A DNA stretch of 41,290 nucleotides, taken from contig DWUV01000054.1 of the NCBI GenBank assembly GCA_019120595.1, positions 1 through 41,290 of the forward strand, given 5' to 3'. A model generated the notes under the pieces. It was not told where the DNA came from, ran no database searches, and was given only the letters and a program-made list of their open reading frames with translations. The stretch is from Candidatus Mediterraneibacter tabaqchaliae. GTDB lineage: Bacteria > Bacillota > Clostridia > Lachnospirales > Lachnospiraceae. The position numbers and the translations under genes were made by a program. Below, one piece after another: positions 1 to 41,290 of the stretch. The number at the start of each line of letters is the position of its first letter. Within the stretch, counting starts at the first letter, position 1.

Positions 1-141
1 CCTTCACTGATTCTGTGGCCCCGCCGTACACAGCGGTCTCTTTGTTTCTTTCTGTGCACATTATAGCACGGAGCTTTCGGAAATTCTTTATATTTTTAGT
101 TCATCTTATGGTAAAAATGTTGCACGCTTTCGCTTCTTTAC
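1..141. other. Left-edge noncoding stretch
   Basis: No convincing coding region is seen between the window edge and the stop codon of the nucleotidyltransferase gene. A TATAAT hexamer on the minus strand (60-65) could be the -10 of a promoter firing toward position 1, but no good -35 lies 16-18 bp upstream of it. The neighbouring gene on the left is outside the window. Confidence 0.3.
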
Positions 142-1068
142 CTATGCCTCTCCCCACAGTTCCTGAGGATACAGCCCCTTGTCTTTTAATGACTGCACAG
201 CCGCTACAACGACCGGCTTGTCTTCTTTGTATGTGACGCCGTACCACTTGTCTTCTGACTCCAGCACCTTTACCGTCGCCCGTCCTTCTTCCAGAAGCCC
301 GCTCACTACCGCCGGAAGGAAATACTCGCATTTCAGAGGATTCTCTTTGAGCCCTTTCTCCAGGAATGCCGGGAAGCCCGCTTTGATCTCATCCAATATA
401 CTGTGTGTGAATCCCCACATATTCATAGACACAAGAGTATCCCCGTCAATCTCTGTCCATGTCTGGCCGTCGTCCTCAGAGTATTCGATGCCGCCGTTCC
501 TCTTTTCGATGCGCGTGCGTTCCGTTACGCTGACAAGCTCGTTTTCCGCATTCAGCCCGCACACTCCCCTTGCCACATGCCCGTTGTCTGTCACGGTATT
601 TTTCAGCCGGTAGCCGACCATTGTGTAGCGGTATTTCTCATCATCCTCGTGGGTGGTAAGGTAATCGTAAATCGTCTGGAACGCATGGCGCCCGTAATAG
701 TCATCCGCGTTTATGACCGCAAACGGTCCGTCGATCTCATCCATAGCGCTTAAGACCGCATGGGCTGTACCCCACGGTTTGACGCGCCCCTCAGGGATTT
801 CAAACCCTTCCGGGATATTTGCAAGCTCCTGGAAGACATACGCCACTTCCATCACTTTTTCGATCCGCCTGCCGACCGCCTCTTTAAAATCTGCTTCATT
901 TTCCTTTTTAATGATAAAAACAACTTTCTCAAATCCCGCGCGCTTTGCGTCATAGATCGAGAAGTCCATGATGATATGCCCTTCCCCGTCCACCGGGTCG
1001 ATCTGTTTCAGACCGCCGTATCTGCTTCCCATACCTGCTGCCATGATGACTAAAACCGGTTTCTTCAT
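142..1068 (-). CDS. Sugar-phosphate nucleotidyltransferase
   Basis: A 308-residue protein of the nucleotidyltransferase (GT-A fold) family, which transfers a nucleoside monophosphate from an NTP to a sugar-1-phosphate in the cytosol. Residues 8-20 carry the NTP-binding signature (MAAGMGSRYGGLK), with the conserved Arg16 and Lys20. A metal-binding NADDYYG motif lies near residue 120. The start ATG is preceded by AGGAGGAAAG at good spacing. The gene has its own promoter (1148-1176) and is divergent from the MerR gene. Known bifidobacterial lacto-N-biose loci carry a hexose-1-phosphate uridylyltransferase and an N-acetylhexosamine kinase beside GH112, so this enzyme could activate the sugar-1-phosphate released by the GH112 enzyme at 10105. 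That link is inference, and the real substrate cannot be read from the sequence. Confidence 0.85.
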   Translation of the reverse strand: MKKPVLVIMAAGMGSRYGGLKQIDPVDGEGHIIMDFSIYDAKRAGFEKVVFIIKKENEADFKEAVGRRIEKVMEVAYVFQELANIPEGFEIPEGRVKPWGTAHAVLSAMDEIDGPFAVINADDYYGRHAFQTIYDYLTTHEDDEKYRYTMVGYRLKNTVTDNGHVARGVCGLNAENELVSVTERTRIEKRNGGIEYSEDDGQTWTEIDGDTLVSMNMWGFTHSILDEIKAGFPAFLEKGLKENPLKCEYFLPAVVSGLLEEGRATVKVLESEDKWYGVTYKEDKPVVVAAVQSLKDKGLYPQELWGEA

Positions 1069-1147
1069 TTTATCTTTCCTCCTGCTGAAATCTTATATGC
1101 TCGCGTCCGGCAGCTTCCTGTCCGCCTTCCCGCTCATTTCCTGTTCC

Positions 1148-1176
1148 ATTGTATGATAAACAGCTCTGTTTTTCAA
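1148..1176 (-). promoter_or_regulatory. Sigma-A type promoter of the nucleotidyltransferase gene
   Basis: Read on the minus strand: -35 TTGAAA (1171-1176), a 17-bp spacer, and -10 TACAAT (1148-1153). This is about 80 bp upstream of the start codon at 1068 and points toward it. Confidence 0.6.
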
Positions 1177-1271
1177 GACATGCGCTTTTATTCTCACTGC
1201 GTCCCAGGCTTTTTGTTAATGTTCACAGCGACGGCCTTTTATCACTTTTTACAAAAACCTCAAGATTTCTC

Positions 1272-1302
1272 TTGACTGTAAACCCTGTTGACACCTTATA
1301 CT
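1272..1302 (+). promoter_or_regulatory. MerR-type promoter with 19-bp spacer
   Basis: -35 TTGACT (1272-1277) and -10 TATACT (1297-1302) are separated by 19 bp, the over-long spacing that MerR-family regulators correct by untwisting DNA. The spacer holds an imperfect dyad: GTAAACCCTGT (1278-1288) against ACACCTTATAC (1291-1301), 7 of 11 positions complementary. The gene directly downstream encodes a MerR-family protein, so autoregulation is likely. Confidence 0.7.
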
Positions 1303-1340
1303 CGGCACAGATAAAATAATACAGCAGGGAGGATTTTGCC

Positions 1341-2873
1341 ATGACGATCAAAGAAATCGAAGACCTTTCAGGAATGACCCGCGCCAATATCCGTTTCTAT
1401 GAGTCGCAGGGTCTCCTGACTCCAGCCAGGGATACAAACGGTTACCGGAATTATACAGAAAAGGACCTGGAAACGCTGACGCGGATCCGGCTCCTGCGGA
1501 CTCTCCATTTAAGCCTTGATGATATCCGTGCAGCCGGAAATGGAGAGAAGGATTTTGAAGATCTGCTTTTAAAGCATCTCAGATATTTAAAAGAAGAGCA
1601 GAACGGACTGATCCAGTGCCAGAAAGTATGCGAGCAGATGTGCCGCGACCATGCGGCTTATGACACATTTGACGCACAGTATTATCTCGACATGATGGAT
1701 ATGCCGCAGGGCAGCGCGCCCCCGGAGCTGGAGAAAGACACTGTCCCAAAGGTGACCGCTCCGTGGCGCCGGTTCTTTGCCCGTGAGATCGACCTTACGC
1801 TGTACAGTCTGCTCTGGAGCGCCTTTCTGACTCTCGTGATCGGCGTCAATATCGGTGACAGTTTCTCTTTAGATACATCGGTCACCTTTTTGATCCTGAG
1901 CACGGTCGGCAGCCTGTTTATAACAAACCTTATTGTCCTGCTTGTCGAGCCTTTGTTCCTGACATTTACCGGGACTACCCCCGGCAAGTTCTGTTTCGGG
2001 CTGAAGGTGGCAGCCCTCGGCGGGAAGAGGCTTCCTTACCGGGAAGCGCTCCGCCGTACGTGGGATGTACTTTGGAAAGGCTACGGATTCCACATACCGG
2101 TCTACTGGCTCGTGCGCATGTACAGATCTTACAAGGCATGCACAAACGAAGAAATATTATACTGGGAAGAAGACTCTGTACTGAGCCTGAACAAAGGCAG
2201 GCTCCCTCTGGGGATCTGCGCTGCGATCGCGCTTCTCCCTTTCTCACTCATATTAGAAGACACGCTGAACCAGTACGCAGCGATCCCGGACAACACAGGA
2301 GATCTCACAGTAGAAGAATTCTGCGAAAACTTTAATGACACGCAGGAATTCTTCGGCATTGAGCGCCAGCTGAACCTGCCTCCTTCCATCACATCCGGTC
2401 TCGCGGGGATCCCTGACTCCGCCCTTTATCTGGACGGCCAGGCGAAATGGACAAAGAAACCGGGAACTCCTTATATCAACCAGAACGGAGACTACGCGCC
2501 GCTGCCCGAATTTCAATTCACAGAGGAAAACGGCATCATAACCGGCATCCGCTTTTCCTATTCCGTGGAAAATGAGAATGTCAGGATCTCGTCCTACGGA
2601 GAGGTCATGGCGCTTGCCGCCGTCTCCTATATCTGCGCCCAGGACAGCTACTCGATCCAGCCGGATACGCCGGAAGAGATCTTCTCCCGCATCCGGGAAC
2701 ACGGGGACTATTTCGAAGATTTCAGCTTTGCTGATGCCGGGATCTCGGTGGAGTGCGATTTTAACTACGAAGGATATGATCTCGTCTTTGACAGCTATGG
2801 TTCGGCAGTTCTGGAGCCCGTATACGGCGAAGACGCCCGGTTCAGCGCAGAATTTTCCATGTCTGCCCGTTAA
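1341..2873 (+). CDS. MerR-family regulator fused to an RDD membrane domain
   Basis: A 510-residue fusion. Residues 1-70 are a MerR winged helix-turn-helix (TIKEIEDLSGMTRANIRFYE, then GYRNYTEKDL), followed by a helical dimerisation stretch to about 110 with two Cys in the segment CQKVCEQMC. From about 140 an RDD-family membrane domain begins (RRFFAREIDL, then TPGKFCFGLKV), with transmembrane segments near 155-175, 182-207 and 288-305. The last 200 residues are acidic, lack membrane segments and probably face outside; no known domain was recognised there. Ordinary MerR proteins are 110-280 residues and soluble. The start has GGGAGG 11 bp upstream. The 19-bp-spacer promoter suggests self-control. 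The likely role is a one-component membrane sensor; its signal is unknown. The gene converges on the TauE/SafE gene with only 3 bp between them. Confidence 0.85.
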   Translation: MTIKEIEDLSGMTRANIRFYESQGLLTPARDTNGYRNYTEKDLETLTRIRLLRTLHLSLDDIRAAGNGEKDFEDLLLKHLRYLKEEQNGLIQCQKVCEQMCRDHAAYDTFDAQYYLDMMDMPQGSAPPELEKDTVPKVTAPWRRFFAREIDLTLYSLLWSAFLTLVIGVNIGDSFSLDTSVTFLILSTVGSLFITNLIVLLVEPLFLTFTGTTPGKFCFGLKVAALGGKRLPYREALRRTWDVLWKGYGFHIPVYWLVRMYRSYKACTNEEILYWEEDSVLSLNKGRLPLGICAAIALLPFSLILEDTLNQYAAIPDNTGDLTVEEFCENFNDTQEFFGIERQLNLPPSITSGLAGIPDSALYLDGQAKWTKKPGTPYINQNGDYAPLPEFQFTEENGIITGIRFSYSVENENVRISSYGEVMALAAVSYICAQDSYSIQPDTPEEIFSRIREHGDYFEDFSFADAGISVECDFNYEGYDLVFDSYGSAVLEPVYGEDARFSAEFSMSAR

Positions 2874-2876
2874 GCG

Positions 2877-3671
2877 TCACGCCATGCCGAATTTCACGGC
2901 ATTATATATATTGATGCCGATGATCACTGCCATCAGGGCGATAAACAGTTTGTTGACCCCTTCTTCGCTGATCTTTTTATTGACCTTGCTGCCGAGCGTC
3001 CCGCCCAGTATCCCCCCGACCACCATAGCGGCGAGATACGCGGCGCTCACCTTCGGGATGCTCCCTGTGCCACAGGTCTGGATCAGGCTTGTGATCTGCG
3101 AAAACATGATAATATACAGGGAGCTCAGTGCCGCCTCCTTTGTGCTCATGGAAAAGAAATACGCAAGCACTACCAGGTTGATCGGTCCGCCCCCGATGCC
3201 GAGGAAACTGGACATCACTCCCAGCAGGATGCCGATGACAACGCAGAGCCAGATCTGCGTATATGTTTTTGTCCTGATCCGGTGCTTAAATACCGTGTAG
3301 ATCAGGGTGCCGAGAGTTACCGCGATCAGGACAAGTGCCTGTGTCATCCCGACTACCGCTTCGTTCCCCACTGCCGCTTTGAGAGACTGGAACATCGTCT
3401 TTCCCAGCACTCCGCCTACAGCGGCCCCCACTGCCAGCCCGGTAGCGATGCGCAGGTCGAGCTTCGCTGCCTTTGACCGTACATTTTTATATACAGACAC
3501 CACAGACATGGCAAGGACTGTACATCCCGACAGGAAACTGATGGCGCTCACGCTCATGATGCCTGTCGCATCCAGCACAGGCTTAATGATAACTCCTCCC
3601 CCGATCCCGCAGATGGATCCGGCAATGGAGGATAAAATACTCACTGCAAAAAAAACAATTACCATTCCCAT
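2877..3671 (-). CDS. TauE/SafE family sulfite/anion exporter
   Basis: A 264-residue hydrophobic protein with about eight membrane segments. It is recognised as TauE/SafE (formerly DUF81) by the two glycine-rich repeats: SIAGSICGIGGGVIIKPVL near residue 17 and MSSFLGIGGGPINLVVLAYF near residue 155. Members move sulfite, sulfoacetate or other organosulfur anions across the membrane, but assignments by homology are loose. The start ATG follows GAGAAGGGAG. The gene sits between a MerR-RDD regulator and a sulfatase. Export of sulfite or sulfate released by the sulfatase is a possible connection but rests on adjacency only, as the genes are divergent and separately transcribed. Confidence 0.85.
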   Translation of the reverse strand: MGMVIVFFAVSILSSIAGSICGIGGGVIIKPVLDATGIMSVSAISFLSGCTVLAMSVVSVYKNVRSKAAKLDLRIATGLAVGAAVGGVLGKTMFQSLKAAVGNEAVVGMTQALVLIAVTLGTLIYTVFKHRIRTKTYTQIWLCVVIGILLGVMSSFLGIGGGPINLVVLAYFFSMSTKEAALSSLYIIMFSQITSLIQTCGTGSIPKVSAAYLAAMVVGGILGGTLGSKVNKKISEEGVNKLFIALMAVIIGINIYNAVKFGMA

Positions 3672-3874
3672 AACTTTTCTCCCTTCTCCTTTGTCACTGT
3701 GATTCTATCTTACATTATTTTTATCCTTTCTGCCACACACTTTCCCCATCTTCTCTTCTTTCCGCCTTATCTCCGTAAACGCTTGCTTTTCATCCGTATT
3801 TGTATTATGGTGGGTACAGAGCATACTCCTCTGTACTGCTCTCACGATCATCTACCTTTAAGGAGAAAAAGTTT

Positions 3875-5338
3875 ATGGACAAAAAACCAAATATCATCCT
3901 GATCATGACAGATCAGCTGCGGGGCGACTGCCTGGGCTATGCAGGGCATCCCGATGTAAAAACACCGTATCTGGACACCCTCGCCTCAACAGGCGTCATG
4001 TTTGACCGCGCCTACAGCGCGTGCCCCAGCTGCATCGCAGCCCGCGCCGCGCTGCACACAGGCATGGAACAGAGCCATCACGGACGTGTAGGGTACGAGG
4101 ACGGAGTCCCGTGGAACTATGAGCATACCCTTGCAGGCGAACTTTCAAAAGCCGGCTATTATACGCAGTGCGTAGGGAAGATGCACGTCCATCCGCTCCG
4201 CAATTACCTTGGTTTCCACAATGTAGAACTGCATGACGGATATCTGCACTCCGCCCGGTACGGCAGCGTCCCATACCGCGAATCCCAGTTTTACGCGGAC
4301 GACTATTTCTACTGGCTGAAAGACCAGCTCGGCGCCTCCGCGGATGTGACAGATACCGGGATCGACTGCAACAGCTGGATTGCCCGTCCCTGGACCCACG
4401 AAGAAAAATATCATCCGACCAATTGGGTGACAGACCGGTCGCTGGATTTCCTGAGGCGTCGCGACCCGAGGCAGCCGTTTTTCCTGATGGCGTCATACCT
4501 GAGGCCCCATCCGCCTTTTGACGCTCCCCAGCACTATTTTGACCTGTACAGCGGGAAAGATCTGCGTCCGCCATTCATCGGTTCCTGGGAAACCGATGAA
4601 TACTTAAAAAGAGACGGCAGGATCTTTGACTCCAAAACCGGTCCGGCCGATCCGGAGCTTATGAGGCAGGCACAGATCGGCTATTACGCGTGCATCACCC
4701 ATCTTGACCATCAGATCGGGCGGCTCATCATGGGGCTGATCGAACATGAGATCTACGAAGATACTGTGATCCTCTTTACTTCTGACCACGGGGAAGAGCT
4801 GTGCGACCACCATATGTTCCGCAAATCCCGTCCCTATGAGGGGAGCTGCCGGATCCCCCTGCTCTTCCGGGCAGGCAGCGGCACAGGCATCACCGTAAAG
4901 AGCGGTCAGCGCTGCCACAGCGTTGCCGAGCTGCGCGATATCATGCCGACCCTCCTTGATATCGCCGGGGCAGAAATCCCTGATCCCGTGGACGGGAAAA
5001 GCCTCCTTCCCCTTGCGGCTGACACAGGGCAGACTGTCCGCGGATGGCTCCACGGAGAACACTCCTACGGCGATTTTTCCAACCACTGGATCGTCACGGA
5101 ACATGACAAATATATCTGGTATCCGGAAACAGGACAGGAACAGTACTTTGATCTTTCAGCGGATCCCCACGAACTCACCGACCTTTCAGCGGATCCCGGC
5201 TGCCAGGCGAGGATCAGCCAGCTGAGAGGGTATCTGATCCATTCCCTGAAAGACCGGAAAGAAGGCTTTACTGACGGGGAAAAGCTTATCACCGGCCGGC
5301 CTTATCCGCCTACCCTGAAAACAGCTTCCATGCCATAA
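3875..5338 (+). CDS. Sulfatase (formylglycine-dependent), probably cytoplasmic
   Basis: A 487-residue alkaline-phosphatase-superfamily sulfatase. Visible features are the N-terminal metal site (NIILIMTDQLRGD, Asp13), the C-x-A-x-R maturation motif CIAAR with Cys53 as the residue oxidised to formylglycine, GKMHVHP (Lys102, His104), and FTSDHGEELCDH (Asp304, His305) for the second half of the calcium site. The start at 3875 is chosen because AGGAGAAAA precedes it and the family begins here; an upstream in-frame ATG at 3800 has no ribosome site. There is no signal peptide or membrane segment, so the enzyme should act in the cytosol. A strong terminator follows. No anaerobic sulfatase-maturating radical-SAM gene is in the window, so maturation must come from elsewhere. 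The substrate is unknown; a sulfated glycan fragment imported by the neighbouring ABC system is plausible. Confidence 0.9.
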   Translation: MDKKPNIILIMTDQLRGDCLGYAGHPDVKTPYLDTLASTGVMFDRAYSACPSCIAARAALHTGMEQSHHGRVGYEDGVPWNYEHTLAGELSKAGYYTQCVGKMHVHPLRNYLGFHNVELHDGYLHSARYGSVPYRESQFYADDYFYWLKDQLGASADVTDTGIDCNSWIARPWTHEEKYHPTNWVTDRSLDFLRRRDPRQPFFLMASYLRPHPPFDAPQHYFDLYSGKDLRPPFIGSWETDEYLKRDGRIFDSKTGPADPELMRQAQIGYYACITHLDHQIGRLIMGLIEHEIYEDTVILFTSDHGEELCDHHMFRKSRPYEGSCRIPLLFRAGSGTGITVKSGQRCHSVAELRDIMPTLLDIAGAEIPDPVDGKSLLPLAADTGQTVRGWLHGEHSYGDFSNHWIVTEHDKYIWYPETGQEQYFDLSADPHELTDLSADPGCQARISQLRGYLIHSLKDRKEGFTDGEKLITGRPYPPTLKTASMP

Positions 5339-5380
5339 GGCAGGCATATCGGATCACACTGTATATCCGACCGCAGCGCA

Positions 5381-5414
5381 GAAAACGGACTGACCAAAGT
5401 CCGTTTTCTTTTTT
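5381..5414 (+). terminator. Intrinsic terminator of the sulfatase gene
   Basis: Stem GAAAACGGACT (5381-5391) pairs perfectly with AGTCCGTTTTC (5398-5408), with a 6-nt loop and then six T residues (5409-5414). It lies 43 bp after the sulfatase stop. Confidence 0.9.
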
Positions 5415-5420
5415 CTGCAT

Positions 5421-5476
5421 AAAAACAGAGCCTCCGCTCCGGCAGATGATCCATCCGCTCTGCAGAGGCCCTTTTT
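5421..5476 (-). terminator. Terminator of the ABC sugar-transport operon
   Basis: On the minus strand GCCTCTGC (5469-5462) pairs with GCGGAGGC (5437-5430), with one G-U pair, and a T run follows at 5425-5421. A shorter inner pairing lies in the loop. A T run on the plus side (5472-5476) could let it act in both directions. It lies just beyond the stop codon of the small membrane protein. Confidence 0.6.
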
Positions 5477-5482
5477 CTGATG

Positions 5483-5650
5483 CTATTTATATTTCCGGTT
5501 ATACAGGAATAAAAGCGTCAGCAAACCTACAAGCCCGATCAGCTCCATAGCCAGTCCCATGGCGCTGATATTTTTCTGACCTGCAACGATCAGGACGAGG
5601 CAGACAATAAACACAACCAACATAATGATATTTCTGATAACATTGCTCAT
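5483..5650 (-). CDS. Small membrane protein of the ABC operon (DUF6903-like)
   Basis: A 55-residue protein too short for routine ORF lists. It begins MSNVIRNIIMLVVFIVCLVL, has a second hydrophobic segment near residues 32-49 and ends in a basic tail (YNRKYK). The predicted form is two membrane helices joined by a short polar loop. It is supported by AGGAGGGG 6-7 bp before the ATG, by a 13-bp gap to the upstream permease gene whose TAG stop overlaps that ribosome site, and by an operon terminator right after it. I recall similar 50-60 residue proteins (DUF6903) at the 3' end of carbohydrate ABC operons in Lachnospiraceae, but could not check this. It may stabilise or regulate the permease pair. 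Function is unknown. Confidence 0.8.
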   Translation of the reverse strand: MSNVIRNIIMLVVFIVCLVLIVAGQKNISAMGLAMELIGLVGLLTLLFLYNRKYK

Positions 5651-5663
5651 TCTCTTTCCCCTC

Positions 5664-6536
5664 CTAACCTTTCAATCCGCCTAAAGTCATACCCTTTGTA
5701 AGCTGCTTCTGGACACAGATATACAGGACAAGGACCGGTATCATAACGATCACAAGACCTGCATACATGATCCCGTAATTGGTAGCCGTCCTCTCCACTG
5801 CCATCAGGTTCTTCAGTCCGACAGCCAGAGTATTGTGCTCATTCATTACAGTAAATGCTATGATATACTCATTCCAGAATGACAGGAACTGGAACAGGAT
5901 CACCGTCAGGATACTCGGCTTTGCCATCGGTATCATAATGCTGACCATGGTCTTGAAATATCCGCATCCGTCGATATATGCCGCTTCCTCAAATCCTTTG
6001 GGCAGTGTCTTAAAATACCCGCTCAGAAGATAGATAGAGAAAGACAGGGAGCTCGATGCATAAATGAGAGCCAGGATAAAGCGGTTGTCCAGGAAAAAGT
6101 CAACCCCAAGCATCCTGTTCGCCCCGCTGAGCATCAGGAAGATCGGCACTACGATGTAGTTGATATTCACAAACAATCCCGCCATAAACGCAACATTCAG
6201 GATCTTTTTCCCTTTGAAATCAAACCTGGACAATGCGTACGCTGCAGGCAGCGCGATCACCAGCAGAAGTATCAGCGCGAGCGCTGTCACGATAACAGAG
6301 TTAAGGAAAAATTCTCCCATTTCCGCATCGACAAACGCTGTCACGTAGTTCTGCCACTGGAGCTGTTCCGGAAGAGCCCACGGATTTGTGCCCTTTCCGA
6401 TAAACTCTGCATTTCTCTTAAAGCTTGCCATAAAGACCCAGAGCACTGGAACGATTATAGAAATAGTCATTGCAATGAGGGCGATATAGATGATCACTTT
6501 AAATATGATCTTGGATACTGTATTCTCCTTTTTCAT
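5664..6536 (-). CDS. Carbohydrate ABC transporter permease (MalG type)
   Basis: A 290-residue inner-membrane permease of the binding-protein-dependent CUT1 group with six predicted membrane segments. The EAA loop that contacts the ATPase is visible as EEAAYIDGCGYFKTMVSIMIP near residue 190 (EAA...G at the expected spacing). A GTG nine bases upstream (6545) is an alternative start; ATG 6536 was chosen because GGGAGG lies about 11 bp before it. The gene is third of four in the operon running from the binding protein (8903) to the small membrane protein (5483). No ATP-binding gene is present, so a shared MsiK/MsmK-type ATPase elsewhere must power it, as is usual for CUT1 systems in Firmicutes. 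Confidence 0.92.
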   Translation of the reverse strand: MKKENTVSKIIFKVIIYIALIAMTISIIVPVLWVFMASFKRNAEFIGKGTNPWALPEQLQWQNYVTAFVDAEMGEFFLNSVIVTALALILLLVIALPAAYALSRFDFKGKKILNVAFMAGLFVNINYIVVPIFLMLSGANRMLGVDFFLDNRFILALIYASSSLSFSIYLLSGYFKTLPKGFEEAAYIDGCGYFKTMVSIMIPMAKPSILTVILFQFLSFWNEYIIAFTVMNEHNTLAVGLKNLMAVERTATNYGIMYAGLVIVMIPVLVLYICVQKQLTKGMTLGGLKG

Positions 6537-6555
6537 TCGATCCACATCCTCCCTT

Positions 6556-7446
6556 CTAAAATTCGAGTACTTCTCTGTCTGTGATCTTATTTACAATAGC
6601 CGCAAGTGCAAAGGAGAAGATAAAGACCACAACACCGATCGCCATACCGTAGCCGTACACACTTGATCCGTATGCCTGAGAGTACATGTAGTTCAGGAAC
6701 ACTTCTGAATGCCCGTTCGGTCCGCCGTTGGACATCACCTGTACGAACAGGAAGCTTAAGTTGATCGTACTGATAATGTAGAACGTAAGTGTTGTACGGA
6801 TATTGCTCCAGATCAGAGGCAGGGTTACCTGGAAAAACATCTGAAGCTCCGTAGCCCCGTCGAGGGACGCCGCTTCATAGAGATCTTCCGGGATCGCCGC
6901 CATACTCGCCATATACATAACCATATAGTAACCGATCGCCTGCCAGATCAGGGCAAAGATGATCGAATACAGTACGATATTCTGGTCTCCCATCCACTGC
7001 TGCTTCAAAAATCCCAGGCCGATGGCGTCAAGGAATGTATTCAGCAGACCTGTGCTCGGATTGTAGATAGCGCCGAAAATACCGGCGATAACGACAATAC
7101 TCAAAATATTAGGGATATAGAAAATGATACGGAAGAAATTTTTCCCTTTAAACTTTCCGCGGTGCAGGATCGCACCGAACATGATCGCAAAAAAGATCGT
7201 GCACAATGTCACCAGCACAATGATCGCGATCGAGTTCTGCATTGCCTGAAGGAAATTCGTATCCCCCATTAATGTCTTAAAGTTATTGAGCCCTACAAAC
7301 TCTTTTCTATTTGTGATCCCCCCCATTCGGTACAGGGACATCCTGAACACGTTAATGGTAGGAATAAATATGAAAAGCGTAACCAGTATGGCAGCCGGCG
7401 CTATACAGAAAAAGACGAACCGTCCCTGCGACCGTTTTCTATTCAT
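6556..7446 (-). CDS. Carbohydrate ABC transporter permease (MalF type)
   Basis: A 296-residue permease, the partner of the MalG-type protein 19 bp downstream. Six membrane segments are predicted, the first at about 10-32. The EAA loop is YEAASLDGATELQMFFQVTLP near residue 190. The start ATG is preceded by GGAAGGAGGAAC. An 80-bp gap holding a strong stem-loop separates it from the binding-protein gene upstream, a usual device for making more binding protein than permease. From family and context it probably imports an oligosaccharide, plausibly the galactosyl-N-acetylhexosamine disaccharide split by the GH112 enzyme nearby. Confidence 0.93.
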   Translation of the reverse strand: MNRKRSQGRFVFFCIAPAAILVTLFIFIPTINVFRMSLYRMGGITNRKEFVGLNNFKTLMGDTNFLQAMQNSIAIIVLVTLCTIFFAIMFGAILHRGKFKGKNFFRIIFYIPNILSIVVIAGIFGAIYNPSTGLLNTFLDAIGLGFLKQQWMGDQNIVLYSIIFALIWQAIGYYMVMYMASMAAIPEDLYEAASLDGATELQMFFQVTLPLIWSNIRTTLTFYIISTINLSFLFVQVMSNGGPNGHSEVFLNYMYSQAYGSSVYGYGMAIGVVVFIFSFALAAIVNKITDREVLEF

Positions 7447-7468
7447 ACTGTTCCTCCTTCCTTTTTAA

Positions 7469-7496
7469 AAACGGTGAGCTATGACACTCACCGTTT
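7469..7496 (-). terminator. Stem-loop between binding protein and permease genes
   Basis: A perfect 10-bp inverted repeat, AAACGGTGAG (7469-7478) with CTCACCGTTT (7487-7496), and an 8-nt loop. On the minus strand it is followed by T-rich sequence. It probably acts as a partial terminator or a 3'-end mRNA stabiliser, raising binding-protein over permease expression. Confidence 0.7.
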
Positions 7497-7526
7497 CTTT
7501 CAGCGTTTCAAATGAATCAATTACTT

Positions 7527-8903
7527 TTACTCAAGAGCTCCTGCGCACTTCTCCCATACTTCCTCAAGCTGTGACTGCCACTCGTCAACAGTCATGTTGC
7601 CTGTGCTGATGGAATCGATAACACCGTATACAGAACCTTTCATGTCAAGTCCTTCGATCGGAGCTGTTGTTGCCCATGTACCTGTTACAGCAACAACATC
7701 ATCGCCTGTCTGGAAGCTTGTCTTGATAACGCCTTCCGGAAGCTTGTCAGCCGCACCCTTGACCGGAACAACGATCGGAGCGTCAGACTCTTCGCCTGTC
7801 TCAGCGTTTGTTGTCTTGTTTGCAAGGCAGAGGTCTACAACTGTATCAGAATACATAAATTTGATAAACTCTTTTGCAAGGTCGATGTTTTCTGCATCTG
7901 ACGGTATCCACATCTGCTCTGTAAATGTGTAGACAGCCTGGCTCTCATCAGCGCTCCACTTCGGAACACCCATCACGCCCCACTCGAAGTCAGCCGGTGT
8001 GGAGTTTGCCATCTCGCCTACTACCCAGCTTCCGTTCGGCATGAAGAGCGCATCGCCGTCGATAACAGCCTGCTGGTTGATCTTAAACCCACCGTCTGTG
8101 TTCGCGTTGGATACTGTATCAGCAAAGATGTTGTCAGAAGATACGAGCTGTGCTACTGTGTCAAGCACTTTTCTTCCTTCTTCAGATGACCATGTGTTTG
8201 CGTCATAGCTGAGCGCTTTGTTGTAGAAATCTGTTCCGCCTGCCTGTGCGAGCATCGCATAGATCGTAGCGTCAAAGTATCCTGACTGCGGATATGTAAA
8301 GAGTGAACGTCCGTCAGCCTTAGCCTGCTGTCCGAGTGCGAAGAACTCGTCCCATGTAGTCGGGAGCGCGTACTGTTTGCCCTCTCCTACAAGAGTCGCA
8401 TTGTACCAGAAACCTGTCTGAGTATAGAAGATCGGAGCCAGATAGATCTTTCCGTCGCCGTACGGCTGAGCCGCTGTTCCGTCGAGGATGCCGTCCAGCA
8501 TCTTGTCAGCAAGTTCGCCTTCAAAGACATCAGAGATATCTGCAACTGCATTTTCTTTCAGCATTGTCTCTGTAAAGCCGCTTTCCTGTCCCAGGTTGTA
8601 GTAAACAACATCCGGTACATCGCCGTTCTGGATATCTCTTGTAAGCACTGTGTCCAACTCGGAAGAAAGCGTCAGTTCCACTTCTGCTCCTGTCTCCTCC
8701 TCGAACGCTGCTACGATCTTCTCCCAGATGTCAGCGCCGTTACCGCCTTCGAAAGCTGCTACCTTCAGGACATCACCGCTGCCGCTGTCGTCTTTTCCCC
8801 CATCTGAGTCATCGCCGCCGCTGCCGCATGCAGCAAGACTCCCGACAGCCATAGCGGATACCATCGTTACAGCCAGAAATCTTTTCAGTAAATCCTTTTT
8901 CAT
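7527..8903 (-). CDS. Extracellular sugar-binding lipoprotein of ABC importer
   Basis: A 458-residue solute-binding protein of the UgpB/MalE-like family that delivers a sugar to the permeases encoded downstream. The signal peptide ends in lipobox LAAC with Cys26 as the lipidated residue, followed by a flexible Gly/Ser/Asp linker. The mature part shows the family pattern, including DKMLDGILDGTAAQPYGDGKIYLAP and LFMPNGSWVVGEM, where an aromatic Trp can stack on sugar. The ribosome site AGGAGG lies 8 bp before the ATG. The gene is first in the operon, divergent from the AraC regulator. Specificity cannot be read from sequence. The GH112 gene in the same cluster suggests lacto-N-biose, galacto-N-biose or a related disaccharide. 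Confidence 0.92.
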   Translation of the reverse strand: MKKDLLKRFLAVTMVSAMAVGSLAACGSGGDDSDGGKDDSGSGDVLKVAAFEGGNGADIWEKIVAAFEEETGAEVELTLSSELDTVLTRDIQNGDVPDVVYYNLGQESGFTETMLKENAVADISDVFEGELADKMLDGILDGTAAQPYGDGKIYLAPIFYTQTGFWYNATLVGEGKQYALPTTWDEFFALGQQAKADGRSLFTYPQSGYFDATIYAMLAQAGGTDFYNKALSYDANTWSSEEGRKVLDTVAQLVSSDNIFADTVSNANTDGGFKINQQAVIDGDALFMPNGSWVVGEMANSTPADFEWGVMGVPKWSADESQAVYTFTEQMWIPSDAENIDLAKEFIKFMYSDTVVDLCLANKTTNAETGEESDAPIVVPVKGAADKLPEGVIKTSFQTGDDVVAVTGTWATTAPIEGLDMKGSVYGVIDSISTGNMTVDEWQSQLEEVWEKCAGALE

Positions 8904-8937
8904 ATCTTTTACCTCCTTTTATTTACTGCGTGGTTTT

Positions 8938-8966
8938 ATTCTATAACACTTTGTGCTTTTTTTCCA
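8938..8966 (-). promoter_or_regulatory. Candidate promoter of the sugar ABC operon
   Basis: On the minus strand: -35 TGGAAA (8961-8966), a 17-bp spacer, -10 TAGAAT (8938-8943). The weak -35 fits an activator-dependent promoter. The perfect palindrome CCATATGG (8964-8971) overlaps the -35 and could be part of the site for the divergently encoded AraC protein. Confidence 0.5.
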
Positions 8967-9017
8967 TATGGATATTGGTTTTTCTTTTATAAATATTGCT
9001 ATTTTGTTTTATTAGCT

Positions 9018-9042
9018 AAAAAAAGAAGCGGCCCACGCCGCT
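9018..9042 (-). terminator. Minus-strand terminator-like hairpin in the divergent region
   Basis: Read on the minus strand, AGCGGC (9042-9037) pairs with GCCGCT (9032-9027) over a 4-nt loop, followed closely by seven T (9024-9018). It would stop leftward transcripts arising inside or upstream of the AraC gene before they reach the ABC operon. The ABC operon promoter at 8938-8966 lies beyond it, so it looks like an insulator rather than an attenuator. Confidence 0.55.
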
Positions 9043-9128
9043 AATACATCTTAATTTTGTAGATAAATGCCAAAAATAATTGTGCATAATATCTAATCCA
9101 TATATTTCCAAATACTGTTTTATAATTC

Positions 9129-9156
9129 TTGTTTTTGAGATTTTTTCGTATATAAT
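9129..9156 (+). promoter_or_regulatory. Candidate promoter of the AraC-family gene
   Basis: -35 TTGTTT (9129-9134), a 16-bp spacer and a perfect -10 TATAAT (9151-9156), about 100 bp upstream of the AraC start codon. The surrounding sequence is strongly AT-rich. Confidence 0.55.
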
Positions 9157-9257
9157 AAAATTAAAATCAGAACTGCAGATCATCCCGTCCGCAAAGAGCG
9201 AAACAGCAAAGAAGAGCAAAACAACAAAAATAGAAGAAACTGAAAGAAGGAGATTTT

Positions 9258-10088
9258 ATGAGCCACAGACATTATTCAATACAGGACACCCCGATACCTC
9301 AGATCGATATACGACTTTTGTCAATCTCCCTGTGTATAGACGACAAAGACTGGTCAAGTGTTTTTCATACGCATCATTTTACGGAATTATTTTATGTCCT
9401 GGAAGGGGCAGGCAAATTTCTCCTGCGCGACGAGACCCTGAAGATCAAAGCAGGGGATCTCCTGGTCATCCCTCCGTACCTGGAGCACACCGAGCGGTCC
9501 GGTCCGAATACGCCTCTGAAATATTACGCGCTGGGCCTCGACGGCATTGCCTTCCAGTCTATGGATGATCCCGGTTCTGTGAAGGTATTCTCTAATTTTG
9601 ACTGCCAGCCCTCAGTGGAGGACCTGATCGGGCAAATCTACCGGGAAGTGAAAGCCGAAAGCTACGGCTCTGACATGGTCTGCCAGAACCTTCTGGAAAT
9701 CCTTGTCGTCATGCTCATCCGGTCGCAGCAGCTCATACCGATCCCGATCAGCTCCGCAAGAATGTCAAAAGAATGCGCCGTGATCAAGGAATATCTGGAC
9801 GCGAATTATGCCGAACACATTACCCTCGACACACTCACGCGCCTGACTCACATGAACAAATATTACATGGCGCATTCTTTTGCTAAATTTACCGGGCTCT
9901 CTCCTATACAGTACCTGAACCAGCGCCGTATGGAAACCGCCTGCCAGCTTTTAAAGGACACGGATTTCTCGATCTCTGACATCGCGTCCTCGACCGGGTT
10001 TTCCTCACAGTCCTATTTCTCGCAGACGTTTCGGAAATATTACGGCATCACTCCGATCAAATACCGGCAGTCGCACGCGGGAGACTGA
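9258..10088 (+). CDS. AraC-family regulator with cupin sensor domain
   Basis: A 276-residue one-component regulator. Residues 30-105 form a cupin-type sugar-sensing fold (HTHHFTELFYVLEGAGKFLL, then KAGDLLVIPPYLEHTE). Residues 175-272 are the paired AraC helix-turn-helix motifs, ending in the typical ISDIASSTGFSSQSYFSQTF and FRKYYGITPIKYR. The start ATG follows GAAGGAG. It is divergent from the sugar ABC operon and convergent with the GH112 gene, so it most likely activates both when the imported sugar is present. Its stop codon lies in one arm of a 9-bp hairpin whose other arm carries the GH112 stop. Confidence 0.92.
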   Translation: MSHRHYSIQDTPIPQIDIRLLSISLCIDDKDWSSVFHTHHFTELFYVLEGAGKFLLRDETLKIKAGDLLVIPPYLEHTERSGPNTPLKYYALGLDGIAFQSMDDPGSVKVFSNFDCQPSVEDLIGQIYREVKAESYGSDMVCQNLLEILVVMLIRSQQLIPIPISSARMSKECAVIKEYLDANYAEHITLDTLTRLTHMNKYYMAHSFAKFTGLSPIQYLNQRRMETACQLLKDTDFSISDIASSTGFSSQSYFSQTFRKYYGITPIKYRQSHAGD

Positions 10089-10108
10089 CCGGTTCCCGGA
10101 CCGGTCAG
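10085..10108. repeat. Perfect hairpin spanning both convergent stop codons
   Basis: CTGACCGGT (10085-10093) and ACCGGTCAG (10100-10108) form a 9-bp perfect stem with a 6-nt loop. The left arm contains the AraC TGA stop and the right arm the GH112 TGA stop on the other strand. No T run follows on either side, so it is not a classical intrinsic terminator. It could still stabilise both 3' ends. Confidence 0.65.
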
Positions 10109-12267
10109 ATCTCGTACCAGATGATCTCGTTGGCAGCAAGATCCAGGTCAAAGCTGGATCCGTCGCCCCTGTAAACCGTGGTGCTCTGCGGTTCGTATGT
10201 ATTATTGACCACACAGTATTTCCCGTTTTTCACATAAGCATGTACTTCCACATTGTAGTTCGTGCTGAACCACTTGTGCAGCTCTTCCTCATCATGGGAA
10301 GCCCAGATGATGGAACGGTACAGGATACGGCTGTTCTCAAAGCTGTAGGGAAGCCCGCTGATATACACGCAGCGCCCGTCCCCAAAGCTGCGGACAGCCA
10401 TCTGCACTTCCTGGTCGCGCTGTACGAGGATTTCCGTCCCGTCAAGCGCATAGATATTCTTTTTGCCCTCTCCGAAATCAATATCCTTTGTACAGTCTGC
10501 TTTGATAAAATGATCGTGCTCGTCCCAGTTGTACTTATCTACATTCAGGGTGAACCCTGTCTCTTTCTCCACGCCCATCACAGTCGCAAGCTGGAAGAAA
10601 TGTCCCTCATACTGGTGCGCAGCCGGTTCTCCGACTCCGATAAACCCGCCGCCGTTGTAGATGAATCTCTTCACAGCAGTGATGATCTTCTCGTCTGTCC
10701 AGTTATCCCCGCCTGTATAAGCGGTATCCGCGTCGCCCACGTTCAAGATCACGTCGATGTCGTTCAGGATATCCGGATTCTCCCTGATATCGTCAAAACT
10801 GATGAACTTCACGTCGAACGGCGCGCCGCTCAGCGCCTCAATGACCCCTGCGTAGGAGTAGTTCTGTTTGTAGTAGATCGCGTGGTGCACCATATGGTTC
10901 CCCCATGCGCGCATCTTGCCCCAGCAGTTGAGGACTGCGACTTTTTTGATGCAGTACGGAGTCGTGCCTTTGATATTGTCATACAGTGTCCTGAACTCAT
11001 TGCATACACTCTCAACATAGTCGATGAATTCCGGGAACTGCATCGCAAGCTTCAGGTAACCGCCGTATCCGATCCTGTCGATGGGCTTCCTGAGGATCGC
11101 CCTTCTCGCTGTCACCCAGTTGACTTTCGCTTCTTTCACCGGATCCCCGCCCTCATGGAATGTATCCGGGAAGAAATACGGAAGGAAGCGCCCCTCTGTA
11201 TATCTGACTCCTTCGATATCGCTGATCAGCCTGAGAGTCGCTCCGTTTCCAACGCTCCCGACGACTGCGTCCAGACCGATGCTCTTGAACTCATCCATGA
11301 ACGGCTCCATGCCGATCCAGTGGTCGCCCAGGAACATCATTGCCTCTTTGCCGCACTCATGCGTAATGTCTACCATTTCCTTCGCCAGCTTCGCGACCTC
11401 TCTTCTCTGGAATGCCTGGAAATCACGGAATTCCTTTGACGGGATGCGGTAGGTATTGTTCATATAGCCCTGGTCGATGATAAATTCCGGACGGAACTTA
11501 TATCCTGCTTCCTTTTCGAACTGCTCCAGGATATACGGGCTTACGGATGCGGAATACCCGTACCAGTCCACATATTTCTCACGTGCAAGCTCGTCAAAGA
11601 TCAGGGTGAACTGATGGAAAAACGTCGTATAACGCAGCACATCCACATGCGGATTGTCTTTGATGAATTTCCGCAGACGTTCCATGGAATACTTATGTGT
11701 CTTCGGCTGGCGCACATCGAATGTGATCTGCTTTTCAAAATCTGTCCAGCCGTTTGTCACCGCATTGTACATATGTACCGGGTCCCACATGATGTACGCG
11801 AGGAAGCTCACCGTATAATCATGGAATTCCTCCGCGTCTGTTATCGTCACATTCCCGCTCTCCGGGTCATAGCTCCACTTTGACACGGGCACAACGTCCC
11901 CTGTCGTCCTGTCGATCACTTCCCACCATCTTGTGATATCGTCCCTGTCATTTACTTTGAGCATATCCGGGTACAGATGGTCCATCAGATGGATAGACAG
12001 TTCGCTCCCCACCGCCGTATAAAACGGGGTCATGATATACATCTGCTGGATCTCATCCGGGTTCGCTTTTGCCCATTCATTATCCTTTCTTGTCGTGTAA
12101 TATGTAGAATAGACTTTTGCATCTACTTTTTTCAGTTCTTCCGGATAATCCGTCCCATCGCAGTCACGGATGGCGTCAGCTCCCCACCGTTTCATCAGTT
12201 CCAGTGTCTCCGGCACAACGTCCAGATCTGTCGGTATTGTTACTCTTCCGCTCGTGGTCTCTTTCAC
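10105..12267 (-). CDS. GH112 beta-galactosyl-hexosamine phosphorylase
   Basis: A 720-residue cytosolic enzyme of glycoside hydrolase family 112, which uses phosphate to split a beta-galactosyl disaccharide into galactose-1-phosphate and the second sugar. The N-terminal barrel (1-450) contains FLGDHWIG with Asp315 as the probable general acid, matching the place of Asp313 in the Bifidobacterium enzyme. It also holds the conserved run GGDPVKEAKVNWVTARRAIL. A Rossmann-like middle domain (about 455-650) and a C-terminal beta domain follow. The length is normal. The start is GTG with GGGAGG 9 bp upstream. It has its own promoter (12301-12329). Family members split lacto-N-biose, galacto-N-biose or galactosyl-1,4-rhamnose; which applies here is not decided by what I can see. 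Together with the ABC importer it forms a mucin or milk glycan pathway. Confidence 0.93.
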   Translation of the reverse strand: MKETTSGRVTIPTDLDVVPETLELMKRWGADAIRDCDGTDYPEELKKVDAKVYSTYYTTRKDNEWAKANPDEIQQMYIMTPFYTAVGSELSIHLMDHLYPDMLKVNDRDDITRWWEVIDRTTGDVVPVSKWSYDPESGNVTITDAEEFHDYTVSFLAYIMWDPVHMYNAVTNGWTDFEKQITFDVRQPKTHKYSMERLRKFIKDNPHVDVLRYTTFFHQFTLIFDELAREKYVDWYGYSASVSPYILEQFEKEAGYKFRPEFIIDQGYMNNTYRIPSKEFRDFQAFQRREVAKLAKEMVDITHECGKEAMMFLGDHWIGMEPFMDEFKSIGLDAVVGSVGNGATLRLISDIEGVRYTEGRFLPYFFPDTFHEGGDPVKEAKVNWVTARRAILRKPIDRIGYGGYLKLAMQFPEFIDYVESVCNEFRTLYDNIKGTTPYCIKKVAVLNCWGKMRAWGNHMVHHAIYYKQNYSYAGVIEALSGAPFDVKFISFDDIRENPDILNDIDVILNVGDADTAYTGGDNWTDEKIITAVKRFIYNGGGFIGVGEPAAHQYEGHFFQLATVMGVEKETGFTLNVDKYNWDEHDHFIKADCTKDIDFGEGKKNIYALDGTEILVQRDQEVQMAVRSFGDGRCVYISGLPYSFENSRILYRSIIWASHDEEELHKWFSTNYNVEVHAYVKNGKYCVVNNTYEPQSTTVYRGDGSSFDLDLAANEIIWYEI

Positions 12268-12300
12268 AGTCTTTTACCTCCCTGTTTGTTTTATATATCC

Positions 12301-12329
12301 ATCATATTGCATAATGTCTCTCCCGTCAA
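12301..12329 (-). promoter_or_regulatory. Promoter of the GH112 gene
   Basis: On the minus strand: -35 TTGACG (12324-12329), a 17-bp spacer, -10 TATGAT (12301-12306), about 33 bp before the GTG start. No operator dyad was recognised around it. Confidence 0.6.
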
Positions 12330-12450
12330 TTTTCACTTTGCTGTCATTTTTATAATTCTTGCGAAGTTTAACATATCTGACAATAATTCGCACTAGTCCG
12401 GCAAGGATCCGTTCATGCCCCATACCGTCTGTGCGTTTCTCCAGCCGACG

Positions 12451-12507
12451 GAAAACATGCAGAAGGCTGCCGGCCGCCGCCCCCTGCAGCCAGAACCCCT
12501 CCTGCAT
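12451..12507 (-). terminator. Weak terminator-like hairpin after enolase
   Basis: Nested arms on the minus strand: ATGCAG (12507-12502) with CTGCAT (12462-12457), and GGCTGC (12491-12486) with GCAGCC (12470-12465), followed by GTTTTC. It is the only candidate terminator I see between enolase and the GH112 promoter. Pairing is interrupted and the T run is short. Confidence 0.35.
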
Positions 12508-12577
12508 CCTATACCTTTGTCCGCATCCAATACCTTTGTCCGCATCCTTTGCTCTATCCGCATCCTTTACTCCGGTT
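12504..12577. repeat. Degenerate tandem repeat, about four 18-19 bp units
   Basis: Units begin GCATCC at 12504, 12523, 12542 and 12560. The first two (GCATCCTATACCTTTGTCC and GCATCCAATACCTTTGTCC) differ at one base; the last two are more diverged. The repeat lies just beyond the enolase stop codon. A 119-residue open frame on the minus strand runs through it but looks spurious. Confidence 0.7.
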
Positions 12578-12589
12578 CTGTCTTTTGCC

Positions 12590-13936
<1,347 letters not shown>

Positions 13937-14014
13937 TTATGTATTTTCCCCCGGCGCCCCGGTTTCTATTCAAAAGAATATCCGAAAGCTGCCTGCCGGG
14001 CGTACGCACCGCAC

Positions 14015-14042
14015 AAAAAAACTGCACTCTACAAGAGTGCAG
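14015..14042 (-). terminator. Terminator overlapping the end of the aldolase gene
   Basis: On the minus strand CTGCACTC (14042-14035) pairs perfectly with GAGTGCAG (14029-14022) over a 5-nt loop, then seven T (14021-14015). The upstream arm and loop lie within the last codons and stop of the threonine-aldolase-like gene, so the operon ends abruptly. Confidence 0.92.
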
Positions 14043-15054
14043 CCAGTTTTTCCACATCTTCCATCCGGGTCGCCCAGCTCGTGGCAAACCGGACTACCGT
14101 GTGATCCTCATCCTTTTTCTCCCAGAAGCTGAAGACCACGTCTTTTTTCAGCTGTTCCATTTTCCCGTTTTCCAGTATGACAAAGACCTGATTGGTCGGT
14201 GAATCGATATAAAATCTATACCCTTTTTCCTTTAAGATCTGCTTCAGCCTGTCTGCTGTCACGATCGCATTTCTGCTGATCTCAAGATACAGGCCGTCCG
14301 TAAACAGTGCGTCAAACTGGACTCCCAGCAGCCGTCCCTTCGCCAGGAGCGCCCCTCTCTGCTTCACCATGGTCATAAAACGGGGCGGCATATTCCCTTT
14401 TGTAAACACTGCCGCTTCCCCGCACAGCGCCCCTGCCTTCGTGCCGCCGATATAAAACACGTCGCAGTACTCCGCCACATCCTTCAAAGTCACATCCGTC
14501 CCCTCTGCCGCAAGGCCATATCCAAGCCTCGCCCCGTCCATATAGAGAGGGATCCCGTATTGGGCGCATATGGCTGACAGCTCCGCCAGTTCGCCTTTTG
14601 TATACAATGTACCGTATTCCGTCGGGTGGGAAATATAGACCATGCCCGGGAACACCATATGTTCATGATTCTCATCTTCGTAAAATGAGCGCAGATAACC
14701 GGACAGGGCATCTGCCGATATCTTCCCGTCCTCCTGGGGAAGCACGAGCACCTTGTGTCCTGAACATTCTATAGCTCCTGCCTCATGGGAGCTGACATGA
14801 CCTGTCTCCGCCGCGATGACTCCCTCATAGGGTTTCAGCATCGTACTGATGACGATCTGGTTCGTCTGTGTTCCGCCTGTGAGGAAACAGATCTCCGCCT
14901 CCGGGCAGCCGCAGGCTTTTCGGATCTTCTCGGCAGCGGACGCACAGTAGGGATCTGTCCCGTATCCCGGGAGCTGTTCCATGTTTGTCTCCAGCAGCCG
15001 CTTTAACACTTTGTCATGGGCTCCTTCTGAATAATCATTTTCAAATACAAGCAT
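14029..15054 (-). CDS. Threonine aldolase-like PLP enzyme (beta-eliminating lyase family)
   Basis: A 341-residue fold-type I pyridoxal-phosphate enzyme of the low-specificity L-threonine aldolase group, which splits L-threonine or allo-threonine to glycine and acetaldehyde. The phosphate-binding FLTGGTQTNQ (residues 57-66), the cofactor-stacking His in GHVSSHEAGA, the Asp in YMDGARLGYG (Asp173) and the Schiff-base Lys206 in YIGGTKAGAL are all present. Its ATG overlaps the TAA of the flavin-reductase gene by one base (TAATG), implying translational coupling. It is last in a three-gene operon with the pyrophosphatase. Other beta-eliminating activities are possible, as the family is broad. Confidence 0.9.
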   Translation of the reverse strand: MLVFENDYSEGAHDKVLKRLLETNMEQLPGYGTDPYCASAAEKIRKACGCPEAEICFLTGGTQTNQIVISTMLKPYEGVIAAETGHVSSHEAGAIECSGHKVLVLPQEDGKISADALSGYLRSFYEDENHEHMVFPGMVYISHPTEYGTLYTKGELAELSAICAQYGIPLYMDGARLGYGLAAEGTDVTLKDVAEYCDVFYIGGTKAGALCGEAAVFTKGNMPPRFMTMVKQRGALLAKGRLLGVQFDALFTDGLYLEISRNAIVTADRLKQILKEKGYRFYIDSPTNQVFVILENGKMEQLKKDVVFSFWEKKDEDHTVVRFATSWATRMEDVEKLAALL

Positions 15055-15719
15055 TATCTCCCCGCCTTTCTGCCGGATGCCGGCTTCCTGGTTTTTCCGG
15101 CTTTTCCGCTGCTCCCTGATTTTTTCCTGCTCCGCTTTTTCTCTTTGAGCTGCAGCTTTTTTCTGACACTGTACCCGAAAGTGCCCAGCTTCTTTCCAAG
15201 TCCCAGATATTCCCCGTGGGAATACGCCAGAAGCCCTGTTTTGTTCAGTTCAAATTTGCCTTTCTCGTCCATGTACTCCTCATCCACCTGGACAGCAGTC
15301 ACTTCCGCAAGAAACATATGATGGCTTCCCAATTCCCGGACATCCGTTACCCTGCACTCGATATTCACCGGGGATTCCGCTATGACAGGAGCATATTCAA
15401 GGGATACTGCCTTTGCCTCTGTCAGCCTGCATTCCTTCCATTTATCCACATCTTTTCCTGACCGCACCCCGCAGTAATCTGTCGCACGGATCAGCTTCTC
15501 CGTAGTCAGATTGATCACAAATTCGCCGCTTTCCCGGATCATCTTGTAGGAGTGCCTTTCCGGACGCACGGAGATATAGACCATCGCCGGGTTGGTGCAC
15601 ACGGTCCCCGTCCACGCTACGGTCAGGATATTCGCATTCCCGCTCTTATCCGCCGTACTGACCAGGACCGCCGGCAGCGGATAAAGCATATTCCCCGGTT
15701 TCCAAACCTGTTTTCCCAT
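15054..15719 (-). CDS. Flavin reductase-like FMN-binding protein with basic tail
   Basis: A 221-residue protein. Residues 1-180 belong to the flavin reductase-like split-barrel domain, which binds FMN and reduces flavin or another acceptor using NAD(P)H (NILTVAWTGTVCTNPAMVYI, then RHSYKMIRESGEFVINL, and HHMFLAEVTAVQVDE). The start ATG has a perfect AGGAGG upstream; a longer in-frame reading to 15941 has no ribosome site and overlaps the pyrophosphatase gene. The last 35 or so residues are almost all Lys, Arg, Ser and Gly, which is not part of the domain and may bind nucleic acid or membrane. It lies 83 bp after the pyrophosphatase gene and is coupled to the aldolase gene. Confidence 0.88.
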   Translation of the reverse strand: MGKQVWKPGNMLYPLPAVLVSTADKSGNANILTVAWTGTVCTNPAMVYISVRPERHSYKMIRESGEFVINLTTEKLIRATDYCGVRSGKDVDKWKECRLTEAKAVSLEYAPVIAESPVNIECRVTDVRELGSHHMFLAEVTAVQVDEEYMDEKGKFELNKTGLLAYSHGEYLGLGKKLGTFGYSVRKKLQLKEKKRSRKKSGSSGKAGKTRKPASGRKAGR

Positions 15720-15802
15720 TTTATTTCCCTCCTGTAAACGCTGCTGTCTGTCTTCCGATCCTGCGGGCATCTCACGGCAAATCCGTTCGCGGTCCGGACT
15801 TT

Positions 15803-17455
15803 TTACTGCTGCAGCGAGCCGACCAGCGTAGGCACGAGCTGTTTCTTCCTGGAAACAACTCCCTTCAGCATGATCTCTTCCGTATCTTCCGGCAGATCGT
15901 ACGCGTTCAGTATCTTTTCTCTTGCCTCTGCCCCGCAGCACAGCAGTTCAGAGGACTCTGTGATGATATTCGTCAGCATAAAGAAGATCATATCCAGGCC
16001 ATGACTGTGCCGCGCCCTCTCCAGATGCGGCTCCACAACCTCCTTGATCTCTTTCAGCTCATCCCCGCTCATGGAATTCACCTGTCCTACGCCGAAGACT
16101 GTATCATTGACCGTAAACTGTTTGAAGTCAAGGAAGCAGATCTCTTCCGCGCTCTTGCCCTTTAAGTTGCTTCCCGCATTGAACATCTCCTGCGCCAGCG
16201 TCTCTACTTCCACTCCCGCGATCTTTGCCAGCGCGCGGGCCGCCTGCTCATCCAGCGGGGTGCATGTCGGAGACCGGAACATCAGGGTATCCGAAATGAT
16301 CGCAGAGCACAAAAGTGCCGCGTGCACAGGCTCCACCAGGATACATTCCTCCTGATACATCTGGTATACGATGGTCGCAGTACATCCCACCGGCTGGTTG
16401 CGGAAAAATACCGGTCCCATTGTCTCAATGCTCAGCCCCAGCCTGTGATGGTCGATGATCTCCAGCACATCCGCCTCTTCCACACCGTCCACAGCCTGGC
16501 TCCTCTCATTGTGGTCCACAAGGATAACTTGTTTTTTCTTGACATTGAGGATACGTCTTCTCGAGAGCAGACCCACGAATTTCCCCTTATTGTCCACCAC
16601 AGGGAAATCACGGAAACGCTTCTTTGCCATAACCTCCTGCACATCGTCTACATAATCCTTCATCCGAAAGGTGACCAGATTGCCTTTTGTCATAAAATAT
16701 TTCACAGGAATACTCTGGTTGATATGCTGTGCTGCTGTAAACGTATCCAGGGGCGTACGGATGATCACGATCTGCTTCTTCTCCGCCTGACGTATGATCT
16801 CCTCTGATACAGGAGCATTCTGGCACACCACCATACAGCTTGCTTCCATATCTACAGCGCACTTCTGCGCATCCTTCCGGTCACCCATGATCACAAGGTC
16901 ATCCCTGCTGATAAAGTCAGACATCAGGATCCTGCTGGATGCCGCGATGACAACTTTTCCCTTCAGGAAATAGCCGTGCTCGTTCCCGGTCACGACTTCA
17001 CCGTCCACCGCGCGCGCGATATTTCGGTACTGGGTACGCGCCTTTGCAAGGATCTTGCTGTCATACACATCCATGTAGGTCTTCGCGATATCCCCGATCG
17101 TGATAACACCTTCCAGCTTCCCATTCCTTGTCACCGGAAGGGTATGTATATTAGACTCCCGCATTTTTTCCCAGGCAGTCCTGATCGAAACGCTGCTCTT
17201 TAAGCCTTCCACTTCCTTAAGCTCCACATCCTTGATCTGCTCTCTCAGATCAGACAAAAGCCTCGGCACCTTTACCCCGAAGCGCTCCAGCACGTACTGT
17301 GTCTCCTCGTTAAGCTGCCCTGCACGGCGCGGCTCATGCACCCTGCCCGTAAGTTTCGTCTTAAGCGCTGCATAGACAATGGCTGAACAGATGGAATCCG
17401 TATCCGGATTTTTATGTCCTACCACATATATTTTTCTTTCTTTTTCCCTTCCCAT
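15803..17455 (-). CDS. ppaC: CBS-domain family II (Mn-dependent) inorganic pyrophosphatase
   Basis: A 550-residue cytosolic enzyme hydrolysing pyrophosphate to phosphate. The DHH catalytic core is split by a regulatory insert: VVGHKNPDTDS (residues 11-21), then CBS 1 (about 70-125), a DRTGG domain (about 135-245), CBS 2 (about 250-310), and the resumed core with VILVDHNERSQ and the DHH motif in EIIDHHRLG. The DHHA2 part ends with the SRKKQ active-site motif. In relatives the CBS pair binds AMP/ADP (inhibition) and ATP or diadenosine polyphosphates (activation). The start at 17455 follows GAAGGAG; 45 further residues upstream in frame lack a ribosome site and family similarity. It leads the operon with flavin reductase and aldolase. 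Confidence 0.95.
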   Translation of the reverse strand: MGREKERKIYVVGHKNPDTDSICSAIVYAALKTKLTGRVHEPRRAGQLNEETQYVLERFGVKVPRLLSDLREQIKDVELKEVEGLKSSVSIRTAWEKMRESNIHTLPVTRNGKLEGVITIGDIAKTYMDVYDSKILAKARTQYRNIARAVDGEVVTGNEHGYFLKGKVVIAASSRILMSDFISRDDLVIMGDRKDAQKCAVDMEASCMVVCQNAPVSEEIIRQAEKKQIVIIRTPLDTFTAAQHINQSIPVKYFMTKGNLVTFRMKDYVDDVQEVMAKKRFRDFPVVDNKGKFVGLLSRRRILNVKKKQVILVDHNERSQAVDGVEEADVLEIIDHHRLGLSIETMGPVFFRNQPVGCTATIVYQMYQEECILVEPVHAALLCSAIISDTLMFRSPTCTPLDEQAARALAKIAGVEVETLAQEMFNAGSNLKGKSAEEICFLDFKQFTVNDTVFGVGQVNSMSGDELKEIKEVVEPHLERARHSHGLDMIFFMLTNIITESSELLCCGAEAREKILNAYDLPEDTEEIMLKGVVSRKKQLVPTLVGSLQQ

Positions 17456-17522
17456 ATATCTTTCTCCTTCTTTACCGGAGCGCATCCTCCCAATTCCCGG
17501 CAGTGCCTCCGGCCATAATGCA

Positions 17523-17568
17523 GCAGCACACCTCCTGTTAAAAGCCAGGCCATATGTGCTGCTTTTTT
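17523..17568 (+). terminator. Plus-strand terminator-like hairpin in the pyrophosphatase leader
   Basis: GCAGCACA (17523-17530) pairs with TGTGCTGC (17555-17562), with an inner CCTG/CAGG stem in the loop, then six T (17563-17568). On the plus strand it would end transcripts antisense to the pyrophosphatase operon. On the minus strand it is a stem in that operon's leader without a T run. Confidence 0.45.
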
Positions 17569-17639
17569 GATCCTTATTAAAGCTTGCCATCTTTTCACCG
17601 GATAGTCAACCAGATTTTTCACCCATCTCACTCTTGCTG

Positions 17640-17669
17640 TTGTTTTTTGCGCCTTAACTATGGTATACT
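17640..17669 (+). promoter_or_regulatory. Promoter of the S1-domain gene
   Basis: -35 TTGTTT (17640-17645), an 18-bp spacer and -10 TATACT (17664-17669), with the start codon about 40 bp downstream. Confidence 0.6.
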
Positions 17670-17709
17670 AGGGGCATTGAAAAATCTATGTAAGTTGAGG
17701 TGCAGTACA

Positions 17710-18438
17710 ATGAGCGAAGAAATGAAAGAAACAATGCAGGCAGAGGAAACATCCCAGGCTCAGGCTGAGGAAGCTGCCGGAACAGAAACAACTGAAACAA
17801 TGGCTGATTATGAAGAACACTTTGATGACGCCAATCCCTGGAACAGGGTTGCCGAATATATGGAAAAGAAGACCGTACTCCCTGTAAAAGTAGAAGGAGT
17901 CGTCAACGGAGGCGTTATCGCAATGGTAGAGGGATTAAGGGGATTTGTACCCGCATCCAAGCTCTCCCTCTCCTACATCGAAGATCTTGAGACATATCTT
18001 CTCAAAGATATCGAGGTACAGGTCATTGACGTAGATCAGGCAAACAACCGCCTCGTACTTTCCGCACGCGAGATCCTGAAAGAAAAGGAGCGTAAAGCGC
18101 GCGAAGAGCAGATCGCAAACCTGAAGATCGGCACAGTCCTTGAGGGAACTGTTGAGACACTCCAGAATTACGGAGCATTCGTCAAACTCGAAAACGGACT
18201 GTCCGGGCTCGTCCATGTATCACAGATTTCCCAGAAACGGGTGAAAGTGCCGTCAGACGTCCTCAACGTGGGCGACAAAGTAACTGTCAAAGTTATCGGC
18301 ATCAAAGACGGGAAAGTAAGCCTGAGCATGAAGGCGCTCGAAGAAGTCAAAGAAGAGCCCGAGGAAAAAGTAGTGATCCCGAAGAGCGAGAATATCGGGA
18401 CCAGTCTGGGAGACCTCTTCAAAAACATCAAGCTGTAA
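17710..18438 (+). CDS. RNA-binding protein with two S1 domains
   Basis: A 242-residue protein. An acidic Glu/Thr-rich N-terminus (1-45) is followed by an S1 OB-fold at about 50-120 (VEGVVNGGVIAMVEGLRGFVP) and a second at about 143-215 (LEGTVETLQNYGAFVKLENG, then GLVHVSQIS), and a charged tail. It resembles short S1-like proteins of clostridia that bind mRNA or the 30S subunit rather than full ribosomal S1 with four to six domains. The start at 17710 was chosen for the GAGGTG before it; an upstream in-frame ATG at 17584 lies ahead of the promoter. The TAA stop is joined directly to a 360-bp palindromic element, which would form the 3' end of its mRNA. Confidence 0.9.
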   Translation: MSEEMKETMQAEETSQAQAEEAAGTETTETMADYEEHFDDANPWNRVAEYMEKKTVLPVKVEGVVNGGVIAMVEGLRGFVPASKLSLSYIEDLETYLLKDIEVQVIDVDQANNRLVLSAREILKEKERKAREEQIANLKIGTVLEGTVETLQNYGAFVKLENGLSGLVHVSQISQKRVKVPSDVLNVGDKVTVKVIGIKDGKVSLSMKALEEVKEEPEEKVVIPKSENIGTSLGDLFKNIKL

Positions 18439-18797
18439 ATCTGTATTTGTCAGGGAGACTGTGATTGAGTAAACCGGACGAAAACAGCGAAGCGCAGGTG
18501 TCGGGGACGTATTCAGCGCGAGGATATGGGTGGCATCGGCTCCGCTCCATGAGGCAGGAAAAACTACGAAATCAGGGAACACGCTAAAAGCAGGGATCTG
18601 AAGAGAGGAACTCGGCTCCGCCTCAGACACCCTCTCTTCTGATCCCAACGCGTGTCCCCTGATTTCTACTTTTTCCAGGCCTCATTCCGAAGTCGCCTCA
18701 ACCACCCATATCCCCGTCCGCCGCGAAAACGTCCCGCATCAAACCGACGGTTTTCGGACGTTTCACCAATCGTCCGGCTCCCCCACAAATACAGATT
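18438..18797 (+). repeat. 360-bp long-palindrome element, copy 1
   Basis: Bounded by a perfect 13-bp inverted repeat, AATCTGTATTTGT (18438-18450) and ACAAATACAGATT (18785-18797). Nearly the whole length pairs with itself: both arms hold GGATATGGGTGG, ATGAGGC and GAAATCAGG blocks in mirrored order, with scattered mismatches. The apex is CTCGGCTCCGCCTCAGACA (18611-18629), flanked by the stem GAAGAGAGG/CCTCTCTTC. The first base of the element is the last A of the S1 gene's TAA. A related element starts at 40995. No transposase is inside. The open frames across it are not supported. Confidence 0.9.
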
Positions 18798-18853
18798 GTA
18801 CAGTGCTGCAGATATCTGTTATTATGGACAGTGAAAAAAGGAGGTCTGTTAAT

Positions 18854-19192
18854 ATGAGTGAAATCCTGCTTGTCATCTATCATATACTTGCCCTGATCTT
18901 TGCGGCAGCGGGGATCGTTGTCCTGCGCAGCCGTTCTTCTTATCCGGATATGAAGGCGGGGTACCATGTAAAAGAAGCGATGAAAAGCAAAGAAACCTGG
19001 GAATATGCCAATGGCTTCTGCGGAAAGCTGTGCATGGTATTTACGGTTGTTTTCCTGCTGGCGCCGCGTTTCCTGATCTCGGCTGGCGCGGGGAATGCAG
19101 CGGGCACGGCTGTGCTGATCATCGGAGGCGCGCTTGCGGCGGCAGTGACAGTGCTCCTTCCGCTGCGGATGCTTCGCAGAAGAGAGAAATGA
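18854..19192 (+). CDS. SdpI-family small membrane protein
   Basis: A 112-residue protein with three predicted membrane helices (about 4-24, 57-77 and 82-104) and a basic C-terminus. The loop between the first two helices holds GYHVKEAMKSKETWEYAN followed by GFCGK, matching the conserved loop of the SdpI/YfhL family (G-Y-...-K-...-T-W-...-A-N-...-G-K). In Bacillus SdpI is the immunity protein to the SdpC toxin and a signalling partner. Most family members in clostridia are uncharacterised. The start ATG follows AGGAGG. No SdpC-like toxin gene is near, so immunity is not implied. Confidence 0.75.
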   Translation: MSEILLVIYHILALIFAAAGIVVLRSRSSYPDMKAGYHVKEAMKSKETWEYANGFCGKLCMVFTVVFLLAPRFLISAGAGNAAGTAVLIIGGALAAAVTVLLPLRMLRRREK

Positions 19193-19228
19193 CAGAGAGG
19201 TTCTCTTCCGGTTATCAGTTGCTTTGTT

Positions 19229-19282
19229 TTAACATAGATTAAATAAAATCTGCCATAAGATTTTACATTCTGCATTTATAAT
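19229..19282 (+). promoter_or_regulatory. Candidate Pho box and -10 of the phosphatase gene
   Basis: TTAACA (19229-19234), TAAATA (19240-19245) and TTTACA (19262-19267) fall on an 11-bp register (19229, 19240, 19251, 19262), as in Firmicute PhoP boxes; the 19251 position is degenerate. A -10 TATAAT (19277-19282) follows the last box after 9 bp. The pstS promoter shows the same 9-bp distance. No -35 is visible, as expected for PhoP-activated promoters. Confidence 0.6.
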
Positions 19283-19328
19283 CTCCTCGGCAGCAAAAGG
19301 ATCAGAAAAAAGCATGGAGGAGATAGTT

Positions 19329-22300
19329 ATGAAAAACAGTTGGAAGAGACCTGCGGCATTTACCCTTGCAGCGGCTATGATATGTGCCCAGGGGACCCTG
19401 GTATCGGCAGAGCCCGGACCGGCGGGATCAGCAGACATCAGCTACCTGACACTGCAGCCAGGAGAGACAGAGGCATCCGTCAACCTGAACTGGTATGCTC
19501 CGGCAGGCACGGAGCGCGCAATGGTGAAGTTCAGCAGCGCTGCGGAGGAGATCACGGCGGAGGCTTCCGTGAGTGCCCTGACAGCGCCGACAAAGCTGGA
19601 TACAGGGAAATATACGGATACCGGGCTTATGGTATGCAAGGCGAGTGTGGATGGCCTGGAACCGGAAACAGTGTATACGTATCAGGTCTCGTATGACGGC
19701 GGCGCGTCCTGGCTCGGGGGATATCCATATACCACGGCAGGGACGGACGGCTTCCGGTTCGGGTTTACCAGTGATCCGCAGATCAAGGAGGATCAGTCCA
19801 ATGACGATCAGGGATGGAATCCTGTGGATGGGACGAATCAGACCGGCTGGGCGTCCATGATGGAGAAGCTGGCGGAAGAAGGCGTGAACCTTGTCGTGTC
19901 AGCGGGAGACCAGGTGGAAGACCAGAGCTGGGGGAAATCGAGCGAGTACGCGGCGTTCTTTGCGCCGGAAGAGATGGCCTCGGTCGCATATGCGCCGGCA
20001 GTGGGAAACCATTACAGGCACTATATGTTCGCAGATCATTTTAACCTGCCCAATGAGATGTCTGTGGCAGGAATGGACGAGGACGGCGTGTTGGAACCGG
20101 TAAAGACTACATTCCGCGGACAGAACAATGGGACAAGCCAGAGCCATGGAAATTATATCCAGGCGACAGCAGATGAGATCGCCGGTAATTCCGAGTCGAA
20201 CGGAGTGACCCCGAATGCGGAAGGGCAGTACGATTTTACAGAGCGCCGTGAGATGGAGACAAAAGGCAATTATTATTACCTCTATGACAATGTTCTTTTC
20301 GTTACTCTGAACACCGGGGCGTATCCGGGCGGAAATGACGGGGAGAATGCCGGGAACGCCAGCGTTCCCAGCGCGTCAAAGGACAATTCCGAGGCAGAGG
20401 CAATGGTGGAGAATTTCCGGACGACCATGGACGCGGCGGTGTCCGAGTACGCGGGCCGGTATGACTGGCTGATCGTAACGCATCACAAATCTACGCAGAC
20501 AGTCGCAAAACATGCGGCGGATTCTGACATCGAGAATTATGTGGATGCGGGATTTGAGCAGGTGATGGATGAATTTGACGTGGATTTTGTCCTCGGAGGA
20601 CATGACCACGTGTATTCCAGAAGCTATGTGCTCAAGGACGGTGAGAGAAATGCAGAGCGTCTCGATACATTCCATGACCCGGACGGGACGATCTATCTGA
20701 CGGGAAACTGCTGCTCTGACATGCAGTATTATACTCCGTTTGCCTCTCTGGACAAGACGAACAACGCGGATTATCCGCGCCTTGCAAACGGGGAGACCGG
20801 ATCCGAGGCATATCTGGCTGGGAACCTTCCCTACGGCAATCAGGAGTGGAACCAGGAGTACAGCCCCAGCTACGCGGTGTTTGATGTAAAAGGGAATAAG
20901 ATTTCCGTAAATGTGTACAACCTGGCAGGAGACAGTGCGGATCCGGACAGTGAGCTGATCGACTCTTTCAGCGTGACAAAGAATGCGGACGGCGGGGAGA
21001 AGACCGCAGGGGAAGAAAACGGAAAGGCTTCTCTGGACCTGATCCAGGACGCGCGCTATGACGCCGGGATGTCCAATGCGGACGGCGGAGTGATGGAGAT
21101 CGTTGATCATAATACAGTGACCGGATGGGCGTATGCAGTCAACGGCCAGACAGGGAACCTGACAGCGATCGCGCTGAAAGATATGGCGGACAGTGAAAAT
21201 GTGGATCTCCTGGACGGGAATGATATCGATGTAAAGTCCCTTGTGGAGGAGAACTGTGAAGGCTTTGCCTATGGCGATATGACTTCGGTCGCTGTCTCGG
21301 CGGACGGGACAAAGCTTGCCGTGGCTGTCCAGGCAGCAGGATATGCGGACAACGGGCGCGTGGCAGTGTTTACATGTAATGCGGACGGCACGCTGACATT
21401 TGCTGAGGCATATGAGACAGGTGTGCAGCCGGATATGGTGACATTTACCCCGGATGACACAAAGATCCTTACCGCAAATGAAGGCGAACCGAGGGAAGGA
21501 TACGCGGACGGCGCCGCAGACCCGGCAGGTACGGTGACCGTGATCAGTATAGAGGACGGCGCAGCGGTGAACGCGGACTTTACTGCATACGACAGTGCAA
21601 AAGAGCGGGAGGAACTGACAGACGCAGGCATTATCCTGAAAAAAGGCGCGGCTCCATCCGAGGATCTGGAGCCGGAATATATCGCGGCGGGAAATGACAC
21701 GGCGTACGTAACGCTCCAGGAGGCAAACGCGATCGCGGTGATCGACCTTGACAGCGCTGAGGTAACGGGGATCTGTTCCGCAGGATATGAAGACCACAGC
21801 AAAGTTGCGGTGGACATTGATAAAAAGGACGAGGCGTATGCTCCGAAAACTTACGGGTCGCTGCGGGGGATCCGCATGCCGGACAGCATCGCGCTGTACA
21901 GCGCAGACGGGGTGGATTACCTTGTGACGGCGAATGAGGGCGATTCCAGAGAATGGGGCGATTATCTGAACGAAACAGAGCGTAACTTCAAGGACGGAGA
22001 GACTTCCCCGAGCGGAAAGATCACGGCGGAAAACAGCGGTCTCACAGGCAAGGTCGTGTTCTTTGACAGCAGTGACTATGACGGGCTGGACGAAGGCCTG
22101 GACTATCTCTTCGGGGGCCGTTCCTTCACGGTATACAGGGCAGATGAAAACGGGATCACGGAAGTGTATGACAGCGGCAGTGAGTTTGAGGAAAAGACAG
22201 CGGTCTATGTGCCGGAGAACTTCAACTGCTCCAATGACGACAAGACTCTGGACGACCGTTCCGGAAAGAAGGGACCTGAGGTGGAGAGTGTCACAGTGGG

Positions 22301-22802
22301 AACCGTGGGAGAGAAGACTTATGCTTTTGTGGGATTTGAGAGAGTCGGCGGAGTGATGGTATATGACATCACGGATCCGGGGCAGAGCAGCTTTTTGAAT
22401 TATATCAATTCCAGAGATTTCAGCCAGGATATCGCCGGGGATGATTCTCCGGAGGGACTGTGCTTTATCCCGGCGGCGGACAGCGCGGACGGAGATGCGT
22501 ATCTGCTGGCGTCCTGTGAGGTGTCCGGCACTGTGGCGGCTTACAGGCTGACAGAGGGCACGGCTCAGGAACCGGGCGGACAGCCGGGAGAAGAAGATCC
22601 GGATGATACGCAAAAGCCGGACGGACAGGAGCCGGGAGAGGGCCAGGATCAGCCGGGAAGCGGGGAAGCAGATAAAGATGCCGGAAAGGATGCTCCGAAG
22701 ACAGGAGACCGGAACCTGGCAGGAGTATACTGCGCAGCTGTTTTTGCCGCGGCGGCAGCGGGGATGGCAGTGATGGCCAGACGCAGAAGATCCGCCAGAT
22801 AG
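19329..22802 (+). CDS. Sortase-anchored phosphatase with beta-propeller (choice-of-anchor I)
   Basis: A 1157-residue cell-wall protein. A signal peptide (1-27) precedes a purple-acid-phosphatase-type fibronectin-like domain (about 35-120). A calcineurin-type metallophosphoesterase follows (about 130-480) with FTSDPQI, SAGDQVED, VGNHY, VTHHK and GGHDHVYSR metal-site motifs. Residues 580-1070 form a beta-propeller like that of choice-of-anchor I proteins (AYGDMTSVAVSADGTKLAVA, then ILTANEGEPREGY). A Pro/Glu/Gly linker leads to the sorting signal APKTGD, a membrane helix and RRRR. It should release phosphate from organic esters outside the cell. The start is set at 19329 because GGAGGAG overlaps the earlier in-frame ATG (19314) and serves this one. 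Possible Pho boxes upstream fit that role. The usual GNHE/GNHD is GNHY here. Confidence 0.88.
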   Translation: MKNSWKRPAAFTLAAAMICAQGTLVSAEPGPAGSADISYLTLQPGETEASVNLNWYAPAGTERAMVKFSSAAEEITAEASVSALTAPTKLDTGKYTDTGLMVCKASVDGLEPETVYTYQVSYDGGASWLGGYPYTTAGTDGFRFGFTSDPQIKEDQSNDDQGWNPVDGTNQTGWASMMEKLAEEGVNLVVSAGDQVEDQSWGKSSEYAAFFAPEEMASVAYAPAVGNHYRHYMFADHFNLPNEMSVAGMDEDGVLEPVKTTFRGQNNGTSQSHGNYIQATADEIAGNSESNGVTPNAEGQYDFTERREMETKGNYYYLYDNVLFVTLNTGAYPGGNDGENAGNASVPSASKDNSEAEAMVENFRTTMDAAVSEYAGRYDWLIVTHHKSTQTVAKHAADSDIENYVDAGFEQVMDEFDVDFVLGGHDHVYSRSYVLKDGERNAERLDTFHDPDGTIYLTGNCCSDMQYYTPFASLDKTNNADYPRLANGETGSEAYLAGNLPYGNQEWNQEYSPSYAVFDVKGNKISVNVYNLAGDSADPDSELIDSFSVTKNADGGEKTAGEENGKASLDLIQDARYDAGMSNADGGVMEIVDHNTVTGWAYAVNGQTGNLTAIALKDMADSENVDLLDGNDIDVKSLVEENCEGFAYGDMTSVAVSADGTKLAVAVQAAGYADNGRVAVFTCNADGTLTFAEAYETGVQPDMVTFTPDDTKILTANEGEPREGYADGAADPAGTVTVISIEDGAAVNADFTAYDSAKEREELTDAGIILKKGAAPSEDLEPEYIAAGNDTAYVTLQEANAIAVIDLDSAEVTGICSAGYEDHSKVAVDIDKKDEAYAPKTYGSLRGIRMPDSIALYSADGVDYLVTANEGDSREWGDYLNETERNFKDGETSPSGKITAENSGLTGKVVFFDSSDYDGLDEGLDYLFGGRSFTVYRADENGITEVYDSGSEFEEKTAVYVPENFNCSNDDKTLDDRSGKKGPEVESVTVGTVGEKTYAFVGFERVGGVMVYDITDPGQSSFLNYINSRDFSQDIAGDDSPEGLCFIPAADSADGDAYLLASCEVSGTVAAYRLTEGTAQEPGGQPGEEDPDDTQKPDGQEPGEGQDQPGSGEADKDAGKDAPKTGDRNLAGVYCAAVFAAAAAGMAVMARRRRSAR

Positions 22803-22854
22803 ACAGTAAGATCAAGAGAAGTGTTTTGAGAGATATCTTTTATCCATAAAAAAT

Positions 22855-22897
22855 ATGCAGCCGGAAGTCTTGCCAGGGCTTCCGGCTGCATGTTTTT
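22855..22897. terminator. Bidirectional terminator between phosphatase and spoVAC
   Basis: ATGCAGCCGGAAG (22855-22867) pairs perfectly with CTTCCGGCTGCAT (22879-22891) over 13 bp, with T5 (22893-22897) on the plus side and a T-rich run on the minus side. It ends both the phosphatase gene and the leftward spoVAC transcript. Confidence 0.9.
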
Positions 22898-22993
22898 ATG
22901 GGATCTTACAGGGAAAACGTACGGGCGCAGTCTGTCTGAAAAAAGTGCGCGCAGGAGACTGCCCGTTGCTGTGCCCGCGGCTGTCACCCGCAC

Positions 22994-23455
22994 TCATCCG
23001 ATCAGCGTCCCCAGCCAGTACAGCAACCCCAGCCCCCAGCTTGTGAAGATCCCGTACAGGATGACCGGACCCGCGATCGTGAAGATCTTGCAGCCGATGC
23101 CGAATACCTGTCCCTCCTTTTTGTATTCGATCGCCGGCGCAGCGACAGAGTTGGCAAATCCGGTGATGGGAACAAGTGCCCCGGCACCGCCCCATTTCGC
23201 AAGGCGTGGGTAGATGCCGGTGCCGGTGAGGAGGACGCTCAGGAGGACAAGGAGCAGGGATGTCCAGCTGCTGCAGTCGTCAGAGCTCAGATTTTTCAGC
23301 TCGCAGTAGTGATTGATGACCTGGCCGATGAAACAGATGGTGCCCCCGAGGAGAAAGGCTTTGAGCATGTTGAGCCATACGTTGTGCCTTGGAGTTTTTT
23401 GCCTGACATATTCTTCATATTGTTTTTGCTGTTTTAAACGCTGTATTTTATCCAC
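22994..23455 (-). CDS. spoVAC: Stage V sporulation protein AC
   Basis: A 153-residue membrane protein of the SpoVA channel that moves dipicolinic acid into the forespore and out on germination. After a basic N-terminus (RQKTPRHNVWLNMLKAFLLG) come about four membrane helices, with the conserved GTGIYPRLAKWGGAGALVPI and GFANSVAAPAIEYKKEG. The start is GTG, preceded by AAGGGGAATC. Normally spoVAC, AD and AE lie in one operon in that order. Here spoVAC is on the opposite strand, divergent from spoVAD, with a candidate forespore promoter of its own. Confidence 0.95.
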   Translation of the reverse strand: MDKIQRLKQQKQYEEYVRQKTPRHNVWLNMLKAFLLGGTICFIGQVINHYCELKNLSSDDCSSWTSLLLVLLSVLLTGTGIYPRLAKWGGAGALVPITGFANSVAAPAIEYKKEGQVFGIGCKIFTIAGPVILYGIFTSWGLGLLYWLGTLIG

Positions 23456-23512
23456 AGATGATTCCCCTTTCTTTTCTTTCAGTCCGGCAGGAAAGTCGGC
23501 GCTGTCTTTTGT

Positions 23513-23542
23513 TAGTATCTGAGATCATCCGGGAAAATATAC
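23513..23542 (-). promoter_or_regulatory. Candidate sigma-G promoter of spoVAC
   Basis: On the minus strand: -35 GTATA (23542-23538), an 18-bp spacer and -10 GATACTA (23519-23513). This is one base from the forespore sigma-G -10 consensus (CATnnTA type). It sits 58 bp before the GTG start. Confidence 0.5.
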
Positions 23543-23545
23543 CCT

Positions 23546-23574
23546 GTATATTCCTGGGAAACATGCGCATAATA
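23546..23574 (+). promoter_or_regulatory. Candidate sigma-G promoter of spoVAD
   Basis: -35 GTATA (23546-23550), a 17-bp spacer and -10 CATAATA (23568-23574), a full match to the sigma-G pattern as I know it. Its -35 lies four bases from the -35 of the divergent spoVAC promoter. Confidence 0.55.
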
Positions 23575-23633
23575 CCCATGAGACAGACGAAAATGCAGAC
23601 AGACAAAGACAGACGAAAAGGTGGGGATGCGGT

Positions 23634-24662
23634 ATGGAAGAGACCATAAAAGGAAGCCAGAGCCTGATATTTAAAAATGCGCCTTATCTCATAAGCGCGG
23701 CGTCAGTGACCGGCAGCAAGGAGGCGGAAGGGCCTCTGGGGAAACTGTTCGATATGACAAGTGAGGATGACCTCTTCGGGGCGCAGACCTGGGAGGAGGC
23801 GGAGAGTACGATGCAGAAAGAAGCCTGTGTCCTGGCGCTGGGGAAAGTCCACGTGGAGCCGGCAGCGGTTCGGTATCTGTTCGGCGGCGATCTGCTGAGA
23901 CAGGGGATCGCCACTTCCATGGGTGTGGAGGGGCTCCAGATCCCGATGTTCGGGCTGTATGGCGCGTGTTCCACATCCGGGGAAGCCCTCGCCCTCGCGG
24001 CGATGAGCGCGGCCGCCGGGTATGGGGAGTATATGCTTGCGGTTACTTCCAGCCATTTCGGCAGCGCGGAGAAAGAGTTCCGCTTTCCTCTCGGATATGC
24101 GAACCAGAGACCGCTGTCCGCGCACTGGACAGTGACAGGGAGCGGCGCGTTCCTCGTCCGCTCGGCAGAAAGAGCGGCGCAGGACTGCCATGTCCGTATC
24201 TCGGGCGTGACCGTGGGGAAGATCGTGGATTACGGCTTGAAAGATTCCCAGAATATGGGCGCGTGCATGGCTCCGGCGGCGATGGATACGATCGTACGGA
24301 ATTTTGAAGATATGGGCAGGACAGAGCAGGACTATGACCGGATCATCACCGGGGATCTGGGATATGTAGGGCAGTCCATCCTGTTTGACCTGGTCAGGGG
24401 GAAAGGATATGACATCCGCGAGCGGCATCTGGACTGCGGGATGACGATCTTTGACCAGCAGACGCAGGATACTCATGCCGGGGGGAGCGGATGCGGATGC
24501 GCGGCAGTGACACTTGCCTCTTTTGTGCTCCCGAAGATTGAGAAGGGAGAGTGGAAGCGGGTGCTGTTTGTCCCCACGGGAGCATTGATGTCAACAGTAA
24601 GCTTCAATGAGGGCGCCAGTGTCCCGGGGATTGCCCACGGGATCGTGCTGGAGCACTGCTAG
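23634..24662 (+). CDS. spoVAD: Stage V sporulation protein AD
   Basis: A 342-residue member of the SpoVAD family, which has a thiolase/ketosynthase fold and binds dipicolinic acid on the spore inner membrane. Characteristic stretches are the N-terminal NAPYLISAASVTGSKEAEGP, the GACSTSGEALALAA segment holding the thiolase-like Cys, and HAGGSGCGCAA near the C-terminus. The start ATG follows AGGTGGGG. A gap of 108 bp separates it from spoVAE. It is divergent from spoVAC, with back-to-back candidate sigma-G promoters between them. Confidence 0.96.
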   Translation: MEETIKGSQSLIFKNAPYLISAASVTGSKEAEGPLGKLFDMTSEDDLFGAQTWEEAESTMQKEACVLALGKVHVEPAAVRYLFGGDLLRQGIATSMGVEGLQIPMFGLYGACSTSGEALALAAMSAAAGYGEYMLAVTSSHFGSAEKEFRFPLGYANQRPLSAHWTVTGSGAFLVRSAERAAQDCHVRISGVTVGKIVDYGLKDSQNMGACMAPAAMDTIVRNFEDMGRTEQDYDRIITGDLGYVGQSILFDLVRGKGYDIRERHLDCGMTIFDQQTQDTHAGGSGCGCAAVTLASFVLPKIEKGEWKRVLFVPTGALMSTVSFNEGASVPGIAHGIVLEHC

Positions 24663-24770
24663 CATATCATTTCGCAGATAACTGCGCCAGACCGCCTGCG
24701 GGCTTTCCGGCATCCGGTCAGCGCTGACGTGATAATGCGGATAAAAACAGATCTGAAAGGTGGAAAAGAC

Positions 24771-25127
24771 ATGGAGTATGTGACAGCATTTGTGACAGGC
24801 GGACTGATCTGCGCGCTCGTGCAGATCCTTTTGGACCGGACGAAACTGATGCCGGGTCGGGTCATGGTCCTGCTCGTATGCACGGGAGCCGTACTGGGGT
24901 TCTGCGGGATATACAAACCATTCCAGGAGTTCGCCGGATCAGGCGCGGGAGTGCCGCTCCTGGGCTTTGGGAATGTCCTCTGGCAGGGAGTGAAGGAAGC
25001 GGTGGATGAGCACGGGTTCATCGGCGTGTTCATGGGCGGCTTTAAGGCGAGTGCAGTCGGGATCTCAGCGGCTCTGATCTTCGGATATATCGCATCATTT
25101 ATTTTTGAGCCGAAGATGAAAAAATAG
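24771..25127 (+). CDS. spoVAE: Stage V sporulation protein AE
   Basis: A 118-residue membrane protein with three to four helices, the last core component of the SpoVA dipicolinate channel. It is recognised by the N-terminal GGLICALVQILLDRTKLMPG and the middle GAGVPLLGFGNVLWQGVKEA. The start at 24771 follows AGGTGG; an in-frame ATG at 24729 extends it by 14 residues without a ribosome site. It is probably co-transcribed with spoVAD. Other spoVA genes (AA, AB, AEa, AF) are not in the window. Confidence 0.93.
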   Translation: MEYVTAFVTGGLICALVQILLDRTKLMPGRVMVLLVCTGAVLGFCGIYKPFQEFAGSGAGVPLLGFGNVLWQGVKEAVDEHGFIGVFMGGFKASAVGISAALIFGYIASFIFEPKMKK

Positions 25128-25144
25128 GAGTATCAGCAGTGGAC

Positions 25145-25195
25145 CAGACCATACAGCGAAACAGACCATACAGGCAATCAGACCGTGCAGGCTAT
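25145..25195. repeat. Three tandem 17-bp repeats upstream of the glmS promoter
   Basis: CAGACCATACAGCGAAA (25145-25161), CAGACCATACAGGCAAT (25162-25178) and CAGACCGTGCAGGCTAT (25179-25195) lie head to tail and end at the -35 box. They could be binding sites for a regulator phased at 17 bp, or chance slippage. Confidence 0.7.
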
Positions 25196-25224
25196 TGACA
25201 GAGCGCACTCTGTAATGCTATGAT
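25195..25224 (+). promoter_or_regulatory. Promoter of glmS
   Basis: A perfect -35 TTGACA (25195-25200), an 18-bp spacer and -10 TATGAT (25219-25224). It yields a leader of roughly 145 nt before the glmS start. Confidence 0.7.
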
Positions 25225-25285
25225 AAACCCCGTAGTCGGGAATTGGGTTCCTGGCTGTAACAGGGAAACGATATTGTTCTTGAAT

Positions 25286-25353
25286 GGTGATCAGATTTTC
25301 AACGGTGATAAGATTTTCAAAATGGAGGGAAGATTTTATCACCTTTTTGTTTT
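25286..25353 (+). promoter_or_regulatory. Attenuator-like terminator in the glmS leader
   Basis: GGTGATAA (25304-25311) pairs with TTATCACC (25336-25343), then TTTTTGTTTT (25344-25353), all upstream of the glmS ribosome site (AGGAGG, 25361-25366). An 18-bp-earlier near copy of the upstream arm, GGTGATCAGATTTTCAA (25286-25302), could pair with ATCACC and compete. No glmS ribozyme core was recognised here. Confidence 0.5.
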
Positions 25354-25376
25354 CAGGCAAAGGAGGTTTAAAGCAT

Positions 25377-27215
25377 ATGTGTGGAATCGTAGGATTTGTA
25401 GGCGAGGAGCCGGCGGCTCCGATCCTGCTCTCAGGACTGGAGAAGCTGGAATACAGAGGATATGACTCGGCCGGTATTGCCGTGCGCAATGAGGAGACAG
25501 GCAGGATCGAAGTGGTAAAAGCCAAAGGCCGGCTGAAGATCCTTTCGGAGAAAACAGACGGAGGACTGGCGGTGCCGGGGACGTGCGGGATCGGGCATAC
25601 CCGCTGGGCGACCCACGGGGAGCCGTCTGAGAATAATGCCCATCCCCACTGTACGGACGACAGGTCTGTTGTGCTCGTACATAACGGGATCATCGAGAAT
25701 TATCAGGAATTAAAGGAAAAGCTCCTGAAATCCGGGTACAGCTTCTACTCCCAGACAGATACGGAGATCGCAGTCAAGCTGGTGGATTATTACTATAAGA
25801 AGACAGGCACGCCCCTTGAAGCCCTGACAAGGGCAATGCTGCGTATCCGCGGCTCCTATGCGTTCGGCGTGATGTTTAAGGACTGCCCGGGAAGGCTTTT
25901 CGCAGCGAGAAAGGACAGCCCGCTCATCATCGGGAAGAATGAGTCCGGCTGCCTGATCGCTTCCGACGTGCCCGCGATCCTGGACAGGACGAGAAATGTC
26001 TACTATATCGGGAATATGGAGATCGCGGAGCTGAGCAAAGATGAGATCCATTTCTATAATATCGACAGGGAAGAGATCCAAAAGGAAATGGTGGAGATCA
26101 AATGGGATGCGGAATCCGCGGAAAAAGGCGGATACGAGCATTTCATGCTCAAGGAGATCCATGAGCAGCCAAAAGCTGTGCAGGATACGGTGGGCGCGTA
26201 TGTGAAGGACGGGCAGATCGATCTCTCGGAAGTGGGGCTTACCAGCGAGATGCTGGCAGGGCTTGAGCGGATCTATATCGTTGCCTGCGGCTCTGCCTAC
26301 CATGTGGGCATGGTGGCGAAATACGTGATGGAAGAACTGGCGGATATCCCGGTGGAGGTGGATCTTGCGTCAGAATTCCGCTACAGGAATCCAAAGCTCA
26401 TGAAAGACTCCATGGTGATCGTGGTATCCCAGTCCGGGGAGACGGCGGACAGCCTGGCAGCCCTGAGGCTTGCGAAGGAAAAAGGAGTGCCGGTGCTCGG
26501 CATTGTCAATGTGGTGGGCTCCAGCATTGCCCGTGAGAGTGATCACATCCTCTATACGTACGCGGGACCGGAGATTTCTGTTGCCACGACAAAGGCGTAC
26601 AGCACGCAGCTCATCGCGGTATACCTGCTGGCGGTCCAGGCTGCGTTCGCGAAAGGCCTGATCAGCGAAGAGCGGTACGGAGAGCTGATCGCGGAGCTGG
26701 GAAGGCTCCCGGAGAAGATCCAGAGGACACTGGACGACAAGGAACGGATCCAGTGGTTTGCGAGCAAGTATGCAAATGCAAAGGATATCTTCTTTATCGG
26801 CCGCGGTATCGACTATGCGATCAGCCTGGAGGGAAGCCTGAAGATGAAAGAGATCAGCTATATCCATTCCGAAGCGTATGCGGCGGGAGAGCTGAAGCAC
26901 GGGACGATCAGCCTGATCGAGGACGGGACACTGGTAGTCGGCGTGGTGACGCAGAAGGCGCTCTTTGAGAAGACGCTGAGCAATATGGTGGAGACAAAGA
27001 GCAGGGGCGCATACCTGATGGGGCTGACCCTGTACGGCAATTATAATATCGAGGACAATGCGGATTTCTCTGTGTATGTCCCGAAGACGGAACAGTATTT
27101 TACGACCAGCCTGGCGATCGTGCCGCTGCAGCTGTTGGGTTATTATGTCAGCGTGGCGAAAGGCCTGGATGTGGATAAGCCGAGGAACCTGGCGAAATCC
27201 GTGACAGTAGAATAG
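25377..27215 (+). CDS. glmS: Glutamine-fructose-6-phosphate aminotransferase
   Basis: A 612-residue cytosolic enzyme making glucosamine-6-phosphate from fructose-6-phosphate and glutamine, the first step to UDP-GlcNAc. The N-terminal glutaminase starts CGIVGFVG with nucleophile Cys2, followed by LEKLEYRGYDSAGIA, HTRWATHG and HNGIIENY. Two SIS domains (about 290-600) bind the sugar phosphate (ACGSAYHVG, SQSGETADSLAAL, ending DKPRNLAKSVTVE). The start at 25377 follows AGGAGG. A longer in-frame reading from 25284 only translates the leader repeats. Transcription begins at the promoter 25195-25224 through a leader with a possible attenuator. A branched terminator follows the gene. Confidence 0.97.
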   Translation: MCGIVGFVGEEPAAPILLSGLEKLEYRGYDSAGIAVRNEETGRIEVVKAKGRLKILSEKTDGGLAVPGTCGIGHTRWATHGEPSENNAHPHCTDDRSVVLVHNGIIENYQELKEKLLKSGYSFYSQTDTEIAVKLVDYYYKKTGTPLEALTRAMLRIRGSYAFGVMFKDCPGRLFAARKDSPLIIGKNESGCLIASDVPAILDRTRNVYYIGNMEIAELSKDEIHFYNIDREEIQKEMVEIKWDAESAEKGGYEHFMLKEIHEQPKAVQDTVGAYVKDGQIDLSEVGLTSEMLAGLERIYIVACGSAYHVGMVAKYVMEELADIPVEVDLASEFRYRNPKLMKDSMVIVVSQSGETADSLAALRLAKEKGVPVLGIVNVVGSSIARESDHILYTYAGPEISVATTKAYSTQLIAVYLLAVQAAFAKGLISEERYGELIAELGRLPEKIQRTLDDKERIQWFASKYANAKDIFFIGRGIDYAISLEGSLKMKEISYIHSEAYAAGELKHGTISLIEDGTLVVGVVTQKALFEKTLSNMVETKSRGAYLMGLTLYGNYNIEDNADFSVYVPKTEQYFTTSLAIVPLQLLGYYVSVAKGLDVDKPRNLAKSVTVE

Positions 27216-27243
27216 AAAGATCAGAATAAAAAACATGCAAAAG

Positions 27244-27304
27244 GACCGATGCCATAAAGATGCGGAGCAGCCAATGTCCGCCATCCGAACAGCATCGGTC
27301 TTTT
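27244..27304 (+). terminator. Terminator of glmS
   Basis: GACCGATGC (27244-27252) pairs perfectly with GCATCGGTC (27292-27300), followed by TTTT (27301-27304). The 39-nt loop holds a second hairpin (GATGCGG with CCGCCATC, one bulge). Confidence 0.75.
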
Positions 27305-27357
27305 ACAAACATTTAACATGCCTCTGCATTCGCGGTCCCATGGCTTTGTGATACAAT
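27302..27357 (+). promoter_or_regulatory. Pho-box-like repeat and -10 upstream of the RpiR gene
   Basis: TTTACA (27302-27307) and TTAACA (27313-27318) are 11 bp apart, closely matching the first two boxes before pstS. A -10 TACAAT lies at 27352-27357 with no good -35. The boxes stand farther from the -10 than at pstS, so PhoP control is less certain here. Confidence 0.4.
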
Positions 27358-27394
27358 CGGTTCAGAGATCCTGAGTACAGGAAGAAAGGAAAAT

Positions 27395-27409
27395 TGTAGA
27401 GAATCTACA
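27395..27409 (+). promoter_or_regulatory. Candidate RpiR operator 1
   Basis: Perfect dyad TGTAGA-GAA-TCTACA (27395-27409), in the leader of the RpiR gene 12 bp before its start codon. The core GTAGA-N3-TCTAC recurs at 28329-28341 on the other side of the same gene. Bound regulator here would block its own transcription or translation. Confidence 0.5.
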
Positions 27410-27421
27410 GGGACATCTGCC

Positions 27422-28309
27422 ATGGGAAATATCAGAAAACAGATCGAAAAGGGATACGCGGACCTGAGGCGTTCGGAAAAGCTGGCGGCGGATTATGTGC
27501 TGGAGCATATGGGAGAGATACCGGACTTATCCATAGACCGCCTGGCGCACAATGCGGGAGTCAGCCAGCCGACAGTGCTGAGGATGCTGAGATCCGCAGG
27601 CTTTTCCGGCTACCGCGATTTCTGCTACCGGCTCGTAGCGGAGCTGGCGAAAAAGGCGGGGGCAGGAGAGGGCGGAAAAGGACCGATGTACGGGTATACG
27701 CTGGATAAGTCAACGCCCCTGGAGGAGATCCCCTTCAATATGGCTGCGACCACGCAGAAAATGCTGGAGGAGACGATAAAGAGTTTCTCCGGGAAAATCT
27801 ATCAGAAGACAGTGGAAGCGCTGGCAAATGCCCGGCTGATCGATATCTACGGCGTGGAAAACTCTGAGGCTACGGCGCTGGATCTTTTGACAAAGCTCCT
27901 CTATCTCGGGCTGCCGTGCCGGTATTTCAGCGACTGTTATCACCAGCAGATCGCGGCGGGAGCCCTGACGCCGGAGGATGTGGCGGTGGGGATCTCCTAT
28001 TCAGGAGAGTCAAAGGATACTGTGGACTCTCTCAGGAAAGCGAAAAAGGCAGGCGCGCGTACGATCGCGGTGACGAATTTTAAAGACGCGGCCATCAGCA
28101 GATATGCGGATATCCTGATCTGTACCAGCCAGGAGCAGCTGATGTACGGGGACGCGATCTTTTCAAGGTCGTGTCAGATCCTGGTCGTGGATATGATCTA
28201 TATGGGGATTATCTCGCTGGATTATGAGCGGTATACGGACAGACTGAAGCGCTGCGAGAAAGTAGTGCAGGAGAAAGCATACGGCGGGAATACTCCCGGG
28301 AAAGACTGA
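27422..28309 (+). CDS. MurR/RpiR-family transcriptional regulator
   Basis: A 295-residue regulator. Residues 1-75 form the RpiR helix-turn-helix (SEKLAADYVLEHM, then LAHNAGVSQPTVLRM). Residues 115-270 form a SIS sugar-phosphate-binding domain (IDIYGVENSEATALD, then VGISYSGESKDTVDSL). Members sense phosphorylated sugars such as MurNAc-6-P or ribose-5-P. The ribosome site is weak (GGGA). It stands between glmS and the phosphonate operon. Two matching GTAGA-N3-TCTAC dyads flank it, so it may regulate itself and the downstream operon. Whether its ligand is an amino-sugar phosphate (from the glmS side) or a phosphonate metabolite such as phosphonoacetaldehyde is open. Confidence 0.92.
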   Translation: MGNIRKQIEKGYADLRRSEKLAADYVLEHMGEIPDLSIDRLAHNAGVSQPTVLRMLRSAGFSGYRDFCYRLVAELAKKAGAGEGGKGPMYGYTLDKSTPLEEIPFNMAATTQKMLEETIKSFSGKIYQKTVEALANARLIDIYGVENSEATALDLLTKLLYLGLPCRYFSDCYHQQIAAGALTPEDVAVGISYSGESKDTVDSLRKAKKAGARTIAVTNFKDAAISRYADILICTSQEQLMYGDAIFSRSCQILVVDMIYMGIISLDYERYTDRLKRCEKVVQEKAYGGNTPGKD

Positions 28310-28328
28310 AAATGGGATAGAACGAGGT

Positions 28329-28341
28329 GTAGATTTTCTAC
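28329..28341 (+). promoter_or_regulatory. Candidate RpiR operator 2
   Basis: GTAGA-TTT-TCTAC (28329-28341), identical in its arms to the dyad before the RpiR gene, 20 bp after that gene's stop and upstream of the phosphonate operon promoter region. Confidence 0.45.
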
Positions 28342-28354
28342 TTTTTTACATACG

Positions 28355-28404
28355 TTAAGCCTTTGTAAAGTTTACGGTTTCTTTACAAAGGCTTAATTTT
28401 TCTT
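28355..28404 (+). terminator. Strong terminator after the RpiR gene
   Basis: TTAAGCCTTTGTAAAG (28355-28370) pairs perfectly over 16 bp with CTTTACAAAGGCTTAA (28381-28396), with a 10-nt loop and then TTTTTCTTT. The same DNA carries TTTACG/TTTACA motifs, so it may double as a protein-binding site. Confidence 0.8.
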
Positions 28405-28437
28405 TGATAGAAAACCGAGGAACAGCTCCGCTATAAT
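28371..28437 (+). promoter_or_regulatory. Candidate promoter region of the phosphonate operon
   Basis: A perfect -10 TATAAT (28432-28437) lacks a -35 at normal spacing; TTGATA at 28404-28409 is 22 bp away. TTTACG (28371-28376) and TTTACA (28382-28387), 11 bp apart, lie upstream as in a Pho box, overlapping the preceding terminator. This suggests an activator-dependent promoter. Confidence 0.4.
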
Positions 28438-28549
28438 TGCCAATGCAGGCTGCGGGGCGATAAAGACGTTTCGTGGTGAGGGACACCGCCGGGCAGCGGA
28501 GAACGCCCGGGCGCGGATGCCGGCAGCGGCTTTGCGGAAACATGGCAAT
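28436..28549 (+). ncRNA. Structured GC-rich leader of the phosphonate operon
   Basis: An outer helix can form between 28436-28445 and 28541-28549 (one bulged base). Inside, GCTGC (28449-28453) pairs with GCAGC (28493-28497) and GGCG (28456-28459) with CGCC (28487-28490), around a symmetric GG/GG internal loop. Further short stems follow, and the alternative CCGGGC/GCCCGG pairing competes. No known riboswitch class was recognised. If transcription starts about 7 nt after the -10, part of the outer helix would not be in the RNA. Confidence 0.35.
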
Positions 28550-28576
28550 GAGAATCATCGTGAGGAGTTATGGATT

Positions 28577-29347
28577 ATGTTAGAGTTGAAAAATGTGAAG
28601 AAAAGTTATGACGGCACGCCGGTGCTCACCGACATCAGCCTGAATATCGAGGACGGGGAGATCGTTTCTATATTAGGTCCCTCCGGATGCGGCAAGACCA
28701 CGCTCTTAAATCTGATCCTCGGGATCGTGGATTCCGACGGAGGACAGATCATCTATAATGGAAAAGACATCACAGATGTTCCGATGGAAAAGAGAGGGTT
28801 CAACATCGTATTTCAGGACTACGCCCTGTTCCCGAATCTGAATGTGTATCAGAACATTACATACGGACTGAGGAACAACCCGGAGATCTCTTCGAAAGAG
28901 GAGGTGGAAGACCTGATCCGGCTGCTCGGTCTTGAGGAGCACTTAAATAAGAGGATCGGCCAGCTCTCCGGCGGGCAGAAGCAGAGGGTGGCGCTTGCGA
29001 GGACAATGGTGATGAAGCCGAAGATCCTGCTGCTCGATGAGCCTCTGAGCGCGCTGGACGGCGTGATCAAGGAGTCCATCAAAGACAGGATCCGGACGAT
29101 CGCAGAGCAGTATAACCTGACGACGATCATCGTGACACACGATCCGGAGGAAGCGCTCACGCTCTCCAACCGCGTCATGATCATCAATGAAGGACAGATC
29201 GCCCAGTTCGGACGCCCGGAGGAGATCATCCAGAGACCGGAGAACGGATTTGTGAAGAAATTCATCCTGAACCAGCTTGAGATCAAGAAAAATAATATCT
29301 TTACTCTGTTCGCCGGACAGCTCGCGCAGCAGGCGCAGGTCGGATGA
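28577..29347 (+). CDS. 2-aminoethylphosphonate ABC transporter, ATP-binding protein
   Basis: A 256-residue ABC ATPase of the PotA/FbpC group. Walker A GPSGCGKTT (34-42), the Q-loop in VFQDYALFPNL, signature LSGGQKQR, Walker B ILLLDEP and the switch His in VTHDPEEAL are all intact. It lacks the long C-terminal regulatory domain of MalK types. The start at 28577 follows GAGGAG; the longer in-frame reading to 28517 runs through the structured leader. It heads an operon with a fused permease, a binding protein, phnW and phnX, which identifies the substrate as 2-aminoethylphosphonate with good confidence. The name PhnT is used for the equivalent in other bacteria. Confidence 0.9.
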   Translation: MLELKNVKKSYDGTPVLTDISLNIEDGEIVSILGPSGCGKTTLLNLILGIVDSDGGQIIYNGKDITDVPMEKRGFNIVFQDYALFPNLNVYQNITYGLRNNPEISSKEEVEDLIRLLGLEEHLNKRIGQLSGGQKQRVALARTMVMKPKILLLDEPLSALDGVIKESIKDRIRTIAEQYNLTTIIVTHDPEEALTLSNRVMIINEGQIAQFGRPEEIIQRPENGFVKKFILNQLEIKKNNIFTLFAGQLAQQAQVG

Positions 29348-29360
29348 AGAGGTGCGCGCC

Positions 29361-31031
29361 ATGAGAAAGAACAGAGAAATTAAAGCGATCTTCGCGGTGA
29401 TGGCAGTATTTTTCGCAGGCTTTCTGGCTGTGCCCATGATCAGCGTGCTTGTGCGGTCATTCACCGGCAGCGGCGAGCCGGCCTCGCTCGCCCACTATGT
29501 GGAAGTGCTTACCGGAAGAGGCTTCTTAAGGGCCCTGGGGAACAGCTTTGTAGTTTCCATATGCAGCGCCCTGCTGGCGACCGTCCTGGCGTTTATACTC
29601 GCCTACACGATCCACTATACAAATGTGGGGAAGCGCTACAAATGGCTGATCAGCAAGGCAGCGATCCTGCCCATGCTGCTCCCGACCATTACCTACGGCT
29701 TCGCGATCATCTATTCCTTCGGGAAGCAGGGGCTGCTGACAAAGCTTTTCGGGAGACAGCTCTTTAACATTTACGGATTCAACGGGCTGCTGCTCGGGTA
29801 CGTGGTCTATACCCTGCCCATTGCGTTCACCCTGATCAACAACGCCATGGGGTATATTGACAAAAGGTTCATGATCGTGTCAAGGCTGATGGGGGACTCC
29901 CCGCTGCAGACATTCCGGATGACGATCGTGATCCCGCTCCTGGGTACGCTGGCGACCTCATTTATCCAGACCTTCTTCCTCTGCTTTACGGATTTCGGGA
30001 TCCCGGCTTCCGTGGGCGGACGGTATGAAGTGGTGGCGAGCGTCCTCTACGCGGAGATGCTCGGAAGCATACCGAACTTCGGGAACGGCGCGGTGGTGGC
30101 GCTGATCATGATCATCCCGTCGGTGGTGAGCATTACGGTTCTCCACATCCTGGAGAAATACAATGTCCGCTATAATAAGATCTCCCCGATCGAGCTGAAA
30201 AAGGGAGTGAAGAGAGACGCAGTGTTCGCGGTGTTAAGCGGGGCGGTCCTTATCTTTGCGCTGAGTATGTTTGTGGTGATGTTTATCACGCCGTTCATCG
30301 AGGAGTGGCCCTACCGGATGAACTTCACTCTGGAGCATGTGCAGGCAGTATTTGAAGACAGGCAGCTCTACGGCGTGTACGTCAACTCCGTGATGGTGGC
30401 GCTGATCACAGCTTTCGCGGGCACACTGATCGCCTACGGCGGCGCGCTTGTCACAGCGAGGAGCACGGTCAGCGGGAAGTTAAAGAAAGTGATCGACAGC
30501 ATCGCCCTTGTGACGAACACGATCCCGGGTATGGTCATCGGTCTTGCCTACCTGTTCGTGTTCACAGGGACGCCCCTGCAGAATACATTCCCGATCATCA
30601 TCATATGCAACATTGTCCATTACTTCTCGACGCCGTATCTGATGATGAAGAATTCGCTTTCCAAGATGAACGCGTCATGGGAGACAACGGCAATGCTCAT
30701 GGGAGACAGCTGGGTGAAGACGATCGCGAGAGTGGTGACGCCCAATGCGCTCTCCACACTGCTGGAAGTATTCAGCTACTATTTTGTAAATGCAATGGTA
30801 ACGGTCAGCGCCGTCATCTTCATCGCCGGTGCAAGGACCATGGTCATCACGACCAAGATACAGGAATTACAGTATTTCAACGAGTTTAATGAAATCTTTG
30901 TCCTGTCGCTTCTGATCCTGTTTACGAACCTGATCGCAAGGGCGGTATTCCGCAGGCTTGCCAGGGTAAGCGAGAGCAGGCAGAGCAAGGCGAAAGTCTA
31001 TAAATTTTCTGTAAAGAAAAAAGCCGCCTGA
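29361..31031 (+). CDS. 2-aminoethylphosphonate ABC transporter permease (fused double domain)
   Basis: A 556-residue inner-membrane protein with about twelve helices, made of two permease domains in one chain (about 1-270 and 290-550), like FbpB-type iron permeases and the PhnU2-type phosphonate permeases. EAA-like loops are visible in each half: SRLMGDSPLQTFRMTIVIPL near residue 203 and TTAMLMGDSWVKTIARVVTP near 462. The start at 29361 was chosen because GAAGAGG lies before it and a membrane helix begins right after; the earlier in-frame start lies in the ATPase gene. It is 13 bp after the ATPase stop. Confidence 0.92.
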   Translation: MRKNREIKAIFAVMAVFFAGFLAVPMISVLVRSFTGSGEPASLAHYVEVLTGRGFLRALGNSFVVSICSALLATVLAFILAYTIHYTNVGKRYKWLISKAAILPMLLPTITYGFAIIYSFGKQGLLTKLFGRQLFNIYGFNGLLLGYVVYTLPIAFTLINNAMGYIDKRFMIVSRLMGDSPLQTFRMTIVIPLLGTLATSFIQTFFLCFTDFGIPASVGGRYEVVASVLYAEMLGSIPNFGNGAVVALIMIIPSVVSITVLHILEKYNVRYNKISPIELKKGVKRDAVFAVLSGAVLIFALSMFVVMFITPFIEEWPYRMNFTLEHVQAVFEDRQLYGVYVNSVMVALITAFAGTLIAYGGALVTARSTVSGKLKKVIDSIALVTNTIPGMVIGLAYLFVFTGTPLQNTFPIIIICNIVHYFSTPYLMMKNSLSKMNASWETTAMLMGDSWVKTIARVVTPNALSTLLEVFSYYFVNAMVTVSAVIFIAGARTMVITTKIQELQYFNEFNEIFVLSLLILFTNLIARAVFRRLARVSESRQSKAKVYKFSVKKKAA

Positions 31032-31112
31032 GAGCAGATGCTCCGGCGGAAATGAAACAGTCAGTGTAAAAGCAAAAATAATAAATGAAAAATGAGAAGG
31101 AGAAACAAAATT

Positions 31113-32126
31113 ATGAAAAAATTTACATTCAAAAGGGCAGCGTCTCTTACACTTGCGGCAGCGGTCGCGGTAACCGGCATGGGACTTACAGGGTGCGATA
31201 CAGGATCTTCCGACGAACAGGTGATCATCTACTCCAACGCGGACGAAGAGGCGATCACAGCGATGGAGAATGCACTGGATAACAATGGATATGAAGGAAA
31301 ATACATGTTCCAGACATTCGGTACGTCTGAGCTGGGCGGCAAGCTGCTGGCAGAGGGCAAGGATATCGAGGCGGATATGGTGACAATGAGTACCTTCTAT
31401 GTGGAGAGCGCCCAGGAGCAGAATGATATGTTTGTGGATCTTGACTTTGACGTGGATACGATCGATGAGTTCGAGCCGTACTGCGCGCCGATCACATCCC
31501 AGGAGGGAACGATCATCGTAAATACAGAGATGATGGAAGAGAATAACCTGCCGATGCCGGAGTCGATCGCAGACCTGGCTGACCCGGTATACAAAGGCTT
31601 TGTATCTGTGACAGATATCGCTGCATCTTCTACTGCATGGCTGCTGATCCAGGCGCTTGTGTCCGAGTATGGCGAGGACGGGGCAGAGGAAGTCCTGACA
31701 GGCATCTATGAGAATGTGGGCGACCACCTGGAGGATTCCGGATCCGCGCCGCTTAAGAAAGTGCGTGCAGGTGAAGTAGCGATCGGATTCGGTCTGCGCC
31801 AGCAGGCAGTGGCTGACAAGGCGGACGGACTCCCGATCGACTATATCGATCCGGCAGAGGGTAACTTCAGCCTGACAGAATCCATCGCTATCGTAGACAA
31901 GGGCGACGATACAAACCCACTTGCAATGGAGATGGCGCAGTGCATCATCGAGAACGGAAGAGAAGAACTCCAGTCCTACTATCCGAATGCGATCTATAAC
32001 GGAGAGAACACAGACGCTGCGAACAAGTCCGCGAACCCGAAGGTATTCCCGGAGAAGCTGACAGTAGACCTTCTTGAGCAGCATCAGGCAATCTCCGAGG
32101 CGGCAAAAGAGGCGGCTGGTATCTAA
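31113..32126 (+). CDS. 2-aminoethylphosphonate-binding lipoprotein
   Basis: A 337-residue solute-binding lipoprotein. The signal peptide ends at lipobox LTGC (Cys28). The mature domain is of the iron/AEP-binding type (VIIYSNADEEAITAMENAL at the N-terminus, typical of this cluster; then GTIIVNTEMMEENNLPMP). It captures the phosphonate outside the membrane for the fused permease. GAAGGAG lies before the ATG. It is followed by a GC-rich stem-loop, as is common for binding-protein genes, and then phnW. The assignment as an AEP binder rests on gene context plus family resemblance. Confidence 0.9.
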   Translation: MKKFTFKRAASLTLAAAVAVTGMGLTGCDTGSSDEQVIIYSNADEEAITAMENALDNNGYEGKYMFQTFGTSELGGKLLAEGKDIEADMVTMSTFYVESAQEQNDMFVDLDFDVDTIDEFEPYCAPITSQEGTIIVNTEMMEENNLPMPESIADLADPVYKGFVSVTDIAASSTAWLLIQALVSEYGEDGAEEVLTGIYENVGDHLEDSGSAPLKKVRAGEVAIGFGLRQQAVADKADGLPIDYIDPAEGNFSLTESIAIVDKGDDTNPLAMEMAQCIIENGREELQSYYPNAIYNGENTDAANKSANPKVFPEKLTVDLLEQHQAISEAAKEAAGI

Positions 32127-32174
32127 GCGGCCTTACGAAAAACAGGCGTCTTCAGCGAGACAGAGAACGATCAC

Positions 32175-32196
32175 GCCCCGCCCTTTCCGGCGGGGC
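32175..32196 (+). repeat. Stem-loop between binding-protein gene and phnW
   Basis: GCCCCGCC (32175-32182) and GGCGGGGC (32189-32196) form an 8-bp all-GC stem with a 6-nt loop and no T run. It is likely a 3'-end stabiliser that keeps binding-protein mRNA above that of downstream genes. Confidence 0.7.
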
Positions 32197-32253
32197 TGAA
32201 ATATGGCTGTAATCTTACGGAAGAACAAAAACAGGAGAAAAGAGGAAACAGAG

Positions 32254-33360
32254 ATGAGATCATATAAACTACTGACACCGGGACCGCTGACAACTACGGA
32301 TACGGTAAAACAGCAGATGCTTTTTGACCATTGTACATGGGATGACGATTATAAGCAGATCACCCAGCAGATTCGCAAAGGCCTTCTCGAGCTGGCCCAC
32401 GTGTCGCCGGAAGAATACACGGCAGTGCTCATGCAGGGCAGCGGTACATTCGGAGTGGAGTCGGTCCTGACCAGCATCCCGGGAGCGAACGACGAGCTCC
32501 TGATCTGCGCCAACGGCGCTTACGGCGAGCGCATGACAGATATCGCGGAACATGCAGGGATCAAATACCAGGTGTACAATGAGCACTATAATAAAGTGCC
32601 AAACGCGCAGAAGATCGCGGAGATGCTCGACGCTGACCCGGCCATCACCCATGTGGCGATGGTGCACAGCGAGACCACATCCGGCATCCTCAATGATATC
32701 GAGGCAGTGGGCAAGGTCGTAAAAGAAAAGGGCCGCGTCTTCATCGTGGACGCGATGAGCAGCTTTGGCGGCGTGGATATCCCGGTGAAGGACTGGGGGA
32801 TTGATTTCATCATCAGCAGTGCGAACAAATGCATCCAGGGCGTGCCGGGATTTTCATTTATCATCGCGAGAAGAGACCTGCTCGAGGCGAGTGCGGGCAA
32901 CGCCAGGAGCCTGTCCCTGGATCTCTATGACCAGTGGAAGACAATGGAAGTGGACGGGAAATGGCGCTTCACTTCCCCGACCCATGTGGTGCTTGCTTTT
33001 TCACAGGCGATGAAAGAGCTGAAGGAAGAGGGCGGGATCGAGGCGAGGAGCCGCCGCTATCTGAACAACAACCGTCTTCTCATCAGGAGGATGGAAGAGA
33101 TGGGGATCCGTCCGTATATCGATGATACCCACCAGGGACCGATCATCACTACGTTCTTCTATCCGGAGGAATGCCACTTTACGTTCTCCCAGATGTATGA
33201 ATACATCAAGGACAGAGGATATGCCATCTATCCGGGAAAAGTGACCGAGGCAGAGACCTTCCGCATCGGGAACATCGGAGAGATCTATGAGGAAGACATC
33301 GAAAAGGTGTGCGCGATCATGAAAGAATTTCTGGAGGAGTACAATCATGAAAAAAATTAA
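32254..33360 (+). CDS. phnW: 2-aminoethylphosphonate-pyruvate transaminase
   Basis: A 368-residue PLP enzyme transferring the amino group of 2-aminoethylphosphonate to pyruvate, giving phosphonoacetaldehyde and alanine. It begins with the family hallmark KLLTPGPLTTTDTVKQQML. The phosphate-cup QGSGTFGVE (61-69), the cofactor Asp166 in IVDAMSSFGG and the Schiff-base Lys192 in SSANKCIQG are present. The start at 32254 follows AGAGGAAA; a further in-frame ATG (32203) adds 17 residues without family similarity. Its end overlaps phnX by 14 bp, so the two enzymes are made together. Confidence 0.96.
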   Translation: MRSYKLLTPGPLTTTDTVKQQMLFDHCTWDDDYKQITQQIRKGLLELAHVSPEEYTAVLMQGSGTFGVESVLTSIPGANDELLICANGAYGERMTDIAEHAGIKYQVYNEHYNKVPNAQKIAEMLDADPAITHVAMVHSETTSGILNDIEAVGKVVKEKGRVFIVDAMSSFGGVDIPVKDWGIDFIISSANKCIQGVPGFSFIIARRDLLEASAGNARSLSLDLYDQWKTMEVDGKWRFTSPTHVVLAFSQAMKELKEEGGIEARSRRYLNNNRLLIRRMEEMGIRPYIDDTHQGPIITTFFYPEECHFTFSQMYEYIKDRGYAIYPGKVTEAETFRIGNIGEIYEEDIEKVCAIMKEFLEEYNHEKN

Positions 33361-34120
33361 GGCAGTGATCTTTGACTGGGCAGGGACAACAGTGGATTTC
33401 GGATGCATGGCGCCGGTACAGGCATTTGTCGAGGTGTTTAAGGAGTTCGGCATCGAGCCGACCATGGAAGAAGTAAGAGAACCCATGGGAATGCTCAAGA
33501 TCGACCATATCCGCACCATGCTGAAGATGGAGAGGATCAGAAATCTCTGGATTGAAAAATACGGAAAAGATCCGGAAGGGGAGGATGCACAGAAGATGTA
33601 TGCCATCTTCGAAGAAAAACTCCTGAGCATCCTTCACCTGTATTCCGATCCGAAGCCGGGAGTCGTGGACGTGGTAAACAGGCTGAGACGGAACGGATAC
33701 AAGATCGGATCCACGACAGGATATAATGACAAGATGATGGAGATCGTGGTCCCGGCCGCAAAGGAAAAAGGGTATGAGCCGGATGTGTGGTTCAGCCCGG
33801 ACTCCACAGGGCAGAAGGGACGTCCGTATCCGTACATGATCTTCCGGAATATGGAAGCCCTGGATATTAAGAAAGTGCGCCGGGTGCTGAAAGTTGGAGA
33901 TACGATCTCGGATATCAAAGAAGGGCGAAATGCCGGAGTCTGGTCCGCGGGGATCGTTGTGGGAAGTTCTGAGATGGGACTTTCCCAGGAGGAGTATGAA
34001 GCGCTCTCAAAGGAAGAAAAGGATCAGAAATGTGATGAAGTCGCGCAGAAGTTCATCGAGGCAGGCGCTGACAAAGTATTCTACACGATCGAAGACCTGG
34101 CGGCATATCTGCTCGGCTGA
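33347..34120 (+). CDS. phnX: Phosphonoacetaldehyde hydrolase (phosphonatase)
   Basis: A 257-residue HAD-superfamily enzyme that splits the carbon-phosphorus bond of phosphonoacetaldehyde into acetaldehyde and phosphate. The nucleophile Asp10 lies in VIFDWAGTTVD, with Ala and Gly in the next positions as in known phosphonatases. The Schiff-base Lys51 is in PMGMLKIDHIR, the feature separating phosphonatases from other HAD enzymes. GSTTGYND and KVGDTISDI supply motifs II-III. GGAGGAG lies inside the end of phnW. A terminator follows about 125 bp later. With phnW and the ABC importer it completes a pathway that turns 2-aminoethylphosphonate into phosphate. Confidence 0.97.
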   Translation: MKKIKAVIFDWAGTTVDFGCMAPVQAFVEVFKEFGIEPTMEEVREPMGMLKIDHIRTMLKMERIRNLWIEKYGKDPEGEDAQKMYAIFEEKLLSILHLYSDPKPGVVDVVNRLRRNGYKIGSTTGYNDKMMEIVVPAAKEKGYEPDVWFSPDSTGQKGRPYPYMIFRNMEALDIKKVRRVLKVGDTISDIKEGRNAGVWSAGIVVGSSEMGLSQEEYEALSKEEKDQKCDEVAQKFIEAGADKVFYTIEDLAAYLLG

Positions 34121-34244
34121 CCCGGCGGTATGCCTGCCCGGCTGCTCCGGCTGCATACTGATCCGCCTGATCCGGCGGCATGGCCGGCAGCTCCGGAAGT
34201 GCGGGGATGCAGCGGGAAATATAAAAAAATAAAGATGCATAAAG

Positions 34245-34296
34245 TGCCGTAAATGCGGGGAAAATACCAAAAAAGCCCGCAGATACGGCATTTTTT
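34245..34296 (+). terminator. Terminator of the phosphonate operon
   Basis: TGCCGTA (34245-34251) pairs with TACGGCA (34284-34290), and TGCGGG (34254-34259) with CCCGCA (34276-34281), separated by a 2x2 internal loop. Six T follow (34291-34296). The GC-rich 124 bp between phnX and this hairpin holds no recognisable gene. Confidence 0.85.
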
Positions 34297-34299
34297 GAT

Positions 34300-34354
34300 T
34301 TTACATAGATTTAACATAACATTGATTTTACATTTTACATTGCTTTTTTATCAT
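34300..34354 (+). promoter_or_regulatory. Pho box and -10 of the pst operon
   Basis: TTTACA (34300-34305), TTAACA (34311-34316), a degenerate box near 34322, and TTTACA (34334-34339; another at 34327-34332) form a run of 11-12 bp direct repeats like the Bacillus PhoP box. A -10 TATCAT (34349-34354) follows the last box by 9 bp with no -35, the same geometry as at the phosphatase gene. PhoP encoded downstream is the likely activator. Confidence 0.65.
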
Positions 34355-34454
34355 AAATACCGTTGACGGACACAGAGAAGAAAAAGCGGTCCGCAGCGGC
34401 GGCAGGAAAGGCCGCGGTACATAATGATCTGATTTGAAAAAGGAGATTATCAAA

Positions 34455-35360
34455 ATGAAAATGAAAAAGTTTATCGCAGTATTGGCAGCAGTTTCAATGG
34501 TAGCTGCAATGGCAGCAGGATGCGGCAGCAAGGAGGACACTAAAGCAGAGGGTGACGCAGCAGAAAACAGCGAGGAAGGAAGCTGGGACGCGGCAAACAT
34601 GATCACAGCTGTGACACGTGAGGAAGGCTCTGGTACAAGAGGCGCTTTCACAGAACTGTTCGGCGTTGTCGATGAGGATGACAACGATATGATCACTCTG
34701 GATGCGCAGACGACAAACAGCACATCCGTTATGATGACAACGGTATCTGAGAATGAATACGCGATCGGTTATATCTCACTGGGATCTCTTGATGAGTCTC
34801 TTGTAAAGGCTGTGAAGATCGACGGTGTAGATGCGACCGCAGAGAATATCGAGAACGGATCTTACAAAGTATCCAGACCGTTCAATGTAGCGGTAAAACC
34901 GGATTCTGCAAATGAAGTTGCGAAAGATTTTATGGCATTCATTATGAGTACAGAAGGTCAGGAAGTTGTTGCAGACGAAGGGTACATCCCGGTATCCGGT
35001 GTTGAGGCTTACGCCGGAAGCGCTCCGGCAGGCGACTGCGTGGTAGGCGGATCTTCTTCCGTATCTCCGCTGATGGAGAAACTGATCGAGGCTTACAAAG
35101 CTGTAAACGCGAATGCAAATATCGAACTCCAGACTTCTGACTCTACAACAGGTATGACATCCACGATCGAGGGAAGCTATGACATCGGTATGGCGTCCAG
35201 AGAGCTGAAAGACGAAGAGGCTGCTGAGCTTGAGGGCACAGTGATCGCAACAGACGGCATCGCAGTGATCGTGAACCAGAACAACCCGACAGACGACCTG
35301 ACATCAGACCAGGTGAAGAGCATCTACCTTGGCGATGTGACAACATGGGATGCGATCTAA
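34455..35360 (+). CDS. pstS: Phosphate-binding lipoprotein, circularly permuted PstS
   Basis: A 301-residue binding protein for the phosphate ABC importer. The lipobox AAGC (Cys23) is followed by an acidic linker. The domain order is rotated compared with ordinary PstS. The block that is normally C-terminal comes first (TREEGSGTRGAF at 54-65, AIGYISLGSL at 103-112, EGYIPV at 175-180). The normally N-terminal block follows (GGSSSVSPLMEKL at 198-210, DSTTGMT at 229-235, DIGMASRELKDEE at 243-255). The chain ends at SIYLGDVTTWDAI, exactly where a normal PstS would continue to TREEGSGTR. All phosphate-contacting segments are present. Start ATG 34455 follows AGGAG; an in-frame TTG (34434) is less likely. 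Pho boxes lie upstream. Confidence 0.9.
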   Translation: MKMKKFIAVLAAVSMVAAMAAGCGSKEDTKAEGDAAENSEEGSWDAANMITAVTREEGSGTRGAFTELFGVVDEDDNDMITLDAQTTNSTSVMMTTVSENEYAIGYISLGSLDESLVKAVKIDGVDATAENIENGSYKVSRPFNVAVKPDSANEVAKDFMAFIMSTEGQEVVADEGYIPVSGVEAYAGSAPAGDCVVGGSSSVSPLMEKLIEAYKAVNANANIELQTSDSTTGMTSTIEGSYDIGMASRELKDEEAAELEGTVIATDGIAVIVNQNNPTDDLTSDQVKSIYLGDVTTWDAI

Positions 35361-35410
35361 AGTACATGTTCAGCTGACTCTGTGAACGGAGCGCCGGTAT
35401 ATGAACAAAG

Positions 35411-35447
35411 AAGCTGCGCGGCCGCAGTAAGCGCGGCGGCGCGGCTT
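35411..35447 (+). repeat. GC-rich stem-loop after pstS
   Basis: AAGCTGCGCGGCCGC (35411-35425) pairs with GCGGCGGCGCGGCTT (35433-35447) over 15 positions, with one mismatch and one G-U pair, and a 7-nt loop. No T run follows. It is probably an RNA stabiliser or partial terminator that raises pstS expression over the permease genes. Confidence 0.7.
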
Positions 35448-35518
35448 TGCGAATGGCGTGTGCTGAACAAAATCACACACAGAGAAATCCATAAAGAAAA
35501 AGATTTCCGCATTTAAAT

Positions 35519-35559
35519 ATGAGCCGGGAAGATATCAGGAGTATGTCTTCCCGGCTCAT
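35519..35559 (+). repeat. 14-bp hairpin directly before the pstC ribosome site
   Basis: ATGAGCCGGGAAGA (35519-35532) pairs perfectly with TCTTCCCGGCTCAT (35546-35559) over a 13-nt loop. One base later comes AGGAGG (35561-35566) of pstC. It is the second stem between pstS and pstC, and could protect an mRNA 5' end produced by processing in this gap. Confidence 0.75.
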
Positions 35560-35571
35560 CAGGAGGAAAAA

Positions 35572-36465
35572 ATGAAATCAAAAGCATGGACTGAAAAGAT
35601 CATGCAGGGAGCATTTCTCGTGGCGGCGTGCGCGTCCGTGCTGGCGGTAGCGCTCATCTGCATCTTCCTTTTCGCGAACGGGATCCCTGCAATGAGAGAA
35701 ATCGGATTTATCAAATTTATCACAGGCGAGATCTGGCGCCCGAACAGCGAACAGTTCGGCATCCTTCCGATGATCGTGGGAAGCCTCTATGTGACGGCAG
35801 GCGCGATCATCTTCGGAGTGCCCATCGGGATCCTGACTTCTGTCTTTATGGCAATGTACTGCCCGAAGAAGATCTACAAACCGCTGAAGGCAGCAACTGA
35901 GCTCCTTGCCGGCATCCCGTCGGTCATCTACGGATTCTTCGGACTGGTGGTCGTGGTACCTCTGATCCGGGACTTCGGGACGCTGCTGTATAAGGCAAAT
36001 CTGGTAAAGAATCCGGGGAACGGAAACAGTATCCTGACCGCATCCCTGATCCTGGGCATGATGATCCTTCCGACCATCATCGGGACCACAGAGAGCGCGA
36101 TGCGCGCGGTGCCGGCTCATTATTATGAGGGCTCGCTCGCACTGGGGGCAACAAAAGAGAGAAGTATTTTCCGTGTCATTATCCCGGCTGCAAAATCAGG
36201 TGTGGTGGCAGGGATCGTGCTGGGCATCGGACGTGCCATCGGTGAGACAATGGCAGTCATTATGATCGTCGGAAACCAGGCGCGCCTGACAGGAAGCTGG
36301 CTGGAAGGGATCCGTACACTGACCGGAAATATCGTAATTGAGATGGGATACGCGACCGGTCTGCACCGCGAGGCGCTGATCGCGACAGGAGTCGTGCTCT
36401 TCGTATTCATCCTCATCATCAACCTGAGCGTGGCATTGTTAAAGAGGGGGGCTGACCATGAGTAA
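35572..36465 (+). CDS. pstC: Phosphate ABC transporter permease PstC
   Basis: A 297-residue membrane protein with six helices, one of the two permeases of the high-affinity phosphate importer. Hallmarks are PIGILTSVFMAMYCPKKI, then ELLAGIPSVIYGFFGLVVVV, and the ATPase-contacting loop ALGATKERSIFRVIIPAAKS. The final GRAIGETMAVIMIVGN is typical of PstC. AGGAGG precedes the ATG. Its end overlaps pstA by 8 bp. Confidence 0.96.
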   Translation: MKSKAWTEKIMQGAFLVAACASVLAVALICIFLFANGIPAMREIGFIKFITGEIWRPNSEQFGILPMIVGSLYVTAGAIIFGVPIGILTSVFMAMYCPKKIYKPLKAATELLAGIPSVIYGFFGLVVVVPLIRDFGTLLYKANLVKNPGNGNSILTASLILGMMILPTIIGTTESAMRAVPAHYYEGSLALGATKERSIFRVIIPAAKSGVVAGIVLGIGRAIGETMAVIMIVGNQARLTGSWLEGIRTLTGNIVIEMGYATGLHREALIATGVVLFVFILIINLSVALLKRGADHE

Positions 36466-37348
36466 TGAAGTGAGCAAACAGGATCAGATGATCAATAAGA
36501 CAACGATGGGCGATAAATTCAAAACTTATTTAAAGCATCCGGGCTCATTTATCATGATGCTGCTCGTGATGCTGGCATCGGTCATCACATTTGCCGTGCT
36601 GATCTTCCTGATCGCCTATATCCTGATCAACGGGCTGCCGCATATTTCGCCGTCCCTTTTCTCGCTGGAGTACAGCTCTGAGAACGCGTCGGTCGTGCCG
36701 GCCTTTGTCAACACGATCGTTATGACATTGTTATCGCTGTTGATCGCGGTGCCTTTCGGTATCTTCTCTGCGATCTTCCTCGTGGAGTATGCGAAGAGAG
36801 GAAATAAATTCATAGAGGTCATCAGGTTGACCACAGAGACGCTCTCCGGTATTCCGTCTATTGTATACGGTCTCTTCGGTATGCTGTTCTTTGTAAATAC
36901 CCTGGGGTGGGGCTTCTCCATTCTGGCGGGCGCGTTCACCATCGCGATCATGATCCTTCCGCTGATCATGAGGACCACGGAGGAAGCGCTGAAAGCGGTG
37001 CCGGATTCTTACCGCGAGGGAAGCTTCGGCCTGGGCGCAGGCAAGCTGCGCACCGTATTCCGCATCGTCCTTCCGTCGGCGATCCCGGGCGTCCTGGCAG
37101 GCGTGATCCTTGCCATCGGCCGTATCGTGGGTGAGACGGCGGCGCTGATGTATACATCAGGAACGGTTGCCCAGATCCCGAACAGTGTCATGGGCTCCGG
37201 GCGTACCCTGGCACTCCATATGTATGTCCTTTCAAGCGAGGGGCTTTATATGGACCAGGCATACGCGACAGCAGTCATCCTGCTCGTCCTTGTAGTGGGC
37301 ATCAATGCACTGTCAAGCGTGATCGCGAGAAAACTTACGAAAGCATAA
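36458..37348 (+). CDS. pstA: Phosphate ABC transporter permease PstA
   Basis: A 296-residue partner of PstC with six membrane helices. Recognised by the segments [38 protein letters not shown] and the loop [20 protein letters not shown], and by [16 protein letters not shown] near the C-terminus. AGAGGGGG lies before its ATG inside the end of pstC. A 10-bp hairpin sits in the 73-bp gap to pstB. Confidence 0.96.
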
Positions 37349-37368
37349 ATGTGAAAAAACTGTGAAAG

Positions 37369-37401
37369 GGGACGTAGTAAAACTCGATTTGACTACGTCC
37401 C
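37369..37401 (+). repeat. Stem-loop between pstA and pstB
   Basis: GGGACGTAGT (37369-37378) pairs perfectly with ACTACGTCCC (37392-37401) over a 13-nt loop. No T run follows, and the pstB ribosome site (AGAGG) comes about 10 bp later. It may mark an RNA-processing or stability boundary in the operon. Confidence 0.7.
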
Positions 37402-37421
37402 GGATTAAAGAGGTAGAGGAA

Positions 37422-38171
37422 ATGTCTAAGATTAGTATCAAGAATCTGGATTTGTATTACGGCGATTTTAAGGCGCTCAAGAATGTGAATCTGGAGATCG
37501 AAGCCAACAAGATCACCGCATTTATCGGACCCTCCGGCTGCGGTAAATCAACGCTCCTTAAGTCCATCAACCGTATGAACGACCTGGTGGAAGGCTGCCG
37601 CATCGACGGCGAGATCCTCCTTGACGGACAGAATATCTTTAAGGGTATGGATGTAAATATGTTAAGAAAACGTGTGGGCATGGTATTCCAGAAGCCGAAT
37701 CCCTTCCCCATGAGCATTTATGACAACATCGCATTCGGACCGAGGACACACGGGATCCATTCCAAGGCAAAACTGGACGACATCGTGGAGAAGTCGCTGA
37801 GGAACGCGGCAATCTGGGATGAGTGCAAAGACCGCCTTAAGACGAGCGCGCTGGGCATGTCCGGAGGACAGCAGCAGAGGCTCTGTATCGCGAGGGCGCT
37901 GGCGGTAGAACCGGAGGTCCTTCTTATGGATGAGCCTACTTCCGCCCTTGACCCGATCTCTACGTCCAAGATCGAAGACCTTGCGATGGAACTGAAAAAA
38001 GACTATACTATCGTTATGGTAACGCATAACATGCAGCAGGCTGTCCGTGTGTCGGACAATACTGCGTTCTTCCTTCTGGGAGAGGTCGTAGAGTACAATG
38101 ATACGGAAAAACTCTTCTCCATACCGGCGGATAAGAGAACAGAAGACTACATCACAGGGAGGTTTGGTTAA
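37422..38171 (+). CDS. pstB: Phosphate ABC transporter ATP-binding protein PstB
   Basis: A 249-residue ABC ATPase that powers PstCA. Walker [10 protein letters not shown] (36-44), [20 protein letters not shown] (PstB-specific Q-loop region), signature [11 protein letters not shown], Walker [13 protein letters not shown] and switch MVTHNMQQA are intact. The ATG at 37422 follows GTAGAGG; an upstream in-frame start at 37362 only reads through the hairpin. Three bases separate it from phoU. Confidence 0.97.
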
Positions 38172-38174
38172 ATC

Positions 38175-38846
38175 ATGCGTAATAAATTTGATGAACAGCT
38201 TCATCTTTTGGATGAGCAGCTTACACATATGGGAGAACTCTGTGAGACTGCGATCGCAAAGGCGACACAGGCGCTGAAAGACGGGAGCGCGGAGCAGGCA
38301 AAGATCATTATCACAGAGGACGAGGAGATCGACCAGTCTGAGAAAGATATTGAAAGACTCTGCCTGAAGCTTCTGCTCCAGCAGCAGCCGGTGGCAAAGG
38401 ATTTAAGAAGGATCTCAGCCGCGCTGAAAATGATCACGGATATGGAGCGTATCGGCGACCAGACCGCGGATATCGCGGAGATCATCCTGTCCTCAAAGAA
38501 ATGGGCGGCAACTGCGGAGAATATCCAGGTCATCGGCACGATGGCTTCCGAGGTCAGCAAGATGGTGCGGGACAGCGTCACAGCATACGTGAACAGAGAC
38601 CTGGAGCTTGCCCGCAGCGTAATGAAAGCGGACGATGAGATCGACCTGTACTTTGATGAAGTGAAGGACGAGATGATCAGTTTCATCAAAGAAGAAAAGG
38701 GCGAGAACGGCAAGGCGATCTTTGACCTGATCATGGTGACAAAATATCTGGAGCGCATCGGGGACCACGCGACGAACATCGCGGAGTGGGTGGAATTCTC
38801 CATCACAGGCGTGCACAAGGACAGCGCGGTCATCCACGAGAGCTGA
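38175..38846 (+). CDS. phoU: Phosphate transport regulator PhoU
   Basis: A 223-residue all-helical cytosolic protein with two PhoU repeats (about 10-95 and 112-205), each ending in the metal-binding motif: ITDMERIGDQTADIAE near residue 90 and TKYLERIGDHATNIAEW near 190. PhoU links the PstSCAB transporter to the PhoR kinase and restrains it when phosphate is plentiful. It lies 3 bp after pstB, with the two-component genes 102 bp downstream, the usual order. Confidence 0.96.
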   Translation: MRNKFDEQLHLLDEQLTHMGELCETAIAKATQALKDGSAEQAKIIITEDEEIDQSEKDIERLCLKLLLQQQPVAKDLRRISAALKMITDMERIGDQTADIAEIILSSKKWAATAENIQVIGTMASEVSKMVRDSVTAYVNRDLELARSVMKADDEIDLYFDEVKDEMISFIKEEKGENGKAIFDLIMVTKYLERIGDHATNIAEWVEFSITGVHKDSAVIHES

Positions 38847-38869
38847 CAGAAGAGAACGCCGGCAGAAGA

Positions 38870-38907
38870 ACAGCCGCACGCCGCAGAATGCGATCAGAAG
38901 CGGCTGT
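38870..38907 (+). repeat. Small hairpin between phoU and phoP
   Basis: ACAGCCGC (38870-38877) pairs with GCGGCTGT (38900-38907) over a 22-nt loop, without a T run. No separate promoter for phoP was recognised in the gap, so co-transcription with the pst genes is likely. Confidence 0.4.
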
Positions 38908-38948
38908 GAAAAAGATGAGAATATGAAGACGAAGGAGAACTTGAAACG

Positions 38949-39623
38949 ATGATATATTGCGTGGAAGATGACGACAACATCCGTGAGCTTGTGATATATA
39001 CTCTGGAGACGACAGGCCTGAAAGCCCGGGGGTTTGCGGAAGGTTCTGCCTTCATGGAGGCTCTGGCGTTTGATACGCCGGAGCTGATCCTGCTTGATAT
39101 CATGCTCCCCGGAGACGATGGGCTGGTGCTTTTGAAGAAGCTGAAATCCTCTCCTAAGACAAAAGGGATCCCGGTGATCATGGTCACAGCAAAGGGCACA
39201 GAGTATGACAAAGTGATCGGCCTGGATTCCGGTGCGGATGACTATGTGACAAAGCCGTTCGGCATGATGGAGCTCGTCTCCAGGATCAAGGCGGTCCTGC
39301 GCCGCTCCGGGAAAGTGGAGGACAGGATCGATATGGAATTTTCAGGCGTCCGCATGGACATCAAAAAACATGAAGTCACTGTGGACGGAAAGCAGGTAGC
39401 GCTCACCCTCAAAGAATTTGAACTCCTGGAGAAACTGATGCGCAATCAGGGGATCGTCCTGACAAGGGACCAGCTCCTGACAGAGATCTGGGGCTATGAT
39501 TTTGACGGAGAGACGAGGACCGTGGATGTACATATCCGAACTTTGAGACAGAAGCTGGGCGCAAAAGGAGAGATCATCCAGACTGTCCGCGGCGTAGGAT
39601 ACCGGGTTGGAGGAACCGCATAG
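38949..39623 (+). CDS. phoP: Phosphate response regulator PhoP (PhoB-type)
   Basis: A 224-residue OmpR/PhoB-class regulator. The receiver domain (1-115) has the acidic pocket EDDD (6-9), phospho-acceptor Asp50 in LILLDIMLPGDDG, Thr in MVTAKG and Lys in DDYVTKPFG. The winged helix (about 125-222) ends with RTVDVHIRTLRQKLG and IQTVRGVGYRV. It binds Pho boxes upstream of phosphate-starvation genes; candidates in this window lie before pstS, the phosphatase and the RpiR gene. AGGAG precedes the ATG. The kinase gene starts one base after its stop. Confidence 0.95.
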   Translation: MIYCVEDDDNIRELVIYTLETTGLKARGFAEGSAFMEALAFDTPELILLDIMLPGDDGLVLLKKLKSSPKTKGIPVIMVTAKGTEYDKVIGLDSGADDYVTKPFGMMELVSRIKAVLRRSGKVEDRIDMEFSGVRMDIKKHEVTVDGKQVALTLKEFELLEKLMRNQGIVLTRDQLLTEIWGYDFDGETRTVDVHIRTLRQKLGAKGEIIQTVRGVGYRVGGTA

Positions 39624-39624
39624 T

Positions 39625-40995
39625 ATGGTACAGCAGATTCAGCAGAACATTCAGAAAAAAAGGGAAAAGAAAATTCCCAGGAGCATGAGGCTGAAGATAC
39701 AGAAGAGCATGATGGCCATTCTCGCAGTGACCTTCGTGCTTTTCTATGTTATCCTGTCCGTGATCCTCTATAACCAGAACCTTTCCGTCCTGCGGGCAGA
39801 AGTGAGGCAGGAGGCGAAATACATCTGCACGGCGGTCAATATTTCCGGGACAGAATACCTGGAGCAGATGGTCAATATAGATGAATCCACCCGCGTAACC
39901 CGCATCGACGCAGACGGCAGTGTGCTCTACGACTCCCGGCGCGACGCGGATACCCTTGACAATCACAGCGGGAGAGAAGAAGTACGGGAAGCGGTAAAAA
40001 ACGGGGAAGGCGAAGATGTGCGGCGCTCTGTGACCGTGGAGAAAGATCTGTATTACTATGCGATGCTCCTGGATGACGGGAGCGTGCTGCGCGTATCCAG
40101 GGAAGTAGACAGCCTTGCCAGCACGGCCCTGGCCATGCTCCCGGTGATCGGGGGGCTTGCTGTCCTGGTAACCATTTTTGCCATGCTGCTCGCAAAATGG
40201 CAGACAGCCCGCCTCATCAAGCCGATCAATGAGCTGGACCTGGAGCACCCGCTTGACAATGATGTCTATACAGAATTAAGCCCCCTCCTTACAGCGATGG
40301 ACAGACAGAACAAGGAGAAAGAAGCGGTCTCCAATATGAGGAAAGAGTTTTCCGCAAATGTATCCCATGAGCTCAAGACTCCCCTGACCTCGATCTCGGG
40401 CTATGCGGAGATCATGAAAAACGGCATGGTGCGCCCGGCGGACATCCCGGTATTTTCGGAGCGCATCTACAAGGAAGCGCGCCGTCTGATCACTCTTGTG
40501 GAGGACATCATCAAGCTGTCCAAGCTGGATGAGGAATCTGTGGAACTGGAGAAACAGGAGGTAGACCTCTACGACCTGACCAGAGAGATCATCAGCCGGC
40601 TGGCTCCCCAGGCGTCCCAGAAAAACGTGCGCATGGAGCTGACCGGGGAGCCCGTGAAGTATACCGGCATCCGGCAGATCCTTGATGAGATGGTGTACAA
40701 TGTATGTGAAAATGCGATCAAATACAATAACGACGGCGGAAGGGTCACTGTCTGGGTCGGCAATACCCTGGAGGGTCCTAAGATCAGCGTCACGGATACA
40801 GGTATCGGCATCCCGGCGGAGCACCACGAACGTATCTTCGAACGGTTCTACCGGGTGGATAAGAGCCATTCCAAAGAACGCGGCGGGACCGGGCTGGGGC
40901 TGTCCATCGTCAAGCACGGGGCACTGCTGCACGGAGCAAAAGTCAGCGTAGAGAGCGCGCCCGGGAAAGGGACGAAGATCGAGATGCAGTTTTAA
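39625..40995 (+). CDS. phoR: Phosphate sensor histidine kinase PhoR
   Basis: A 456-residue membrane kinase. Two helices (about 28-50 and 168-190) frame an extracytoplasmic domain of about 115 residues. A short linker leads to the HisKA domain with His248 in VSHELKTPLTSISGY. The ATPase domain shows N box NVCENAIKYN, G1 DTGIGIP, F box ERFYRVDKSH and G2 GGTGLGLSIVKH. No PAS domain is obvious between HAMP-like linker and HisKA, unlike Bacillus PhoR. ATG 39625 uses GGAGG in the end of phoP; an in-frame TTG at 39607 is less likely. The TAA stop abuts the second palindromic element. Confidence 0.94.
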   Translation: MVQQIQQNIQKKREKKIPRSMRLKIQKSMMAILAVTFVLFYVILSVILYNQNLSVLRAEVRQEAKYICTAVNISGTEYLEQMVNIDESTRVTRIDADGSVLYDSRRDADTLDNHSGREEVREAVKNGEGEDVRRSVTVEKDLYYYAMLLDDGSVLRVSREVDSLASTALAMLPVIGGLAVLVTIFAMLLAKWQTARLIKPINELDLEHPLDNDVYTELSPLLTAMDRQNKEKEAVSNMRKEFSANVSHELKTPLTSISGYAEIMKNGMVRPADIPVFSERIYKEARRLITLVEDIIKLSKLDEESVELEKQEVDLYDLTREIISRLAPQASQKNVRMELTGEPVKYTGIRQILDEMVYNVCENAIKYNNDGGRVTVWVGNTLEGPKISVTDTGIGIPAEHHERIFERFYRVDKSHSKERGGTGLGLSIVKHGALLHGAKVSVESAPGKGTKIEMQF

Positions 40996-41290
40996 ATCTG
41001 GATTTGTGGGGGAGCCTTCCTTCAAATATACCGTCCGAAAACCGTCGGTTTGATGAGAGACGGTTTCGCGGCGGACGGGGATATGGCTCAGGTTCCGGTT
41101 CCGTAATCTGGGAAAGACGTAAAAGGGAGAAAGCATGGCTAAAAGCAATTGTCCGGCGGAAGATTCGGCTCTGCCTCAGGCATCCGCCGGACAATTAACG
41201 CCACGCTTTCTCCCTTTAAGTCTTTCCGGCAGATTACTCCAAGTCACCGTCGCCATATCCCCGTCCGCCGCGAAAGGCGCATCAAAGGGG
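40995..41290 (+). repeat. Long-palindrome element, copy 2 (cut by window edge)
   Basis: It begins AATCTGGATTTGT (40995-41007), one base different from the end repeat of copy 1, on the last A of the phoR TAA. The left arm repeats the CGTCCGAAAACCGTCGG and GGCGGACGGGGATATGG blocks of copy 1. The centre is a perfect 12-bp stem (41149-41160 with 41183-41194) around TTCGGCTCTGCCTCAGGCA (41164-41182), nearly identical to the apex of copy 1. The right arm starts (CCATATCCCCGTCCGCCGCG) but the right end repeat lies beyond the window. Expected full length is about 355 bp by symmetry. Confidence 0.88.

Follow-up and report, generated by a model that had tools for sequence, protein, structure and literature searches.

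The stretch of DNA analysed here (the window) comprises 41,290 nucleotides of Candidatus Mediterraneibacter tabaqchaliae and is the entire contig C24 of the organism's own assembly (G000; 2.70 Mb in 236 contigs). A gene for an S1 RNA-binding-domain protein (17584–18438, plus strand), whose C-terminus matches that of its orthologues, ends in a TAA stop codon at 18436–18438, and the last base of this codon is at the same time the first base of a fold-back element of about 360 bp at 18438–18797 (copy 1). At the other border, the −35 hexamer of a promoter-like site (TGTACA-17-TATTAT, 18797–18825, plus strand; 9/12, TG before the −10) begins at the final base of the element, 18797. The gene that follows encodes an SdpI/YfhL-family protein (18854–19192, plus strand; the mechanical open reading frame is 18803–19192, and AGGAGG precedes the ATG at 18854). 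Two promoter-like sites are present in 18300–18950 against 0.4 expected, and a search of the same interval for intrinsic terminators (a GC-rich short-loop hairpin with a T run) returned none. The window copy is a clean example of stop codon, element and −35-like hexamer abutting one another.

A preliminary description had presented this element as a 360-bp imperfect palindrome with perfect 13-bp terminal inverted repeats (AATCTGTATTTGT / ACAAATACAGATT) and arms that mirror each other over most of its length, and arm pairing and folding confirm each of these points. The outer 48 nt of the arms are 71% complementary, and five inner pairs of 10–36 nt reach 78–94%. Matched to the pattern AATCTGDATTTGNNGGGGAG, the left terminal inverted repeat (18438–18457, plus strand) has one mismatch and the right one (18778–18797, minus strand) has none. 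RNA folding gives −171.8 kcal/mol on the plus strand and −195 on the minus strand (z of −12.3 and −11.4, respectively), with 0 of 100 shuffles folding as well on either strand. Copy 1 is a one-unit form with an A-type hairpin and a B-type right end, and its conserved hairpin core lies at 18562–18672 on the minus strand (covariance model, 88.5 bits, E 7.6e-21). That the element encodes no protein seems borne out, given that two tested inner open reading frames of a full-length copy match nothing in Pfam.

The related copy reported at 40995, downstream of phoR, is real by both end pattern and core, with the refinement that it is of B type and that only its left part (40995–41290) is present before the contig end cuts it. 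Its first base, 40995, is the final base of the stop codon (TAA, 40993–40995) of a PhoR-like histidine kinase gene (39607–40995, plus strand). By blastn the two copies can be aligned along 92 nt of the outer block, at 83% identity, and along a further stretch of 23 nt. The end pattern, allowing up to 3 mismatches, has three matches in the window (18438 on the plus, 18797 on the minus and 40995 on the plus strand) against 0.08 expected. Two strong cores emerge from the scan with the covariance model, each of them on the minus strand; the second lies at 41117–41222 (84.2 bits, E 1.1e-19). Only the latter is an independent find of the model, because the core of copy 1 (L001) is one of the 39 sequences from which the model was built. 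The next best match has an E-value of 0.014; the weak matches at 35514–35564, 28352–28399 and 22850–22896 (E 0.014–0.023) resemble ordinary small hairpins. Rfam 15 does not point to a known RNA family: it gave no match in the whole window at the gathering threshold and, for 10 loci at E 1, eight matches to microRNA families, each far under its gathering score.

Full elements measure about 955 bp (about 955–965) and consist of a hairpin unit A, a linker of about 200 bp and an inverted hairpin unit B. The two units are homologous and face each other, and the terminal inverted repeats of the element read AAATCTG(T/G)ATTTG... A set of 45 complete elements from genome G002, for which end pairs of up to 1050 bp were allowed, spans 41–961 bp, with 10 at 953–961 bp and 11 at 339–360 bp. 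Inverted B-B (L104, L100) and A-A (L090) arrangements also occur, as do short-linker forms (L088, L093) and deleted forms, including the internally deleted L207, whose junction resembles a short repeat. The linker (for example at about 1590–1640 of L031) contains a small hairpin with paired variation, reading either GGCCCAGCTTGCTGGGCC or GGCGCAGCTCGCTGCGCC, ahead of a well conserved AAATCGAACGGCTAACCCTCTCCCGGAA.

A search of the host genome and other Lachnospiraceae, as the preliminary description had proposed, revealed dozens of copies in the own genome and further copies in relatives, and hence the family extends well beyond the window. With the covariance model at E 1e-5 and 150 candidates scored per genome, there are 52 cores in G000, 68 in G002, 48 in G036, 109 in G057, 47 in G008 and 16 in G700; these totals are not element counts, because a full element holds two cores. 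The end pattern with up to 2 mismatches gives 46+48 matches in G000, 55+40 in G002 and 32+30 in G036, with none for the reversed control. A DNA search of G000 with the element gave 86 matches at E 1 (both palindrome orientations; 40 of 110 candidates scored). Many G000 contigs terminate inside a copy; the repeat therefore probably breaks the assembly, and the copy number in G000 is likely to be a lower bound.

Across the genus, a long query at E 0.001 matches 32 of 58 genomes (8 candidates scored in each), and among 200 family genomes it matches the own genome only (2 candidates scored in each); with so few candidates scored, the negatives of this query weigh little. Searched with a gapped core pattern, the genus yields 35 of 58 genomes with a match (none for the reversed control) and the family 7 of 397 (one for the reversed control); 5 of these 7 are of other genera, and one of the five, G127, has an unusual spacing. 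At the level of the order, the covariance model matches 9 of 295 genomes at E 1e-5, the own genome included; four of the others are in the family and four in other families, the latter with best E-values, which are rough, of 8.4e-11, 6.1e-9, 1.1e-6 and 2.3e-6. The core recurs in other genera and, more weakly, in other families. An exact B-core pattern retrieved 70 stretches from the genome contig collection, all of An76 or Mediterraneibacter, and several of the Mediterraneibacter species names among them point to chickens. A phage origin was rejected, as neither of two core patterns is matched exactly in the viral collection. Among titles and abstracts, which are not the full literature, we found no description of this repeat family and none of repetitive elements in Mediterraneibacter, and the fold-back repeat family is best read as new.

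The preliminary description had proposed a test for enrichment downstream of stop codons, and element ends do often abut them. At 107 of 170 element ends the stop codon of the incoming open reading frame (at least 100 codons; ends with too little flank were skipped) lies within 4 nt of the first A of AATCTG. These stops are TAA (73), TGA (20) and TAG (14), and at 52 of the 107 the first A of the element is the last base of TAA. Counted over ends with an incoming open reading frame, stop adjacency holds for 57 of 75 in G002, 27 of 38 in G000, 2 of 3 in the window and 26 of 34 elsewhere (all ends: 89 in G002, 43 in G000 and 43 in others). The counts cover a subset of loci rather than every element of each genome, and they are not all independent, because some ends are orthologous sites of two species (L214/L042, L079/L044). 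By the same measure 63 of the 170 ends lie away from a stop codon. In a promoter scan that added two loci (171 ends), promoter-like sites are present at 18 of 64 non-stop ends, 14 of them with the −35 starting 0–9 nt away; the figures for comparison are 5 of the 107 ends next to a stop and 0.087 after shuffling. At L022 (about 1000–1030) a minus-strand gene that converges on a hydrogenase gene seems to extend through a truncated end of the element, which appears to supply the last residues and the stop of that gene; in G016 (L095) the coding sequence at the matching place resembles an element end (GTATTTGTGGGGGA).

Fitting between one stop codon and another, or between a stop codon and a promoter, is how a host-built 3' end device would behave, that is, a bidirectional transcription or processing signal kept by the cell and spread by recombination. 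The outer A-tract/T-tract stem of 30 of 49 long elements and the lack of a native terminator spacer at the G002 sigE site that carries an element also favour such a device. We nevertheless consider it rather unlikely, given that classical intrinsic terminators are few (none in 18300–18950 and 5 of the 49 long elements) and that copy number within the genus ranges from none (strict pattern) to 109 (model). In deep relatives, furthermore, orientation to the neighbouring genes is mixed (9/8/7/6 over the 30 loci, out of 34, whose two neighbours could both be classed), and promoters for a minus-strand RNA show no clear excess (8 of 34 deep copies against 5 of 34 in the control). The deep set leaves out 9 of the 43 loci L284–L326, from species already used (G000, G016, G020, G036, G037 and G044).

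Our preferred reading, a dispersed repeat whose folded strand is under selection, draws on the conservation of the fold. Read on the minus strand, the core has the consensus RCGUUR-stem-UGYYUGAG-loop-CGARUY-stem-UGYYUUUAGY. In an alignment of 39 distinct minus-strand cores, from which near-identical ones had been dropped, loop bases are invariant and stems vary freely, the internal loops being the most conserved columns. RNAalifold predicts 29 pairs, 26 of them changing on both sides. The covariation expected of a conserved structure is strong: 89.5% of cells are paired, compared with 59.0% after shuffling and 37.7–50.5% with slid partners, and the covariation score is 0.817 compared with 0.231 shuffled and at most 0.316 slid. 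The number of double-change pairs is reached by 93 of 500 shuffles, and the weight of the covariation therefore rests on the other measures. Paired substitutions beyond these controls indicate a structured RNA or a folded single strand. As the stems change in pairs and the internal loops stay fixed, selection acts to keep the folded single strand.

The strand that folds appears to be the minus strand. Scored symmetrically over 49 cluster representatives, with some loop columns included, transition mismatches in plus-strand stems are A.C in 110 cases versus G.T in 48; over 74 cores the ratio is 27 versus 5 in the apical stem and 46 versus 22 in the next stem. An excess of A.C on the plus strand means that the complement keeps pairing by G.U. 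The minus strand is also the more stable in 61 of 83 units (those of at least 310 bp kept from 131 non-overlapping matches) and in 29 of 34 deep cores from 29 genomes. Counts on plus-strand RNAalifold structures gave the contrary result, with G-U above A-C (150:70 and 133:76, 3 of the 83 units being of neither type and left out); in our view the cause is that the prediction of those structures itself permitted G-U on the plus strand, and the symmetric counts replace this result. A crude pairing count (A.C 126, G.T 94) was set aside as out of register at stem ends. The strand bias is compatible with RNA and likewise with folded single-stranded DNA, in which G.T is also tolerated. Within full-length elements, the minus strand of both units points away from the centre, antisense to whichever gene reads in from outside. 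To call the element a stable 3' UTR of its upstream gene is hence too simple, and the earlier suggestion of a family of large 3' hairpins holds in part: the placement of ends at stop codons and the strong covariation agree with it, but the favoured strand does not.

Paired changes could also stem from homogenisation of the palindrome at the DNA level, by template switching between the arms, in which case the fold would be functionless. Long palindromes are prone to such arm correction, and internally deleted forms such as L207 suggest slippage. Homogenisation should, however, erase mismatched internal loops, yet these are the most conserved columns, and it predicts no strand bias in wobble pairs, contrary to the bias observed. 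We regard it as very improbable and retain selection on the folded strand as the explanation of the covariation.

The alternative suggestion of the preliminary description, a non-autonomous mobile element, agrees with the dozens of copies per genome, the terminal inverted repeats, the shorter forms and the changed orthologous sites described below, but neither a clear target duplication nor a transposase partner accompanies them. For 112 end pairs, of which a few share ends, direct repeats of 2–10 nt are close to those of shuffled partners: 7 versus 4.7 expected at 3 nt, 2 versus 0.8 at 4 nt and 1 versus 0.2 at 5 nt, with none longer. Likewise, no element containing a transposase was seen, nor any annotated insertion sequence or MITE with a transposase, in searches that covered, among databases of known families, Rfam and Pfam. 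An ordinary MITE, meaning an IS-derived miniature element mobilised by a transposase and represented by decayed copies, would account for the terminal inverted repeats, the high copy number, the lack of any coding sequence found and the ladder of sizes with conserved ends, which recalls the size gradients reported for QMITE1/2 (PMC10969869). It is nonetheless a minority possibility, if a serious one. The lack of a clear target duplication means that the label fails a defining test, the longest of the 45 complete G002 elements (961 bp) is too short for an inner transposase gene, and nested homologous hairpins with a core motif found in other genera are unexpected of IS scraps. In its working the element is comparable to a MITE-like repeat of modular build whose fold is selected, but it fails one test of a MITE and matches no Rfam family.

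The same chromosomal sites were compared between species at the 3' ends of the S1 gene (matches in 57 of 58 genus genomes, 20 neighbourhoods read, some cut by contig ends), sigE (54 of 58, 21 read) and a hydrogenase gene (50 of 58, 24 read). In some species the element sits precisely at the stop codon, in others the interior differs and the start is roughly similar (AAATTCGTGTTTG in G054, AAATCTGAGATTG in G029), and the remainder have ordinary terminator-like hairpins or none. Element-like starts with an unrelated interior were noted at the sigE or hydrogenase stops in L249, L266 (G029), L273 (G015), L274 (G033) and L276 (G054); they may belong to sister families that occupy the same places. 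The native spacer between the convergent genes at sigE measures about 52–98 bp in four relatives that lack the element there (G048, G027, G055 and G056), and an element replaces it in G002 (41 bp) and G054 (876 bp). Behind the S1 gene in L114 (G036), the element is continuous with what resembles the end of a group II intron.

Between G000, G002 and G036, 11 site pairs were compared, of which 4 share both flanks at 91–98% identity. At three of these the flanks are 92–98% identical and the orthologous elements 79–84%, and the best paralogues within the same genome reach 87–93%; at the fourth (L020/L231) the orthologues are closer, with 94.7% over 416 nt versus 80.7% for the best paralogue. Of the other seven pairs, five share one flank (93–99%), one repeats a two-flank locus via its inner end and one is a 69% match. 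The one-flank pairs are a weak hint at copies on rearrangement breakpoints, weak because some of the loci lie near contig ends. No pair of empty and filled sites between close strains, which would show transposition itself, was found, and an apparent empty site (L160 versus L153/L232) was judged an artefact of a nearby element.

REP and REPIN sequences, which are moved by RAYT transposases, are inverted hairpin pairs in extragenic positions and lack target duplications. A REP/REPIN-like system, in which inverted hairpin pairs move as folded single strands by means of a single-copy Y1 (RAYT) transposase, would thus resemble the present family in its inverted hairpin pair around a spacer, its extragenic location and the absence of a clear target duplication, and Y1-domain matches do occur in 49 of 58 genus genomes, many in open frames of about 250–310 aa. 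The hairpins here are much longer, however, and the core occurs in only 1 of 20 chosen Y1-gene neighbourhoods (L370), at a distance of about 2.3 kb. Directly behind the Y1 gene, 14 of the 20 have a different palindrome (...GGGACGTAG... / ACTACGTCCCC), and the element-rich G037 has no Y1 match. We therefore judge this kinship quite unlikely and treat a link to the RAYT gene as unsupported. The palindromic repeat lies directly after the Y1 gene (GGGACAGGGTAAA... and ...ACTACGTCCCC; 14 of the 20 loci L363–L382) and looks to be a REP-like system in its own right; at this place L365 and L367 show yet another small palindrome.

Several other known systems can be set beside the family by their descriptions. 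Integron attC sites have variable stems, conserved bulges and one folded strand, all of which recur here, although no cassette array was noticed around the elements. Stem-loops near stop codons have been described in low-GC Firmicutes (PMC1590033). BOX, RUP and SPRITE of Streptococcus pneumoniae are likewise modular, dispersed, predicted stem-loops enriched downstream of genes, and SPRITE resembles a terminator (PMC3049150); here, by contrast, the unit is about 350 nt, is doubled in inverted form to about 955 bp and has ends abutting a stop codon or a −35. The bacterial MITEs QMITE1/2 and Chunjie, for which size gradients and a size of 50–500 bp are reported (PMC10969869), are similar in their terminal inverted repeats, size gradient with conserved ends and non-coding nature, but differ from elements of up to 961 bp with nested conserved hairpins, no clear target duplication and no related IS seen. 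MRSC-65-2, a candidate mobile element or repeat, also has one long covarying stem and often dozens of copies per genome, and its authors leave open whether DNA or RNA folds (PMC11109978); it has a repeated UYCCGG, whereas the present core has the fixed internal loops CGUU/UGYYUUUAG and UGYYUGAG/CGARUY.

Taken together, the element is likely to represent a non-autonomous, non-coding family of dispersed fold-back repeats in which the folded single strand is under selection. As to mechanism, a protein acting in trans may recognise the folded strand or the ends and thereby spread the element. Deletion, whether adjacent or plain, could then remove leftover spacer up to the point where the element borders on DNA that the cell needs, and sites might stay occupied, being overwritten by gene conversion or re-insertion. 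The element would now serve as the spacer that separates transcription units, without a classical terminator; a terminator-like role is an inference, and canonical terminators are rare. A more specific version, which we put forward as a speculation with the odds against it, is a class of protein-free mobile hairpins defined by the folded strand. Its core would consist of a single internal-loop motif present twice, the copies related by a 180-degree rotation about a stem of near-fixed length, and would be recognised as RNA or single-stranded DNA by a Lachnospirales protein; the hairpin would be placed or re-written between stop codon and promoter without target duplication, becoming the spacer itself.

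Dispersed hairpin repeats of bacteria are usually treated as loose extragenic debris. In the family described here, with up to 109 core matches per genome, the borders often coincide with functional gene borders to within a few bases, and it is the fold, more than the sequence, that is kept from genus to genus. Its copies are the probable reason for assembly breaks at these sites in such species, and the family yields a testable prediction, a partner protein that depends on folding. The family thus offers a natural experiment in how non-coding, possibly selfish DNA turns into the DNA of gene boundaries.
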